Below, in pieces: positions 1 to 64,000 of a stretch of 64,000 nt of DNA (positions are counted from its first letter, which is position 1; every line of letters begins with the position of its first letter). Position numbers and translations under genes: made by a program. The notes below the pieces were generated by a model that was not told where the DNA came from, searched no databases, and saw only the letters and a program-made list of their open reading frames with translations. Source of the DNA: Chelativorans xinjiangensis (lineage in GTDB: Bacteria > Pseudomonadota > Alphaproteobacteria > Rhizobiales > Rhizobiaceae); assembly GCF_009812055.1 (NCBI RefSeq), contig NZ_WQNH01000004.1:124001-188000 (forward strand), in the 5' to 3' direction.

Positions 1-2928
1 CAGCCCGACGGCTCGGTGTCGATCAAGGGCGATCCCGATCACCCGGCCAATCTCGGCCGGCTCTGCTCGAAGGGCTCCGCCCTTGCCGAAACCCTCGGCC
101 ATGAGGAGCGGCTGCTTTACCCGGAGATCGGCGGCCGCCGCGCCGGCTGGAACGCCGCTCTCGATCTGGTGGCGCAGGAGTTCGCGGCGGCGATCGCCGG
201 GCACGGCCCCGATTCCGTCGCCTTCTATGTCTCTGGCCAGCTTCTCACGGAGGACTATTACGTCGCCAACAAGCTGATGAAGGGTTTTGTCGGCTCGGCC
301 AACATCGACACAAACTCGCGGCTCTGCATGGCCTCCTCGGTCGCCGGCCATCGCCGCGCCTTCGGTTCCGACACGGTGCCGGGAACCTACGAGGACCTGG
401 AACTGGCCGACCTCGTCGTGCTCACCGGCTCCAACCTCGCCTGGTGCCATCCCGTGCTCTATCAGCGGCTGGCCGCCGCCAAGGAAAAGCGCCCCGGGAT
501 GAAGGTGGTGCTCATCGACCCGCGCCGCACCATGACCGCCGACATCGCCGACCAGCATCTGGCAATCGCGCCGGATGGCGACGTGGCGCTCTTCGCCGGC
601 CTGCTGCGCTACATCGCCGAAAAGGGAGTTGTTCGAGGAGATTACGTCGAAAAGCATACAACCGGCTTCAACCAGGCATTGACTGCTGCCGGGCACCTGA
701 CGATAGACGAAGTGGCCGCGTCCACCGGCCTCCAGCCGTCCGAGATCGAAGCGTTCTACCGGCTCTTCATCGAACGCGAGCGCACGGTCACCGTCTACAG
801 CCAGGGCGTCAACCAGTCCGCTTCCGGCACGGACAAGGTGAACGCCATCCTCAACTGCCATCTGGCCACCGGCCGCATCGGCCGTCCGGGCATGGGCCCG
901 TTCTCCGTCACGGGCCAGCCCAACGCCATGGGCGGGCGCGAGGTCGGCGGGCTCGCCAACATGCTGGCCGCCCATATGGACCTCGAGAACGGCTCTCACC
1001 GCGACCTGGTGCAGCGCTTCTGGCGCGCCCCGCGCATGGCGGAAAAGCCCGGCCTCAAGGCCGTGGAAATGTTCGAGGCCGTGGCCGACGGGCGCATCAA
1101 GGCGCTGTGGATCATGGCCACCAACCCCGCAGATTCGCTGCCCGACGCGGACGCCGTGGAAGCGGCACTGAAGGCCTGCCCCTTCCTCGTTGTCTCCGAT
1201 ATAGCGGCCGAGACCGATACGCTGCGCCACGCCCATGTGAAGCTGCCGTCCACGGGCTGGGGCGAAAAGGACGGCACGGTGACGAACTCCGAGCGCCGCA
1301 TCTCCCGCCAGCGCGCCTTCCTGCCGTCGCCGGGCGAAGCGCGGCCGGATTGGTGGCAGGTTGTCGAAGTGGCGAGGCGCATGGGTTTTGGGCAAGCCTT
1401 CGCCTATGCGGACACGGCCGAGATCTTCCGCGAGCATGCGGCGCTTTCGGCACTGGAAAACGATGGCACGCGCGACTTCGACATCGGCGCCTGTGCGAGG
1501 GTCGATGCGGCGGAATACGAGGACTTGCAGCCGTTTCAATGGCCGGCGCCCGTCGCCACCACCCCCCTCTGCCCTGCCGGACATCTCCCCCACAAGGGGG
1601 GAGATCGGCTGTCACTACGACCTTCGCCAATCACAGACGTCGCAGAAATGGCGGGAAGCGCGAAGCTGCCAGTCTCCCCCGTTGAGGGAGGGCTATCGCA
1701 TATGGATTCTGAGTCCTTGATGGTACCCCCACCCCTCACCCCTCCCCTCAAGGGGGAGGGGGGCGAAGCCGTACTCGACCTGCCTCCCTCCCCCTTGAGG
1801 GGAGGGATTGAGGGTGGGGGTTCCGGCGAAGCCGGCAAAGACGACTCATATGCGATAGCCCCGCCCCTTGAGGGGGAGATGCCCGGCAGGGCAGAGGGGG
1901 TTACCTCGCGCTTCTTCGCCAACGGCAACTTCTACACCCCCGACCGCCGCGCCCGCTTCATCGCCGTCGCGCCGCAGGCACGACGGGTGACCGACGCCGA
2001 CTACCCCATGGTTCTCAACACCGGCCGCGTCCGCGACCACTGGCACACCATGACCCGCACGGCCAGGAGCGCCCGGCTTTCCGGCCATATGGCCGAGCCC
2101 TATGCCGAGATTCACCCCGAAGACGCCGCGCGCCTCGGCATCGGTGAGGCAGCATTGGTGCGGGTGGCAAGCCGCCACGGGGCCGTCCTCGTGCGCGCGC
2201 TCGTCTCGTCGAGGCAGCGCCGGGGCTCCGTCTTCGTGCCCATGCACTGGACAGACCAGTTCTCCGCCATGGGCCGCGTCGACGCGCTGGTGCCGTCCGT
2301 CACCGACCCTCATTCCGGCCAGCCCGCCTCGAAAAACGTCGCCGTCCGCATCGCCCGCTTCGAAGCCGAATACTACGGCTTTGCCGTCTCCGCCTCGCCT
2401 CCCGCCACCGACGGGCTCGACTATTGGGCGCTGGCGCGCAGCAAGGGCGGCTGGCGCCTGGAGCTTGCCGATGGCAAGCCGCTGGAGGCACCCGAGGCCC
2501 TCCTGCGCCGGCTCCTGTCCCTTGCCCAGCACGGCGTGGAGATCATCGCCTATCACGATGCGCGCCAGGGCAGCCACCGCATGGCCGCCTTCGACGGCGA
2601 ACGGCTCCTCGGCGCCCTCTACCTCTCAAGGACGCCTGTCGCCGCCTCGCGCGGCTTCGCCGTCGTGCAGCTCGGTGAGCCGCACCCCGACCCGCGCTCC
2701 CGCTACCGCGTCATCGCCGGCAGGGCAGGGGCCGACCGGCCGGACCCCGGCGCCATCGTCTGCTCCTGCTTCGGCGTCGGCGCCAACCAGATCGCCGCCG
2801 CCGCCCGCGCCGGCTGCACAAGCGTGGCGGCCGTCGGCGAGGCCCTGCAAGCCGGCACCAACTGCGGCTCCTGCCGGGCGGAGATCAGGGGGATCGTGGA
2901 GGCGAACCGGGCGGTCGCGGCGGAATAG
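1..2928 (+). CDS. nasA: assimilatory nitrate reductase catalytic subunit, 5' end outside the window
   Basis: Molybdopterin oxidoreductase that reduces nitrate to nitrite in the cytoplasm. The frame is open to the left edge, and the first visible residues (GDPDHPANLGRLCSKG) belong just after the missing N-terminal [4Fe-4S] cysteines. The Mo-bis-MGD domain follows, then the molydopterin-binding domain (after RFFANGNFYTPDRRARF), then a C-terminal BFD-like [2Fe-2S] domain with Cys921, Cys923, Cys955 and Cys958 in visible numbering; that C-terminal domain is typical of NasA rather than NapA. About 115 residues (roughly 520-634) between PFQWP and RFFANG look foreign: low complexity, Pro/Gly rich, and encoded by nested palindromes (see the repeat at 1562-1902). 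The frame stays open through them. Whether the enzyme tolerates this insert cannot be told from sequence. Confidence 0.93.
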   Translation, partial: QPDGSVSIKGDPDHPANLGRLCSKGSALAETLGHEERLLYPEIGGRRAGWNAALDLVAQEFAAAIAGHGPDSVAFYVSGQLLTEDYYVANKLMKGFVGSANIDTNSRLCMASSVAGHRRAFGSDTVPGTYEDLELADLVVLTGSNLAWCHPVLYQRLAAAKEKRPGMKVVLIDPRRTMTADIADQHLAIAPDGDVALFAGLLRYIAEKGVVRGDYVEKHTTGFNQALTAAGHLTIDEVAASTGLQPSEIEAFYRLFIERERTVTVYSQGVNQSASGTDKVNAILNCHLATGRIGRPGMGPFSVTGQPNAMGGREVGGLANMLAAHMDLENGSHRDLVQRFWRAPRMAEKPGLKAVEMFEAVADGRIKALWIMATNPADSLPDADAVEAALKACPFLVVSDIAAETDTLRHAHVKLPSTGWGEKDGTVTNSERRISRQRAFLPSPGEARPDWWQVVEVARRMGFGQAFAYADTAEIFREHAALSALENDGTRDFDIGACARVDAAEYEDLQPFQWPAPVATTPLCPAGHLPHKGGDRLSLRPSPITDVAEMAGSAKLPVSPVEGGLSHMDSESLMVPPPLTPPLKGEGGEAVLDLPPSPLRGGIEGGGSGEAGKDDSYAIAPPLEGEMPGRAEGVTSRFFANGNFYTPDRRARFIAVAPQARRVTDADYPMVLNTGRVRDHWHTMTRTARSARLSGHMAEPYAEIHPEDAARLGIGEAALVRVASRHGAVLVRALVSSRQRRGSVFVPMHWTDQFSAMGRVDALVPSVTDPHSGQPASKNVAVRIARFEAEYYGFAVSASPPATDGLDYWALARSKGGWRLELADGKPLEAPEALLRRLLSLAQHGVEIIAYHDARQGSHRMAAFDGERLLGALYLSRTPVAASRGFAVVQLGEPHPDPRSRYRVIAGRAGADRPDPGAIVCSCFGVGANQIAAAARAGCTSVAAVGEALQAGTNCGSCRAEIRGIVEANRAVAAE
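1562..1902. repeat. nested palindromic mosaic element inside nasA
   Basis: Three inverted-repeat pairs are nested. The outer pair (about 1564-1600 and 1861-1902) carries CCCTCTGCCCTGCCGG and its complement. The middle pair carries GGCTATCGCATATG (about 1693-1706) and CATATGCGATAGCC (about 1847-1860). The inner pair (about 1723-1763 and 1783-1826) carries CCCTCCCCTCAAGGGGGAGG-type arms. The element replaces what should be a short linker in NasA and adds a multiple of three bases without a stop. Arms with the same CCCC...AAGGGGG character occur at 30421-30491 and 30658-30728, so this is a member of a dispersed family. Confidence 0.8.
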
Positions 2929-2929
2929 T

Positions 2930-3014
2930 GAGTGGTGAATAGTGAATAGAGAGTAGTGGGTGGGCGAAATTGCCCGTCGCTACTCACTACTCACCATTCA
3001 CTATTCACTATTCA
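2930..3014. terminator. inverted repeat between convergent nasA and radC
   Basis: The spacer has GTGAATA-type units on the left and TATTCAC units on the right around a GGGCGAAATTGCCC core (2962-2975). It can fold into one long imperfect hairpin. Its place between two converging genes suggests a bidirectional terminator. There is no clear T-run, so this is an inference. Confidence 0.4.
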
Positions 3015-3015
3015 C

Positions 3016-3774
3016 TCATATCAACTGCAGCCCCTTCATGCTGGCATGCCCGTCCTTGCCGATGATGATGTGGTCATGAACGGTGATTCCCAGCGGCTCG
3101 GCCGTGGCGATGATCGTCCGCGTCATCTCGATGTCGGCACGCGAGGGCGTCGGATCGCCGGAGGGGTGGTTGTGGACGAGGATGATGGCGCTGGCGGAAA
3201 GCTCCAGCGCCCGGCGCACCACCTCGCGCGGATAGACCGGCGTGTGGTCGACCGTGCCTGTCTGCTGGCGCTCATCGCGGATGAGCAGGTTCTTCTTGTC
3301 GAGGAAGAGGATGCGGAATTCCTCGCGGGCCTCGTAGGCCATGGCCGCGCGGCAATAGTCGAGCACCTGTGCCCAGGAGGAAAGCACCTCCCTGCCGCGC
3401 ACCTCGGCGCGAAGCATGCGCTGGGTGAGGGCGGCGATCAGCTTCAGGTCGCGCGCCGCCGCCTCGCCGATGCCGGAGACTTCCTTCAGGCGGTGCTCGG
3501 GCGCGCCCAAAACCTCGCCGATCGAGCCGAACCGTTCGAGAAGCGCCTTGGCCGGCCCCTTGGTGTCGGCGCGCGGCACCGAGCGGAACAGCATCATCTC
3601 CAGAAGCTCGTAGTCCGATAGCGCGTCGCTGCCGGCCTCGGCGAAGCGCTGACGCAAGCGCTCGCGGTGGCCCTCATAGTGCTTTTTCTGCCCGGCCGCC
3701 TTGCCCGCCTTCGCCTCTTTGCCCGCGGGCTGAAACGCGCCCTCGCCGAAGAAACCCCGTTCGTCTTCCCCCAT
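3016..3774 (-). CDS. radC: RadC/JAB-domain DNA repair protein
   Basis: A 252-residue protein with an N-terminal helix-hairpin-helix-like region ([19 protein letters not shown], then [13 protein letters not shown] near 99-110) and a C-terminal JAB/MPN metalloprotease-like domain. The JAMM motif [14 protein letters not shown] lies at residues 201-214 and is intact. The family was linked to DNA repair, but its biochemical role is unsettled. It lies 36 bp downstream of map on the same strand, the order often seen in rhizobia (sfsA-map-radC). The ATG at 3774 fits; the Lys/Gly-rich first 30 residues are poorly conserved, so a later start is possible. Confidence 0.92.
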
Positions 3775-3810
3775 GATAGCCGCCTCTGCCCCAGTCCCTC
3801 GGGCAGAAGT

Positions 3811-4638
3811 CTACGAGGCGAGGCCCGGCCGGTCCAGCCCTGTCGGCGACAACGTGAAGATCTCGCAGCCGTTTTCGGTGACGCCGACCGAATGCTCGTA
3901 TTGCGCCGAAAGCGAGCGGTCGCGGGTGACCGCCGTCCAGCCGTCCGACAGCACTTTCACATGCGGCCGGCCGAGGTTGATCATCGGCTCGATTGTGAAG
4001 ATCATGCCGGGCCGCATCTCCACCCCCTCGTTGGGGCTGCCGTAGTGCAGGATGTTGGGGGCGTCGTGGAAGAGCCGCCCGACGCCATGGCCGCAGAAGT
4101 CGCGCACCACCGAGCAGCGCTGGCTCTCCGCGTAGGACTGGATGGCAGCGCCTATGGCGCCGGTGCGCGCGCCCGGCTTCACCGCCGCCACGCCGCGCAT
4201 CAGGCACTCGTGCGTGACCTCCAGAAGCCGCTCGGCGGCACGCTTGATCCGGCCGACCGGGTACATGCGGCTCGAATCGCCGTGCCAGCCGTCGAGCACA
4301 TAGGTCACGTCGATATTGACGATATCGCCTTCCTTGAGCGGCTTGGCGTCGGGGATGCCGTGGCAGACCACGTGGTTGACCGACGTGCAGGAGGACTTCG
4401 TATAGCCGCGGTAGTTGAGCGTGGCGGGAATGGCGCCGTGGTCCATGCCGTATTCGAAGATGAAACGGTCGAGTGCGTCCGTCGTCGCCCCCGGCTCGAC
4501 GATGTCGGCGAGCGCGTCGAGGCAGCGGGCGGTGAGCCGGCAGGCCTTGCGCATGCCTTCGAAGCCCTCTTCGCCGTAGAGGCGAATCTGGCCGGTGTTG
4601 CGCAGGGGTGCCGCGTCGGCGTCAAGGTAAGTGACCAT
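3811..4638 (-). CDS. map: type I methionine aminopeptidase
   Basis: Removes the N-terminal methionine from nascent proteins in the cytosol. At 275 residues it has the usual class I length. All dimetal ligands are visible: Asp110 (NIDVT), Asp121 (HGDSSR), His184 (FCGHGVG), Glu217 (FTIEPM) and Glu248 (QYEHS), plus the substrate-binding His93 (VVCHGIP). The start codon at 4638 lies inside a leftover copy of the sfsA 3' end, which suggests that map was once translationally coupled to sfsA before the intervening 1.1 kb arrived. Confidence 0.96.
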   Translation of the reverse strand: MVTYLDADAAPLRNTGQIRLYGEEGFEGMRKACRLTARCLDALADIVEPGATTDALDRFIFEYGMDHGAIPATLNYRGYTKSSCTSVNHVVCHGIPDAKPLKEGDIVNIDVTYVLDGWHGDSSRMYPVGRIKRAAERLLEVTHECLMRGVAAVKPGARTGAIGAAIQSYAESQRCSVVRDFCGHGVGRLFHDAPNILHYGSPNEGVEMRPGMIFTIEPMINLGRPHVKVLSDGWTAVTRDRSLSAQYEHSVGVTENGCEIFTLSPTGLDRPGLAS

Positions 4639-4730
4639 CAGCTTCCATCTCGATCAGGCGATCGGGCGCGATCGCGTCCGCAATGATGTGGCACCCTATC
4701 ACGAAAGCTTCAACCCCGGCACCGGCTTTG
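4622..4730 (-). pseudogene. leftover copy of the sfsA 3' end, overlapping the map start
   Basis: Read on the minus strand this stretch gives [18 protein letters not shown] followed by APDRLIEMEADGHLP and a TGA. The real SfsA 90-odd residues from its end reads [18 protein letters not shown] then [15 protein letters not shown] identity over about 92 bp is near 80 percent by hand alignment with 5864-5955. It has no body attached, because the diacylglycerol-kinase-like gene lies in between. It therefore marks an insertion or duplication at the sfsA 3' end. Confidence 0.8.
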
Positions 4731-4857
4731 GGTGAGGGGCTCACCTTGTTACGAAGATTTAATGGAGGAACGTGCTCAAGCACGCGCCGAGGCTGTCGAA
4801 ATCCGCGGCTAGGGGTCCTATCTGCGCAACCTGAACCTCTTGCCGCAGAGTTTCCCG

Positions 4858-5751
4858 ATGAAGATGAAGAAGAAGATCACCACCCGGCGCGCACTTCTGC
4901 TTGTCAACGCCAAGGCAAGGCGCGGGCGGGAATCGGTCGAACCGGTCATCGAACGGCTTCAAACCGGGGGGCTGGCGGTGACGGTGGAGCCTTTCGAAGC
5001 GCTGCCCGAGATCGCCCGCGACATCGTGCGCCTGCGCACCATGGCCGATCTCGTGGTCGTGTGCGGCGGCGACGGCTCCGTATCCTCGGCGGCGATGGCG
5101 GTCATGGAAAGCGGCCTGCCGATGGGCATCATCCCCATGGGCACGGCCAACGACCTCGCCCGCACGCTGGAAATCCCCCTGGACCTGTTAAGGGCGGCCG
5201 ATGTCATCGCCGAAGGCCATGCGCGCCCGATCGACGTCGGCACAGTCAACGGCCACGCTTTCTTCAACGTCGCCAGCATCGGCCTCAGCACCGAGCTTGC
5301 CCAAGGCCTCGATCCGGCGCTGAAGCGGCGCTTCGGCCGGCTGGGCTATGCGCTGGCGGCGATCAGGGTGCTGACGAAAGCCTCCCGCTTCCGTGCCCGG
5401 ATCACCGAGAAGGGCATGATGACGGAGGTCGAAACCTACCAGATAGCCGTCGGCAACGGCCGGCATTATGGCGGCGGCAACGTGGTGGAGGAGACGGCGG
5501 AGATCGACGACGGCCATCTCGACCTCTACAGCCTGGAGATGTCCAACCTGTGGAAGCTGGCGCTGATGCTGCGCTCCTTCCGCTCCGGCAGGCATGGCGC
5601 CTGGCAGGAGGTGCGCACGGCGCGCTGCGTGGAGTTCGACATCGAGACGAAGAAGTCGCTGCCGGTGAACGCCGACGGCGAGATCGTCACCGCGACGCCG
5701 GCGCATTTCAAGGTCCACCCCAAGGCGATATCGGTCTTCGTCGCGGCGTGA
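4858..5751 (+). CDS. YegS/DAG-kinase-like lipid kinase
   Basis: A member of the diacylglycerol kinase catalytic-domain family, which phosphorylates diacylglycerol, sphingosine-like or phosphatidylglycerol lipids at the membrane face. Numbered from the ATG at 4858, the nucleotide-binding GGDGS motif is at 70-74 and GTAND at 95-99. The C-terminal LPVNADGE and a GNGRHYGGG element also match. A TTG at 4840 would add six residues; neither start has a good ribosome binding site. It is oriented against its neighbours map and sfsA and is bounded by two copies of the sfsA 3' end, so it looks like an insertion into an older sfsA-map pair. The lipid substrate is not predictable. Confidence 0.87.
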   Translation: MKMKKKITTRRALLLVNAKARRGRESVEPVIERLQTGGLAVTVEPFEALPEIARDIVRLRTMADLVVVCGGDGSVSSAAMAVMESGLPMGIIPMGTANDLARTLEIPLDLLRAADVIAEGHARPIDVGTVNGHAFFNVASIGLSTELAQGLDPALKRRFGRLGYALAAIRVLTKASRFRARITEKGMMTEVETYQIAVGNGRHYGGGNVVEETAEIDDGHLDLYSLEMSNLWKLALMLRSFRSGRHGAWQEVRTARCVEFDIETKKSLPVNADGEIVTATPAHFKVHPKAISVFVAA

Positions 5752-5768
5752 CGGCACGGCGTCACTGT

Positions 5769-5864
5769 ATCCCGAAAAGTGGATACCGGTTTTCCGTCCG
5801 CAATTGCGAAAAACGCCGAGTTGGATCAGGTTATCGATTCCTTGAAACGAAGAACTGATCCAAG
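5769..5864. repeat. dispersed mosaic repeat (RIME-like), copy 1
   Basis: Contains ATCCCGAAAAGTGGATACCGG followed by a palindrome with arms TTGGATCAG and CTGATCCAA around a GATTCCTTGAAACGA core. The same modules recur at 18236-18281, 23969-24133 and 30516-30621. They resemble the Rhizobium intergenic mosaic elements; the family name is tentative. This copy runs into the sfsA stop codon and supplies the last codons of that gene. Confidence 0.75.
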
Positions 5865-6563
5865 GGCTTCCATCTTCATCAGTCGATCGGGCACGATCGC
5901 CTCCGCGCTGACGCGGCACCCGATCACGAACGCTTCGACCCCGGCGCTATGCGCCATGGCGAATGCGGCCGCATAAGCGGGGTCGAGGTCGTCGCACAGG
6001 CGGAAGCGGTGGCAGTCGCCCCGCTGCACCACATAAACCATGATCGCGCGGGCGCCGGCCGCCCGCATCGCCGCCAGCTCCTCGAGATGGCGCGTGCCGC
6101 GCGCCGTCGCCGTGTCGGGAAACTCCGCCAGCCCCTCCTCGCGCATAAAATGGACGTTCTTCACCTCCACATAGGCCGGCGGGCGCTCGGGATGCTCCAG
6201 GAGGAAGTCGATGCGCGAGCGCTCGCCGTAGCGCTGCTCGGGCCGGATGACGGGATAGGTGCCAAGGTCGTCGATCAGCCCGGCGCCGATCGCCTCGACA
6301 GCCAGCTTGTTGGGCAGGCCGGTGTTGATGCCCACCAGCGTTCCGTCCGCCTCCACCACCTCCAGCGTATGCGCGTATTTGCGCTTCGGGTTGGCGGATT
6401 TCGAAAGCAGGATGCGCGAACCGGGATCGGTCAGGCCGAGCATGGAACCGGTGTTGGGCACGGCCACGGTAAGCGCCGTGCCATCGGCCAGCGTGACGTC
6501 CGCCAGGAAGCGCTTGTAGCGCCGCACCAGACGCGCCTCGATCAGGGGGGAGGGGAAGTTCAT
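5826..6563 (-). CDS. sfsA: SfsA family protein (sugar fermentation stimulation homologue)
   Basis: A 245-residue protein from the ATG at 6563, where the family consensus begins ([23 protein letters not shown] region). The 28 residues upstream in the open frame are not conserved. Hallmarks include [10 protein letters not shown], the basic RRYKRF stretch and VEVKNVHF. The SfsA core resembles nuclease folds and binds DNA, but its cellular role is uncertain. The last residues (about LRFKESIT) are encoded by the mosaic repeat at 5769-5864, which has replaced the native stop; the leftover copy beside map shows the probable ancestral ending. Confidence 0.92.
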
Positions 6564-6745
6564 GGGCCAGCGACCGTCCGGCGGAGTTGGGTGGATGCAC
6601 GACCGCAATCGCGACCCGCATAATACGGGGTTTTCATAACGGCCCATGCCGGCCGCGTCGAGTGCCCGCAGGCTCCTTCGGCTTTCCTCCTGCCAAGAAG
6701 GCGAAAGCGCGTTTGCAATGGGGCTGGGAAAAACGCGTTCCGGAA

Positions 6746-6775
6746 AAACGGAAAACTCCTCCGAGTTTTCCGTTT
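6746..6775 (-). terminator. perfect 12-bp hairpin downstream of a small membrane protein gene
   Basis: AAACGGAAAACT (6746-6757) pairs perfectly with AGTTTTCCGTTT (6764-6775) around a 6-nt loop. It lies 65 bp past the stop of the minus-strand gene at 6840 and before the sfsA start. The T-rich distal arm suits a terminator on the minus strand. The rest of 6564-6839 holds no gene that I recognise. Confidence 0.55.
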
Positions 6776-6839
6776 CCTCCGGGCTCCTATTGCAACCCTT
6801 GCTCAGTCGACGTCGGGAAAGTGTGATCCCTACCGGATC

Positions 6840-7187
6840 CTAGTTGGAAGCGAGCGCCAGCTGGCAAGCCTGCGCCAGCTCGCGGTTCGGCTTTTCGGCA
6901 CCAAGTGGCGTTGCCCATCCAGCCTTCTCGATAATCGAGCGGCGGCTATAGGAACTCGCTTTCTCCAGTTCGGCGAGCACAGCGGTGGCTTGCGGGTCGT
7001 TCTGCGAGCGGTTGACGCAGTATGGCGTAAGGGTCGAAGCGACTGCCGTAATCGAGGCCTCGCTGGCCATTTCGCGGGCGGTACCTCCGGTAACCCACCC
7101 ACCCCAGGTGAAACCGACAACAGCAAGGGCGACAGCGCCGACGACCGCTCCATAGAGTGCCGGTTTTGTCCACTCGGGGATGTTCAT
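6840..7187 (-). CDS. hypothetical protein with one N-terminal membrane segment
   Basis: 115 residues from the ATG at 7187, which has GGAAC a few bases upstream; the open frame could start at 7238 but the extra residues look random. One hydrophobic stretch (ALYGAVVGAVALAVVGFTW, about residues 11-29) is followed by a GGWVTGGTA turn and a soluble region containing a single Cys (PYCVNRS). Similar small proteins with the same layout are common in Hyphomicrobiales, as I recall, but I know of no function. It is monocistronic with a hairpin downstream. Confidence 0.7.
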   Translation of the reverse strand: MNIPEWTKPALYGAVVGAVALAVVGFTWGGWVTGGTAREMASEASITAVASTLTPYCVNRSQNDPQATAVLAELEKASSYSRRSIIEKAGWATPLGAEKPNRELAQACQLALASN

Positions 7188-7287
7188 GATAGTTCCAATC
7201 TTGAATCCTAGGCCGACGCCTATTCGCTGGCCACTCACTCATCTTAACACGGAAAGTTACAAGCAGAAAAATTATGTGATAAGTAAT

Positions 7288-7400
7288 TCAGGCGGCAGCC
7301 GAAATGTTTAGGTCGTGTTTCGGCAGCTTGATGCGCTGGGCCTTCAGCGCGTCCTCGCCGAAGCCGTCGATACCCTCGGGCGCCGCCTTCTCCACTCCTT
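7288..7400 (-). pseudogene. possible gene tail, product unknown
   Basis: On the minus strand a frame reads [20 protein letters not shown] then [17 protein letters not shown] and a TGA at 7288-7290. The composition looks like a genuine protein C-terminus, but the frame does not extend into a recognisable gene. I could not identify the family. It faces the ABC-ATPase tail at 7408-7521, so two gene ends seem to survive here without their bodies. Confidence 0.3.
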
Positions 7401-7407
7401 CACCGGC

Positions 7408-7521
7408 GGCTGCAAGTTCGCCGCACGCTGTCCCGCCGTGATGGACCGTTGCCGCCACGAGGTGCCGCCTTCCTTCGACGCAGATGGGCGCAGCGTGAAG
7501 TGCTTCCTATATGAGGCCTGA
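7408..7521 (+). pseudogene. C-terminal remnant of an oligopeptide ABC transporter ATPase
   Basis: The frame gives [15 protein letters not shown], then a 23-residue stretch to VKCFLYEA and a stop. This is the Cys-rich C-terminal signature of DppD/DppF/OppD-type ATPases (typically GCxFxxRCPxAxxxC). No Walker A, Walker B or signature motif is found upstream, so only the last 37 or so codons remain. The short open frame beginning at 7315 contains it but is not a functional gene. Confidence 0.6.
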
Positions 7522-7572
7522 ACGCATATCGCGCCCGGAGCGAAAAAGTCCCCGGGTGCCCAAGAACACGGC

Positions 7573-7601
7573 TTGCCGGAGCGGGCGAAGCTCTCTATAA
7601 G
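7573..7601 (+). promoter_or_regulatory. candidate sigma-70 promoter of tRNA-Glu
   Basis: TTGCCG (7573-7578) and TATAAG (7596-7601) are separated by 17 bp, and the tRNA begins 16 bp after the -10 box. The spacing and position are what a stable-RNA promoter should show. Confidence 0.6.
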
Positions 7602-7617
7602 GCGCCTCGTCTTGCCT

Positions 7618-7693
7618 GCGCCCATCGTCTAGCGGTCTAGGACGCCGCCCTTTCACGGCGGAAACACGGGTTCGAGTCCCGTTGGGCGTGCCA
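7618..7693 (+). tRNA. tRNA-Glu (anticodon UUC)
   Basis: A 76-nt cloverleaf with encoded CCA. The acceptor arms GCGCCCA (7618-7624) and TGGGCGT (7683-7689) pair with one G-T. The anticodon arm CCGCC/GGCGG encloses CTTTCAC with TTC at 7652-7654. The T arm is ACGGG-TTCGAGT-CCCGT (7666-7682). It decodes GAA and GAG and also supplies Glu-tRNA for tetrapyrrole synthesis in alphaproteobacteria only where hemA is of the C5 type, which cannot be judged here. Confidence 0.97.
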
Positions 7694-7755
7694 TGCATTC
7701 CATTTTTCCTGGAAATTCAGCGACTTAGAGCAGTTCAAGGAGCTGCAGCCGGACG

Positions 7756-7915
7756 GCATGGTGGTCAAGGACCACCATGCTGGAAGCTTACGTCTAGTGG
7801 TGCGATCCTGACAGATGGTACCCATCTGTCAGGACAAATCGCCCCACCAGACCAATAGCTTGTGGGCTGACTTTTCCAAACGGATGGGTACCATCTGTTT
7901 GGGTCAGACCACTAG
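7756..7915. repeat. series of perfect hairpins downstream of tRNA-Glu
   Basis: GCATGGTGGTC (7756-7766) pairs with GACCACCATGC (7770-7780). A second unit spans 7794-7915 with outer arms CTAGTGGT (7794-7801) and ACCACTAG (7908-7915). Inside it are two hairpins: TCCTGACAGATGG with its complement, and CCAAACGGATGG with a nearly perfect complement. The two inner hairpins share the sequence ACAGATGGTACCCATCTGT in opposite orientation. No terminal T-run and no coding frame are seen. It could be a small non-autonomous element or an unusually structured spacer. Confidence 0.65.
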
Positions 7916-7926
7916 CAACCTTTCGC

Positions 7927-9027
7927 CTACTTCTTGCCCCGGCAGTTCCAGTTCCAGTCGCGCTCCGGCCCGACATCCACGTGAACAGACTTTGTGTGGC
8001 AATAGGTGCCCACGCCGCCACGGCCCGGCAGCGCGCGGGTGAAGCGCGCCAGCTCCCATTTGCTGATGCCCTCGACCTGGATGTCGGCAGCGGCGCAATA
8101 CATGTGCATGGAGTTGCGCGCGCCGCGCACGCGCCTGTTGTACTCCCGGCTGCGGTAGCCGGAGGTGACGAGGACGCGCTTGCCGTAATGGCTCTCGATG
8201 GTCTTCAGCATGCGCATCAACCCTGGCTTGAAGCAGGAGACGTCCACGCTCTCGCGCTGCTTCAGAAGCCCGTTCGGCGCCAGGCGGGCAAGTCCCGCGG
8301 CCGAGGCCACCTCGTAGGTGCCTACCTGCTCATAGAGGTCGAGGTCGCTGGTGTCGTCGATATTGGATTTGCGGACGATCTCGAAAAGCTCTTCTCTCTC
8401 GCGCACGCCGGGCAGCGCGTCCATGCTGAATGAGGCGCGCACAGGGGTCGCCTCGGTGTTGGAGGCAAGGTTGATGATCGGTTTTTCTTCCTTCGCGTCC
8501 GGCTCATTGGTCTCGGCCGTCTCGGTAGCGGCTTTTTCGTCGCTCTGCGCCATCGCCGCCGCGATCGGGCTCTTCTTGGCCGGTGCCGCCTCGGCGGGCG
8601 AGAAGAAGGCGGAGAGGAAGCCGCGCCTCTTGGCGGCCGTATCGTCCTCGGTCGCCGCCGGCGTTTCGGCTACCTGTTCTTCCTGCTGCTCGCCGGGCGT
8701 CTCCCCGGCTTCGGCCACCTCCGGCTGCTCGGTCTCCTCCGCTGCCGCCTGCTGCTCTTCGGGCTGAGCTTCCGCTTCGGCTGCCGCCGCCGTTTCCGCT
8801 TCCTCCTTGGCCGCGGCCTCCGTTCCCGGCCGCGGCGAGGGGCGCACGGCCGCCGTGCTCGCTTCCATGGCCGCCTGCAGCGGGCTGACGCTGTCTTCGC
8901 CGGATGATGTTTCGCCGGATGATGTTTCGTAGGAGCCGGGGGCCAGGCCCAAAGGCGCATCGGAGGATGCCGAGCACGAAGCCGCAAGCGCACAGGCGAT
9001 CACCACCCCCAGAGCGTGCCACCTCAC
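7927..9027 (-). CDS. DUF882/M15-type peptidoglycan-active lipoprotein or exported protein
   Basis: The C-terminal 150 residues match the YcbK/MepK-like M15 family: TSGYRSREYNRRVRGARNSM, then HMYCAAADIQV, then a last histidine in KSVHVDVGP. These give the usual His-Asp-His zinc site of D,D- or L,D-endopeptidases acting on the cell wall. The N-terminus has a hydrophobic segment ending LAASC, a possible but weak lipobox. Between lies an Ala/Glu-rich low-complexity stretch of about 110 residues, probably an extended periplasmic tether. I place the start at the GTG at 9027, just before the signal; the frame stays open to an ATG at 9150, which would put 41 unlikely residues ahead of it. Confidence 0.82.
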   Translation of the reverse strand: MRWHALGVVIACALAASCSASSDAPLGLAPGSYETSSGETSSGEDSVSPLQAAMEASTAAVRPSPRPGTEAAAKEEAETAAAAEAEAQPEEQQAAAEETEQPEVAEAGETPGEQQEEQVAETPAATEDDTAAKRRGFLSAFFSPAEAAPAKKSPIAAAMAQSDEKAATETAETNEPDAKEEKPIINLASNTEATPVRASFSMDALPGVREREELFEIVRKSNIDDTSDLDLYEQVGTYEVASAAGLARLAPNGLLKQRESVDVSCFKPGLMRMLKTIESHYGKRVLVTSGYRSREYNRRVRGARNSMHMYCAAADIQVEGISKWELARFTRALPGRGGVGTYCHTKSVHVDVGPERDWNWNCRGKK

Positions 9028-9248
9028 CGAATCGGCAAATTTATTTTTTCCAGCCGAAGCCGGATCACTGGCAAACAAAAAGCTTTCCTCTCCGGCAAGC
9101 GGTTCTGCGGACCAGGCGCCGCATGCGTCGCTCAAACTCCCCCGACGCACCCTGACAATATGCGAGTGGTAGCGAAATAGTGCCCCCTTTGCAACATGTT
9201 ATGCTTAATGACGATCAAGGCCGGCGTGGCGAATACCTGCCCCTGTCG

Positions 9249-11081
9249 TCACACCCGCGCCCGCACATAGTCGCCCGGCGCCTCGCCCAGCATCTTCTTG
9301 CGCCGGTCGAGCTTACGGGCCGGCAGGCGCGTGTCGTCGAGCTTCTCGATCCAGGCCTGCCAGTGGGGCCACCAGGAACCGGCGGCAGCCCGCGCCGTCT
9401 CCAGCCATTCCTCCAGGCTTTCCCCCGCCGTCCCGCCGGTCCAGTGCTGGTATTTGTTGAGGCCCGGCGGGTTGACGACCCCGGCGATGTGGCCGGAGCC
9501 GGCCAGCACGAACTCGACCGGCCCGCCGAACAGCCGGCTGCCTGTGAACACCGATTTCGCCGGCGCGATGTGATCCTCGATCGTCGCAAGATTGTAGACC
9601 GGCACCTTGATGTCGGCGAGCGAAAGCCGTTTGCCGCACAGCGTTGCCCGGCCCCTGGCCAGGTTGTTCTCCAGATAGCAGTTGCGCAGGTAGTAGGAAT
9701 GGTTGGCGGCGGCCATGCGCGTCGAATCGGCGTTCCAGTAGAGGAGGTCGAAGGGCAGGGGGTCTTTCCCGCGCAGATAGTTGTTGACCACGTAGGGCCA
9801 GATGAGATCCCGCGCCCTGAGCATGTTGAAGGCGGTGGCCATGCGGCTGCCTTCCAGATAGCCCTTCTCCTTCATGGCCCTGTCGATGGCCTCCACCTGC
9901 TCCTCGTCGGCGAAGACCTTGAGGTCCCCTGCGTGGGTGAAGTCGACCTGCGTGGTGAGGAAGGTGGCCGAGGCGATGCGCTCGTCCTTCTCCTGCGCCA
10001 TCAGGGCGAGGCTTGCGGCGAGCAGCGTGCCGCCGACGCAATAGCCAAGAACGTTGACCTTTTCTTCCCCGGTCCGCTCGGCGATCGTCTTAAGACCGAA
10101 CGCGATCCCCTCGCGGAAATACTCGTCCCAGCCCTTGGCGCCGTGCCGCTCGTCCGGGTTCACCCAGGAGACGACGAAGACGGTGTGGCCCTTTTCCACC
10201 GCCCAGCGGATGAAGGAGCGTTCCGGGTTGAGGTCGAGCACGTAGAACTTGTTTATCCACGGCGGCACGATCATCAGCGGCCTGCGCAGCACCTTATCGG
10301 TCGCCGGCGCATATTGGATGATCTCGGCCAGGTCGCTGCGCGCCACCACCTTGCCGGGCGTCGTCGCCAGGTTGCGGCCGAGCTCGAACTTGGAATAGTC
10401 CGACTGGCGCAATCTCAGTTCGCCCTTTCCGGCGGCGATATCCTCGGCCAGCATGCGCATGCCGCGCACCAGGTTCTCGCCGTCCGATTCGAAGGTCTCG
10501 CGCAGGAGCTGCGGGTTGGTCATGATGAAGTTCGTTGGCGACAGCGCATCGCTCACCTGGCGCACGTAGAAGCGCGCCTTGTGGCGCGACTGCTCGTCCA
10601 GCCCCTCGGCGTTCTCCACAAGGTCCGACGCCCAGCGCGAGGTCACCAGATAGGCCTGCTTCAGGAAGTCGAAGAAGGCGTTCCTCGCCCAGTCCGGGTC
10701 CTGGAAGCGCTTGTCGCCGGCCTCCGGCTCGATCCGCTCGCCCTCGGCGGGCTCGCCGCTCATGCGGCGGATGGAGTTCGCCCATATGCCCATGTAGCTG
10801 GAGAACAGCCGCGTCTGCGCTTCCAGCGCGCGGGCGGGGTCCGACATCCAGTACTCGGTCAGCTTGGAGAAGGTCTTGACCATGTCGGCCAGCGGTTCGG
10901 CCATCGTATCGCGCTTTTCCCCGGCCTCGCGCGGCTGTGACCAGGCGGCGGCGGCCTTGCCGGCCTCCTCCAGCGCGCGGGCGAGGTTGAGGGCAAAGCG
11001 CTCCGGATCTCTCACCATATAGGATTCGAGCGATGTGCCGCCGTCCGTTTCCCGCTTGTTCTGATTGCCGGACTGCTTCAT
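9249..11081 (-). CDS. phaC: poly(3-hydroxyalkanoate) synthase, class I
   Basis: Polymerises (R)-3-hydroxyacyl-CoA into polyester granules. The 610-residue length and the single-subunit form fit class I. An alpha/beta-hydrolase fold carries the nucleophile Cys348 in GYCVGG, with Asp503 (IEDHIAP) and His531 (GSGHIAGVVNPP) completing the triad. The N-terminal phasin-contact region is present (residues 1-150). No phaA or phaB lies nearby. It is divergent from the small gene at 11157, with a 75-bp shared promoter region. GGAGG lies about 14 bp ahead of the ATG at 11081, which is rather far. Confidence 0.95.
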   Translation of the reverse strand: MKQSGNQNKRETDGGTSLESYMVRDPERFALNLARALEEAGKAAAAWSQPREAGEKRDTMAEPLADMVKTFSKLTEYWMSDPARALEAQTRLFSSYMGIWANSIRRMSGEPAEGERIEPEAGDKRFQDPDWARNAFFDFLKQAYLVTSRWASDLVENAEGLDEQSRHKARFYVRQVSDALSPTNFIMTNPQLLRETFESDGENLVRGMRMLAEDIAAGKGELRLRQSDYSKFELGRNLATTPGKVVARSDLAEIIQYAPATDKVLRRPLMIVPPWINKFYVLDLNPERSFIRWAVEKGHTVFVVSWVNPDERHGAKGWDEYFREGIAFGLKTIAERTGEEKVNVLGYCVGGTLLAASLALMAQEKDERIASATFLTTQVDFTHAGDLKVFADEEQVEAIDRAMKEKGYLEGSRMATAFNMLRARDLIWPYVVNNYLRGKDPLPFDLLYWNADSTRMAAANHSYYLRNCYLENNLARGRATLCGKRLSLADIKVPVYNLATIEDHIAPAKSVFTGSRLFGGPVEFVLAGSGHIAGVVNPPGLNKYQHWTGGTAGESLEEWLETARAAAGSWWPHWQAWIEKLDDTRLPARKLDRRKKMLGEAPGDYVRARV

Positions 11082-11156
11082 TCTTCAGGCTTGACCTCCT
11101 CTGAACGCCTTATTGCCATATTAGCACTTAGCGTAGCGGATGATCGGAAAAACAAT

Positions 11157-11552
11157 ATGAAAATTGGCAGCCCGCCTTCCTCCTGTCTGCGCACGAGCCT
11201 CCTTGTGCTGCCGCTTCTCGCTATGCCCGGATCCTGCTCCTCGCTTTCTCTCCAAGACGTTGCGCCGGCCCCGGTGTCGCAACCTGTCGCCACCGCGCAG
11301 GCCGATGCCGCCGCACCCCAGCGCCCGACCCAGCCCGATGGCTACCCCAATTTGAACGTGCCGGTCGAGAGGGCATCGCCGCAGTTCGAGGCGGACGAAC
11401 AGCGGCAGCTCGTGGAGGAACTGACCACCCTGCGCGAAAGACATGCGGCGGGAGAGGATTCGACGCAGGCCCTCTCGGAGGCCGAGCGGCTACGCCGCCT
11501 CGGCCGCTCCCACGGCGAACGCGCGCTGGAGGGGATCGAAACCCCGCAATAG
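11157..11552 (+). CDS. small exported hypothetical protein
   Basis: 131 residues from the ATG at 11157. Residues 10-27 form a signal-like hydrophobic segment (LRTSLLVLPLLAMPGSC) with a Cys that could be lipidated, although Pro at -3 makes the lipobox weak. The mature part is Gln/Pro/Ala-rich, then charged and helical (about 85-125, rich in Glu and Arg). I recognise no domain. It lies between phaC and alaC on the plus strand. A frame start at 11091 would put residues ahead of the signal peptide and is unlikely. Confidence 0.65.
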   Translation: MKIGSPPSSCLRTSLLVLPLLAMPGSCSSLSLQDVAPAPVSQPVATAQADAAAPQRPTQPDGYPNLNVPVERASPQFEADEQRQLVEELTTLRERHAAGEDSTQALSEAERLRRLGRSHGERALEGIETPQ

Positions 11553-11678
11553 GCCGCAGCGAATTTTCAAACGGTCTCTGAAGGCCACACTGCGGCCTTG
11601 CTTGCACCGCACAGCCTATCGACCGCCCCCGCGAACAGGTGTATAGGCGCGGGGTGCATCTTCACCGGAAAAGGTACC

Positions 11679-12896
11679 ATGGAAGAGTTTCACAAGGTCC
11701 GCAGGCTGCCGCCCTATGTGTTTGAGCAGGTCAACCGGCTGAAGGCCAGCGCCCGCTCGCGCGGCGCCGATATCGTCGACCTTGGCATGGGCAATCCGGA
11801 CCTTCCGACCCCGCAGGCGATCGTCGACAAACTGTGCGACGTGGTGCGCGATCCGCGCACGCACCGCTATTCGGCCTCCCGCGGCATCCCGGGTCTCCGC
11901 CGGGCGCAAGCCGCCTATTACGCACGCCGCTTCGGCGTCAAGCTCGATCCGGAGACGCAGGTCGTCGCCACCCTCGGCTCCAAGGAGGGCTTCGCCAACA
12001 TGGCGCAGGCCATCACCGCGCCGGGCGACGTGGTCATGTGCCCCAACCCGACCTATCCGATCCACGCCTTCGGCTTCATCATGTCCGGCGGCGTCATCCG
12101 CTCCATGCAGGCCGAGCCCGACGACGGCTTCATTCCCGCGCTCGAGCGCGCGGTGCGTCACTCGATCCCCAAGCCCCTGGCGCTGATCCTGAATTACCCC
12201 TCCAATCCAACGGCTTGCGTGGCTTCGCTCGACTTCTACAAGGACGTCGTCGCCTTCGCCCGCAAGAACGACATCATCATCCTGTCGGACCTTGCCTACG
12301 CGGAGATCTATTTCGACGGCAACCCGCCGCCCTCCGTGCTCGAAGTGCCGGGAGCGATGGACGTCGCGGTCGAGTTCACCTCCATGTCGAAGACCTTCTC
12401 CATGCCCGGCTGGCGCATGGGCTTCGCCGTCGGCAACGAGCGGCTGGTCGCCGCTCTCGCGCGCGTCAAATCCTATCTCGACTACGGCGCCTTCACGCCC
12501 ATCCAGGTGGCCGCCGCCGCCGCGCTCAACTCGGACGGCGCGGAGATCGAGGAGGTGCGCAGCGTCTATCACCGCCGCCGCGACGTGCTGGTGGAGGCCT
12601 TCGGTCGCGCCGGCTGGCACGTGCCCCCGCCGCCGGCGACCATGTTCGCCTGGGCGCCGATCCCCGAGCCTTTCCGGCCGCTCGGCTCGCTGGAGTTCTC
12701 CAAGCTCCTGGTCGAGAAGGCGGAGGTCGCCGTCGCCCCTGGTGTCGGCTTCGGCGAGCACGGCGATGACTACGTGCGCATCGCGCTGGTGGAGAACGAG
12801 CACCGCATCCGCCAGGCCGCGCGCTCGATCAAGCGCTTCCTCGTGAGCGCCGAGAAGACGCTCGACAACGTCATCCCGCTTGCCGCAAGGCGCTAA
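11679..12896 (+). CDS. alaC: alanine/glutamate-pyruvate class I aminotransferase
   Basis: A PLP enzyme of 405 residues, very close in sequence pattern to E. coli AlaC: LPPYVFEQVNRLK at the N-terminus, DLGMGNPDLPTP, YSASRGIPGLRR, LNYPSNPTA and SDLAYAE. The PLP lysine is Lys238 (SMSKTFSMPGWRMGF). It transfers amino groups between alanine and 2-oxoglutarate/pyruvate; some relatives act on aspartate or methionine-related substrates, so the exact specificity is inferred. The ATG at 11679 follows an AAAAGG element and starts where the family does. The plus-strand hom gene follows after 45 bp and may be co-transcribed. Confidence 0.88.
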   Translation: MEEFHKVRRLPPYVFEQVNRLKASARSRGADIVDLGMGNPDLPTPQAIVDKLCDVVRDPRTHRYSASRGIPGLRRAQAAYYARRFGVKLDPETQVVATLGSKEGFANMAQAITAPGDVVMCPNPTYPIHAFGFIMSGGVIRSMQAEPDDGFIPALERAVRHSIPKPLALILNYPSNPTACVASLDFYKDVVAFARKNDIIILSDLAYAEIYFDGNPPPSVLEVPGAMDVAVEFTSMSKTFSMPGWRMGFAVGNERLVAALARVKSYLDYGAFTPIQVAAAAALNSDGAEIEEVRSVYHRRRDVLVEAFGRAGWHVPPPPATMFAWAPIPEPFRPLGSLEFSKLLVEKAEVAVAPGVGFGEHGDDYVRIALVENEHRIRQAARSIKRFLVSAEKTLDNVIPLAARR

Positions 12897-12941
12897 CCCT
12901 TATCCATCACCTGAAAAGACAATCGGAGGAACACGCCCGAT

Positions 12942-14252
12942 ATGGCCGAAGCCTTGCGCGTAGGAATTGCCGGTCTGGGCACCGTGGGTGCCAGTGTCGT
13001 TCGCATGCTCCAGAACAAGGCGTCGGAGCTCACCCGGCAGTGCGGCCGCCAGATCGCCCCGGTCGCCGTGTCGGCGCGCGACCGCACCCGCGACCGCGGC
13101 ATCGACCTCGGCAACGCGCAATGGTTCGACGACCCGGTGGCGCTGGCGCGTTCTTCCGAGGTCGAGGTGTTCGTCGAGTTGATCGGCGGCGAGGACGGTA
13201 TCGCGCTCGAATCGGTGCGCGCTGCCCTCGAGGCCGGCCGCCACGTGGTGACGGCCAACAAGGCGCTGCTTTCCAAGCACGGCGTCGCGCTTGCCGCGAT
13301 CGCCGAGAAGAAGGGCGTGCTGCTCAACTACGAAGCGGCGGTGGCCGGCGGCATCCCCGTCATCAAGACCATGCGCGAGGCGCTGGCCGGCAACCATGTC
13401 AGCCGCGTCTTCGGCATCATGAACGGCACCTGCAACTACATCCTCACCCGCATGGAAGCCGAGGGCCTGAGCTTCGAGGACTGCCTCAAGGACGCGCAGA
13501 GGCTTGGCTATGCGGAGGCCGACCCCACCTTCGACATCGAGGGCCACGACACCGCCCATAAGCTCTCCATCCTGACGAGCCTCGCCTTCGGCTGCCGCAT
13601 TTCCGCCGACGACATCTATATGGAGGGCATCTCCAACATCACCCAGGCCGACATCCGCGCCGCCGCCGAGCTCGGCTACCGCATCAAGCTCCTGGGCGTC
13701 GCGCAGAAGACCGACAGCGGCATAGAGCAGCGCGTGCACCCGACCATGGTGCCGGTAAGCTCCGTCATCGCCCAGGTCCACGGCGTCACCAACGCGGTGG
13801 CCATCGAGACCGACATGCTGGGCGAGCTTCTCCTGTCCGGCCCGGGTGCCGGCGGCGATGCCACCGCATCCGCCGTCATCGGCGATATCGCCGACATCGC
13901 CAAGAGCCGGCCCGGTTTCCAGCACGGCCCCGTCTTCGGCCGGCCTGCCAAGGAGCTGGCGCCCTACAAGCGCGCCCGCATGCGCGCCCATGCAGGCGGT
14001 TATTTCATCCGCCTGACGGTCCACGACCGCACCGGCGTCTTCGCGGCCATTGCCAGGCGCATGGCCGACAACGACATCTCGCTCGAATCCATCGTCCAGC
14101 ACGGCGATGCGAGCGAGGAGGCGCACAAGACCGTGATCCTCGTCACCCACGAAACCATGGAAGCCTCCGTCCGCAAGGCCGTCGAAGGCATCACCAAGGA
14201 CGGCCACCTGACGACCAAGCCGCAAGTGATACGGATCGAGCGGGCGGCTTGA
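12942..14252 (+). CDS. hom: homoserine dehydrogenase
   Basis: Reduces aspartate semialdehyde to homoserine for threonine and methionine synthesis. The 436-residue protein has an N-terminal Rossmann NAD(P) fold (GLGTVG at 11-16), the catalytic domain (GTCNYILTRMEAEG, then AEADPTFDIEGHD) and a C-terminal ACT domain from about 350 (FIRLTVHDRTGVFAAIARRM) that allows feedback control by an amino acid, usually threonine. This is the monofunctional form without aspartokinase. GGAGGA precedes the ATG by about 12 bp. Confidence 0.97.
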   Translation: MAEALRVGIAGLGTVGASVVRMLQNKASELTRQCGRQIAPVAVSARDRTRDRGIDLGNAQWFDDPVALARSSEVEVFVELIGGEDGIALESVRAALEAGRHVVTANKALLSKHGVALAAIAEKKGVLLNYEAAVAGGIPVIKTMREALAGNHVSRVFGIMNGTCNYILTRMEAEGLSFEDCLKDAQRLGYAEADPTFDIEGHDTAHKLSILTSLAFGCRISADDIYMEGISNITQADIRAAAELGYRIKLLGVAQKTDSGIEQRVHPTMVPVSSVIAQVHGVTNAVAIETDMLGELLLSGPGAGGDATASAVIGDIADIAKSRPGFQHGPVFGRPAKELAPYKRARMRAHAGGYFIRLTVHDRTGVFAAIARRMADNDISLESIVQHGDASEEAHKTVILVTHETMEASVRKAVEGITKDGHLTTKPQVIRIERAA

Positions 14253-14265
14253 ACTCAGAGAATTT

Positions 14266-14489
14266 ATGAAGATGGGCGAAATGCGCGAAGAATACGAGAT
14301 CCGCATTAATGCTGCGGAGAAAGCGCACGACGCGCGGATTGAGTGGGCCAAAGACCTACCGCTCAGCTTCAGTCCTATGCCAATGCTGGAATGCGAGCAC
14401 CCGGCTTGGTCGCTGCCGGGGGTGTTGCCGCCTCTATAATTTTTCTCATTATCGGCGGAACGAGGTTCCTCAAACTCGTTCAGATATAG
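14266..14489 (+). pseudogene. frameshifted small membrane protein
   Basis: The ATG at 14266 opens a charged helical N-terminus (MGEMREEYEIRINAAEKAHD, then ARIEWAKDL). That frame runs into unlikely residues, while the neighbouring frame from about 14360 continues as QLQSYANAGMRAPGLVAAGG and a hydrophobic helix VAASIIFLIIGGTRFLKLVQ ending at TAG 14487-14489. A single-base indel near 14355-14365 would join them into one protein of about 74 residues with a C-terminal membrane segment. I do not recognise the family. A sequencing error is an alternative to genuine decay. Confidence 0.5.
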
Positions 14490-14535
14490 AGACCGTTTCT
14501 CGCCCTCGTCGAAAGCCGCCAATAACCCTTGCGCA

Positions 14536-14823
14536 TCAAACGTGCGGCTTGGCGGTCACGTCGACGCCGAGCGCGCGCATGACGGCGAGCGTGGTTTTCA
14601 AGGTCGGATTGCCGCGCGCGCTGAATGAACGATAGAGCTGTTCCCGGGAAAGTCCCGTTTCCCTCGCGATTTCGGTCATGCCCTTTGCGCGTGCGGCAAC
14701 CCCGAGGGCGTGAGCGATATATCCCGCATCATGGGTCTCGAAGGCTGCGGCTATGAAGGTGGCGATCGCCTCCTCTGAATCCAAATCTTCGGCGGGGTCA
14801 TAGGTTGTCAGTTTTTCAGCCAT
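14536..14823 (-). CDS. antitoxin of a HigBA-like module (HTH protein)
   Basis: 95 residues. The C-terminal half is an XRE-type helix-turn-helix (TEIARETGLSREQLYRSFS, about 50-68), and the N-terminus begins with the typical LTTYDPAEDLDSEEAIATFI. This matches the group annotated as probable addiction-module antidote (HI1420 type). It overlaps the toxin gene by 8 bp and is the second gene of the pair, the reverse of the usual antitoxin-first order. It should neutralise the toxin and repress the operon. Confidence 0.88.
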   Translation of the reverse strand: MAEKLTTYDPAEDLDSEEAIATFIAAAFETHDAGYIAHALGVAARAKGMTEIARETGLSREQLYRSFSARGNPTLKTTLAVMRALGVDVTAKPHV

Positions 14824-15121
14824 CTTGTTCGCTCCATTCGGTCGCTAGGCGCTTGGCTGCCTTTATGTCCTTGGTCTGTGTGCTCTTGTCGCCACCACAC
14901 AAGAGGACGATGATTTTGTCCCCACGCTGTGTGAAGTAGATGCGGTAGCCGGGGCCATAGTGGATGCGCAGTTCGCTAACGCCGTTTCCCACGGGAGAAA
15001 CGTCTCCGGTGTGACCATAGGCAAGCCGGTCCAGCCGTGACGCGATCAATGTACGTGCCCGGCGGTCCTTGAGACGCTCTCTCCACTTTCTGAACGTCTC
15101 CGTTTGCTTCAGCACCGCCAT
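14816..15121 (-). CDS. RelE/HigB-like toxin (toxin-first module)
   Basis: 101 residues of the HI1419-type RelE/ParE superfamily: an N-terminal helix pair (FRKWRERLKDRRARTLIASR), SELRIHYGPGYRIYF and IVLLCGGDKSTQTKDI, which contain the conserved Tyr and Lys residues of mRNA-cleaving toxins. It lies upstream of its antitoxin and overlaps it. A likely operator (TGTAATCTATAAACTACA) is just upstream. Target and activity are inferred from the family. Confidence 0.9.
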   Translation of the reverse strand: MAVLKQTETFRKWRERLKDRRARTLIASRLDRLAYGHTGDVSPVGNGVSELRIHYGPGYRIYFTQRGDKIIVLLCGGDKSTQTKDIKAAKRLATEWSEQDG

Positions 15122-15130
15122 ATATGGTTC

Positions 15131-15148
15131 TGTAATCTATAAACTACA
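15131..15148. promoter_or_regulatory. imperfect palindrome upstream of the toxin-antitoxin pair
   Basis: TGTAATCTATAAACTACA is symmetric at 14 of 18 positions and lies 10 bp ahead of the toxin start in an AT-rich patch unlike its surroundings. Type II modules are usually autoregulated at such sites. It is a candidate operator; binding is not shown. Confidence 0.45.
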
Positions 15149-15334
15149 ATTGTTCAATCGTGTCCTTGCCGGTCCGTTTCGCCAGAAACGAAGACAGGCG
15201 CGTCACATTTATTCAATCGATTCAAGTTAGTAGAAGGGCAGGACGGCTCTTGCCGTCCCTCCGTCTCTTTGCCACAAGGGGTGGATGAACATCCGCGACC
15301 CGCGCCCCAGCCGCGCCTTTTCCGGAGTACAGGG

Positions 15335-16321
15335 ATGACCTTCATGCCGAAAAACCCGCAGACCGGTCTCGACCGGATCCTAACGCTCGAGCTTGTCCGC
15401 GTCACCGAGCGCGCGGCTGTGGCCGCGGCAAGGCTGCGCGGGCGCGGCGACGAGAAAGCGGCCGATCAGGCGGCCGTCGATGCCATGCGCACGGAGCTGA
15501 ACCGCCTGCCGATCTCCGGCACGGTGGTCATCGGCGAGGGCGAGCGCGACGAGGCGCCGATGCTCTATATCGGCGAAGAGGTGGGCGTCGGCGAGGGGCC
15601 GGCGGTCGACATCGCGCTCGACCCGCTCGAAGGCACCACCATCTGCGCCAAGAACCTGCCCAACGCGCTGGCCGTCATCGCCATCGCCGAGCGTGGCAGC
15701 CTGCTCTACGCGCCGGACGTCTACATGGAGAAGATCGCCATCGGCCCCGGTTATCCCGAAGGCATCGTCGATCTCGACGCGCCGGCGGTCGAGAACGTCG
15801 AGAACCTCGCCAAGGCCAAGGGCGTGCCCGTCTCCGAGATCACCGCCTGCATCCTCGACCGTCCGCGCCATGCGCGCCTCGTCGAGGCCGTGCGGGCGAC
15901 GGGCGCGGCGATACGCCTGATCGGCGATGGCGACGTCGCAGGCGTCATCCACACGACCGATCCGGACGAGACCGGCATCGACATCTACATGGGCATCGGC
16001 GGCGCGCCCGAGGGCGTCCTGGCCGCCGCCGCCTTGCGCTGCATCGGCGGCCAGATGCAGGGGCGCCTGCAGCTCAACACGGGGGAGAAGCTGGCGCGCG
16101 CCGTCAAGATGGGCATCTCCGACCCGAAGAAGGTCTACCGCATGGACGAGATGGCACGCGGCGACGTCCTCTTCGCCGCCACCGGGGTGACGGACGGCAA
16201 CATGCTTGCGGGCGTGAAGTTCGGCCGCGGGTCGATCGACACCCACACCATCGTCATGCGCTCCTCCTCGCGCACGGTGCGCGAGATCAAGGCGCAGCAT
16301 CAGGATTTGGACAAGTTCTGA
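15335..16321 (+). CDS. glpX: class II fructose-1,6-bisphosphatase
   Basis: Hydrolyses fructose 1,6-bisphosphate in gluconeogenesis. The 328-residue GlpX-type enzyme shows the metal and phosphate motifs IGEGERDEAP (66-75) and DPLEGTT (96-102). The ATG at 15335 is preceded by GGAG at 7 bp and starts the conserved region (PKNPQTGLDRILTLEL); the open frame extends upstream to 15269 without similarity. In many alphaproteobacteria glpX follows hom, as it does here apart from the intervening toxin-antitoxin module and pseudogene. Confidence 0.95.
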   Translation: MTFMPKNPQTGLDRILTLELVRVTERAAVAAARLRGRGDEKAADQAAVDAMRTELNRLPISGTVVIGEGERDEAPMLYIGEEVGVGEGPAVDIALDPLEGTTICAKNLPNALAVIAIAERGSLLYAPDVYMEKIAIGPGYPEGIVDLDAPAVENVENLAKAKGVPVSEITACILDRPRHARLVEAVRATGAAIRLIGDGDVAGVIHTTDPDETGIDIYMGIGGAPEGVLAAAALRCIGGQMQGRLQLNTGEKLARAVKMGISDPKKVYRMDEMARGDVLFAATGVTDGNMLAGVKFGRGSIDTHTIVMRSSSRTVREIKAQHQDLDKF

Positions 16322-16448
16322 GGAGCGCCGACACAATTCCTCTGGGGATTTCGTGGACGAAAGCCCTGATGCCGGTGTTCGCGGTGTCATGATCCTTTCA
16401 TCGCAGCCACCATCCCTCTATCGTCCTTTCAAGGACGGGAGATAAGGG

Positions 16449-18230
16449 TTGAGCGGCGAAAGGCGGTATTTTCTCGACGTCAGGAAGTCGGCGCGCGGGG
16501 TCTCGTGGGAGCATCGGCTGGATGCGCGCGGCGAGAACCTGGCGCTCGGCATGGCGCAAAGCCATGGAATGCCGGAGATCGTCGCCCGCGTTCTGGCGGG
16601 GCGCGGCGTGGGCCTTAACGAGGCGGCGTCTTTTCTCGCCCCCTCCATCCGCGACCTCCTGCCCGATCCGGCGTCCCTGACCGATATGGACAAGGCTGCA
16701 GCGCGCATTGCCGAGGCGGCAAGGCGGCGCGAGCGCGTGGCCATCTTCGGCGATTACGACGTCGACGGCGCGGCCTCCTCGGCCATGATGAAGCGCTTCC
16801 TCGCCCATTACGGCGTTGAAGCCGAGATCTACATCCCCGACCGCATCTTCGAAGGCTACGGCCCCAACCCGGCCGCCATGCGCGAGCTTGCCGGGCGCGC
16901 CAGGCTCATCGTCACCGTCGACTGCGGCACCAACAGCGCCGAGGCCATCGCCGCGGCAGAAGAGGCGGGAGCCGACGTCGTGGTGCTGGATCACCACCAG
17001 GTGGGCGGGGCGCTTCCCGATGCGGTAGCCGTCGTCAATCCCAACCGCGAGGACGATCTTTCCGGTCAGGGGCATCTGTGCGCGGCGGGTGTCGTCTTCC
17101 TGACGCTGGTGCGCACGAGCCGCATCCTGCGGGAGAAGCTGCCCGCCACGCCGCCGTTCGACCTGCTCATGCTGCTCGATCTCGTGGCGCTGGCGACCAT
17201 CTGCGACGTGGTGCCGCTCATCGGCGTCAACCGCGCCTTCGTCGTCAAGGGGCTGGCGGCGGCAAGACAGATGCAGACGCCGGGGCTTGCGGCGCTCGCC
17301 CGCCTCGCGCGCATTGGCGAGCCGCTCAACCCCTATCATTTCGGCTTTCTCATCGGCCCGCGCATCAATGCCGGCGGTCGTATCGGCAATGCCGCGCTCG
17401 GCAGCAATCTTCTGGCGACATCGGACCCGGGTGAGGCGGAGACGATCGCCGCCACGCTCGACCGGCTGAATCAGGAGCGCCAGGCGATGGAGGTCGCCAT
17501 GCTGGCCGAGGCGCGCGCCGAGGCCGACGCGGAGCTGGCGGCCGGCGACGGGCCGGCCGTGCTGGTGACGGCGAGCGAAGGCTGGCACGCCGGTATCGTC
17601 GGCCTGATCGCCTCGCGTCTGAAGGACCACGCCCGCCGGCCCACTTTCGCCATCGCCTTCGACGGCAACGGCATGGGCACCGGTTCCGGCCGCTCAATTC
17701 CCGGCTTCGATCTGGGCAAGCTGGTGCGCGAGGCGGTCTCCGAAGGGCTTCTGGTGAAAGGCGGCGGGCACGCCATGGCCGCCGGCATCACCGTCGAGCG
17801 CAAGAATCTCGGGCGCTTGCGCGCGTTCTTCGAGGAAAAGGCGGGATCGGCCGTGACGGCGCTGCGCGCCGCAGAGAGCCTGCGCATCGACGCCGCACTT
17901 TCCGCCGAGGGCGCGACCTTCGCGCTTCTCGACACGCTTGAGGCCGCCGGGCCCTACGGCTCGGGCCATCCCGCGCCGATACTGGCGCTGCCGCGCCACC
18001 GCCTTGCCGATGCCAGCGTTGTCGGCCACGGCCATGTGCGCGCCGATCTGCGCACCCATTCGGGCGCGCGGCTGCAGGCCATCGCCTTCCGTGCCGCCGA
18101 GAGCGAGCTGGGTGAGTTCCTGCTTTCGCGCCGCGGCGCCACGATCCACGTCGCCGGCTCGCTCGCCGCCAATCACTGGAACGGCGCGCGCTCCGTGCAA
18201 TTCCGCATCACCGATGCGGCCAGCGATTGA
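16449..18230 (+). CDS. recJ: single-stranded-DNA-specific exonuclease RecJ
   Basis: 5'-3' exonuclease of recombination and mismatch repair. The 593-residue protein carries the DHH motifs: GDYDVDGAAS at 101-110, VDCGTNSAEA, DHHQVGG at 181-187 and PRINAGGRIGNA. The DHHA1 domain follows (HAGIVGLIASRL, then KGGGHAMAAGITV), with a C-terminal OB-like domain. Translation probably begins at the TTG at 16449, behind GGGAGATAAGGG, because no ATG precedes the conserved SARGVSWEHR stretch. Confidence 0.96.
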   Translation: MSGERRYFLDVRKSARGVSWEHRLDARGENLALGMAQSHGMPEIVARVLAGRGVGLNEAASFLAPSIRDLLPDPASLTDMDKAAARIAEAARRRERVAIFGDYDVDGAASSAMMKRFLAHYGVEAEIYIPDRIFEGYGPNPAAMRELAGRARLIVTVDCGTNSAEAIAAAEEAGADVVVLDHHQVGGALPDAVAVVNPNREDDLSGQGHLCAAGVVFLTLVRTSRILREKLPATPPFDLLMLLDLVALATICDVVPLIGVNRAFVVKGLAAARQMQTPGLAALARLARIGEPLNPYHFGFLIGPRINAGGRIGNAALGSNLLATSDPGEAETIAATLDRLNQERQAMEVAMLAEARAEADAELAAGDGPAVLVTASEGWHAGIVGLIASRLKDHARRPTFAIAFDGNGMGTGSGRSIPGFDLGKLVREAVSEGLLVKGGGHAMAAGITVERKNLGRLRAFFEEKAGSAVTALRAAESLRIDAALSAEGATFALLDTLEAAGPYGSGHPAPILALPRHRLADASVVGHGHVRADLRTHSGARLQAIAFRAAESELGEFLLSRRGATIHVAGSLAANHWNGARSVQFRITDAASD

Positions 18231-18235
18231 TTTCA

Positions 18236-18281
18236 GAGCAATTCCAGGAAAAGTGAAAACCGGTTTCCCGTACGATGAACT
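18236..18281. repeat. truncated mosaic repeat (RIME-like), copy 2
   Basis: AGAGCAATTCCAGGAAAAGTG, ACCGGTTTCCCG and GATGAACTGGCCTA are present, but the middle palindrome seen at 30516-30621 is missing. It fills the spacer between convergent recJ and the patatin gene. Confidence 0.65.
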
Positions 18282-18284
18282 GGC

Positions 18285-19268
18285 CTAGGCAAGCACGCTC
18301 AAGACCCGTTGCAGCTCCGGAAGCTGCGCCTTCGTTGCGTCATATCCCAGCTTGATGGCCTCGTCCGCGCGGTAGAACTCGGTAAGCCCGATATGGCCGA
18401 GCTTCGGCTGCAGCGACATGTCGGGCGGGTCGCCGGCCATGCGGGCCCGCGAGATGCGGTCCTGGATGATATTGAACGCCTCGACCATGACGCCGGTGAT
18501 CCCCAGGCGCGACTCGCGCTGGCGCGGCCCCTTGTCCACCAGCAGCGGCGTCTTCCTGACGTTCAGCTGCTTGTCTTCCATATCCGGCAGGTCGGCCGAA
18601 TGCTTGATGACCGCGGCGCGGCCGAAAAGGTCGTAGTGCAGGTTGACAGCCACCACCAGCGGCTGCTCGTACGCGCGGCATACGGACACCGGCACCGGGT
18701 TCACCAGCGCGCCGTCGACCAGAACGCGGCCGTTGCAGACCACCGGCTCGAACACGCCGGGCAGTGCGTAGGAGGCGCGCATGGCGGTGATCAGCGAGCC
18801 GTTGGACAGCCACACCTCGTGGCCGGTGCGGATTTCCGCGGCCACGCACACGAAGGGGTTTGCCAATTCGGTGAAGGTCACGTCCTTCAGGTGCTCTTCC
18901 ATGCGGCTGGTCAGCTTCATGCCGCCGAACAGGCCGCTGCCGCCGAAACTGAGGTCGAGCAGGCCGAAGATGCGCCGGCGCGTCAGGGAACGGGCGAACT
19001 CCTCCAGCTCGTCCAGCTTGCCGGCCAGATAGCAGCCGCCGACAAGCGCGCCGATGGAGGTGCCGGCGATCATGCCGATGGGGATGGCCGCCTCGTCCAG
19101 CGCCCTCAAGACGCCGATATGGGCCCAGCCGCGCGCCGCACCCCCGCCCAGCGCGAGCGCGATCGACGGCAGCTTCTCGGGCTGCGGCACGGGCGTCGAA
19201 GCAAGCGGCGGAGGCGCGGCCGGCTCCAGCCCTTCCTGCTTCGCGCGATGCTGTATGCGATCGAGCAT
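18285..19268 (-). CDS. patatin-like phospholipase (RssA/NTE type)
   Basis: A bacterial patatin domain with the oxyanion loop GGGAARG and a Ser-Asp dyad: Ser71 in GTSIG and Asp185 in VDGALVN (numbered from the ATG at 19268, which has GGAGATGACG ahead; a second ATG at 19274 is closer to the Shine-Dalgarno sequence than is usual). About 327 residues, no signal peptide, so a cytosolic or membrane-associated acyl hydrolase. The first 34 residues are Pro/Ala-rich. Substrate unknown. Confidence 0.9.
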   Translation of the reverse strand: MLDRIQHRAKQEGLEPAAPPPLASTPVPQPEKLPSIALALGGGAARGWAHIGVLRALDEAAIPIGMIAGTSIGALVGGCYLAGKLDELEEFARSLTRRRIFGLLDLSFGGSGLFGGMKLTSRMEEHLKDVTFTELANPFVCVAAEIRTGHEVWLSNGSLITAMRASYALPGVFEPVVCNGRVLVDGALVNPVPVSVCRAYEQPLVVAVNLHYDLFGRAAVIKHSADLPDMEDKQLNVRKTPLLVDKGPRQRESRLGITGVMVEAFNIIQDRISRARMAGDPPDMSLQPKLGHIGLTEFYRADEAIKLGYDATKAQLPELQRVLSVLA

Positions 19269-19373
19269 CGTCATCTCCTCGTCCCGGCCCCATTCTGGCG
19301 CAGGGTCGTATCTAATTTATGAATATGAGCACGGCTGCGATTCGAAGCCACCCCGCAAGTTGGATGAGTAGCA

Positions 19374-19787
19374 TCAACTTTTTGCTACGAGGACGGGATG
19401 ACCGCGATCGAGACTCACATTCCTGTAGAAGCAGGAACGCCGTCCCGTGTGACAAGTTGCACCGTCGCCGGCGACCCGCACGATGAGATGCACGGCGTCC
19501 TGGTCGCAATCGGTGCTTACACTTTCGACGTACTGGACGTTGCCCGACGTCTCGCCCTTCTTCCACAAAGTGCGGCGCGAGCGCGACCAGTAGTGGGCAA
19601 TGCCGGTCTTAAGCGTTTTGGAGAGTGCCTCGGCATTCATATGCGCGACCATGAGCAGCCCGCCGTCGCCGGCATCGGTGACGACGGCCGTTATCAGCCC
19701 ATCGGCATCGAAGCGCGGCGTGAACGCCGCGCCTTCTTCGAGTTCACCTTTGTCGGAGGAGGGTGGTGAAAAAGTGATTCCCGGCAT
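19374..19787 (-). CDS. hisI: phosphoribosyl-AMP cyclohydrolase
   Basis: Third step of histidine synthesis, opening the adenine ring of phosphoribosyl-AMP. A 137-residue monofunctional HisI without the HisE domain. [27 protein letters not shown] and [11 protein letters not shown] provide the conserved zinc cysteines and magnesium-binding aspartates. It starts 3 bp after folE on the same strand; both are cyclohydrolases of related chemistry and are probably co-transcribed. Confidence 0.96.
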
Positions 19788-19790
19788 GGA

Positions 19791-20456
19791 TCAGCCGTTC
19801 CGGCTGTCGCGGACCATCGTGACGAACCGCACCTGCTCTTCCGGCTTTTCCTTGAAGACGCCGGTAAAGGTGGAGGTGAGTGTCGTCGAGCCCTGCTTCT
19901 GGATGCCGCGCATGGACATGCACATGTGCTCCGCCTCGATCATCACGGCCACGCCGCGCGGCTTGAGCACATCCTGGATCGCCGCGGCGATCTGCGCCGT
20001 CATGGCCTCCTGCGTCTGCAGGCGGCGGGCGTAGATGTCGACCACGCGGGCGATCTTCGACAGGCCGACGACCTTGCCCTTGGGCAGGTAGGCGACATGG
20101 GCCTTGCCGATGATCGGCACCATGTGGTGCTCGCAATGGGAGTGGAAGGAGATATCCTTCAAGAGCACCATGTCGTCGAAGCCGGCAACCTCCTCGAAGG
20201 TGCGGCCGAGTTCCTCGGCGGGAGACCGGTCATAGCCGGAGAACAGCTCCTGATAGGCCTTCACCACGCGCTCGGGCGTCTCCTTCAGCCCCTCGCGTTC
20301 GGGGTCGTCGCCCGCCCAGCGCAAAAGCGTGCGCACGGCGGCCTCCGCCTCCTCGCGGCTCGGCCGGTCGGTGACCGGCTTGTCCAGATAGTGCTCCGCG
20401 GCCTGCTCGGCGTCCGATTCGGGACGGGGCGGGAAGCTTTTGATAATTGCGTCCAT
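19791..20456 (-). CDS. folE: GTP cyclohydrolase I
   Basis: Converts GTP to dihydroneopterin triphosphate, the first step of folate synthesis. 221 residues from the ATG at 20456; an upstream frame to 20540 lacks similarity. Zinc ligands Cys108 and His111 (HCEHHMVP) and Cys179 (EHMCMSMRG) are present, as are [20 protein letters not shown] and [10 protein letters not shown]. Upstream GGGAGA lies 11 bp from the start. Confidence 0.97.
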
Positions 20457-20613
20457 GACGAGGCGTCTCCCGTAGCCCCTGTCGCGCAGGGACGAGTTGA
20501 ACGGTTCACAGCCTTCGCGGGTTTTCTGGGAACTGTACACAGTCCCGCCCGAAAGCGGCTCGCGGCACCGGTGGGCCAGGCATCTTCACCCTTTCAGGCG
20601 TCTTCACCCCTTC

Positions 20614-20643
20614 TTGCCCTCAACCGGATACGATCATTATATA
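20614..20643 (+). promoter_or_regulatory. candidate promoter for the iscU-like/yidD pair
   Basis: TTGCCC (20614-20619) and TATATA (20638-20643) are 18 bp apart in the divergent spacer between folE and the scaffold gene. A transcript starting near 20650 would have a leader of about 65 nt. Confidence 0.4.
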
Positions 20644-20715
20644 GTTTGTTCGGGCGCGAATGAAAGGCATATGCGCGACAAGCCATGCCTGGTCTGCGCC
20701 CTCAGGCGGAAATTC

Positions 20716-21162
20716 ATGATCGACGACGTCTATAACGCGAAAATTCTTGGCTTTGCCGGCAATATCGGCCGTATCGGCCGTTTGGCGGAGCCGGATGCAA
20801 GCGCCACCGCCCATTCGAGGCTCTGCGGCTCCACGGTGACGGTCGACCTGAAGATGGCCGACGGCGTGGTGAGCGACTTCGCCCATGAGGTGCGCGCCTG
20901 CGCGCTCGGCCAGGCATCCTCCTCGATCATGGCGCAGAACGTCGTCGGCGCCAGCGCCGAGGAGCTGAGGGCCGTGCGCGAGACCATGCGGCGCATGCTG
21001 AAGGAGAACGGCTCGCCGCCCGACGGCCGCTTCGCCGACCTCAAATATCTGGAGCCCGTGCGCGACTACAAGGCCCGCCACGCCTCCACCATGCTGACCT
21101 TCGACGCGGTGGTCGACTGCATAGACCAGATCGAGAAGAAGCGAGCGGAGAAGGCCGCGTAG
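20716..21162 (+). CDS. IscU/NifU-like iron-sulfur scaffold protein
   Basis: 148 residues from the ATG at 20716 (MIDDVYNAKILGFAGNIGRI). The three scaffold cysteines are visible: Cys37 (RLCGSTV), Cys62 (RACALGQASSS) and Cys135 (VVDCIDQ). The spacing differs from classical IscU, and it belongs to the shorter NifU_N-like group common in rhizobia, which lack a full isc operon. No isc or suf genes lie nearby, so its partner is unknown. yidD begins 2 bp after the stop. The open frame upstream to 20497 is spurious. Confidence 0.85.
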   Translation: MIDDVYNAKILGFAGNIGRIGRLAEPDASATAHSRLCGSTVTVDLKMADGVVSDFAHEVRACALGQASSSIMAQNVVGASAEELRAVRETMRRMLKENGSPPDGRFADLKYLEPVRDYKARHASTMLTFDAVVDCIDQIEKKRAEKAA

Positions 21163-21164
21163 CG

Positions 21165-21509
21165 TTGACTGCGCCACCTGCAAGACTGTCCCGCAACTGG
21201 AAAGGCCATTGGCCGAAAACGCCCGGGCGCGTGTTCGGCACGGCTCTCGTGCGCTTTTACCAGCTCACCCTGTCGGGTTTCGTCGGCAATTCCTGCCGCC
21301 ATTTTCCCACCTGCTCGGAATACGCCTATGAGGCGATCGCCCGCCACGGGCTTTGGTCCGGCGGCTGGATGGGGCTTTTTCGCTTCATGCGTTGCGGGCC
21401 AGGCGGCACCCACGGGATCGATCCTGTGCCCGAGGCGCTGGAAGCGGATTTGCGCTGGTACACGCCGTGGCGCTTCTGGCGCGTGTCGGCAAGGCCGCGG
21501 AGCGATTGA
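21165..21509 (+). CDS. yidD: membrane protein insertion efficiency factor YidD
   Basis: 114 residues. FYQLTLSGFVGNSCRHFPTC, SEYAYEAIARHG and RCGPGGTHGIDPVP are diagnostic of YidD, a small amphipathic protein at the inner membrane that assists YidC. In many bacteria it sits in the rpmH-rnpA-yidC cluster; here it follows an IscU-like gene. The only suitable start is the TTG at 21165, two bases after the preceding stop, which implies translational coupling. Confidence 0.93.
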   Translation: MTAPPARLSRNWKGHWPKTPGRVFGTALVRFYQLTLSGFVGNSCRHFPTCSEYAYEAIARHGLWSGGWMGLFRFMRCGPGGTHGIDPVPEALEADLRWYTPWRFWRVSARPRSD

Positions 21510-21614
21510 CGCTCGATACCCGGTTAAACGACCATCTTCTTCTTGTTCCGCCCGCCTGCTGCTGGCAAGTTACGACTCGTTGAGTTCAGCAGCTTAGGAG
21601 AGGGATTGACCGAG

Positions 21615-21791
21615 ATGGCTCATAAGTTCGAAATTTATAAGGACAAGGCCGGCGAATTTCGCGTGCGCTTCAAATACAACAGCGAGGTGATTTTCGCGAC
21701 GGAAGGATACACCTCCAAGGCGAGCGCGCAGAACGCGATCGACTCGATCAAGAAAAACGGGCCGAACGCACCGACCGAGGACAACAGCTAG
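21615..21791 (+). CDS. YegP/DUF1508 family protein
   Basis: 58 residues (MAHKFEIYKDKAGEFRVRFK and onward). One DUF1508 repeat, with the EIYKDKAGEFRVRFKYNSE and TEGYTSKASAQNAIDSI segments that define the fold. The function is unknown. Upstream AGGAGAGGG lies about 12 bp from the ATG. A strong hairpin follows the gene. Confidence 0.88.
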   Translation: MAHKFEIYKDKAGEFRVRFKYNSEVIFATEGYTSKASAQNAIDSIKKNGPNAPTEDNS

Positions 21792-21828
21792 GCCCTTCGG
21801 GTTTCCACCCTGAATTCCAAAGCATCGG

Positions 21829-21864
21829 GAGCCGGCGCAGCGTAGCCTTTACGTGCGCCGGCTC
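21829..21864 (+). terminator. hairpin after the DUF1508 gene
   Basis: GAGCCGGCGCA (21829-21839) pairs perfectly with TGCGCCGGCTC (21854-21864) around a 14-nt loop. It lies between the DUF1508 gene and thrS; no T-run follows, so it may be Rho-dependent or a stabilising structure. Confidence 0.5.
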
Positions 21865-21978
21865 TGCCATTATGTAGCGCGCGTGCCTGCGGCATGCCGA
21901 GCATGCTTGCTTGCCATCGCCGACCATAGACCACACCACCCGCGCTCGTATGCGGGACTGGATAGAAAGGACATGAAC

Positions 21979-23946
21979 ATGGCTCACGCCATTCCCCTTG
22001 TTTTTCCCGATGGTTCATCACGAGAATACGACGCCGCTATCACCGGCGCCGAGCTTGCCGAATCGATCTCCAGATCGCTGGCCAAGAAGGCGGTCGCCTA
22101 CGCGCTCGATGGCGCGTTGCGCGATCTGGCCGACCCGGTGGGGCAGGGCGGGCGGATCGAGATCGTCACCCGCGACGACCCGCGCGCGCTGGAGCTTATC
22201 CGCCACGACGCCGCCCATGTGATGGCCGAGGCCGTGCAGGAACTCTATCCCGGCACGCAGGTCACCATCGGCCCGGTGATCGAGAACGGCTTCTACTACG
22301 ATTTCGCCCGCAACGAGCCCTTCACGCCGGATGATCTGCCGGCGATCGAGAAGAAGATGCGCGAGATCATCGCCCGCAACGAACCTTTCACCAAGGAGGT
22401 CTGGTCGCGGGAGAAGGCGAAAGAGGTCTTCCGCGACAAGGGGGAGATGTACAAGGTCGAGCTCATCGACGCGATCCCCGAGGGCGAGGACCTGAAGATC
22501 TACGCTCAAGGAGCATGGTTCGACCTGTGCCGCGGCCCGCACATGGCCTCGACCGGGCAGATCGGCAATGCCTTCAAGCTGATGAAGGTGGCGGGCGCCT
22601 ATTGGCGCGGCGATTCCGACAACGCCATGCTCACCCGTATCTACGGCACGGCCTGGGCTACCCAGGAGCAGCTCGACCAGTATCTCACCATGCTGGAGGA
22701 GGCGGAAAAGCGCGACCACCGCCGGCTTGGCCGCGAGATGGACCTGTTCCACTTCCAGGAGGAGGGACCGGGCGTCGTCTTCTGGCATTCGAAGGGCTGG
22801 CGCATGTTCCAGAACCTGGTCTCCTATATGCGCCGCCGGCTCGATGGCACCTATGAGGAGGTCAACGCGCCGCAGGTGCTCGACCATTCGCTCTGGCAGA
22901 CCTCGGGCCACTGGGGCTGGTACAAGGAGAACATGTTCAAGGTCGAGTGCGCCGATGAAGAAGCGGAGGACAAGCGCGTCTTCGCGCTGAAGCCCATGAA
23001 CTGCCCGGGCCACGTGCAGATATTCAAGCACGGCCTCAAGTCCTACCGCGACCTGCCGATCCGCCTTGCCGAGTTCGGTACCGTGCACCGCTACGAGCCG
23101 TCCGGCGCGCTGCACGGGCTGATGCGTGTGCGCGGCTTCACCCAGGACGACGCGCACATCTTCTGCACGGAAGAGCAGCTTGCCGAGGAGTGCCTGAAGA
23201 TCAACGACCTGATCCTCTCGGCCTACGCCGATTTCGGCTTCGAGGAGATCAGGGTTTTCCTGTCCACCCGGCCGGAGAAGCGGGTTGGCTCCGACGCGCT
23301 GTGGGACCACGCCGAGGAGATCATGACCGGCGTTCTGGAAAAGATCCAGCGCTCCGACAACCGCATCACGACGGGTATCAATCCCGGCGACGGCGCCTTC
23401 TACGGCCCGAAGTTCGACTATTACCTGAAGGATGCCATCGGCCGCGAATGGCAGTGCGGCACCACGCAGCTCGACTTCAACCTGCCGGAGCGTTTCGGTG
23501 CCTTCTACATTGATTCCGATTCGGAGAAGAAGCAGCCGGTGATGATCCACCGCGCCATCTGCGGCTCGATGGAGCGTTTCCTGGGCATCCTCATCGAGAA
23601 TTTCGCCGGCCATTTCCCGCTCTGGTTCGCGCCGCTGCAGGTGGTCGTCGCCACCATCACCTCGGACGCCGACGACTATGCCCAGCAGGTGGCGCGCCGG
23701 CTCAAAGGCGTTGGGCTCGTCGTGGAAACGGACCTGCGCAACGAGAAGATCAACTACAAGGTGCGCGAACACTCGCTCGCCAAGGTGCCGGTCATCCTCG
23801 TCTGCGGCAAGCGCGAGGCGGAGGAGGGCACGGTGAACGTCCGCCGGCTGGGCAGCCGCGACCAGACCTCGCTGCCGCTGGGCGAGGCCGTCGCCAGCCT
23901 CGCCGAGGAGGCGACGCCGCCGGATATCCGTCGCGCGAAGAGCTGA
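21979..23946 (+). CDS. thrS: threonyl-tRNA synthetase
   Basis: Class II synthetase of 655 residues charging tRNA-Thr. TGS domain at the N-terminus ([15 protein letters not shown]), the editing domain with [10 protein letters not shown], the catalytic core with the zinc ligand Cys342 in NCPGH, motif 2 ([11 protein letters not shown]), motif 3 near [10 protein letters not shown] and the anticodon-binding domain at the end. AAAGG lies 8 bp ahead of the ATG at 21979; an ATG at 21973 is too close to it. No T-box leader is seen, as expected in this class. Confidence 0.97.
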
Positions 23947-23968
23947 ACCGATGGCCGCTGCGCGATTA

Positions 23969-24133
23969 GAGCATGATCCCGAAAAGTGGGTACCGGTTTT
24001 CGGATAAGATCATGCTAAAACAAAGAGATAGATCGTGATGCCGATTCCACGAAGAGGCATCACGATCTAGAGCAATTCCAGAAAAAGGGTCGGATCGGAT
24101 CATCGTTTCACGGAATGGATGATCCGATCTAGC
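23969..24133. repeat. two mosaic repeat units in tandem (RIME-like), copy 3
   Basis: Unit one has AGCATGATCCCGAAAAGTGG, ACCGGTTTTCGG, GATCATGCT and a hairpin of ATCGTGATGCC with GGCATCACGAT. Unit two has AGAGCAATTCCAGAAAAAGG and the hairpin GGATCGGATCAT/ATGATCCGATC. They occupy the whole spacer between convergent thrS and the next gene. Confidence 0.8.
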
Positions 24134-24141
24134 GTGGCGGC

Positions 24142-25101
24142 CTATTCCGTAACTTTGCTCACCTGCTCCACCAGGTCGTCGGGCAAAAGCTCGACGTCCT
24201 GGTTGCGGCCGGGCGTCACGGTGAAATCGCGCTGGTAGATGCGGTCGCGGTTTTTCGCCACGATCGTATATTCGCCCTCCGCCAGCACCATGGAGGCGAA
24301 GGCGCCGACGGTCTCGGCGACGATTTCGCCGGTCTCCGAGAGGATGGACCACGCCGTGTCGGCGATCGCCTCGCCGCCCGGCTCGCGCACCAGCTTCATG
24401 GTAAGCTGCGCGGCGCGGTGCTCCACCGTCGCCTCCGTCAGTTCGCCTGCCTCCACGCGGATGTCGGCACGGATGACCGCATTGATGGCGCCGTAGTTGG
24501 AGACGATGTGATAGGTGCCGGCGTTGAGCCGCACCACGGCGTTCGGCTGCACATTGGGCACGATGAGCGAGCGCTCGCCCGTCGCGTTCGGCTCGTGCTC
24601 ATAGACGGAGAAGCGCAGCTTCTTGGGCGGAATGCGCACCCCGCCGGAAAGCACCGCGTCGAGCTTCAACCCGCCCGCGTCGAGCACCAGACGCTCGCTT
24701 TTCGGCGCGTCGCCGACGGTGATGCGCTTCGTCGCGCCGGCGCGGCCGTAGGCGGCGTGTACGAGATAGCCGCCGGGCGGCAGCATGAAGGTGCTCGTCC
24801 CTCCCTGGGCGGTCGCCACCAGCGGCAGCGTGCCGTCCTGTCCCGGCTCCGGCGAGAACACGCGCCAGACGAGGCCGCGCGGAATGTCTTCGGTCCCCTC
24901 CGTCAATTGCGCCGAAACGGTCACTTCTCCGGTCTCGGCCAGCGCCAGCGGCCCTGTTCTTTGCGGCGCCGCGTATTCGCTCAGGCCCGGCACGCGCATA
25001 TCCTCCACGGGAAATGCGTCGTCCTGGGCGACGGCGTCGGCCGCCGACCCGGCAAAAGCTGCTGCAACAATTGTGATGAATCGCCCGGCAAAAACCCTCA
25101 T
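24142..25101 (-). CDS. exported protein with three internal repeats, function unknown
   Basis: 319 residues from the ATG at 25101. A Sec signal peptide (FITIVAAAFAGSAADAVAQ) is probably cut after AVA. The mature protein has three similar blocks of about 65-75 residues (near 78-150, 162-238 and 249-309), each with a W/R-x-V-F or W-S-I start, an L-x-x-G-x-Y-x-V core (LPPGGYLVHAAYGRAG, LNAGTYHIVSNYGA, LAEGEYTIVAKNRD) and a following charged strand. This looks like three tandem beta-sandwich domains in the periplasm. I recognise no named family or catalytic residues. Confidence 0.75.
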   Translation of the reverse strand: MRVFAGRFITIVAAAFAGSAADAVAQDDAFPVEDMRVPGLSEYAAPQRTGPLALAETGEVTVSAQLTEGTEDIPRGLVWRVFSPEPGQDGTLPLVATAQGGTSTFMLPPGGYLVHAAYGRAGATKRITVGDAPKSERLVLDAGGLKLDAVLSGGVRIPPKKLRFSVYEHEPNATGERSLIVPNVQPNAVVRLNAGTYHIVSNYGAINAVIRADIRVEAGELTEATVEHRAAQLTMKLVREPGGEAIADTAWSILSETGEIVAETVGAFASMVLAEGEYTIVAKNRDRIYQRDFTVTPGRNQDVELLPDDLVEQVSKVTE

Positions 25102-25199
25102 GACTTGCTTTGAAGCCCAACGCGGTGGCAATTTCAAGGCTCCGGTGCCAATGTGCCCGCTGCTTCCGCCGCGTCCCCACCCAAAAAGGAGCCTCACTT

Positions 25200-25784
25200 T
25201 TGAACCAGCAGGTCATCGACTTCATGCTCGCCCGCCGTTCCCCGCCCATTCACGAGCTTGCCGGCCCGGCGCCCTCCGACGGCGAGGTGGAGACAATGCT
25301 CAAGGTCGCCACGCGGGTTCCCGACCACGGGATGCTCACGCCCTGGCGCTTCATCCTCTATCGCGGCGAGGCGCGCGAAAGGGTAGGGCAGATGCTGGCA
25401 AACCTGGCGGAGGCGCGCGAAGGACCGCTGAACGAGGCACGGCGCACGCAGGAGCTGACGCGCTTTTCCCGCGCGCCGCTGGTGATCGGCGTCATCTCCA
25501 GCCCCAGGGAGAGCCCCAAGATCCCCGAGTGGGAGATGTTCCTGTCCGGCGGCATGGCGGCCATGAACCTCATCCATGCGGCCGGCGCGCTCGGCTATCA
25601 CGCCAACATGATCACCAACTGGTATTCCAACGTCGAGGACGGCCGCCGCATCCTCGGCCTCAGCCCCCATGAGCGCGTTGTGGGCTTCGTCCATATCGGC
25701 CGCCATCCCGGCGGCACGCCGGACCGGCCGCGCCCCGATGTCACCGGGCTCGTCGGCGACTATGCCGGTCCCTTTGAAGGCTGA
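25200..25784 (+). CDS. nitroreductase family protein
   Basis: 194 residues. FMN-binding nitroreductase fold of the YdjA-like type: LARRSPPIHELAGPAPSDGE, VPDHGMLTPWRF and SGGMAAMNLIHAAGALGYHA. Such enzymes reduce nitro, quinone or enone substrates with NAD(P)H; the physiological substrate is unknown. The start is the TTG at 25200 with AGGAG 8 bp upstream. The flavin reductase-like gene follows after 5 bp, so they probably form one transcript. Confidence 0.9.
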   Translation: MNQQVIDFMLARRSPPIHELAGPAPSDGEVETMLKVATRVPDHGMLTPWRFILYRGEARERVGQMLANLAEAREGPLNEARRTQELTRFSRAPLVIGVISSPRESPKIPEWEMFLSGGMAAMNLIHAAGALGYHANMITNWYSNVEDGRRILGLSPHERVVGFVHIGRHPGGTPDRPRPDVTGLVGDYAGPFEG

Positions 25785-25789
25785 AGACC

Positions 25790-26404
25790 ATGTTCTACGA
25801 GCCGCGCAACGGCCACGGCCTGCCGCACGATCCCTTCAAGGCCATCGTCGCGCCCAGGCCCATCGGCTGGATTTCCACCCGCCGGCCGGATGGCGGGCTG
25901 AACCTGGCGCCCTATTCCTTCTTCAACGCCTTCTCCTCGAACCCGCACCTCGTCTGGTTCTCCTCCGAGGGCGAGAAGGACAGCGCCTCGATCGCCCGCC
26001 AGACGGGCGAGTTCGCCGTCAACCTGGTGAGCCTCGCTCTGGCCGGGAAGATGAACGAGACCGCCATCGACGCGCCGCCCGGCATCGATGAATTCGCGCT
26101 CGCCGGGCTCACACCCGCCCCCTGCCGGTTTATATCCTGTCCGCGCGTCGCCGAGGCCCCTGCCGTTCTCGAATGCAAGGTGACGGAGGTGCTGGAGCCG
26201 CGCGATCTTCAGGGAAACCACGCCGGCGTGTTCGTGGTCACCGGCGAAGTGGTGGGCGTTCACATCGACGACGCCATGCTCACCGACGGCCTCTTCGACG
26301 TCACCAAGGCCCAGAACCTCGCCCGCCTCGGCTACATGGACTACGCGGCAGTGACCGAAACCTTCGCCATGCGCCGCCCGCGCTGGAAGGACCGTGAGTC
26401 GTAG
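25790..26404 (+). CDS. flavin reductase-like FMN-binding protein
   Basis: 204 residues with the split-barrel flavin-reductase domain: IVAPRPIGWISTRRPDGGLN, LAPYSFFNAFSSNP and the ARQTGEFAVNLVSL strand. Relatives reduce FMN for partner oxygenases or act on their own. It lies 5 bp after the nitroreductase gene, and the two flavoproteins may share substrates, though nothing else nearby indicates a pathway. Confidence 0.9.
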   Translation: MFYEPRNGHGLPHDPFKAIVAPRPIGWISTRRPDGGLNLAPYSFFNAFSSNPHLVWFSSEGEKDSASIARQTGEFAVNLVSLALAGKMNETAIDAPPGIDEFALAGLTPAPCRFISCPRVAEAPAVLECKVTEVLEPRDLQGNHAGVFVVTGEVVGVHIDDAMLTDGLFDVTKAQNLARLGYMDYAAVTETFAMRRPRWKDRES

Positions 26405-26473
26405 GCGGATTTACTCCTCACTTGCGATTTTCCAGGGCTTGGTGCGGGATGAGTTGAAGCCGGACCACCCGAC

Positions 26474-26624
26474 GCGCGTCATCCCGGAAGCCGCAGCGAA
26501 GCGGAGGCTGTCCGGGACCCATTCCGGAACGTCGATGTCACGGAATGGATCCCGGCCCTCACGGAGCCTGTCCTCGGGCTCGCCGAAGGCGAGACCCGGG
26601 GGTTCGGCCGGTATGACGACGGGT
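26474..26624. repeat. dispersed palindromic repeat, second family (with inverted partner)
   Basis: CGCGTCATCCCGGAAGCCG, GCGAAGCGGAGGCTGTCCGG and ACCCATTCCGGA recur almost unchanged at 43719-43772 and, inverted, at 43286-43339. The second half (about 26540-26624) is a diverged inverted copy ending in GGTATGACG. It fills 26405-26650 between convergent genes; no gene is seen there. Confidence 0.75.
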
Positions 26625-26650
26625 GAATCCACCCACGCCTCTCGACACCC

Positions 26651-27712
26651 TCAGCCCACATCCTCCGCGATCTCCCGCGCCTCGGTCTTGATCGGCCTGT
26701 GCTTGAACGTGGCACAGACGACGCCGTGGTCGTTGGTGCCGCTCTCCTTGTGGTCGTCGAAGTGAAGATGGTCGTTGTTGACCGTCATCCCGTCGAACAT
26801 CCACAGGCGCCGCCTGCTGTTGTCGTAAAATTCCTCGCTGACGAGGATATGGTCGAGCGACTCCATCATGTCCTGGTGGATGTGGGTGTAATAGACGTCG
26901 CGCGTGCTGCGGTATTCCTGCAGCGTCTGCGCGGTGTAGAGGCTCACGTCGCCGCCGCCCATGGAATCGCCGACGAGATAGCGCGGCTGCTCGGTCAGGA
27001 TGTTCGCCGTGTTGCTCTGCTGCCCGTCGTTGATGTCGCCCAGAACGATCACCGGCGTGCGCGTGCCCTTCATTCTCTCCGTCAGCATGAAGCGCAGGGC
27101 CGCGGCTTCCGCCGTGCGCCGGATGGTGGAGATGGCTGCCCCCAGGTTTATCTGGTGCTTCTTGTAGGTTTCCTGATCGGCGTTGAACCAGTCCTCGCGG
27201 AACACTTTCGTCGGCGCCTTCGATTTCAGGTGGCAGACATAGACATGCACGGGCTCGTGGTCCTCGCGCGGGCTGATGTGGAAGTGCAGGACCGGCCGCG
27301 AGAAGCTGCCGATGTTGACGCCGATCGCCGGCGTCTGCGGGTCGTCGCCGGTACTTCTCAGGACGAGCTTTTCCGGGAATGCCTCGATCCACTCCGCTTC
27401 CCCCGTCAGAAGCCCCTTGCGGACGATCGCCGCGCAGACGATGCGGGTGCCGTTGGCGTTTTCGGGCGCCAAGAGGTCGTAGTCGTCAGTCAGCCCCGAG
27501 GCCTCCAGCGCCCGGGTGACCGAAGCCGCATGCCAAAGCTCCTGGAATCCGAAGACATCCGGCCGCAACTGGCGGAGCGCGCGCTGCGTCCAGTCGATCT
27601 TGCGCTCGTACTGCTCGTCAGACCAGCCATCGGCGTCCGTGTAGATGGGCAGGCCCGGTTCGTTGAGGTTGTAGAGATTGAAGGTGCCGATGCTCAGCCG
27701 TTTCAGGTTCAT
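26651..27712 (-). CDS. endonuclease/exonuclease/phosphatase family hydrolase
   Basis: 353 residues from the ATG at 27712, with AGGAGG 5 bp ahead. EEP-fold motifs are in order: GTFNLYNLNEPG, GFQELW (metal Glu), VCHLKSKAP, GDINDGQQ (catalytic Asp and Asn), DHILVSEEF and a final NDH near GTNDHGVVCATF. No signal peptide. EEP enzymes cut phosphodiesters in nucleic acids or lipids; this subgroup has no firm substrate. The frame runs to 27781, but the extra residues are not conserved. Confidence 0.85.
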   Translation of the reverse strand: MNLKRLSIGTFNLYNLNEPGLPIYTDADGWSDEQYERKIDWTQRALRQLRPDVFGFQELWHAASVTRALEASGLTDDYDLLAPENANGTRIVCAAIVRKGLLTGEAEWIEAFPEKLVLRSTGDDPQTPAIGVNIGSFSRPVLHFHISPREDHEPVHVYVCHLKSKAPTKVFREDWFNADQETYKKHQINLGAAISTIRRTAEAAALRFMLTERMKGTRTPVIVLGDINDGQQSNTANILTEQPRYLVGDSMGGGDVSLYTAQTLQEYRSTRDVYYTHIHQDMMESLDHILVSEEFYDNSRRRLWMFDGMTVNNDHLHFDDHKESGTNDHGVVCATFKHRPIKTEAREIAEDVG

Positions 27713-27810
27713 ATCGCCCTCCTGCATCTTGCCGGCGCGAGGCGGCAGGATAGCAGAAGTCGCACGATAAGGAGATGACAAGACGGGTAGGGCCGTACCA
27801 CCTTCAGTCG

Positions 27811-28686
27811 TTAGCCACGCCCGGCCAGCCGCGCCCGTTTCAGGATGCGCTCGGCGCGGATGAGATGCGGCCGGTCGACCATCTCGCCGTCGATGCTCAC
27901 GACGCCCGCCTCGCCGGCCTCCTCCAAGGCGGCGACGATGCGGCGCGCGTGCGCAACCGCTTCCTCGGACGGCGTGAAAGCATCGTTGATGATCGGCACC
28001 TGCGCCGGGTGGATCGCCATCTTGGCGGTAAACCCGTCGCGCTCTGCCTCAAGGCACTCCCGGGTAAACCCCGCCTCGTCGCGGAAATTCGGGAAAACCG
28101 TGTCGACCGCGGGCACGCCCGCCGCACTCGCACCGAGCAGCGCCATGGCGCGGGCGAGCGCGAAGACGCCGGTGAAGCGCCCCTCATCGTCGCGTGCCGT
28201 GCGCGCACCGACCTCGGCCGAAAGATCCTCCGCCCCCCAGGTGAGGCCGCAAAGGCGCGCGCTGGCGCCGGCATAGGTGCCGGCCGCGAAGACGGCCCTG
28301 GCCGTTTCCGTGACGAGGGGCAGGATGGCGGTCGCTCCGTCCTCGATGCCGTTTTCCGCCTCGTGGACGCGCAGTTTCACCGCAAGCCGCGTCACATCCT
28401 GCCCGCCCTCCGCCTTGGGCAGCATGATGCCGGCCGGCCGCACGGGCATGACGGCGGCCAGATCGTCGTCCGCGAGCCCCGTCGACAGGGCATTCACGCG
28501 CACATAGAGGAGGGCAGGGGCGTCCCCGTTCTCTGCCAGGAAATCGGCCGTGATCCGCCGCGCCGCCTCCTTGCGCCCCGGCGCCACCGAATCCTCCAGA
28601 TCGAGGATAAGCACGTCCGCGCCCACCGAGAGCGCCTTTTCCAGCTTCCTCTCCGAATCGCCCGGAACGAACAGCAGCGAGCGCAT
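27811..28686 (-). CDS. CoA ester lyase, CitE-like (HpcH/HpaI superfamily)
   Basis: 291-residue TIM-barrel lyase. Starts RSLLFVPGDSERKLEKAL, then DVLILDLEDSVAP, YVRVNAL, MLPKAEG, ILPLVTETARA and MAIHPAQVPIIN, the CitE/malyl-CoA lyase pattern that cleaves or forms 3-hydroxyacyl-CoA thioesters using magnesium. Its ATG overlaps the stop of the MaoC gene (ATGA-type contact), so the two are coupled. Candidates include malyl-CoA, beta-methylmalyl-CoA and citramalyl-CoA. Confidence 0.88.
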   Translation of the reverse strand: MRSLLFVPGDSERKLEKALSVGADVLILDLEDSVAPGRKEAARRITADFLAENGDAPALLYVRVNALSTGLADDDLAAVMPVRPAGIMLPKAEGGQDVTRLAVKLRVHEAENGIEDGATAILPLVTETARAVFAAGTYAGASARLCGLTWGAEDLSAEVGARTARDDEGRFTGVFALARAMALLGASAAGVPAVDTVFPNFRDEAGFTRECLEAERDGFTAKMAIHPAQVPIINDAFTPSEEAVAHARRIVAALEEAGEAGVVSIDGEMVDRPHLIRAERILKRARLAGRG

Positions 28687-29150
28687 CAGGACCTGCCCTC
28701 CGTCGGCCTCTTGACGATCATCGCCTGGCGCAGAGAGCGGGCCACCAGCACGTCGTTCTGGTTATAGGCGCGGTGCTCGAATTCCACGATGCCGCGGTCC
28801 GGCTTCGATTTCGATGCGCGCACGCTTTTCACCTCCGTCTCCACGCGCACGGTATCGCCGTGGAAGAGGGGGTGCGGGAAGGTGGTCTCCGTCATCCCCA
28901 GATTGGCGATGGTCGTGCCGAGCGTGGTGTCGTGCACGGAAATGCCGATCATCAGCCCGAGCGTGAAGAGCGAATTGACGAGCGGTTTCCCCCATTCGGT
29001 CTTCTCCGCGAAGTCGAAGTCGATGTGCAGCGGCTGCGGGTTCAGCGTCATGACGGAGAAGAGCACGTTGTCGCTCTCCGTGACCGTCTTGCGCAGCGTA
29101 TGCCTGAAGACGTGCCCGGGCGTGAAATCCTCCAGATAAAGTCCCGCCAT
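28686..29150 (-). CDS. MaoC-like dehydratase
   Basis: 154-residue hot-dog-fold hydratase. The hydratase signature NPQPLHID (37-44) supplies the catalytic His42/Asp44 equivalents, and VNSLFTLGLMIGISV and GDTVRVETEV follow. It hydrates or dehydrates short enoyl-CoA esters. Translational overlap with the CitE-like lyase suggests that they act in sequence on the same CoA intermediate, as mesaconyl-CoA hydratase and methylmalyl-CoA lyase do, although this protein is much shorter than the known mesaconyl-CoA hydratase. Confidence 0.87.
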   Translation of the reverse strand: MAGLYLEDFTPGHVFRHTLRKTVTESDNVLFSVMTLNPQPLHIDFDFAEKTEWGKPLVNSLFTLGLMIGISVHDTTLGTTIANLGMTETTFPHPLFHGDTVRVETEVKSVRASKSKPDRGIVEFEHRAYNQNDVLVARSLRQAMIVKRPTEGRS

Positions 29151-29277
29151 CTCTGCTTCTCCCGGCTTCCGACACGCTTTTGATAGGCGCCGGCGAACCG
29201 GCCCGCAAGGCGCGCATTATGGTAAACGATTCCTATACGAATTGCCGCTAGCCTGATCTCCAGGCGGGGGCAGGCAG

Positions 29278-30417
29278 TTGAATACAATCCGGCATTTCCT
29301 GAAATGGGTCGAGACGGCGAAGGTCGCCGAGCGGGCGGAGGCGGCGGCCGCGCTGGCGCGCGCCTATATCCGGAACGACCTTTCCTTCGACAACCGTATG
29401 GCGGCCGAGGCCGCGTTGACACTGCTTCTGGACGATCCGTCGGCCAAGGTGCGGCTGGCGCTGTCCGAAACGCTTTCGCTGAGCCGCCACGCGCCCGCCC
29501 AGGTGGTCGCCGCACTTGCCGACGACCAGCCCGAGGTCGCCGCTCCCATCCTCGTGCGCTCGCCGCTTCTTTCCGACAGCGATCTTGTCGACCGCGCGGC
29601 GACGGGCGAAGCGGAAATTCAGTGTCTGCTGGCCTGCCGGCCGCGGGTCCCCATGGCGCTATCGGCCGCACTCGCCGAGGTCGGCACGGTCGAGGCCTGC
29701 ACGGCGCTGGTGGAGAACGACGGCGCGGAGATCGCCGCCGTCAGCTTCCGCCGCATGATCGAGCGCCACGGCGGCAGCGCGGTGCTGCGCGCCGCCCTTG
29801 CCGCCGACCGGCGCCTGCCGCCGGATTGCCGGCATATGCTTGTCGTGCGGGTAGGCGAGGCGCTCTCGGCCGCCCCCCTCGTGCAGGCGCTGATGGGCGC
29901 CGCGCGCGCCGAAAAGCTGGCACGCGAAGCCTGTATCCGCGCCTCGATCACCCTCATCGACCGCACCGAACCCCGCGAACACGCCGCCCTGGTTGAGCAT
30001 CTGCGCCTGCGCGGCGACCTCACCTCGGGCTTCCTGGTGCGCACGGTGGCGCACGGCAAGGTGGATTTCTTCGGCGCGGCACTGGTCGCGCTGGCGGGCC
30101 AGGGCAGCCCCCGCGTGCAGGCGCTCCTGTCTCGCGCCCGCAGCACCGCGCTTACCGCCCTCCTTTCCGGCGCCGGCCTGAAGCCGGCCGCCCACGCGCC
30201 GATCCTCACGGCGCTGCAGATCTGGCGCGAGGTGGCGTGCGGCAAGCGCACGGCAGGCCCGCAGGAGGTCTCCTGGCACATGCTGAAGGCGCTGGAAACG
30301 TCGACGGCGGGAACGCAATCCGACCGCACCGCCCTCGCCACCCTCCTGAAGCGCATCCACCTCGACGTCCTGCGCGAAAACGCCCGCCTGCAGGCGCTTG
30401 CGCTGGCCGCGGCGTAG
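29278..30417 (+). CDS. DUF2336 family protein
   Basis: 379 residues, starting at a TTG (29278) since RHFLKWVETAKVAERAEAAA is already conserved. Almost entirely alpha-helical with HEAT-like segments: ALTLLLDDPSAKVRLALSE, HAPAQVVAALADDQPEVAAP and SPLLSDSDLVDRAATGEAE. This is the DUF2336 pattern, common in alphaproteobacteria and of unknown function; the repeats suggest a protein-protein scaffold. It is divergent from the MaoC-lyase pair. Confidence 0.83.
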   Translation: MNTIRHFLKWVETAKVAERAEAAAALARAYIRNDLSFDNRMAAEAALTLLLDDPSAKVRLALSETLSLSRHAPAQVVAALADDQPEVAAPILVRSPLLSDSDLVDRAATGEAEIQCLLACRPRVPMALSAALAEVGTVEACTALVENDGAEIAAVSFRRMIERHGGSAVLRAALAADRRLPPDCRHMLVVRVGEALSAAPLVQALMGAARAEKLAREACIRASITLIDRTEPREHAALVEHLRLRGDLTSGFLVRTVAHGKVDFFGAALVALAGQGSPRVQALLSRARSTALTALLSGAGLKPAAHAPILTALQIWREVACGKRTAGPQEVSWHMLKALETSTAGTQSDRTALATLLKRIHLDVLRENARLQALALAAA

Positions 30418-30420
30418 CCT

Positions 30421-30728
30421 TTCCTTCCCCCTTGCGGGGAAGGTGGGCCCGCCGGCTTGCCGGCGGGCTCGGATGGGGGTGGCCGCGCCCGCGTGCCGGC
30501 GTTTCAAAATTCAGCAAGAGCAATTCCAGGAAAAGTGGAAACCGGCTTTCCGTCCGGGATTGCGACAAAACAAGGAGTTAGACCAGCTCATCGATTCTGT
30601 GAAACGATGAACTGGTCTAAATAGCGCACCTACCGAATTTCAATCGTCGGCACGCGTGCTCGGCCACCCCCATCCGTCCACCCGCCTTCGGCGGCTGGCC
30701 ACCTTCCCCTCAAGGGGGAAGGAAAGGG
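30421..30728. repeat. nested mosaic element between convergent genes
   Basis: Outer arms (30421-30514 and 30637-30728) are inverted copies containing CTTCCCC/GGGGAAG hairpins, ATGGGGGTGGCCG and GCGTGCCG. The core at 30516-30621 is a full RIME-like unit (GAGCAATTCCAGGAAAAGTG, ACCGGCTTTCCGTCC, and the palindrome TTAGACCAG ... CTGGTCTAA). It takes up the entire 312-bp spacer between the DUF2336 gene and parE, so no gene is present; as RNA it could end both transcripts. Confidence 0.8.
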
Positions 30729-30729
30729 G

Positions 30730-32778
30730 CTAAATATCCAGCTCCTCCACGAACTCCGCGTTCTCCTGGATAAAGCGGAAGCGTGCCTCGGGCTTCGTTC
30801 CCATCAGCGCGTCGATGGCCATCTTCGTCGCCTCCACGCTGTCCAGCACGTCGATGCGCAGCAGCATGCGCTGGGCGGGGTCCATGGTGGTGTCCTTGAG
30901 CTGCTTCGGCATCATTTCGCCCAGCCCCTTGAAGCGGCCGATCTCCACCTTGCCGCGGCCGGTGAACTCTTCGCGCAGCAGCTCCTCCTTGTGCGCATCG
31001 TCGCGCGCATACATGGTCTTGCCGCCCTGGCTGATCTTGTAGAGCGGCGGCACGGCGAGGAACAGGTGCCCGCCCTCGATGAGCTGGGGCATCTCCTGAT
31101 AGAAGAAGGTGATCAGAAGCGAGGCGATGTGGGCGCCGTCGACGTCCGCGTCGGTCATGATGATGACGCGCTCGTAGCGCAGGTCGTCCTCGCGGTATTT
31201 CGAGCGCGTGCCGCAGCCGAGCGCCTGTACCAGGTCGGAAATCTGCTGGTTGGCGGCAAGCTTGCCATGGCCGGCGCTGGCCACGTTCAGGATCTTGCCG
31301 CGCAGCGGCAGCACGGCCTGGGTGGCACGGTTGCGCGCCTGCTTGGCCGACCCGCCGGCCGAATCGCCCTCGACGATGAAGATCTCGGCGCCCGCTGCCG
31401 CGCCCACCGTGCAGTCGGCGAGCTTGCCGGGCAGGCGCAGCTTGCGCACCGCGCTCTTGCGGCTCACCTCGCGCTCCTGCCTGCGCTTGAGGCGCTCGTC
31501 GGCGCGCGCGATTACCCAGTCGAGCAGCTTCGAGGCTTCCTGCGGGTTGTCGGCCAGCCAATGGTCGAAGGGGTCGCGCACCGCGTTCTCGACCATGCGC
31601 ATGGCGGCGGCCGTGGCCAGCTTGTCCTTGGTCTGGCCGACGAACTCCGGCTCGCGCACGAAGACCGACAGCATGCCGGCGGCCGAGATCATCACGTCCT
31701 CGGCGGTGACGATCGAAGCACGCTTGTTCCCCGTCAGCTCGGCATAGCTGCGCAGGCCCTTCAGGAGGGCGGACCGGAAGCCCAGTTCGTGCGTGCCGCC
31801 CTCGGGTGTCGGGATGGTGTTGCAGTAGGAGTTCAGGAAGGCATCGCCCCCATACCACGTGACGGCCCATTCCACCGCCCCATGCCCGCCGCGCTTCTCG
31901 CTGCGTCCGGAAAAGGCTTCGCGCGTGACCTGGAACTCGCCGTCGAGCGAGGCCGCAAGAAAATCCTTGAGCCCGCCGGGGAAGTGGAAGCTGGCCTTTT
32001 CCGGCGTCTCGTCCTTCTCGCCGAGCAGGGAAGGGGCGCAGGCCCAGCGGATTTCCACGCCACCGAAGAGATAGGCCTTGGAGCGGGCCATGCGGTAGAG
32101 GCGGGCGGGCTGGAACTTCGCGCCGGCCCCGAAAATCTCCTCGTCCGGCCTGAAGCGCACGCGCGTGCCACGCCGGTTGGGTGCGTCTCCGAGCGCCTCC
32201 AGCTTGCCCAGCGGCGCCCCGCGCGAAAAGCGCTGGCGGTAGAGCTTGCGGCCCCGCGCCACCTCCACTTCCAGCATCTCGGAGAGCGCGTTGACCACCG
32301 ATACGCCCACGCCGTGCAAGCCGCCCGAGGTCTCGTAGACCTTGGAATCGAATTTGCCGCCGGCATGCAGCGTCGTCATGATGACCTCGAGCGCCGACTT
32401 GTCCTTGAACTTCGGATGCGGGTCGACCGGGATGCCGCGGCCGTTGTCGGTGACGGTGAGGAAACCGTCGGCGCCCACCTCCACCTCGATGAAAGTGGCG
32501 TGGCCGGCCACCGCCTCGTCCATGGAATTGTCGATGACCTCGGCGAAGAGGTGATGCAGCGCCTTGTCGTCCGTGCCGCCGATATACATGCCCGGCCGCC
32601 GGCGCACCGGCTCCAGCCCCTCCAGCACCTCGATATCGGCCGCGTTGTAGCCCTCGCCGGTGTCCCGCGGCGCGGCCGCGCGCGGCGCCTTGCGCTGCGG
32701 CGCCGCCGGCGCTTCCGGCTGCTTCACGCGTTCGGCGCTGGTCCCCAGCCCGGCAAAGAGGTCGTTGGTATCGTCCAT
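30730..32778 (-). CDS. parE: DNA topoisomerase IV subunit B
   Basis: ATPase subunit of the decatenating type IIA enzyme. 682 residues from the ATG at 32778 (an adjacent TTG precedes it). GHKL ATPase motifs EVIDNSMDEA, VTDNGRGIPV and ETSGGLHGVGVSVVNALS; transducer; TOPRIM with EIFIVEGDSAGGSAKQAR and IIMTDADVDGAHI. The TDADVDGAHI form and the short C-terminus point to ParE rather than GyrB. parC is not in the window. Confidence 0.95.
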   Translation of the reverse strand: MDDTNDLFAGLGTSAERVKQPEAPAAPQRKAPRAAAPRDTGEGYNAADIEVLEGLEPVRRRPGMYIGGTDDKALHHLFAEVIDNSMDEAVAGHATFIEVEVGADGFLTVTDNGRGIPVDPHPKFKDKSALEVIMTTLHAGGKFDSKVYETSGGLHGVGVSVVNALSEMLEVEVARGRKLYRQRFSRGAPLGKLEALGDAPNRRGTRVRFRPDEEIFGAGAKFQPARLYRMARSKAYLFGGVEIRWACAPSLLGEKDETPEKASFHFPGGLKDFLAASLDGEFQVTREAFSGRSEKRGGHGAVEWAVTWYGGDAFLNSYCNTIPTPEGGTHELGFRSALLKGLRSYAELTGNKRASIVTAEDVMISAAGMLSVFVREPEFVGQTKDKLATAAAMRMVENAVRDPFDHWLADNPQEASKLLDWVIARADERLKRRQEREVSRKSAVRKLRLPGKLADCTVGAAAGAEIFIVEGDSAGGSAKQARNRATQAVLPLRGKILNVASAGHGKLAANQQISDLVQALGCGTRSKYREDDLRYERVIIMTDADVDGAHIASLLITFFYQEMPQLIEGGHLFLAVPPLYKISQGGKTMYARDDAHKEELLREEFTGRGKVEIGRFKGLGEMMPKQLKDTTMDPAQRMLLRIDVLDSVEATKMAIDALMGTKPEARFRFIQENAEFVEELDI

Positions 32779-32949
32779 CAAATAGCTCTTCCCATACCCC
32801 GCGAATCATCGGCGATCTTGCCATGCTTTCCATGGCAAAGCTAAGGCTTGTTCCGGTTCCGTTCAGTTAAGACGACCGTCCACCGGGCCGTATGCGCGTG
32901 AATATCGAACTCGACATGGATTGTGTCATAGGGGAAGACGCCGCCGCCT

Positions 32950-33615
32950 TCAACGCGGCGCGGTGCTCAGCCAATCGAAAACTGGCTTCAGCCCGATGAA
33001 CGCGGCGAGACAGCGGTCCATAAAACGGCTTTCGCAGGCCTCGCGTGGATTGGCGAAGTCCATCCAGCCTGTCAGCGATTTGCGGCGCAGGAGATCCGCG
33101 CGAGGATGGTCGGCAGCATAGGGCTGCGGCACGCGTTTCAACTCCGGCTTGCTGACCCGGACATCGGCCGGCAGTTGCCCGATCAACCGCGCAAGCCTCT
33201 CTCCGTCCTTTCCCGCCACACGGGCGCGAAATGCGTCGAGGTCGCCTTTGTAAAGCTCGAACACGCCGGTTCCCGCCGTCAGCCGCTCCGGTTCCAGGCC
33301 GAAATACCATCCGGGCTGCGATGTGCTGCCTGTTTCAGCCATGAAGGAGATGTGCAAATGCGCGTTGTAGGGCGTTTTGTCCCTGGAGAAGCGCACATCC
33401 CTGTGGATACGGAAGATTTTCGGGCGGTGCGGCAGTCCGGTCATCTCCTCCAGCCGTCCGGTCACGACGCGGCAGAAGTCCTCGGCGGGAGCCTTCACCG
33501 CGCGCTCGTAGACGGCCTTGTTCTCGGTGAACCAGTCACGATTGTTGTTGGCGCGCAAGGCGGTCAGGAAATCCAGCGCCTCTCCCGGAAAATGCGAAAA
33601 TCCACCTCCATCCAT
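32950..33615 (-). CDS. DUF2461 family protein
   Basis: 221 residues from the ATG at 33615 behind GGGGAG. DUF2461 hallmarks: FLTALRANNNRDWFTENKAV, KIFRIHRDVRFSRDKTPYNA and GWYFGLEPERL. The family is widespread and without established function. It lies 17 bp after the TfoX-like gene on the same strand. The region 32779-32949 upstream of parE shows no other gene. Confidence 0.87.
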   Translation of the reverse strand: MDGGGFSHFPGEALDFLTALRANNNRDWFTENKAVYERAVKAPAEDFCRVVTGRLEEMTGLPHRPKIFRIHRDVRFSRDKTPYNAHLHISFMAETGSTSQPGWYFGLEPERLTAGTGVFELYKGDLDAFRARVAGKDGERLARLIGQLPADVRVSKPELKRVPQPYAADHPRADLLRRKSLTGWMDFANPREACESRFMDRCLAAFIGLKPVFDWLSTAPR

Positions 33616-33632
33616 CTCCCCGCTCCCCGCCT

Positions 33633-33974
33633 TTACTTCGCCGGCAGGGTGCTGACGAAACCGAGCGCCAGCGAAACCCACGCCTTCAGCGCATAATCGT
33701 CGCAAGCCTCCGCGTCGACGAAGATGAAGCCGCTCATGCGCTTTCCGCCCATCTCCATCGGCTGCGCGCCGGAGCGGGCAAGGGCTTCAGCCTGGTTTTC
33801 CTTGCCGACGCGGAAGAGAAACCGGCCTTCGCCCGCCTTGGTGCGGTCGGCACCGCCGATCATGTTGCCGTCGAGCATGAAGCAGACACCGCCCATCATG
33901 CGCTTTTCCGAGAGCCCTTGCAGGCCTTCCAACGCGCCGCGCATGCGGTCGGCAAGCTGTTCGTCATAGGCCAT
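33633..33974 (-). CDS. TfoX N-terminal domain protein
   Basis: 113 residues from the ATG at 33974. SEKRMMGGVCFMLDGNMIGG, then FRVGKENQAEALARSG and FIFVDAEACDDYALKAWV match the TfoX_N fold. In gammaproteobacteria TfoX/Sxy controls competence, but stand-alone short TfoX_N proteins in alphaproteobacteria have no proven role. Probably co-transcribed with the DUF2461 gene. Confidence 0.85.
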   Translation of the reverse strand: MAYDEQLADRMRGALEGLQGLSEKRMMGGVCFMLDGNMIGGADRTKAGEGRFLFRVGKENQAEALARSGAQPMEMGGKRMSGFIFVDAEACDDYALKAWVSLALGFVSTLPAK

Positions 33975-34123
33975 GGGACCCACTCCTTCTGCAAGCGGAT
34001 CGGGCGCCATGGATTCCAAACGCCGTCAACGGATGCGCCCGGCCAGCCATCGTGCCACGGCCGGCCGTGACCTGCATAGACGGTTGCCGCAGGCTCCTGC
34101 CATTTCTCCTGACGCGAAAGGCC

Positions 34124-36925
34124 TCAGCTCGCCAGCGCCTCCATAGGCGGGCAGGCGCACACCAGGTTGCGGTCGCCGGCCACGTTGTCGACACGGCTGA
34201 CGGGCGGCCAGTATTTGGATGCGGCGTCCATGGAACCCGCCGGGAAGGCCGCCTCGGCGCGGCTGTAGGGATGCGTCCAGCGATCCGCCATCAATTCGCT
34301 TGCCGTGTGCGGGGCGTTGACGAGCGGGTTGTCCTCCTTCGGCCATTCGCCCTTTTCCACGCGGGCCGCTTCCCCGGCCATGGCGATCATCGCCTCGCAG
34401 AAGCGGTCGAGCTCGCTCTTGGGTTCCGATTCCGTCGGCTCCACCATCAGCGTGCCGGCCACCGGCCACGACATGGTGGGCGCATGGAAGCCGTAATCGA
34501 TGAGGCGCTTGGCGATGTCCTCGACGGTGATGCCGGCGCGCTCCTTCAGGACGCGCGTATCGAGGATGCATTCATGCGCCACGCGGCCGTTGCGGCCCTT
34601 GTAGAGCACGGGATAGTGCGCCTTGAGCCGCTCTGCCACATAGTTGGCGTTGAGGATGGCGATCTCCGTCGCCCGCTTCAGCCCGTCGGCGCCCATCATG
34701 CGGATATACATCCAGGTGATCGGCAGGATCGACGCGCTGCCGAAGGGCGCGGCCGCCACCGCGTTTCCGGTGCCCAGCGCCGCATGCCCCGGGAGATAGG
34801 GCTGCAGATGCGCCTTCACGCCGATGGGGCCGATGCCCGGGCCGCCGCCGCCATGCGGGATGCAGAAGGTCTTGTGCAGGTTCATGTGGCAGACGTCGGC
34901 ACCCAGATCCCCCGGCCTTGCAAGGCCCACCAGCGCGTTGAGGTTGGCCCCGTCGAGATAGACCTGCCCGCCGTGTTCGTGGATCACCGCGCACATGTCG
35001 CGCACGCCTTCCTCGAAGACGCCATGGGTGGAGGGGTAGGTGATCATCAGCGCGGCCAGCTTTTCGGCATGCACTTCCGCCTTTGCCTTCAGATCCTCCA
35101 CATCGATATCGCCGTTCTCCGTGCAGCGCACGACGATGACCCGCATGCCGGCCATCGAGGCGGAAGCCGGGTTGGTGCCATGAGCGGAGGAGGGGATGAG
35201 GCAGACGTCGCGTCCCCCTTCGCCCCGTTCGGCATGGTAGCGGCGGATGGCCAGGAGCCCGGCATATTCGCCCTGGCTGCCGGCGTTGGGCTGCAGCGAG
35301 ACGGCGTCGAAGCCGGTGATCTCGCCCAGCCACCCCTCCAGTTCCTCGATCATGCGGCGGTAGCCCGCAGTAAAGCTCTCGGGCGCGAAGGGGTGCAGCC
35401 CCGCCACCTCCGGCCAGCTCACCGGCATCATCTCGGCGGCCGCGTTCAGCTTCATGGTGCAGGAGCCGAGCGGGATCATCGCCCGGTCGAGCGCCAGGTC
35501 CTTGTCGGCCAGCCGCCGCAGGAAGCGCATCATCTGCGTTTCCGAGCGGTTCTCGTGGAAAACCGGCTGCGTCAGAAACGTCTTGCCGCGCGGCGCGGCA
35601 GGCGCGATGGCCTCCGCCTTATCTGGCACGGACGCGCCGAAGAGCGCGGCAACCGCCTTGAGATCGGCCTCGGTCGACGTCTCGTCGAAGGTGATGCCCA
35701 GCCGGTCCGCGTCGATCACCCGCAGCAGCCGGCCGCCTTTCTCCGCCTCTGCCGCGATCGCCCCGGCCTTGCCCTTTACGACAACCGTTACCGTGTCAAA
35801 AACTCTTTCACCAGAAACAGTTGCGCCAGCTTTCTTAAGCCCCGCATGAAGCCGTGAAGCCAGGCCGTGGACATGCCCTGCCACCGCCTTCAGCCCCTCC
35901 GGCCCATGCCAGATCGCATAGGCCGCCGCCATATTCGCAAGCAGCGCCTGCGCGGTGCAGATGTTGGAGGTCGCCTTGTCGCGGCGGATGTGCTGCTCGC
36001 GCGTCTGCAAGGCCAGCCGGTAGCCGGGGCGGCCGTGGGCGTCCGTCGACTGGCCGACCAGCCGCCCCGGCATCAGCCGCGTCAGCCGGTCGGAGACGGC
36101 GCAATAGGCCGCGTGCGGCCCGCCGAAACCCATCGGAACGCCGAAGCGCTGCATGGAGCCGACGGCGATCTCGGCGCCGAGTGCCGCCGGCGTGTCGCTC
36201 ATGACGAGGCCCAGCGGATCGGCGACGAAGACGACGATGACGTCCTTCGCCTTGGCCTCGGCGATGATGGCCGAATGATCCTCGTAGACGCCGTAGGTGT
36301 CGGCCCACGGCACGATCAGCGCTGAGGTCTCCTCGTCCACCGTGCCGTTGCCGATCTCAAGGCCGAGCGGCTCGGCGCGGGTTTCCACCACGTCGCGGGT
36401 CTGCGGGTTGAGCGCCCCGGCGATCGAGACCTTGTTGCGCTTGCCGCGGTGGTGGCGCCAGGCGATGCCGACGGCCTCGGCCACGGCGGAAGCCTCGTCG
36501 AGCAGCGAAGCCGAGGCGACCGGCAGGCCCGTCAGCTCCGTCACCAGCGTCTGAAAGTGGAACAGCATCTCCAGCCGCCCCTGGCTGATCTCCGACTGGT
36601 AGGGCGTATAGGCGGTATACCAGGCGGGGTTCTCGAACATGTTGCGCTGGATGACGGGCGGCACGTGGCAGCCGTGATAGCCGGTGCCGATGAAGCTCTT
36701 CAGCACCCTGTTCTCGCGCATATGCGCGGAAAGCTCGGCCAGCGCCTCGGCCTCGCTCGCCGCACCCGGCAGGGCGAGCGGCCGGTCGAGGCGGATCGAC
36801 TTCGGCACCGCTTGGGCAATCAGTGTCGCCACGGAAGGCACGCCGAGGGCGGCCAGCATGGTCTTCGTCTCGTCCTCGCGCGGGCCGATGTGGCGGGCAA
36901 AGAAAGGTTGTGTCATCTCGGACAT
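34124..36925 (-). CDS. gcvP: glycine dehydrogenase (decarboxylating), P protein
   Basis: PLP-dependent decarboxylase of the glycine cleavage system. 933 residues from the ATG at 36925 (AGGAA 6 bp ahead), the fused bacterial P-protein length. [20 protein letters not shown] opens it; the PLP lysine is Lys685 in [19 protein letters not shown]. The frame continues upstream through gcvH in another register, which is spurious. Third gene of the gcvTHP operon, 8 bp after gcvH. Confidence 0.97.
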
Positions 36926-36933
36926 ATATGTTC

Positions 36934-37302
36934 CTAAGCAACGCTTTTCTTGTAGGCGGCCTCGTCCATCAGGCCGTCGAGCTGGCTTTCGTCGGAAAGC
37001 TTCATCTTCCACAGCCAGCCGTCGCCCATGGGTGCGGTGTTGACAAGGGAGGGATCGCTGGAAAGCGCCTCGTTGACCTCCGCCACCTCGCCGTCGGCGG
37101 GCGCGTAGACGTCGGAAGCGGCCTTCACCGATTCGACCACCACCGCCGTCTCGCCCTTGGCAAGGGCCTTGCCCGTCTCCGGCAGTTCGACGAACACCAG
37201 ATCGCCAAGCTGCTCCTGCGCATAGTCGGTAATGCCGACCGTGGCCGTGCCGCCCTCGACGCGGATCCATTCGTGGTCTTCGGTGAAATAGGTCTTGCTC
37301 AT
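36934..37302 (-). CDS. gcvH: glycine cleavage system H protein
   Basis: 122-residue lipoyl carrier that shuttles the aminomethyl group between P and T proteins. The lipoylated residue is Lys60 in [11 protein letters not shown]. Starts [16 protein letters not shown], the usual H-protein N-terminus. It lies 5 bp after gcvT. Confidence 0.97.
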
Positions 37303-37307
37303 ACCTG

Positions 37308-38411
37308 TTATCCTTTGCGGTAGCGATGCGGCGTGAAGGGCAGGGAATGGACGTGAACGGGCACGCGGTTTCCGCGCACCTCGGCAAGAAGCGGTGTCCC
37401 GGCATCGGTGAGGGCCGTTGTGACGTAGCCCATGGCGACGGGATGGCCGGCCGAGGGGCCGAAACCGCCGGACGTCACGCGGCCGACGGTTTTCCCTTCC
37501 TCGTTCATAAGCCGCACGCCGGAGCGTACGGGTTGGCGGCCCTCGGGCTTCAGCCCGACGCGCCTTTCCTTCGCACCCTCGGCGATGATGCGGCGCAGGG
37601 CGTCGGCGCCGATAAAGCCGCCTTCCTCGCGCAGGCGCTTCGGGATCGCCCACAGGATCGCCGCGCTCGCCGGATCCGTCGTCTCGTCGATGTCCTGTCC
37701 GTGAAGGCAGAGCCCGGCCTCCAGCCGCAGGCTGTCGCGCGCCGCAAGGCCGATCCACTGGGCGCGCTCGTCGGCGAGGATCTTTTCGGCAAAGGCTTGC
37801 GCCTCCCCGAGCGGCAGCGCGATCTCGAATCCGTCCTCGCCCGTATAGCCCGAACGGGTGGCAAACCAGTCCTGGCGCGGCTCTGCGGCGGTCATGAAGG
37901 TGAGATCGCTGAGGTCCAGCCCCGCACCGATGAGAACGCCCTCCGCCTCGGGCCCCTGCAGCGCCAGGAACACGCGCTCGAGCGGCGTCACCGTGACTGC
38001 GAAACCATCGGCAACGGAGATGAGACGCGCTTCGTCTTTCGCCGCGTTGCCAGCGTTCGCCACCACCATGAAGCGCTCGGCGCCGAGGCGGGTGACGATC
38101 AGGTCGTCGATGATGCCGGCCCTTTCGTTGAGGAGCACGGTGTATTTCGACTTGCCCTCGCCAAGCCCCGCCGCATCCAGCGGGCAGGCACGCGACAGGA
38201 AGGCGGCCGCCTCAGCGCCCTCGACCGTAAAGAGCTGCATGTGGGAGATGTCGAACAGCCCCGCCTTCTCCCGCGTGTGAAGATGCTCCTTCATCACGCC
38301 CGTGGGATAGGTGAGCGGCATATGCCAGCCGGCAAAGGCGCCGAAGCGCGCTCCGGCTTCTTCATGCATCGCTTCAAGGGGCAGGTGCTTCTGGGTATCG
38401 CCGACGCTCAT
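37308..38411 (-). CDS. gcvT: aminomethyltransferase, T protein of glycine cleavage
   Basis: Transfers the methylene group from the H protein to tetrahydrofolate and releases ammonia. 367 residues from the ATG at 38411, where GGAGG is 4 bp ahead (a preceding ATG at 38414 is too close). [42 protein letters not shown] and [18 protein letters not shown] mark the folate-binding site. First gene after a tandem glycine riboswitch. Confidence 0.97.
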
Positions 38412-38457
38412 CATTCCTCCAAAGCTGCACGCATGCCGCTCGCGCGGCATGTCCGTG

Positions 38458-38641
38458 CCCCTCTGTCGGAAGCCTGAGAGACTCGCGCGGCCGGAACTCT
38501 GTCGGCAACGCTTACACCTTCGGCGCGGGGCGCATATGCCCCGACTTTCCAGAGTGTCTGACCCGTCTACGGTTCTTTATGCCTGAGAGATTTCGGGCGA
38601 TTTCCCCTTCGGCGGCAGCAACGCGCTGCTCTCTCCCGCAG
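38458..38641 (-). promoter_or_regulatory. tandem glycine riboswitch upstream of gcvTHP
   Basis: On the minus strand the first aptamer runs from GCGGGAGAGAGCAGCG through GCCGCCGAAGGGG and AATCTCTCAGGCATAAAGAACCG; the second has CGCCGAAGGTGTAAGC and GAGTCTCTCAGGCTTCCGACAGAG. The paired CGAAGG and TCTCTCAGGC boxes of each aptamer are diagnostic. It lies about 45 nt ahead of gcvT. Such leaders turn on glycine cleavage when glycine is abundant. Confidence 0.93.
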
Positions 38642-38770
38642 ACTGGCAGGGCCATTGGCCCTCGACGACGCTATACCTAGCGCAAGCGTGGCGCCTTGTC
38701 ACGTGCTGGGATCGGCGGCGTCAGCATAGCTGTGCAGAACAGAACTCTCTCGCCCGGCTGCGAACAGATT

Positions 38771-39040
38771 CTACCGATAAACATCCCGGCGATGCCCGAT
38801 CTGCAGGACGAGCACCACGAGCCGATGGTCCTGAATGTCGCAGATGATTCGGTGGTCGCCCACCCGGTAGCGCCAGAAACTGCCAAGCTTCGAGCCTTGC
38901 AATGCAGTTCCCAATTTCCGTGGATCATCGAGCTGTGCAACGCGCTCTTCCAAGAAATTCCTTATGCGGTGGCGGGTCTGCGAGTCGAACTTTCTTACGA
39001 CTTTGCGTACGGCAATATCGTACTCAATCGTCCAGTTCAC
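38771..39040 (-). CDS. RelE-family toxin
   Basis: 89 residues of RelE/ParE fold: WTIEYDIAVRKVVRKFDSQT, LGTALQGSKLGSFWRYRVGD and HRIICDIQDHRLVVLVLQIGHRRDVYR, which ends in the typical basic HRRDVYR. It is the second gene of an antitoxin-first pair and overlaps the antitoxin by 17 bp. The ribonuclease activity is assumed from the family. Confidence 0.92.
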   Translation of the reverse strand: MNWTIEYDIAVRKVVRKFDSQTRHRIRNFLEERVAQLDDPRKLGTALQGSKLGSFWRYRVGDHRIICDIQDHRLVVLVLQIGHRRDVYR

Positions 39041-39251
39041 GCCAGAACTCTTCTGCGCTTGCGATCCTGGACTCTCCCCGTCTCAGGCGCTCCAGCGCCT
39101 GCTCGGCCAGATAGATATCTTCCATATCCTCTATATGCTGCTCGATGGCCTCGCGTATGTAGTAGGCCGCCGTGCGGCCCGTTCTTTCCGAAAGCGCCCG
39201 CAACCGTTCATAGGTTTCGTCGGGAAGCCTGACCGCTGTCTGCTTGCTCAT
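39024..39251 (-). CDS. RelB/ribbon-helix-helix antitoxin
   Basis: 75 residues. The N-terminal RHH strand and helices (TAVRLPDETYERLRALSERT, then GRTAAYYIREAIEQHIED) bind DNA; the acidic C-terminal half (LRRGESRIASAEEFWRELDD) should wrap the toxin. A TATATG element lies upstream on the minus strand. Partner of the RelE gene that follows. Confidence 0.92.
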   Translation of the reverse strand: MSKQTAVRLPDETYERLRALSERTGRTAAYYIREAIEQHIEDMEDIYLAEQALERLRRGESRIASAEEFWRELDD

Positions 39252-39344
39252 CGTCGCCGCCTTGGCTGGGGATGCGTGTATCCCATATAAGTGTTTTCGG
39301 CCCCGGAATCCAATGCATTCAGCGGTTTCCGGCGAAACACCCTG

Positions 39345-39740
39345 TCATTTCTCGGCCGCTGGGCCGGACAAAGCCCGCGTCAGGTCTTCCTCGATCTGCG
39401 TGATGACGCGGGCCGATTCGGTATGCAGGCGGCGCAGGCGCTTGAGATTCGCGGCAACCGCCTGCACCAGCTCCGAGCGGCTCTCGTCCGCTGGCGAGGT
39501 GCCGACGCCGTGCAGGAGCCAGGACAGGCTGACATTGAGGACGCCCGCCAGCATGGCCAGCCGGTTGGCGCGCGGTTGCGAACGGTCGGTCTCCCACGCC
39601 TGGATGGTCGACGTCTTCACGCCGAGGCGGCGGGCGAGTTCGGCCACCGTGAGGCCGGCGGCATCGCGAGCGCGCGACAGGCGCCCGCCCATCGTGTCGA
39701 GGTCGCGGGCCTCGGAATAGATATGTGCGGTGTCGGACAC
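39345..39740 (-). CDS. XRE-family transcriptional regulator
   Basis: 131 residues from a GTG at 39740 with AAGGAGGA 9 bp ahead. The helix-turn-helix GLTVAELARRLGVKTSTIQA lies at about 28-47, followed by WETDRSQPRANRLAMLAGVL. The C-terminal part has a long helix (SRSELVQAVAANLKRLRRLH) that may dimerise. It is single and not next to an obvious target; it resembles general housekeeping XRE regulators of rhizobia. Confidence 0.82.
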   Translation of the reverse strand: MSDTAHIYSEARDLDTMGGRLSRARDAAGLTVAELARRLGVKTSTIQAWETDRSQPRANRLAMLAGVLNVSLSWLLHGVGTSPADESRSELVQAVAANLKRLRRLHTESARVITQIEEDLTRALSGPAAEK

Positions 39741-39931
39741 CGGGGCGTTCCTCCTTGTGTGAACTGGATCACGCCGCAGGGGATGCGGGCGAGGGAGGCT
39801 TAAAGCATGAAGGAGGCAGCCGGCGATAACAACCGGGCACGGCAAATTCTTCCATGAGCATAAAAAGGCATTTTATATCAATATCCTGCGCCTGAATCCT
39901 GAAGTCCAGCGCGCGATAAGCGCGCCGGCGC

Positions 39932-40381
39932 CTAACGATTCAGCGCCCGCCGCACGGCCATATCCAGCGCCTGCAGGAAGGCCGAGCGGTCCCTTGCCGT
40001 GAAACCGGCGTTATAGCCTTTGATCTCGCCTGCCTCGCGCAGATCCTGCTTCAGGTTGCGCATGGCCACGTCCATGCCGATGGTCTGCCGCGTGAAGGCG
40101 CGGCCCGTCGGTCCGAGCACCTGCAGGCCCCTCTCCACCAGCCGGGCGGCCAGCGGCACGTCGGCGGTGATCCCGATATCGCCGGCGGCGGCATTCTCGG
40201 CGATCCAGTCGTCCGCCGCGTCGGCCTTGCCCGGCACCACCACGTGGCGGATCATCGGGTCGCGCGAGGGGCGCAGGCCGCCATTGGAGACGAAGACCAC
40301 GGCAACGCCGTGCCGCTCCGCCACACGCGTCACCTCCGCCTTCACCGGGCAGGCATCGGCATCGACATAGATCGCGGGCAA
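39932..40381 (-). CDS. UPF0178 (YaiI/YqxD) family protein
   Basis: 149 residues. IYVDADACPVKAEVTRVAER opens it and DDWIAENAAAGDIGITADVP, LAARLVERG and the NLKQDLREAGEI end are characteristic. Sequence logic resembles PIN-like nuclease folds (spaced Asp residues), but the function is unproven. It is divergent from pccA across 160 bp. Confidence 0.93.
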   Translation of the reverse strand: MPAIYVDADACPVKAEVTRVAERHGVAVVFVSNGGLRPSRDPMIRHVVVPGKADAADDWIAENAAAGDIGITADVPLAARLVERGLQVLGPTGRAFTRQTIGMDVAMRNLKQDLREAGEIKGYNAGFTARDRSAFLQALDMAVRRALNR

Positions 40382-40541
40382 TCGTTCAACCTCAAAAGAG
40401 CATCACGCTTGGCCGAACGTTTTTCAGGAATCGCACAGCCATGCAAGTCTGCCCATACGGCCCACAGGCTTCGGCGAACCATGCCTTGAGCCCTCCCGCA
40501 CAACCTCATACAAGGAAAAGATTGCCGGGGGAAACGTCCGC

Positions 40542-42557
40542 ATGTTCAAGAAGATACTGATCGCCAACCGGGGGGAGATCGCCTGCCGCGTCATGAGGAC
40601 GGCGCAAAGGATGGGCATCGCCACCGTCGCCGTCTATTCGGAAGCAGATGCCGACGCGGTGCATGTGGAGATGGCGGACGAGGCGGTGGCCATCGGCCCG
40701 GCGGCGGCCAGCCAAAGCTATCTCTCCACCGAGCGCATTCTCGCCGCCTGCCGTGAGACGGGGGCCGAAGCCGTGCATCCGGGCTACGGCTTCCTGTCGG
40801 AGAACGCCGATTTCTGCGAGACGCTGGAGGCGGCGGGGTTCGTCTTCATCGGCCCGAAGCCCAAGGCGATCCGCGCCATGGGCGACAAGATCACGTCCAA
40901 GAAAATAGCCGCGGAGGCCGGCGTCTCCACCGTCCCCGGCTTCATGGGGCTGATCGAGGACGCCGACCACGCGGCGAAGATCGCCGCCGGTATCGGCTAC
41001 CCGGTAATGCTCAAGGCGTCTGCCGGCGGCGGCGGCAAGGGCATGCGCGTCGCCTTTAACGAGCAGGAAGCGCGCGACGGCTTCGCGCGCGCCAAGTCGG
41101 AAGCCGCAAGCTCCTTCGGCGACGACCGCATCTTCATCGAAAAATTCATCGAGGAGCCGCGCCACATCGAGATCCAGGTCCTGGGCGATGCGTTCGGCCA
41201 CTCAATCCATCTCGGCGAGCGCGAGTGCTCCATCCAGCGGCGCAACCAGAAGATCATCGAGGAGGCGCCGTCGCCCTTTCTCGACGAGGCGACGCGCCAG
41301 GCGATGGGCGCCGAGGCCGTGGCGCTGGCCAAGGCCGTCGACTACCAGGGCGCCGGCACCGTGGAATTCATCGTCGACAAGGACCGCAACTTCTACTTCC
41401 TGGAGATGAACACGCGCCTTCAGGTCGAGCATCCGGTGACCGAGCTCGTCACCGGCATCGATCTCGTGGAGGAGATGATCCGCATCGCCGCCGGCGAAAA
41501 GCTGCGCATCGCGCAAGGCGAGGTGAAGCTCACCGGCTGGGCCGTCGAAAGCCGGCTCTACGCGGAAGACCCGGTGCGCAATTTCCTGCCCTCCATCGGC
41601 CGTCTCGCGCGCTACCGCCCGCCCGAGGAGCAGCGGCGGGGCGATATCGTCGTGCGCAACGACACGGGCGTCGCCGAAGGCCTGGAAATCTCCATGTTCT
41701 ACGACCCGATGATCGCCAAGCTCGTCACATGGGCGCCGGACCGATTGGCCGCGATCGATGCCATGTCCGACGCGCTCGACCGCTTCGTGATCGACGGCAT
41801 CGAGCACAACATCCCTTTTCTGGCCGCCATCATGCGCCATCCGCGCTGGCGCGAGGGGCGGCTTTCCACCGGCTTCATCGCCGAGGAATATCCGCAAGGC
41901 TTCGCGCCGCCCCCGCCGTCGGAGGACGAGCGCGCGGTCCTGTGCGCCGTGGCATTGGCGGTCGAGCTCCTGCGCCGCGACCGGCTCGACCGGCTGCCCG
42001 GCCGCCTCCGCCCCCATTCCGGCAAGATCGCGCGCCAGTGGATGGTGCGGCTTGGCGAAGACGACTATGTGCCCGTTGCCATCGCGGAAGGCGCCATCGC
42101 CGTCCCGACGGAGCTGAAGGTGAGTATCGGGGAGGGGGCAATCCTCGATGTCCTCTCCTCCTGGCGGCCCGGCGAGCCCATCTGGCGCGGCAGCATCAGT
42201 GGGCGCGAGGTCGCCGTCCAGGTGCGTCCCGTGCTGGGCGGCGTCCGGCTTTCCTGGCAGGGCGTGGCGGCGACCGCGCATGTCATGCCGCCGCGCATTG
42301 CCGAGCTCGACCGTCTGATGCCCGTGCGCAAGGCGCCCGACACCTCGAAAATGCTTCTTTGCCCGATGCCCGGCCTCGTCGTCTCCATCGCCGTGAGCGA
42401 GGGCCAGGAGGTGAAGGCGGGGGAGATCCTGGCCGTCGTCGAGGCGATGAAGATGGAAAACGTGCTGCGCGCCGAGCGCGACTGCACCGTCGCCTCGGTC
42501 AACGCCGCGCCCGGCGACAGCCTCGCCGTCGATGCCGTCATCATGGAGTTTGCCTGA
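40542..42557 (+). CDS. pccA: propionyl-CoA carboxylase alpha subunit (biotin carboxylase plus carrier)
   Basis: 671 residues with the biotin carboxylase domain at the N-terminus (FKKILIANRGEIACRVMRTA, ASAGGGGKGMRV, FLEMNTRLQVEHPVTE), a BT linker domain from about 450 to 600 and the biotinyl domain with Lys637 in EAMKMEN. This layout is that of PCC or MCC alpha subunits; the length and the linker favour PCC, which makes methylmalonyl-CoA from propionyl-CoA. The beta subunit is not adjacent. The HAD phosphatase gene starts 1 bp after the stop. Confidence 0.9.
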   Translation: MFKKILIANRGEIACRVMRTAQRMGIATVAVYSEADADAVHVEMADEAVAIGPAAASQSYLSTERILAACRETGAEAVHPGYGFLSENADFCETLEAAGFVFIGPKPKAIRAMGDKITSKKIAAEAGVSTVPGFMGLIEDADHAAKIAAGIGYPVMLKASAGGGGKGMRVAFNEQEARDGFARAKSEAASSFGDDRIFIEKFIEEPRHIEIQVLGDAFGHSIHLGERECSIQRRNQKIIEEAPSPFLDEATRQAMGAEAVALAKAVDYQGAGTVEFIVDKDRNFYFLEMNTRLQVEHPVTELVTGIDLVEEMIRIAAGEKLRIAQGEVKLTGWAVESRLYAEDPVRNFLPSIGRLARYRPPEEQRRGDIVVRNDTGVAEGLEISMFYDPMIAKLVTWAPDRLAAIDAMSDALDRFVIDGIEHNIPFLAAIMRHPRWREGRLSTGFIAEEYPQGFAPPPPSEDERAVLCAVALAVELLRRDRLDRLPGRLRPHSGKIARQWMVRLGEDDYVPVAIAEGAIAVPTELKVSIGEGAILDVLSSWRPGEPIWRGSISGREVAVQVRPVLGGVRLSWQGVAATAHVMPPRIAELDRLMPVRKAPDTSKMLLCPMPGLVVSIAVSEGQEVKAGEILAVVEAMKMENVLRAERDCTVASVNAAPGDSLAVDAVIMEFA

Positions 42558-42558
42558 C

Positions 42559-43242
42559 ATGCAATCCCGACAAGAACGCCCGGCGGTCCTGTTCGACCTC
42601 GACGGGACGCTGACGGACCCGTTTGTCGGCATCACCGGCTCTCTGCGCCACGTGATGGAGAAGATGGGCCGCACCGCCCCCGCCGCCGAGGATCTGCGCG
42701 CCTGCATCGGCCCGCCCATCCAGGACACCTTCGCAAGGCTCCTTGAGACCGCCGACGAGGCCCTTGTGTGGGCGGCCGTCGGCCACTACCGGCAGCGCTA
42801 CGGCGAAGTCGGCAAGTTCGAGAACAAGGTCATCCCCGGTATTCCCGAGGCGCTGGCGCGCTGCGTGGACGCCGGCTTCTTCCTATCCGTGGCCACCTCC
42901 AAGGTGGAAACCTACACCGGCGACATCCTCGACCACTTCGATCTTGCCCGCTTCTTCGACGCCGTGCACGGCTCCGCCCTCGACGGCACCAACGCCGAAA
43001 AGGCCGACCTGATCCGCCACATCCTCGATGTCGAGCCGGTGGACCCCACCCGCACCGTCATGATCGGCGACCGCTCCCACGACATCGTCGGCGCAAAGGC
43101 CAACGCCCTCCCGGCGATCGGCGTCCTGTGGGGCTTCGGCGAACGCGCCGAGCTGACCGACGCCGGCGCCGCCGAGATCGTCACGCACCCGCACGAGCTG
43201 TCGGGCGCAATCGGCAACCTGCTTACGCCGCTGCCGGCATAG
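42559..43242 (+). CDS. HAD-family phosphatase (phosphoglycolate phosphatase-like)
   Basis: 227 residues from the ATG at 42559. HAD motif I FDLDGTLTDP with the nucleophile Asp, motif II in VATSKVET, motif III Lys (NAEKADLI) and motif IV GDRSHDIVGAKAN. A cap domain lies between I and II. Relatives include Gph and 5'-nucleotidase-like enzymes, so the substrate is open. Its tight spacing after pccA suggests one transcript. Confidence 0.88.
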   Translation: MQSRQERPAVLFDLDGTLTDPFVGITGSLRHVMEKMGRTAPAAEDLRACIGPPIQDTFARLLETADEALVWAAVGHYRQRYGEVGKFENKVIPGIPEALARCVDAGFFLSVATSKVETYTGDILDHFDLARFFDAVHGSALDGTNAEKADLIRHILDVEPVDPTRTVMIGDRSHDIVGAKANALPAIGVLWGFGERAELTDAGAAEIVTHPHELSGAIGNLLTPLPA

Positions 43243-43285
43243 AACCGAGGCGCAAGCCGCAGCCGTTGGGCATGCGCGATTGCGT

Positions 43286-43339
43286 TCCGGAATGGGTCCC
43301 GGACAGCCTCCGCTCCGCTCCGGCTTCCGGGATGATGCG
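43286..43339. repeat. dispersed palindromic repeat, left inverted copy
   Basis: 54 bp matching the complement of 43719-43772 at all but two positions. Contains CCGGACAGCCTCCGCTCCGC and CTTCCGGGATGATGCG. It lies between the HAD gene and the GIY-YIG gene. Confidence 0.85.
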
Positions 43340-43375
43340 GGATTGTTTTCGCTGCATACTCGCTTCTGGGGGCTG

Positions 43376-43663
43376 ATGAGCGGTTATGTCTACATCCTTG
43401 CGTCGAAGAAGAATGGCACCTTGTATACCGGTGTTACGGCAGATCTCGGCCGGCGGGTTTGGGAGCACAAGCAAGGGCTGACAAGAGGTTTCACCTCGCG
43501 TTACGGCGTCGTGCGGCTAGTATGGTATCAGGCGTTCTTTGAGATCGGTGATGCCATAATCTTTGAAAAGAGGATCAAGAAGTGGCGACGCGCCTGGAAG
43601 ATAAGGCTAATTGAGGAGATGAATCCTGATTGGCGCGAACTCTACGTCGGAATGGGCTGGTAG
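43376..43663 (+). CDS. GIY-YIG nuclease-domain protein (UPF0213 type)
   Basis: 95 residues, the minimal GIY-YIG size. YVYILASKKNGTLYTGVT provides the GIY and YIG-equivalent (YTG) strands, Arg26 or Arg27 and His31 follow, and Glu64 (IIFEKRIKKW) is the metal ligand. The ATG at 43376 has a G-rich stretch upstream. Its G+C content is lower than that of its neighbours, and it stands between two nearly identical inverted repeats (43286-43339 and 43719-43772), which suggests that gene and repeats arrived together. No homing target or DNA-binding domain is seen. Confidence 0.88.
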   Translation: MSGYVYILASKKNGTLYTGVTADLGRRVWEHKQGLTRGFTSRYGVVRLVWYQAFFEIGDAIIFEKRIKKWRRAWKIRLIEEMNPDWRELYVGMGW

Positions 43664-43718
43664 TAAAATTGGCAGTGACGACTGCTGTGCCTTTCGCAAC
43701 TGGCAAATAACTAACACG

Positions 43719-43772
43719 CGCGTCATCCCGGAAGCCGGAGCGAAGCGGAGGCTGTCCGGGACCCATTCCGGA
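43719..43772. repeat. dispersed palindromic repeat, right copy
   Basis: Same unit as 26474-26530 and the inverse of 43286-43339: CGCGTCATCCCGGAAGCCGG, AGCGAAGCGGAGGCTGTCCG and ACCCATTCCGGA. The rest of 43664-43900 has no gene. Confidence 0.85.
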
Positions 43773-43900
43773 GCCTTGCCGCAGACCCCGACCATCCAAC
43801 ACCCCTCCTGTGACCAACCGCATCTTCGACTCGACCTCCGCAACACGATCCGAAAGAATGCCCCCGCGAGAGAAACTGAGTCCCACCGGTGCGGAGCGAC

Positions 43901-47419
<3,519 letters not shown>

Positions 47420-47556
47420 GACCGGCGCGGGAGCGGCGGGAAATGTCCCGGCGGGTGTTGCATGCTTGTCAGCATCTGTCAGGAATGTTTTCCTATCTCC
47501 ATTCACGCCCCTCCCGACCCATGCGATAATCCGCCGCCTGAAGAATGGAGGCGGCG

Positions 47557-48366
47557 ATGGACGGACGGGCAGCAATCGAGCAAGATCGCGAGGCGCTGAA
47601 GCGCATCGTCGCTTCCCTCGTGGCCATGGCCGGGCCGGCCGTGGGTCCTCATCCCGAGGCGCGGGCCGAGGGCGAGCCGCGAAAGACCCTGCCCCGCCAT
47701 CTCTGGCGCGCCATCCTCAGCCTGCTGCGCCCGACTGAGGCCGCCGCGCGGCGGCTGGTCATCGCCGCCGCGCGCGGTCTGGTCGTCTGTCTGCCGCCCC
47801 CGCGCAAGCCGAAACCCGCAAGCCCGGCGCCGCTCCTGCGCAGCCTCGGCATCGCCGTGATGGCCTCGCCCGCCGACCTGTCCGCCGCAGCGCGCAGAGC
47901 GAGGGCGGAAGCGAGGCGGGCCGCCGCTCCCGCCCGTCCGCGAAGCTTGAGCCTGCCGCTCTTCGACCCGTTGCCGCATACCCCGACGCAGGGCCGCCAT
48001 GGGCCGGCGCGCGCCGTCCCGCGCATCCTGTTTCCCGGCGTCATCGAGCCGTCTGCCCTCCCGCAGCCGCCCTCCCGCGATGATCCCGTCAGCGCCGCGC
48101 GTCTTGGCCAGCGCCTCGCGGCACTGCTTGCTGCCCTTGACGATCTGCCGGGGCAGGCCAGGCGCTTTGCCCGCTGGAAGGCGCGCCGCGATCTGGGGCT
48201 TACGCGCCGCACCGCACCGCTGCGCGGCGGCCGGCCGCCCGGCGGCCGGCTGTCCCGCTTCGACCCGTCCGAAATCCGCCCTCGCAACATCCGCGAGGTC
48301 GACGAGATCCTCGCGCACGCCCATTCGCTGGCCCTCTATGCGCTGGAGAGCCCCGATACCTCATGA
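47557..48366 (+). CDS. hypothetical protein, Arg/Pro/Ala-rich
   Basis: 269 residues from the ATG at 47557 (AATGGAGGCGGCG gives GGAGG 5 bp ahead). It has a helical N-terminus (QDREALKRIVASLVAMAG), a hydrophobic helix near 60-80 (RRLVIAAARGLVVCLPPP), a long Arg/Ala/Pro-rich middle, and a conserved-looking end RFDPSEIRPRNIREVDEILA. I recognise no family. The reading frame is consistent with coding by third-position G+C and a proper binding site, but no function can be given. Confidence 0.6.
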   Translation: MDGRAAIEQDREALKRIVASLVAMAGPAVGPHPEARAEGEPRKTLPRHLWRAILSLLRPTEAAARRLVIAAARGLVVCLPPPRKPKPASPAPLLRSLGIAVMASPADLSAAARRARAEARRAAAPARPRSLSLPLFDPLPHTPTQGRHGPARAVPRILFPGVIEPSALPQPPSRDDPVSAARLGQRLAALLAALDDLPGQARRFARWKARRDLGLTRRTAPLRGGRPPGGRLSRFDPSEIRPRNIREVDEILAHAHSLALYALESPDTS

Positions 48367-48553
48367 CGCGTGGGCCGCGCGCCGGCTTTCGGCGGAGCAT
48401 TTCAACGAGCTTAGAGGCCAGACGGCGTGAAAAACCGGGCGTGGTAAGGATGAAACGCGCCCTCACTTTCCTGGAAGCGCAGAGAGGAGCAATCGCCATG
48501 CCCTGCCGGGCAGTCGCATATGGGCATTTTTGCAGGCTTCGCCGTTCCCCGCG

Positions 48554-49864
48554 CTACTCGCCCCCATCCCGCTGCGGCCGCGCCCTTTTCGCCCGGCCGA
48601 ACGTATAGCCCGTCTCCACCGCCTCGCGCCCGTATTTCTCCCGCAGGCTGTCGATCGCCCCTTCGGCGAGCGCCCGCTTGTGCGACAGATGGTCGACGAG
48701 ATCCGGCGGGTCGGCCTTGGCCGCCTCGGTCAGGTCGGCGACGCCGATGCCGATGAGGCGGAAGCGGGTGCCGTCGGCCTCGCGCTTCAGCATGTCGAGG
48801 CCGGTGTGGAAGATGCGGTCGGCAAGCCGCGTCGGGTCGCCCAGTTGCCGGTTGCGCGTGCGGATGCGGAAGTCCGCGGTCTTCAGCTTCAGGACCACGG
48901 TGCGCCCGGCGATCTCCGCCTTCTTCAGCCGCGCCGAGACACGCTCCGACAAAGCCCTCAGCACCGGCACCAGCTCCTCGAAGGCGGCGATGTCCTTGTC
49001 GAAGGTGGTCTCCGACGACACGCTCTTCGCCTCGCCGCGCGGCTCCACGGTGCGTGTGTCCATGCCGCGCGACAGCCGGTAGAGCCGGTCGCCCATCGTG
49101 CCGTAACGGCGCATGAGGTCGGCGCGCTCCATGCGCTGCAGCTGGTCGATGGTGCGGATGCCGTCATTGGCCAGCGTCGCCGCGAAGGCCTTGCCGACGC
49201 CCCAGATGATCGTCACGGGCTGCGCGGCCAGGAAGGAGAGCGCCTCGGCGCGGCCGATGACGGAGAAGCCGCGCGGCTTGTTCATATCGGAGGCCACCTT
49301 GGCGAGAAACTTGCAGTAGGAGAGGCCGACGGAGACGGTGATCCCGATCTCGTCCTCGACCTGTCTTGCGAAGCGGGCAAGCACGAAGGCCGGCTCCGCC
49401 CCGTGCAGCCGCTCCGTACCGGAAAGGTCCAGGAAGGCCTCGTCGATGGACAGAGGCTCCACCAGCGGGGTCAGCGCCAGCATCATCTCCCGCACCTGGC
49501 GCCCGACGCGTGCGTATTTCTCCATGTCCGGCTTGATGACGATGGCCTCGGGACAGGCCTCCAGCGCCTTGAACATGGGCATCGCCGAGCGCACGCCGTT
49601 GATGCGGGCGATGTAGCAGCAGGTGGAGACGACGCCGCGCTTGCCCCCGCCGATGATCACCGGCTTGTCGCGCAGGGCCGGGTTGTCGCGCTTTTCCACC
49701 GCCGCATAGAAGGCGTCGCAGTCGATATGGGCGAGCGGAAGGGCGCCGAGTTCCTCGTGATGGAGCACGCGCGGGCTGGCGCACGCCCCACAGCGGCGTT
49801 CCCCCGAACCGGCACGGGAGAGGCAGTCGCGGCAAATGCCGTGCACGGAAGCGTTGACAGCCAT
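48554..49864 (-). CDS. dinB: DNA polymerase IV with N-terminal zinc-ribbon-like motif
   Basis: Y-family translesion polymerase, 436 residues. Catalytic Asp48/Asp50 region (HIDCDAFYA) and Asp141/Glu142 ([12 protein letters not shown]) are intact; helix-hairpin-helix ([20 protein letters not shown]) and little-finger domains follow. Ahead of the palm is an extra segment with Cys11, Cys14, Cys25 and Cys28 (CRDC, CGAC), which could hold zinc and is absent from E. coli DinB. The beta-clamp motif cannot be placed with confidence. Confidence 0.93.
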
Positions 49865-49939
49865 GGCAGCTTATGAGAACACAAAGGGAACAGAATAATA
49901 GAGCAACGCGCACGCCAGCACAAGCAGAGGAGAGGGAGC

Positions 49940-50515
49940 GTGACGGTTTCCATCGTCCCGTTGACGCCGGAGCTTTGGCCGGCTTTCGAGGATTTGTTCG
50001 GCAAGCATGGTGCCTGCTACGGCTGCTGGTGCACCCATTTCCGCCTGCCGCCGGCGGTGCGGCGGGAAAACGACCGCCAGCGCAACAAGGACCATATCCG
50101 TGAGCGGGTGGAGGCGGGGCCGCCGCCGGGGCTTTTGCTGCTCGATCACGAGAGAGCGGACGGCTGGATGCAGATCGGCCCGCGCCTCGACGTGCCGGAG
50201 TGGAACAATCGCGGCCGCGTCTCCGCGCCTGTGGACGACGCGCCGGCGGACGACCCGGCCGTATGGGCCATCTCCTGCTTCTTCATCCGCACGAGCGCCC
50301 GCGGACGCGGACACACCCACGCGCTGGTGCGCGCCGGCATCGATTTCGCCCGCGCGGAAGGCGCGCGCGTTCTCGAAGCCTGCCCGATGACGCAATCCAG
50401 GGATTCGCGCTCCATCGGCCTTTTCGTCGGCTCGCGCCGCGTTTTCGACAAGGCGGGGTTCAGCGAGGTGATCGAACGCAAGATAGGCCGGCCCCTGATG
50501 CGGCTGGCGCTGTGA
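49940..50515 (+). CDS. GNAT family N-acetyltransferase
   Basis: 191 residues, GTG start at 49940 with GAGGAGAGGGAG upstream. Acetyl-CoA loop FIRTSARGRGHTHALVRAGI (Q/RxxGxG-like), preceded by AVWAISCFF. The N-terminal HGACYGCWCTHFRLPP has several Cys residues seen in this YHBS-like subgroup. Substrate unknown. Divergent from dinB across 75 bp. Confidence 0.87.
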   Translation: MTVSIVPLTPELWPAFEDLFGKHGACYGCWCTHFRLPPAVRRENDRQRNKDHIRERVEAGPPPGLLLLDHERADGWMQIGPRLDVPEWNNRGRVSAPVDDAPADDPAVWAISCFFIRTSARGRGHTHALVRAGIDFARAEGARVLEACPMTQSRDSRSIGLFVGSRRVFDKAGFSEVIERKIGRPLMRLAL

Positions 50516-50530
50516 GCGCGGCCGTTGCCA

Positions 50531-50570
50531 GAACAATTCCAGGAAAAGCGGAGATGAACGGATCTAGACC
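50531..50570. repeat. small fragment of mosaic repeat (RIME-like)
   Basis: ACAATTCCAGGAAAAGCGGA and GATCTAGACC remain from the unit seen elsewhere; the centre is lost. It lies between convergent GNAT and DUF3572 genes. Confidence 0.5.
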
Positions 50571-50574
50571 GCGG

Positions 50575-50859
50575 TCAGGGCTGGATATCCCAGTCCCCCT
50601 CGCCGAGGGGAAGTTGCCTGTGCGCGGCCGCCACGTCCTGCGGCGGCACGCCGCCTTGCTCGCTGAAGGCGAGGAGCGTGGGCTCGTGCGCGAGCACGAA
50701 CTGCAGCACCCCGGCGAGGAAGCCCGGCTCGTTCGCCGCCTGCCGGATTTGCCCGACCTCGATGCCCGTCAGCGCCAGGAAGCGGGGCAGAAGCTCCGCA
50801 TCGGAAGCGATGAAGGAGAGCGCCTGAATGGCGATCGCTTCGGCCTGTTCGTGGTGCAT
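50575..50859 (-). CDS. DUF3572 family protein
   Basis: 94 residues from the ATG at 50859. AEAIAIQALSFIASDAELLP, RFLALTGIEVGQIR and FLAGVLQFVLAHEPTLLAF are characteristic of this small alphaproteobacterial family, which usually lies beside divK as here. Function unknown; all helices, no signal peptide. It is divergent from divK. Confidence 0.88.
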   Translation of the reverse strand: MHHEQAEAIAIQALSFIASDAELLPRFLALTGIEVGQIRQAANEPGFLAGVLQFVLAHEPTLLAFSEQGGVPPQDVAAAHRQLPLGEGDWDIQP

Positions 50860-50937
50860 GGGAGCGCGTCCTCGATCTTCTTGAAAGGTTCGCCGATGCG
50901 ATAATGGCAAAGACGGAGCGGCGCAAGCGGCGACGAA

Positions 50938-50955
50938 AAGCGGGCATTCCCGCTT
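50938..50955. promoter_or_regulatory. inverted repeat in the DUF3572-divK spacer
   Basis: AAGCGGG-CATT-CCCGCTT is a perfect 7-bp stem. It is followed by a T-rich stretch (TACTTTTTCTTTTCG, near 50979), so it could be an operator or part of a leader. No function is assigned. Confidence 0.3.
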
Positions 50956-51086
50956 GAACCGATCAATTCAGAAAGGATACTTTTTCTTTTCGTAAAGCAA
51001 ATCATGCCATAAAGCGGTGGGGACACCGGCAAAAGCGCCCGCACCAGCCTTGGCGGGAAGGGGCGTGCCAGCGGTATGGGGGTCCA

Positions 51087-51458
51087 ATGCCGAAAAAGGT
51101 CATGATCGTCGAGGACAACGAGCTCAACATGAAGCTCTTCCGCGACCTTATTGAGGCCAGCGGCTACGAGACCGTGCGCACGCGCAACGGCCTGCAGGCG
51201 CTGGATCTGGCGCGCGATCACCGCCCCGACCTCATTCTCATGGACATTCAGCTTCCCGAAGTCTCGGGCCTGGAAGTCACCAAATGGCTGAAGGAGGACG
51301 ACGAACTGCATTCCATTCCCGTCATCGCCGTCACGGCCTTTGCCATGAAGGGGGATGAGGAGCGCATCCGCCAGGGCGGCTGCGAGGCCTATATCTCGAA
51401 GCCGATCTCGGTGACCAATTTTATCGACACCATCAAATCCTACCTCGGTGACGCGTGA
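51087..51458 (+). CDS. divK: single-domain response regulator DivK
   Basis: 123 residues, a lone receiver domain: acidic pocket Glu9-Asp10, phospho-acceptor Asp53 ([10 protein letters not shown]), Thr in VTAF and the Lys in ISKPI. DivK links the histidine kinases DivJ/PleC to the CtrA pathway in polar cell-cycle control. It lies just before pleD, the conserved alphaproteobacterial order. Confidence 0.95.
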
Positions 51459-51492
51459 TGAATGCGGCGGGAAAGTACAGTCGGAGGCGGCC

Positions 51493-52866
51493 ATGACAGC
51501 CCGCATCCTCGTCGTCGACGACATCGCCGCAAATCTGCGGCTGCTCGAAGCGCGGCTTCTGGCCGAGTACTACGAGGTGGTGACGGCGCGCTCCGGCCAG
51601 GACGCCATCGAGATCTGCGAGTGCAGCAAGGTCGACGTGGTGCTGCTCGACGTCATGATGCCGGGTATGGATGGCTTCGAGGTCTGCCGCCGCCTGAAAT
51701 CCGATCCGGCGACCACGCATATTCCCGTTATCATGGTCACGGCGCTCGGCCAGCCGGCCGACCGCGTCCGCGGGCTTGAGGCCGGCGCCGACGACTTTCT
51801 TACCAAACCGGCGAAAGACCTGCAGCTTCTCACAAGGGTGAAAAGCCTGGTCCGGCTGAAGGCGCTGACGGACGAATTGCGCCTGCGCGCCGCCACGACG
51901 CGCAACATCGGCATCGAGCAGCTCCTCGAGAAGAAGAGCGGCGACGCCGAGGAGACGCCGAGCGTGCTCCTGTTGGATGACGATGCCGCCACCGGGCGGC
52001 GCATCAAGCGGCTCTTGCAGGGCACTTTCGACGTCGACGTGGCGGAGGAGCCGCAGGCCGGTCTCCGCCGGGCGGTCGAGGGCGCCTATGAGTGCATCAT
52101 GGTGTCCACGGGCTTTGCCGACTACGACCCGCTGCGGCTTTGCTCGCAGCTCCGCGCGATCGAATCGACGCGCCTGGTGCCCATCGTTCTTTTGGCGGGC
52201 GAGGGCGATGAGGAGCGCATCGTCCGCGGGCTGGAGCTCGCGGTGAACGACTACGTTCTGCGCCCGGTCGAGCGCCAGGAACTGATCGCCCGCCTGCGCA
52301 CCCAGATCCGGCGCAAGCGCTACAACGACAGCTTGCGCTCCAGTGTCGCGCAAACGGTGGAAATGGCGGTCACCGATCCGCTGACGGGCCTGCACAACCG
52401 GCGCTATCTCGACAGCCATCTGCAGAGCCTGTTCGACCGCTCGACGGCGCGCAAGCGGCCGCTTTCCATCATGATGGCCGACATCGACCGCTTCAAATCC
52501 ATCAACGACACCTTTGGGCACGATGCCGGAGACACTATCCTCAAGGCGTTTGCCGGGCGGCTGCGCAAGAACCTGCGCGGCATCGACCTCGTTTGCCGTT
52601 ACGGTGGTGAGGAGTTCGTCGTCGTCATGCCGGACACCGAACTCGTCGTGGCGGAGAAGGTGGCCGAGCGTATCCGCGCCGAGATTGCCAGCGGACCGTT
52701 CCCGAGCGGCCAGGGCGATCACGCGATCGACGTCACCGCAAGCCTCGGCGTCGCCTCCACGAGGATGCCGGGAGACACGGTGGGGGCGCTGATGAAGCGG
52801 GCCGATCTCGCGCTCTACGAAGCCAAGACACGGGGGCGCAACCGCGTGGTCGCGCCGGCAGCCTGA
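51493..52866 (+). CDS. pleD: diguanylate cyclase response regulator PleD
   Basis: 457 residues from the ATG at 51493 with GGAGG 6 bp ahead. First receiver with Asp53 (VVLLDVMMPGMDGF), a second receiver-like domain (about 155-275) and a GGDEF domain with GGEEF at 371-375. The inhibitory site RGID (362-365) is exactly five residues ahead of it, so product inhibition by cyclic di-GMP is expected. The TDPLTGLHNRRYL start of the GGDEF domain is intact. It acts at the pole to promote the motile-to-sessile switch in Caulobacter; the role here is inferred. Confidence 0.95.
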   Translation: MTARILVVDDIAANLRLLEARLLAEYYEVVTARSGQDAIEICECSKVDVVLLDVMMPGMDGFEVCRRLKSDPATTHIPVIMVTALGQPADRVRGLEAGADDFLTKPAKDLQLLTRVKSLVRLKALTDELRLRAATTRNIGIEQLLEKKSGDAEETPSVLLLDDDAATGRRIKRLLQGTFDVDVAEEPQAGLRRAVEGAYECIMVSTGFADYDPLRLCSQLRAIESTRLVPIVLLAGEGDEERIVRGLELAVNDYVLRPVERQELIARLRTQIRRKRYNDSLRSSVAQTVEMAVTDPLTGLHNRRYLDSHLQSLFDRSTARKRPLSIMMADIDRFKSINDTFGHDAGDTILKAFAGRLRKNLRGIDLVCRYGGEEFVVVMPDTELVVAEKVAERIRAEIASGPFPSGQGDHAIDVTASLGVASTRMPGDTVGALMKRADLALYEAKTRGRNRVVAPAA

Positions 52867-53205
52867 ACCCGTCCCGTATGGTTACGCGTTTACCCTAACG
52901 AGAATCAATCGATCACGATGGTTAAGTAAGTGTTGATTTTCTTGAGTACTTGCGCGAGTGTCGCAACCGATGGTGGACGAACCGCTCGTGGGGACAGGCG
53001 GTTACGTCCTTCTGATACCCCATGATGCTCAGGTCCGCCGCATCTCCTGGGTCCGTGGGGTTGGCCGGCCGGCGCTGGCGTAAGTGGCCTCCTCGTACCG
53101 CTGCCAGATCGCCGACCGGCCCCCATTTCCCTACAACGGATACGGGTAATCGATTGTCAGCCGGCTCATGCACGGGCCATGCCTCCATACAAAATCTGCA
53201 CAATG
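52867..53205. other. long spacer between pleD and rpmG without a recognised gene
   Basis: About 340 bp. Several frames are open but none has a believable start, binding site or family match. It contains TTAA-N7-TTGA at 52922-52936, one base away from the CtrA consensus TTAA-N7-TTAA, plus a more G+C-rich second half. It may hold an untranslated region or the remains of a gene; nothing firmer can be said. Confidence 0.4.
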
Positions 53206-53229
53206 AAAAACGGCGCCCGATGGGCGCCG
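53206..53229 (-). terminator. intrinsic terminator of rpmG
   Basis: On the minus strand CGGCGCCC-ATC-GGGCGCCG is an 8-bp G+C stem followed directly by TTTTT, 26 bp past the rpmG stop. A textbook Rho-independent terminator. Confidence 0.9.
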
Positions 53230-53255
53230 CCTGCATGCATGGAGGGCAGCGGAAG

Positions 53256-53423
53256 CTACTTGATCTTCGCTTCCTTGAATTCGACGTGCTTACGCGCCAC
53301 CGGGTCGTATTTGCGCTTGGTCATCTTCTCCGTCATCGTGCGGCTGTTCTTCTTGGCGACGTAGAAGTAGCCCGTGTCTGCCGTCGACTGGAGTTTGATC
53401 TTGATGGTCGTGGCCTTGGCCAT
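53256..53423 (-). CDS. rpmG: 50S ribosomal protein L33
   Basis: 55 residues ([20 protein letters not shown] and onward). The zinc-free (C-minus) form: the CxxC pairs found in some L33 paralogues are absent, and [20 protein letters not shown] is typical of proteobacteria. The ATG at 53423 is clear; upstream residues in the longer frame are not conserved. Followed by a strong terminator. Confidence 0.97.
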
Positions 53424-53554
53424 GGCATTCGTCCGTTTCTGGTGATGAAGATGGCGGCCCGTCGACGGTCGCGGCAGGGCGCGCGGAAAACTCGCCGGAC
53501 ACATAAAGACAATGCCCGGAATGTCAAGTGCGCAGGGAGAGAGGGCCGCCGTTC

Positions 53555-54316
53555 CTACAGCATCACGCGCACGAACCGGTTCGCCCGCATGAAATAGAAA
53601 GGCACCGGGCCGCCCGGTGAAAGCCCGGGGTCGGCGGCAAGGCGCTTGTCCAGGTCATCGAGCACGGTGCGGGTGATGGTGGGGACCTCGGCCTGCATGG
53701 CTTCGCCGATCGGCAGCCAGACGATCTCCTCCAACTCGTCCGTCGGCCCGCCGTCGGCAAGCTCCACTGCAACCTCATCGCGCCAGGCGGCGAGGAACCG
53801 CGTGTCGAAGCGGCGCACGCGGCCGGGCGGGGTGATGGCGCGGGCGATGTAGCGCAACCCGTCGAGCGAGGGTTTTATGCCGTGGTCGGCGAAACCCTGC
53901 CAGTGCCGGTTTTTTGTCGAGAAGGCCCCCTTGCGCCCGATGAGGAGGCCCGCTTCCTCAAACGTCTCGCGCAGGGCCGAGAGCGCGATGGCACGGGCGC
54001 GCGCGGCGGTAGCGCGGGCCCCGAGGCCGATCAGCTTGGCCTCTTCGTCCGGGTGCAGCGGCCGGGCGACGGGAACGCGGCTGTCCGTCGGGTCCGTGCG
54101 GCCACCGGGGAAGACGAAGCGGCCGGGCATGAAGGCGTGGCGGCGGTGCCGGCGGCCCATCAGCACGAAAGGCTTACCCGCGCGCCGCTCGATGACGATG
54201 AGCGTGGCGGCGTCGCGCGGCCGCATGGGCCGGCCGCCAAGGGAGAAATCGCGCGATTCGGCGGCGTCGACCTCGGCTCGCGTCATCCCCTCCATGCGCG
54301 CCCTCCCGGAGGCCAT
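53555..54316 (-). CDS. NUDIX hydrolase
   Basis: About 253 residues. The Nudix box is split around a long insert: [12 protein letters not shown], then [12 protein letters not shown] (RExxEEAG), which binds the metal for diphosphate hydrolysis. Relatives act on CoA, ADP-ribose or other X-linked diphosphates; the insert between the G of the box and RETFEEAG resembles the CoA-pyrophosphatase-like or RNUDT19 group. Start uncertain: the ATGs at 54316, 54295 and 54286 are all possible. Follows DUF983 with only 1 bp between. Confidence 0.85.
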
Positions 54317-54317
54317 G

Positions 54318-54752
54318 TCAGCGCTCGGGATGGGTTTCGACGATATCGTCCTCGCCGCCGAAGCCGTGCATGCGCAACGCCCATTGCAGGCCGACGACGG
54401 CGCCCTTCACGGGGCCGATGAGGGCGAGCGACATCAAGAGCGTCAGCGGCGCCCAGATGGCCATATGTAGCCAGGTCGGCCAGTCCGTCATCGCCTGCAC
54501 GCCCATGAAGGCGCCGACCACCACATGGCCGACGATGACGATCACCAGATAGGCGGGCAGGTCGTCGGCGCGGTGGTGGCTGATCTCCTCGCCGCAGGCC
54601 GGGCACTCGTCAACCGTCTTCAGGAAGGCGCGGAAGAGCCGGCCGCGCCCGCAATGGGGGCACTTGCCGAAGAAGCCGCGCCGCATCGCCTCGTAGACAG
54701 GCCGCGCCGGCGCTGCCGCTTCCTTGGCTCCGAACACCCGTTCTTCCATCAT
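54318..54752 (-). CDS. DUF983 membrane protein with zinc-ribbon
   Basis: 144 residues. Two CxxC pairs (CPHCGRGRLF and CPACGEE) form a likely zinc ribbon at the cytoplasmic N-terminus, followed by two membrane helices (AYLVIVIVGHVVVGAFMGVQ and MAIWAPLTLLMSLALIGPV). Typical of alphaproteobacterial DUF983 proteins that travel with rnr. Overlaps rnr by 4 bp (ATGA). Function unknown. Confidence 0.88.
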   Translation of the reverse strand: MMEERVFGAKEAAAPARPVYEAMRRGFFGKCPHCGRGRLFRAFLKTVDECPACGEEISHHRADDLPAYLVIVIVGHVVVGAFMGVQAMTDWPTWLHMAIWAPLTLLMSLALIGPVKGAVVGLQWALRMHGFGGEDDIVETHPER

Positions 54753-57055
54753 CGTCTCCTGGCCTTTGGCGGACGCTGGGCCGCGCGCCTGGCAGTCCTT
54801 GTCGTGCCGCGCTTCGCCTTGTGCAGCGACTTCGAGGAGCCGGGAAGGTGCTCGGGCTCGCTGATCATTTCGAAGCGCATGGTGCCGGCCAAGGGTGCCA
54901 CCTCGACAAGGCGGACGTCGACGCCGTCGCCGAGCTGGTATCCTCGTCCGCTTCTCTGGCCGACCAGCGCATGGCGTGGCTCGTCGTAGATATAGTAGTC
55001 ATCGCCGAGAGACGAGACCGGAATGAAACCGTCGGCGCCGTATTCGGGCAGGAGCACGAAGATGCCGGCCTTGGTCACGCCGGAGATGCGGGCGGAGAAC
55101 GCCTCGTCGATGCGATGGGCCAGGTGCTCGGCCACGAGCCGGTCCACCGTCTCGCGCTCGGCCGCCATGGCGCGTCGCTCGGTGGCCGAGATGAGGGCTG
55201 AAACCTCCTCCAGGCGCGCCTCGTCCTCCGGCCGCAAACCATCCGCGCCGAAGCCCTTGGCCGCGATCAGCGCCCGGTGAACGATCAGGTCGGCATAGCG
55301 CCGGATGGGCGAGGTGAAATGTGCGTAGCGGCGCAGATTCAAGCCGAAATGGCCAATGTTTTCCGGGGTGTAGATGGCCTGGCTCTGGCTGCGCAGAACC
55401 ACCTCGTTGACCAGTTGCTCCTGCTCGGTGCCCTCCACGCGGGCAAGGATGTTGTTGAATTGAGCGGGCCGCAACGCCGCGCCGCGCGCCAGCGACATGC
55501 CGAGAGAGGCAAGGAACTCCCGCAAGGATTCCTGCTTGGCGAGCGAGGGCTCGTCGTGAACGCGGTAGACGAGCGACTGACGGGCCGCCTCGAGCGTCTC
55601 GGCGGCGGCCACGTTGGCCTGGATCATGAACTCCTCGATGAGCTTGTGTGCATCGAGGCGCGGCGGCACTATGACGCGGTCGACCGTGCCGTCGGGCTTG
55701 AGGAGGATCTTGCGTTCAGGCAGGTCGAGCTCCAGCGGCTCGCGCGCCGAGCGCCCGCGCTTGAGGATGGCGTAGGCGCCCCACAGAGGGCGCAGAACCG
55801 TATCGAGAAGGGGGCCCGTCTTGTCGTCCGGCTGGCCGTCGATCGCCGCCTGCGTTTGGCTGTAGGAGAGACGGGCGGCGGAGCGCATGATAACCCGGTG
55901 GAAGCTGTGGCCGATCTTGCGGCCGTCGGACGCAAAGCGCATGCGCACGGCAAGCGCCGGCCGCGCTTCGCCTTCGCGCAGCGAGCACAGGTCGTTGGAG
56001 ATGCGCTCGGGCAGCATGGGCACGACGCGGTCGGGGAAATAGACCGAGTTGCCGCGCCTCAAGGCCTCGCGGTCGAGGGCGGAGCCCGGCCGCACATAGT
56101 GCGCCACGTCGGCGATGGCGACAGTGACGATCGCGCCGCCGCGGTTCTTCTCGTCCGGGTCGGGTTCGGCGAAGACGGCATCGTCATGGTCCTTGGCGTC
56201 GGCCGGATCGATGGTGACGAGCGGCAGCTTGCGCCAGTCCTCGCGGCCCTTGGTCGTAGCAGGCTCGGCGGCTTCGGCCTCTTCCAGCACGCTGTCGGGG
56301 AAGATGTGCGGGATTTCGTGGGCATGGATGGCGATGAGCGACACGGCCTTTTCGGTGGCGATCGAGCCCACCACCTCCAGCACCTTGGCCTTCGGCAGTC
56401 CGTAGCGGCCGCGCGTGACCGGTTCCACCTCGACGAGGTCGCCGTGTTTGGCGCCCTTGCGAAAGTCCTCGTCCACCAGAAGTTCCGGCTGTCGCCGCTC
56501 CACCGGCTCGATGCGCAGGGAACCGTCGGGGAGTTCGCGGAAGACGCCGAGCACGGCGCGCCGGCGCTTCTCGAACACCTTCATCACACGGCCGGTATAG
56601 GCCGGCCCGGTCTCGTCCTCGGTGGGAAAGACGCGGGCAAGCACCCGGTCGCCGATGCCGGCTGCTGCGGTCCTGGCGCCCTTCTGGGCGCGGATGGCGA
56701 CGAGGGGCGCCGGTCCTTCGTGCTCCTCGTCGGGCTCGGCTGGGCGGGCGAGGAGGCCGCCTTCGGCGTCGCGCGAGAAGATGTCGAGCACGACCACGTG
56801 GGGCAGGGCGCCGGGACGCAGGATCTTCTTGCGCCGCTTTTTCACCAGTCCCTCGTCCTGCAGCCCGCGCAGCATGTCCTTCAGCCAGATACGGTCGCCG
56901 CCCTTGATGTTGAAGGCCTTGGCGATCTCGCGTTTTCCCGAGCGGTCGGGATTTTCGGTGATGAAGCGCAGGACCTCCTCGCGCGACGGCAGGTGCGCAT
57001 TGCCGCTCTCCACCTTGGCGGCCGTCTTGCCTCGCCGTGAGGTCCCGCGTGCCAA
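54749..57055 (-). CDS. rnr: ribonuclease R
   Basis: 3'-5' exoribonuclease degrading structured RNA, 768 residues. N-terminal helix-turn-helix (REIAKAFNIKGGDRIWLKDM), cold-shock domains, RNB core with DPADAKDHDD (283-292) carrying the magnesium aspartates and an S1 domain (RISGVTKAGIFVLLPEYGAD), ending in a basic tail. The start is a TTG at 57055 with GGAGC about 7 bp ahead, 4 bp after topA. Confidence 0.96.
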   Translation of the reverse strand: MARGTSRRGKTAAKVESGNAHLPSREEVLRFITENPDRSGKREIAKAFNIKGGDRIWLKDMLRGLQDEGLVKKRRKKILRPGALPHVVVLDIFSRDAEGGLLARPAEPDEEHEGPAPLVAIRAQKGARTAAAGIGDRVLARVFPTEDETGPAYTGRVMKVFEKRRRAVLGVFRELPDGSLRIEPVERRQPELLVDEDFRKGAKHGDLVEVEPVTRGRYGLPKAKVLEVVGSIATEKAVSLIAIHAHEIPHIFPDSVLEEAEAAEPATTKGREDWRKLPLVTIDPADAKDHDDAVFAEPDPDEKNRGGAIVTVAIADVAHYVRPGSALDREALRRGNSVYFPDRVVPMLPERISNDLCSLREGEARPALAVRMRFASDGRKIGHSFHRVIMRSAARLSYSQTQAAIDGQPDDKTGPLLDTVLRPLWGAYAILKRGRSAREPLELDLPERKILLKPDGTVDRVIVPPRLDAHKLIEEFMIQANVAAAETLEAARQSLVYRVHDEPSLAKQESLREFLASLGMSLARGAALRPAQFNNILARVEGTEQEQLVNEVVLRSQSQAIYTPENIGHFGLNLRRYAHFTSPIRRYADLIVHRALIAAKGFGADGLRPEDEARLEEVSALISATERRAMAAERETVDRLVAEHLAHRIDEAFSARISGVTKAGIFVLLPEYGADGFIPVSSLGDDYYIYDEPRHALVGQRSGRGYQLGDGVDVRLVEVAPLAGTMRFEMISEPEHLPGSSKSLHKAKRGTTRTARRAAQRPPKARRR

Positions 57056-57059
57056 CCGA

Positions 57060-59606
57060 TCAGCTCCGGCCCTTGCGGCCTGCCGGTTTCTTGCCGCCCT
57101 TGCCTGCCTTGGCGGCGATCAGTTCCAGTGCTTCTTCCTTGGTGACGGACATGGGATCCTTCCCCTTGGGCAGGGTGGCATTGACCTTGCCGAAATTGAC
57201 ATAGGGCCCGTAGCGGCCATCGCGCACGGTGATGATGCCGCCGCCGTCGGGATGTTCCCCGAGGTCCTTGAGGGCCGCCGGCGTGGCGCGCCCGTTGCCT
57301 TTCGCCTTCTTCTCCGCGAGGAGCGAGACGGCACGGTTGAGGCCGACGGAGAAGACCTCCTCCACCGACTCCAGATTGGCGTAGGTGCCGTCATGCAGGA
57401 GGAAGGGACCGTAGCGGCCGATGCCGGCCGAGATCATCTTGCCGGTCTCGGGGTGCGGGCCGACGTCGCGCGGCAGCGAAAGCAGCGCCAGGGCGCGCTC
57501 GTGGTCGAGGCTTTCGGGCGTCCAGCCCTTGGGCAGGCTCGCGCGCTTGGCCTCCTTGCCCTCGCCACGCTGCACGTAAGGCCCGAAGCGGCCGGATCGC
57601 AGCGTGATCTCCTCGCCCGTATAGGGGTCGTTGCCCAGCACCTTGTTGCCGTCCATGCCGGCTTCCGCGCCGCCGTTCTCGCCATTCTCGCCGAGCTGGC
57701 GCGTATAGTCGCACTCGGGATAGTTGGAGCAGCCGACGAAGGCGCCATAGCGGCCGAGCTTCAGGGACAATTTGCCGGCACCGCATTTGGGGCACAGGCG
57801 CGGGTCGCCGCCGTCCTCGCGCGGCGGGAAGACCAGCGGGGCCAGTTCCTCGTTGAGCGCGTCGAGCACGTCGGTCACGCGCAACTCCTTGATATCGCCG
57901 ACGGCGCGGGAGAAGTCCTGCCAGAAATCGCGCAGCACCTCCTTCCAGGAAAGCTTGCCATCGGAAATCTCGTCGAGCTTTTCCTCAAGGTCGGCGGTGA
58001 AGTCGTATTCGACGTAGCGCCGGAAAAAGTTCTCCAGGAAGGCGGTGACGATGCGGCCCTTGGCCTGCGGCACCAGCCGGCGCTTGTCGATCGTCACATA
58101 ATCGCGGTCTTCCAGGGTCTTGAGCGTGGCGGCGTAGGTCGACGGGCGGCCGATGCCGAGTTCCTCCATCTTCTTGATGAGGGAAGCTTCCGAATAGCGC
58201 GGCGGCGGCTCCGTCGTGTGCTTGGTGACGTCGATCTTGTTGCGCTGCAGCACCTCGCCGGAATTGATCTCCGGCAGGCGGCGGTTCTCCTCGTCCTCCT
58301 TGTCGTCCTCCTTGACTTCTGAATAAGCGGCAAGGAAGCCGTCGAAGCGGACGACGGAGCCGACAGCGCGCAGGCCGGCCGAGCGACCATCGCCCTTCGC
58401 CTCGATCTCCACGGTCGTACGCTCGATCTCGGCTGCCTGCATCTGGCTGGCGATGGCGCGCTTCCAGACCATCTCGTAGAGGCGCGCCTGGTCGGCATCG
58501 ACATATTTGCGGACCTGGTCGGGCGTGCGCGAGAAGTCGGTGGGGCGGATGGCCTCGTGCGCTTCCTGCGCGTTCTTGGCCTTCACGGAGTAGAACCGCG
58601 GCTTCTCCGGCAGGTAGCGCTCGCCGAAGGTCTTGCCGACGGCGGCACGCGCCTGGTCCAGCGCCTCGGGTGCCATCTGCACGCCGTCGGTTCGCATATA
58701 GGTGATGAGGCCGGTGGTCTCGCCGCCGATATCCACGCCCTCGTAGAGGCGCTGGGCCACCTGCATGGTGCGCGAGGCGGAAAAGCCGAGCTGCGAGGAA
58801 GCGGCCTGCTGCAGGGTCGAGGTGGTGAAGGGCGGGCCGGGATTGCGGCGCGTCGGTTTGGCCTCGACGGAGAGCACCTTGTAGGAAGCGCCGTCCAGCA
58901 TGGCCTTGATGCCGTCGGCTTCCTCCTGGCTCTTGATGTCGAGTTTCTGCAGCTTCTTGCCGTCGAGAACCGTCAGCCGCGCCTCGAAGGTCTCCTTGCG
59001 CGGCGTGTCGAGAGCAGCGGCGATCTGCCAGTAGTCTTCACGGATGAAGCGCTCGATCTCGGCCTCGCGGTCGCAGACGAGCCTGAGCGCGACGGATTGG
59101 ACGCGGCCGGCCGAGCGGGCGCCGGGCAATTTGCGCCACAAGACGGGCGACAGCGTGAAGCCGACGAGATAGTCGAGCGCGCGGCGCGCCAGATAGGCGT
59201 CCACCAGCGAGGCGTCCACCTCGCGCGGTTCGGCCATGGCGTCGAGAACGGCCTTCTTGGTGATGGCGTTGAAGACGACGCGGCGCACGGGTTTGTCCTT
59301 GAGCGCCCGCTTCTGGCGCAGCACCTCGAGAACGTGCCAGGAGATCGCTTCGCCCTCGCGATCGGGGTCGGTGGCAAGAACCAGGCCATCGGCGTCCTTC
59401 ATCGCCTTGGCGATGTCGGAGAGGCGCTTCGCGGACGGGCTGTCGACAGCCCAGGACATGGCGAAGTCCTCGTCCGGGCGTACCGAGCCGTCCTTGGCGG
59501 GCAGGTCGCGCACATGGCCGAAGGAGGCCAGGACCTTAAAATCCTTACCCAAGTATTTGTTGATTGTTTTCGCCTTGGCCGGCGACTCGACGATGACGAC
59601 ATCCAT
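57060..59606 (-). CDS. topA: DNA topoisomerase I
   Basis: 848 residues. TOPRIM with VIVESPAKAKTINKYLG and DPDREGEAISWH (80-91), active-site Tyr303 in ITYMRTDGV. One classical zinc finger remains (CPKCGAGKLSLKLGRYGAFV, then GCSNYPEC, about 620-650), followed by glycine-rich repeats RFGPYVQRG, RYGPFLLHD and RYGPYVNFG typical of alphaproteobacteria in place of further fingers. Starts MDVVIVESPAK at 59606. Confidence 0.96.
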   Translation of the reverse strand: MDVVIVESPAKAKTINKYLGKDFKVLASFGHVRDLPAKDGSVRPDEDFAMSWAVDSPSAKRLSDIAKAMKDADGLVLATDPDREGEAISWHVLEVLRQKRALKDKPVRRVVFNAITKKAVLDAMAEPREVDASLVDAYLARRALDYLVGFTLSPVLWRKLPGARSAGRVQSVALRLVCDREAEIERFIREDYWQIAAALDTPRKETFEARLTVLDGKKLQKLDIKSQEEADGIKAMLDGASYKVLSVEAKPTRRNPGPPFTTSTLQQAASSQLGFSASRTMQVAQRLYEGVDIGGETTGLITYMRTDGVQMAPEALDQARAAVGKTFGERYLPEKPRFYSVKAKNAQEAHEAIRPTDFSRTPDQVRKYVDADQARLYEMVWKRAIASQMQAAEIERTTVEIEAKGDGRSAGLRAVGSVVRFDGFLAAYSEVKEDDKEDEENRRLPEINSGEVLQRNKIDVTKHTTEPPPRYSEASLIKKMEELGIGRPSTYAATLKTLEDRDYVTIDKRRLVPQAKGRIVTAFLENFFRRYVEYDFTADLEEKLDEISDGKLSWKEVLRDFWQDFSRAVGDIKELRVTDVLDALNEELAPLVFPPREDGGDPRLCPKCGAGKLSLKLGRYGAFVGCSNYPECDYTRQLGENGENGGAEAGMDGNKVLGNDPYTGEEITLRSGRFGPYVQRGEGKEAKRASLPKGWTPESLDHERALALLSLPRDVGPHPETGKMISAGIGRYGPFLLHDGTYANLESVEEVFSVGLNRAVSLLAEKKAKGNGRATPAALKDLGEHPDGGGIITVRDGRYGPYVNFGKVNATLPKGKDPMSVTKEEALELIAAKAGKGGKKPAGRKGRS

Positions 59607-59908
59607 AGACGGGTGTTACCTTGTTCGGCACCAACGCGGTGCCGTTATTGCGTTTCCAAGCCTCACAGGCCCGGCCAGCACGTGACATGGCCGCGCTTTC
59701 CTCTGCGGTCAAGGCCCCAATCGCATTTCACGCTGTTGGCAGGATATGCAACTCCTGGGTGCGGTGCGGCGCTTTTTCATTTATTTGTATATATGCTTTC
59801 TTCCATGGACAAAGGGCATCGGGGAAGCGAACGGCACCTATGCAAGGGTGAAAATGGGGCGGACAGGAGGGCGATACCAGGGGCAAGAGGCGAGGGGAGT
59901 ATGGCCGG
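59607..59908. other. topA upstream region
   Basis: About 300 bp between divergent topA and the small plus-strand gene at 59909. It has an AT-rich stretch (near 59774-59800, TTTTCATTTATTTGTATATA) likely to hold a promoter, and otherwise no coding frame or hairpin that I can support. Confidence 0.35.
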
Positions 59909-60139
59909 ATGGCCGAGATATCGTTTGGACGGCAACGCAATGAGACTTTGGATTACATACAGGCAATGCTCGGTCAGCTTTCGCTGATGGCAAGGGGGGA
60001 GGGCTGCGACATGCTCACCTACCTGATCGAGATGGCCTATGTGGAGGTTAGCGATATCCTCCGCGGCCAGCGTCCGCCCCATATCCAGTCGGAGGAGGCC
60101 TCACAGGCCACCCATGAGCAGCGAAACGCTTCCACCTGA
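59909..60139 (+). CDS. small conserved-looking hypothetical protein
   Basis: 76 residues. A helical stretch (TLDYIQAMLGQLSLMARGEG, then CDMLTYLIEMAYVEVSDIL) with regular hydrophobic spacing, then a polar tail that overlaps the dprA 3' end by 39 bp on the other strand. The sequence up to residue 55 looks like a real small alphaproteobacterial protein; the tail may be incidental. No function known. Confidence 0.65.
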   Translation: MAEISFGRQRNETLDYIQAMLGQLSLMARGEGCDMLTYLIEMAYVEVSDILRGQRPPHIQSEEASQATHEQRNAST

Positions 60140-61225
60140 GTGCCGCTCCAGCCGGCCCGCGAGGTCGAGCTCCAGCAGAATCAGGGATACCTGTGCCGGG
60201 TGAAGCCTTGTGTGACGGATGATCTCGTCGATGCCGACGGGCGTCGGGCCGAGCGCCTCCAGCACGCGGGCGCGCTCGTCGTCGCCCGGCGGTGGAGCGG
60301 CGAGCGAATCCGACGGCTCCTCCATCTCGCGCTCCGGCGGCGCTTGGCCGAGGAGCGGAGCGATGGCCTCGAGAATGTCGTCCGCGCCGGTCGTCAGGAT
60401 GGCGCCATCCTTGAGGAGCCTGTTGGTGCCTGCCGCGCGCGGGTCGAGGGGCGAACCGGGTATGGCGAAGACGAGCCGCCCCATCTCGTTGGCCAGCCGG
60501 GCGCTGATGAGCGAGCCGGAGCGACCGGCCGCCTCGACCACCACGAGCCCGTAGGCCATTCCGGCGACGATGCGGTTGCGGCGCGGAAAGTCCCTGGCGC
60601 GCGGCGTCCAGCCGAAGGGCATTTCCGAAAGCACCACGCCGCGCTCGGCGATCTCGGCGAACAGCGCGTCGTTCTCCGGCGGATAGGGCCGGTCGAGCCC
60701 GCCTGCCATTGCCGCCGCGGTGCCGGTTTCAATGCTGCCCCTGTGGGCGGCGGCGTCGATGCCACGCGCCAGACCGGAGGCGACAAGGTAACCTTGACGC
60801 CCAAGCTCCACGGCGAGGCGCTGCGCCAGCTTGACACCGGCGAGCGAGGCGTTGCGCGCCCCGACGATGGCGATGGTCGGCGCGCGCAGAAGGTCGAGCC
60901 GGCCTTTTGCGGCGATCAGTGGCGGCGGATTGTCGGCGCGCGCCAAAAGCGGTGGATAGTGCGCCTCCCCGATGGCGACGAAACGGGCATCCATCCGACG
61001 CGCGGCGTCCAGCTCCGCGTCGATTTCCGCCTCGGACGGGATTCTGATCCGCTGGGCGCCGCCCTTGTGGGCAAGCTCCGGGAGCTCGGCGAGGGCAGCC
61101 TCGGCCGAGCCGAAGCGGTTTATGAGGTCGCGGAAGGTGGCGGGGCCGACGTTTTCCGTACGGATGAGGCGCAACCAGGCGCGGCGCTGACGGTCGTCGA
61201 GCCGGCGTTCGGCGCCGGCGCTCAA
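60101..61225 (-). CDS. dprA: DNA-processing protein DprA
   Basis: 374 residues, starting at a TTG (61225) that overlaps the plsY stop by 4 bp (TTGA). Rossmann-like core with [59 protein letters not shown] and [21 protein letters not shown]-terminal SAM-like and C-terminal winged-helix domains are both present. DprA loads RecA on incoming single strands during transformation. The longer open frame beginning at 61885 would run through plsY in another register and is spurious. Confidence 0.95.
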
Positions 61226-61836
61226 CCCTCCGCCCCGATGCGCGACTCGCGACCCTGAAGAAGGCGGATGATGTTGGCCCGGTGCTTGAGAAAGACCAGC
61301 AGGCTGAGGACGACGAACAACTGAGCCGGCTGGACAAGCCCGAGGAGATAAAGCGCGACGGGAACGCACACCGCCGCCACGAGGGCGGCAAGCGAGGAAT
61401 AGCGCGTGATAAAGGCAACCGCGAGCCAGGCGGCGGCGAACACGGCCGCACCTTGCCATGCAAGGGCCGCAAGAACGCCGAGATATGTCGCCACGCCCTT
61501 GCCGCCCTTGAAGCCGAGCCAGACCGGGAAGAGATGGCCGATGAAGGCGCCGAAGCCGGCGACGAGCGCATAGTCCAGGCCGTAGGTACGGGCCAGTAGC
61601 ACGGCGGCGGTGCCCTTCAGCGCATCGAGAGCCAAGGTGAGCGCCGCCAGCCCCTTGTGTCCCGTGCGCAGCACATTCGTCGCGCCGATGTTGCCGGAGC
61701 CGATGTTGCGCACGTCGCCCAGCCCCGCCATGCGCGTGATGAGAAGGCCGAAGGGTATGGAACCGAGAAGATAGCCGACGCCAAGCGCGGCGAGCAGATA
61801 GGGCAAGGCTGTCTGCCAGTCTGTCGGATCCGGCAT
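61222..61836 (-). CDS. plsY: glycerol-3-phosphate acyltransferase PlsY
   Basis: 204 residues, membrane acyl-phosphate:glycerol-3-phosphate acyltransferase of phospholipid synthesis. Five or so membrane helices; the motifs are [24 protein letters not shown] and [13 protein letters not shown]. The ATG at 61836 has GGGAG 8 bp ahead. It lies 20 bp after pyrC and overlaps dprA. Confidence 0.95.
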
Positions 61837-61856
61837 CTTTGTTTCTCCCGCTCCCC

Positions 61857-63143
61857 TTAAGCTGAAAACACTGTGCCGCCTGCAACCATGGTTTGCAAGA
61901 CCCGGCCCTGCATGCGCGCGCCCTCGAAGGCGGTGTTTTTCGACAGCGAGCGTATATCCGCCTCGCGCACCAGCCACGGGGCGTCGAGGTCGACCAGCAC
62001 GAGGTCGCCCGGCGCGCCGGGCCTCAAGGTACCGCCGGGCAGGCCGAAAAGCCGCGCCGGCGCGGTCGACAGCGCCTCGATGATGCGCAGGAGGGGCACG
62101 TCGCCGGAGTGGTAGAGCCGAAGGGCCGCGGCAAGCAGGGTTTCAAGGCCGATGGCGCCGGCCTCCGCCTCGGCGAAAGGCAGGCGCTTCGTGTCGACGT
62201 CTTGCGGATCGTGCGAGGAGACGATGACGTCCACCGTTCCCTCCTTCAGTGCCTCGACCATGGCAAGCCGGTCCTCTTCGCCGCGCAGCGGCGGCGAGAG
62301 GCGGAAGAAGGTGCGGTATTCGCCGACGTCGTTCTCGTTGAGGCAGAGATTGTTGATGTTGATGCCGGCGGTGACGGGCAGGCCGTCGTTCTTGGCGCGG
62401 CCGATAGCGGCGGCGGACATGGCGGTGGAGATTTCGGCCGCATGGTAGCGCCCGCCGGTCAGCCCCGCCAGCATCAGGTCGCGCGTGAGCGGGATGGCTT
62501 CGGCCTCGCGCGGAACACCGGGCAGTCCCAGCCAACTTGCCAGAAGGCCCTCGTTCATGACGCCGGATGAGGCAAGGCAGGGGTCCTGCGTGGAATGGGA
62601 GACGACGATGCCCATGTCGCGCGCGTAGGTCAGCGCGCGACGCATGACGAGCGCGCTGGCGATGGTGCGGCGGCCTTCGGTCAGCGCCACCGCGCCGGCC
62701 TGGTGCAGAAGGCCGAACTCGCTCAAGTCGCTGCCGGCGAGACCCTTGGTGATGGCGGCGGCGGGGAAGACGTTGACCAGCGCCGTCTCGCGCGCCGTGC
62801 GCAGGACGAATTCGACCAGTGCCACGTCATCGATGACCGGAGACGTGTCCGGCATCATGATGAAAGAGGTGACGCCGCCCGCCGCGGCCGCCTGGCTGGC
62901 CGAGGCGATGGTCTCGCGGTGCTCGGCCCCCGGCTCGCCGACGAAGACACGGGCGTCGACGAGGCCGGGAAGGATCGCCTTCCCGGCACAGTCGATCGTC
63001 TTGGCGCCTTCGGGCGCGCCCTGGTTCAGCGCCCCGGCACCGGCAGCGCGGATGACACCGCCTTCGACGACCACCGTTCCGGTCTCGTCCAGCCCGCGCG
63101 AGGGGTCGACGATACGGGCATTGGTGAAGACGGTTGCGCTCAT
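61857..63143 (-). CDS. dihydroorotase-like protein lacking metal ligands
   Basis: 428 residues with amidohydrolase fold of the dihydroorotase group ([30 protein letters not shown]-type C-terminus). The ligands are missing: the family DxHxH after PGLVD is DARVF here (63-67), the ED/H positions are unusual (HSTQDP at 183-188, RYHAAEIST), and the catalytic Asp of the TDHAPH motif is Ser in SSHDPQ (309-314). It probably cannot bind the zinc pair. pyrB overlaps it by 4 bp. In Pseudomonas an inactive dihydroorotase homologue (PyrC') is needed to assemble aspartate transcarbamoylase; the same role is inferred. A true PyrC must be elsewhere in the genome. Confidence 0.87.
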
Positions 63144-64000
63144 GCCCCGCCTCCCGCGTTGCGGCGCGGGTCGAGCAGGGCTTCCATCACCGCCATGCGC
63201 ACGGCAACCCCCATCTCCACCTGCTCCTGGATCACGCTCTGCGGGCCGTCGGCCACTTCCGAGGCGATCTCGACGCCGCGGTTCATGGGGCCCGGATGCA
63301 TGACCATCGCATCTTTCTTCGCGGCCTTGAGCTTCTGCGCGTCGAGGCCGAAGAAGCGGAAATATTCGCGCACCGAGGGCACGAAGCTGCCGGCCATGCG
63401 CTCGCGCTGCAGCCTCAGCATCATCACCACGTCGGCGCCCTTCAGCCCGTCCTCCATGGTGGTGAAAGGTTCGACGCCCATCTGCTCGACGCCCGCCGGC
63501 AGCAGCGTGGAGGGAGCGACGACGCGCACCCGCGCGCCCACGGCATTGAGCAGAATGATGTTGGAGCGGGCAACGCGCGAGTGCACGATGTCGCCGCAGA
63601 TGGCGACCGTAAGGCCGGCGAGCCGGCCTTTGGTGCGGCGGATGGTGAGGGCATCGAGAAGCGCCTGGGTGGGGTGTTCATGCGCCCCGTCGCCGGCATT
63701 GACGACGGAGCAGCCGACCTTCTGTGCCAGGAGCGCGGCCGCCCCCGCCGCCGAATGGCGGATGACGAGAATGTCGGGGCGCATGGCGTTGAGCGTGGCC
63801 GCGGTGTCGAGCAGGGTTTCGCCCTTCTTGGTCGACGAGCTCGCCACCGACATGTTCATGACGTCGGCGCCCATCCGCTTGCCCGCCAGCTCGAAGGAGG
63901 ACTGGGTACGCGTCGAGGCCTCGTAGAAGAGGTTGATCTGCGTGCGTCCTCGCAGGGTGGCGAGCTTCTTCTGCGGCTGGCGCGAAACGGCGACCGCGGC
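63140..64000 (-). CDS. pyrB: aspartate transcarbamoylase catalytic chain, N-terminus outside the window
   Basis: Second step of pyrimidine synthesis (carbamoyl phosphate plus aspartate). The gene is open to the right edge; 286 residues are visible. Carbamoyl-phosphate loop [16 protein letters not shown], then [29 protein letters not shown], and [13 protein letters not shown] are all present. It overlaps the dihydroorotase-like gene by 4 bp, so both chains should be made together. Confidence 0.95.

Follow-up and report, generated by a model that had tools for sequence, protein, structure and literature searches.

Two palindromic repeats, one nested within the other, lie in frame in the nitrate reductase gene nasA of Chelativorans

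Judged by its sequence, the insert in the nitrate reductase gene nasA of this Chelativorans genome (G000) is made up of two dispersed palindromic repeats, one nested within the other and carried in frame. Our preferred reading, to which we assign a probability of about 0.85, is that these are two mobile elements which nasA would have come to carry by the stepwise scheme described below. The features are collected in Table 1, with coordinates referring to the window, i.e. the whole stretch of 64,000 nucleotides that was analysed.

Table 1. Features of nasA and its nested insert
Feature	Position	Strand	Basis and remarks
nasA, assimilatory nitrate reductase catalytic subunit	1..2928	+	ORF, Pfam domains, NapA relatives
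Whole in-frame insert	1561..1902	+	342 nt = 114 codons = NasA residues 547-660; comparison of G000, G001, G008 and linkers, AlphaFold2
Outer element, left part	1561..1687	+	82% over 128 nt to the M. ciceri NasA element; further genomic copies
Outer element, first hairpin	1583..1605	.	ATCTCCCCC-ACAA-GGGGGGAGAT type; sequence
Target-site duplication, left copy, 10 bp	1678..1687	+	CCCGTTGAGG, within the second hairpin of the outer element
Inner element, probable 176-bp MITE of an ISAs1-family IS	1688..1863	+	other copies in G000; ends common with the IS
MITE left terminal repeat	1688..1704	+	GAGGGCTATCGCATATG; family form CAGGGCTATCGCATATG
MITE large internal palindrome	1722..1824	.	arms 1722-1764 and 1782-1824
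MITE right terminal repeat	1847..1863	-	terminal-repeat comparison
Target-site duplication, right copy, 10 bp	1864..1873	+	CCCCTTGAGG
Outer element, right part	1864..1902	+	ends CAGAGGGGGTT; 95% over 37 nt to the M. ciceri element

The 5′ end of nasA lies 78 nt to the left of the window, and the full protein comprises 1001 amino acids with matches to the Pfam families Molybdopterin, Molydop_binding and Fer2_BFD; the closest solved structures are NapA nitrate reductases. A single plus-strand ORF runs from the left end of the window to the end of the gene, uninterrupted by stops across the repeat. The original prediction of about 340 bp of nested inverted repeats within an open nasA frame was borne out, as were the conserved flanks: with residues counted from the start of the window, insert residues 521-634 are bracketed by Molybdopterin (46-459) and Molydop_binding (670-780). 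Three pairs of inverted arms were identified, at 1563-1599/1864-1900 (37 nt, 95%), 1690-1704/1847-1861 (15 nt, 100%) and 1722-1764/1782-1824 (43 nt, 86%). The RNA of positions 1560-1905 is predicted to fold with –237 kcal/mol, compared with –152 ± 5.4 for 100 dinucleotide shuffles, none of which came as low (z –15.9). An Rfam scan returned 33 matches, mostly to miRNA families and every one below the gathering score, so a known structured RNA family was ruled out.

Instead of the single element originally proposed, we find an older outer repeat with a younger ISAs1-type MITE in its hairpin. Uninterrupted copies of the outer element measure about 155 bp; in G000, 166 candidates were obtained, 40 were scored, and matches lie at about 40 places including NasA. 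An intergenic element at 30421-30728 had been taken for the same repeat, which proved wrong: only short G/C-tract arm segments are common to both (22 nt at 91%, and 43 nt at 79% to the outer element). A target-site duplication of the outer element was dropped, since a scan of 60 copies for lengths 2-11 gave no clear excess. The palindromic elements of Rickettsia (RPEs) are read in one preferred frame. No such single frame was found for the outer element: 42 of 60 dispersed copies are open in the NasA frame, the counts of open copies per frame are 42, 38, 37, 27, 42 and 27, and 25 copies have a length out of phase. Relative to NasA, the left half of the CobN copy is read in a different frame and the right half in the same one.

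The inner element is, by its shared terminal repeats and 10-bp duplication, identified as an ISAs1-family MITE. Its family was examined at 42 places of G000 besides NasA, and its 17-bp end CAGGGCTATCGCATATG is common to the MITE and to a full IS of this genome, whose transposase matches NF033564 ISAs1 (E 3e-83) as well as PF13808/PF01609; with 176 bp, the MITE itself is too short for a transposase gene. ISAs1 elements generate target-site duplications of 8-10 bp. The flanks of the NasA MITE agree at 9 of 10 positions, with one mismatch. Among 32 other MITE end pairs (17 from G000, 15 from G001), a set that does not include NasA, the 10-bp flanks match at 6.3 of 10 positions on average versus 4.3 after shuffling (maximum 5.2 in 1000 shuffles); four pairs are perfect, eight reach 9 or 10, and 16 stay at 6 or below. 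A CCCCC arm precedes all ten ISAs1 IS ends that were read, whereas CCCC lies within 26 nt to the left of the MITE in only 20 of 32 copies, and hairpin targeting is therefore at best a preference. Since the IS and many MITE copies sit in such hairpins of palindromic repeats, targeting of this kind would explain the nesting.

We compared the NasA linker across relatives, taken as the best 80 of 573, which over-represents close relatives. Ten of the 30 loci of the first set (L029-L038, partial or distant) were left out before counting, and the resulting 100 loci were reduced to 98 by removing L012, on the same contig as L039, and L025, without the RFF motif. In all 100, the parts before and after the linker are in one frame. 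The outer element is found in 20 of the 98 loci and in two genera, namely in Mesorhizobium (17 of 33 loci) and, within Chelativorans, also in G008, in unchanged orientation and phase. The first view that the insert is peculiar to this NasA is not supported. Presence of the insert in unrelated genera had been named as an observation that would speak against the original prediction. The outer element does extend to Mesorhizobium, but this genus is related and the distribution patchy, so the insert need not be regarded as a normal protein domain on account of the Mesorhizobium copies.

The expectation that close homologues lack the insert was supported: the linkers of G007, G009 and G012 have no element, G008 has the outer one only, and G001 and G000 have outer and inner. 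In the sister species G001, the same nested insert sits at the same place of NasA, shorter by 9 and 33 nt and diverged by substitutions. The linkers of relatives are element-free, scarred or otherwise filled; half-deleted remnants occur at L014 and L104, C. salis carries a different dispersed repeat, and L101 and L108 show repeat-like stretches (L101 was scored as “none” as the motif cut its linker at 35 residues). A 24-bp scar was considered as a widespread seed palindrome and rejected, because with up to two mismatches it was found in just one of nine genomes, at the M. muleiense NasA linker.

In-frame copies beyond NasA were found in PDH-E2, CobN, an ABC ATPase, a HAD-like hydrolase (twice) and an 895-aa protein without family match. 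Two empty sites accompany them: G000 lacks the copy present in the 895-aa gene of G001 and has an open frame there, and G001 lacks the second copy of the G000 HAD-like gene. In-frame insertion is the exception among dispersed copies. By a context test that placed both gene sides correctly at 272 of 400 control positions, three of 80 sampled copies are in phase and open and 11 are in phase with a stop; the remainder are out of phase, between opposite strands or without a two-sided coding signal. Large ORFs spanning an element, drawn from the protein searches (18 outer, 2 inner), were not accepted as proof of in-frame insertion. Nineteen of these 20, all but L195, were scanned against Pfam, giving 14 without and five with domain matches; in all five, the element precedes the first domain and probably lies upstream of the real start. 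Nor were the spanning ORFs L003, L266, L267 and L272 of G000 and L131, L292, L296 and L300 of G001 accepted, because their coding signal falls on a different strand, in a different frame, or is weak at one of the two flanks.

Indirect support for translation of the insert comes from the preserved frame, from the conserved downstream domains and from the fact that the G001 insert differs in length by 9 and 33 nt; we infer that it is translated within NasA. Of the 20 element-bearing linkers, just 10, 2, 2, 4 and 1 are open in the five remaining frames. Because these loci had been assigned through an in-frame motif and are related by descent, their open frame is supportive and no clean test. Values of dN/dS are 0.067/0.097 in the insert versus 0.028/0.182 and 0.036/0.133 in the flanks, with few changes (8 and 15), and these small counts suggest relaxed constraint on the insert residues. 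AlphaFold2 gives a pLDDT below 50 across NasA residues 547-662 and, over the insert, of 25-32 without secondary structure. The enzyme thus probably carries about 114 additional disordered residues, as modelled.

These observations bear on other explanations of the insert. One possibility is a normal linker domain specific to a NasA lineage, GC-rich and repetitive by chance and selected for function; it would agree with the presence of the insert in 20 of 98 NasA loci, spread over two genera, with the frame kept. We nevertheless regard this as very improbable, since the same DNA is dispersed through genomes with few sampled copies apparently in frame, sister species either lack the insert or retain scars, dN/dS in the insert is high, AlphaFold predicts no fold and the C. 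salis linker holds another dispersed repeat. Only marginally better are the prospects of an insert present in the gene and absent from the protein, through removal from the mRNA or ribosome bypass at the giant hairpin. Such an extreme predicted structure (–237 kcal/mol, z –15.9) could hinder translation or permit bypass, but none of the 33 Rfam matches reaches the gathering score, and bypass needs neither length changes in multiples of three nor a stop-free frame. By analogy, translation and activity are reported for a Rickettsia guanylate kinase that carries an RPE (PMC2229807). The chance of an assembly or sequencing artefact is negligible: several of the 118 contigs of this draft genome end in the ISAs1 element, but the separate assembly of G001 contains the same nest, altered by substitutions and at two places in length, and so settles the concern about assembly error raised with the original prediction.

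A more serious alternative, which we still consider unlikely, concerns the history of the outer element, which may have inserted repeatedly and independently at a hotspot in NasA rather than once long ago with repeated loss. On a NasA tree of 53 of the 98 loci (all 33 of Mesorhizobium, 11 of Chelativorans and 9 others), the starred branches force at least 13 changes of state, from which gain and loss are indistinguishable. Other sequences fill the same linker, as in C. salis, L101 and L108, and within Chelativorans the outer copies of G000 and G008 do not pair as nearest neighbours. Against independent insertion, 20 of the 21 recognised linkers longer than 35 residues carry the element in a single orientation and phase, the remaining one holding a different repeat, and the half-deleted remnants at L014 and L104 point to loss. 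Moreover, the nearest neighbour of a NasA copy is another NasA copy and not one of 60 dispersed copies in 17 of 20 cases for the whole element and 16 of 20 for the spacer, a comparison that draws on just six genomes and in which most NasA copies are not set against copies of their own genome.

Under the preferred reading of two nested mobile repeats, the comparison of linkers suggests that the outer element of about 155 bp entered between the conserved halves of NasA, in Mesorhizobium probably once and early, followed by many losses, and in Chelativorans perhaps separately. The anatomy of the insert indicates that, before G000 and G001 split, the 176-bp MITE would have inserted into the second of the outer element's hairpins, with duplication of 10 bp of target; the nasA frame survived because 176 + 10 = 186 nt equal 62 codons. 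Repeats within repeats could result if an ISAs1-type transposase favoured the tips of the G/C-rich hairpins that other palindromic repeats form, with the CCCCTTGAGGGG hairpin as the proposed target. Straight read-through of the frame would then give nitrate reductase an extended, disordered loop at its surface, which the enzyme would tolerate. Selection would purge frame-breaking changes and barely constrain the insert residues, and deletions between palindromic arms may excise the loop, leaving in-frame scars.

In-frame palindromic elements as such are already known from Rickettsia, Wolbachia, ERIC and Correia. The Rickettsia (RPE) and Wolbachia (WPE) elements are described as short, dispersed, also in frame in conserved genes and apparently tolerated (PMC10969869, PMC2229807, PMC4224334). 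By description, the repeats studied here are alike, being dispersed palindromes that also lie in frame (NasA, CobN, ABC ATPase, HAD-like, PDH-E2, 895-aa protein), and the likeness to the Rickettsia process drawn originally holds. In contrast to RPE/WPE, one element here lies inside another to which it is unrelated, and the inner one is linked to an ISAs1 IS and has a 10-bp duplication; no single reading phase is kept (CobN versus NasA), few sampled copies are apparently in frame, and the hosts are Chelativorans and Mesorhizobium with genomes of 3.3-7.4 Mb. ERIC and the 107-bp Correia/NEMIS elements are MITEs with open frames found fused in frame to genes, and a table in the review concerned gives them 5′-TA-3′ termini (PMC2229807), whereas our inner element has CAGGG... 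ends, a 10-bp duplication and a preference for palindromic targets. REPs are IS targets in Pseudomonas, Neisseria and Sinorhizobium, according to PMC3733652; here, an ISAs1-family IS and its MITE both sit in palindromic repeats, with one event in frame in a gene. RIME/BIME are rhizobial mosaic palindromic repeats, named intergenic in the title of Osteras 1995 (in PMC2873474); by description, the outer element resembles them in being a palindromic repeat. No in-frame palindromic repeats in Rhizobiales and no ISAs1 MITEs in hairpins were found in the mainly open-access literature searched, in the parts available. New are thus the hosts, the ISAs1 link, the proposed hairpin homing and the repeated in-frame turnover at a single site.

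Rickettsia and Wolbachia are the best-known hosts of in-frame palindromes; the present ones lie in conserved enzymes of rhizobial relatives whose genomes are much larger. One NasA site displays a series of no element, outer, outer plus inner, and scar. The mechanism is testable, since one can recognise the transposase family as well as the 10-bp duplication and the hairpin target, and the growth phenotype of NasA, with nitrate as sole nitrogen source, allows asking what a selfish insert of 114 residues costs. Tentatively, and at slightly less than even odds, we suggest that palindromic repeats of Mesorhizobium and Chelativorans, in the latter together with a hairpin-homing, ISAs1-driven MITE, keep adding and removing in-frame disordered linkers in core enzymes such as nitrate reductase, pyruvate dehydrogenase E2 and cobaltochelatase. 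If true, this would represent ongoing and reversible evolution of protein linkers among free-living bacteria, with one repeat serving to mark the safe landing site for the next.

Starting at the window's left end, the nasA frame stays open as far as 2928, across nested inverted repeats of about 340 bp. These repeats are as the original prediction had described them, and their arms are confirmed. The conserved flanks claimed for this insert also hold: a catalytic Pfam molybdopterin domain precedes it and a dinucleotide-binding domain follows. The single element proposed there resolves into two, an outer palindromic element and an inner one lying within it. In the match to the NapA structure 2jio, the insert falls in the stretch that separates the aligned blocks from each other (query 505 to 662, chain 524 to 579), and its predicted RNA fold reaches -237 kcal/mol (z -15.9; 0 of 100 shuffles as low). 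The source genome (G000) is a draft assembly of 5.69 Mb in 118 contigs. Directly after the nasA stop, at 2930-3016, a further inverted repeat with the units GTGAATAGTGAATAG / CTATTCACTATTCAC was seen by eye, which may be a terminator or another repeat family.

Features of the insert in nasA, in window positions
Feature	Position	Description
Whole insert	1561-1902	114 codons, in nasA frame
Outer element, left and right parts	1561-1687 and 1864-1902	cut in two by the inner element
Inner element	1688-1863	176 bp, ends GGGCTATCGCATATG, large internal palindrome

The outer element is ~155 bp long (ACCCCCCTCTG...CAGAGGGGGGT) and contains two hairpins, each of the general form ATCTCCCCC-TCAA-GGGGGGAGAT. 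With the combined insert as query, at least 92 matches were found in G000 (40 of 233 candidates scored); the outer element of M. ciceri gave at least 81 there on both strands, in about 40 places including NasA (40 of 166 candidates scored). A scan of 60 copies for lengths of 2-11 found no clear excess of target duplications for the outer element. The intergenic element at 30.4 kb, previously assigned the same arm type, has only short G/C-tract arms in common with the NasA repeat. It is a mosaic (30418-30727) of three nested inverted repeats with outer arms of 29 nt at 97%. In Mesorhizobium G045, an outer element lies directly upstream of a xanthine-dehydrogenase-type molybdoenzyme (L177). The frame of this gene continues open through the element, which automatic start calling could therefore annotate as protein.

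The inner element is, by its sequence, an ISAs1-type MITE. Matches occur in six of 16 genomes of the genus: at least 85 in G000, at least 90 in the sister species G001, at least 43 in G006 and at least 3-5 in three others (both strands; up to 40 candidates scored per genome). In G000, the MITE-end pattern with up to two mismatches matches 44 times in forward and 42 times in reverse orientation; the reversed pattern, used as a control, gives 3 and 2. Nine of the matches lie within ~85 bases of a contig end. At 10 of the 19 end-match places read in G000, the sequence has a different, mutually identical continuation, which is the end of an insertion sequence. The complete IS in locus L338 encodes a 444-aa transposase matching NCBIfam NF033564 (ISAs1 family, E 3e-83) as well as Pfam DDE_Tnp_1_assoc and DDE_Tnp_1. 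Since MITE-end places continue into this ISAs1-family IS, the two have CAGGGCTATCGCATATG in common. At least 10 copies of the IS are present in G000, in L338 (~904-2256) and at the contig ends L332-L335, L337, L339, L345, L346 and L269.

The 10-bp flanks of the MITE agree at 6.3 positions on average versus 4.3 when shuffled (maximum 5.2 in 1000), based on 32 end pairs (17 in G000, 15 in G001) that include some orthologous ones. Four pairs are perfect, eight agree at nine or more positions and 16 at six or fewer. In NasA, CCCGTTGAGG and CCCCTTGAGG are identical at 9 of 10 positions. Two filled sites have empty counterparts: the gene of an 895-aa protein, filled in G001 with a 9/10 duplication and empty in G000, and the site of the second MITE copy within a HAD-like gene, filled in G000 with a duplication of 8/10 (by eye), for which the empty G001 site reads CCGTCGGCCG. 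To judge from these flanks, the MITE generates a 10-bp duplication.

In NasA, it is the outer element's second hairpin that contains the duplicated 10 bp, and sequences like this target stand beside other MITE copies (CCCCTTGCGG, CCCACGAGGG, CCCTTGTGGG, TCCTTGAGGG). A CCCCC arm precedes the IS end in all ten ends read in G000; CCCC is found within 26 nt to the left in 20 of the 32 MITE copies. The nesting would be best explained by an ISAs1-type transposase that, as the flanks suggest, prefers hairpins of pre-existing palindromic repeats. REPs are known targets of IS elements, according to PMC3733652. To the right of the L338 IS, the flank resembles the expected target copy in reverse complement, as would result from an inversion of the hairpin tip.

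To follow the linker, the NasA stretch between the two conserved halves in which the insert lies, 100 loci were compared: 20 of an initial 30, and the best 80 of 573 relatives matched by a query limited to the C-terminal part. In all 100, the parts before and after the linker are in one frame. Dropping L012 (a duplicate) and L025 (motif not found) left 98 loci, of which 20 carry the outer element, eight a scar, one another insert and 69 none, although L101, scored among the latter, does hold a repeat-like stretch. The linker is exactly 10 residues long in 42 of the 57 loci that remain when Mesorhizobium and eight Chelativorans loci are set aside; it ranges from 10 to 118 residues in Mesorhizobium and from 8 to 121 in these eight. 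Among 21 recognised linkers of more than 35 residues, 20 hold the outer element in one orientation, so that no other arrangement is concealed among the remaining loci; the other, from C. salis, holds a different dispersed repeat. In G007, G009 and G012 an element cannot be recognised, G008 carries just the outer one, and G000 and G001 carry both. Half an arm is left in the linkers of G011 and L104. In three of the scars (L047, L050, L069), collapse at the GGCC repeats has reduced the element to a palindrome of 24 bp, which is perfect in the first two and has one mismatch in L069; of nine genomes searched, it occurs in one, M. muleiense, at NasA. The Mesorhizobium linkers of L108 and L101 have a further repeat-like stretch in common (peptides PSPLRGGSESALSEAKQASRGGVG and PSRLGGGSGSASSEARQASRGGVG, DNA 93%), which in L108 adjoins the outer element and has no other full copy among the loci examined.

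On a tree of 53 of the 98 loci, built by a quick method with the linker excluded, presence or absence of the outer element changes at least 13 times on the starred branches, and a single gain at the base of Mesorhizobium would imply 14 losses among 33. The nearest neighbour is another NasA copy for 17 of the 20 NasA outer copies (16 on the spacer alone) when set against 60 dispersed copies from six genomes, a comparison in which only a minority of the NasA copies meet dispersed copies of their own genome. These nearest neighbours favour descent with loss for the Mesorhizobium element; in Chelativorans, a separate gain is possible.

NasA is not the only gene with in-frame copies. In G000, a HAD-like hydrolase contains two inner elements in frame, both absent from the G001 orthologue. 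The 895-aa protein of G001, which has no Pfam or NCBIfam match, contains one; its G000 orthologue is open and empty. In pyruvate dehydrogenase E2 of both genomes, the inner element lies between the lipoyl and E3-binding domains. The C. salis E2 (L354) has a repeat-like stretch, SPLAGEVPAKRAEGGG...HPPRKGEGKG, at the same site in this linker. CobN carries an outer-type element in frame in six of the seven Mesorhizobium genomes with a match, and an apparent second one in G041. In M. amorphae CCNWGS0123 (G047), cobN is broken at the outer element into two ORFs (L310, L311), either by a frameshift within the hairpin or by a sequencing error. In M. ciceri, an in-frame element lies within an ABC ATPase, downstream of what we take, from its motif, to be the P-loop. 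Insertion points in NasA, E2 and CobN fall between domains or aligned blocks. Of 80 dispersed copies sampled, three keep phase with an open frame and 11 keep phase but contain a stop; among the NasA loci, 19 of 20 keep phase. The test behind these counts is correct on both sides at 272 of 400 control positions. Three of 42 non-NasA places of the inner element examined in G000 lie convincingly in genes (HAD twice, E2 once). The rate of in-frame insertion into genes is low.

Several observations bear on translation. The G001 insert is shorter than that of G000 by 9 and 33 nt, both in-frame lengths; the 33-nt loss takes out the hairpin's left arm together with the first MITE bases. All 20 linkers with the outer element are open in the NasA frame; for the five remaining frames the numbers of open linkers are 10, 2, 2, 4 and 1. 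The frame that corresponds to NasA is open in 42 of the 60 dispersed copies, and 25 of the 60 are out of phase. These comparisons support translation but do not test it cleanly, since the 20 loci have common ancestry and an in-frame peptide motif served to label them. Between G000 and G001, dN/dS is 0.067/0.097 for the insert and 0.028/0.182 and 0.036/0.133 for the flanks, from few changes, and the insert residues seem to be under little constraint. In the AlphaFold2 model (39 sequences; mean pLDDT 75.7), residues 547-662 have pLDDT below 50 and no secondary structure. Frame, dN/dS and structure model together predict, as the likeliest reading, a translated, disordered and tolerated loop.

PMC10969869, PMC2229807 and PMC4224334 describe RPEs in frame within many Rickettsia genes and WPE-like elements in frame within Wolbachia recombination genes; PMC2229807 adds in-frame fusions by ERIC and 107-bp Correia elements and an RPE-bearing guanylate kinase that is translated and active. 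In the literature searched, whose coverage was incomplete, nothing was found on in-frame palindromic repeats in Rhizobiales or on ISAs1 MITEs. The NasA repeats resemble RPEs in effect and differ in their motor and nested architecture.
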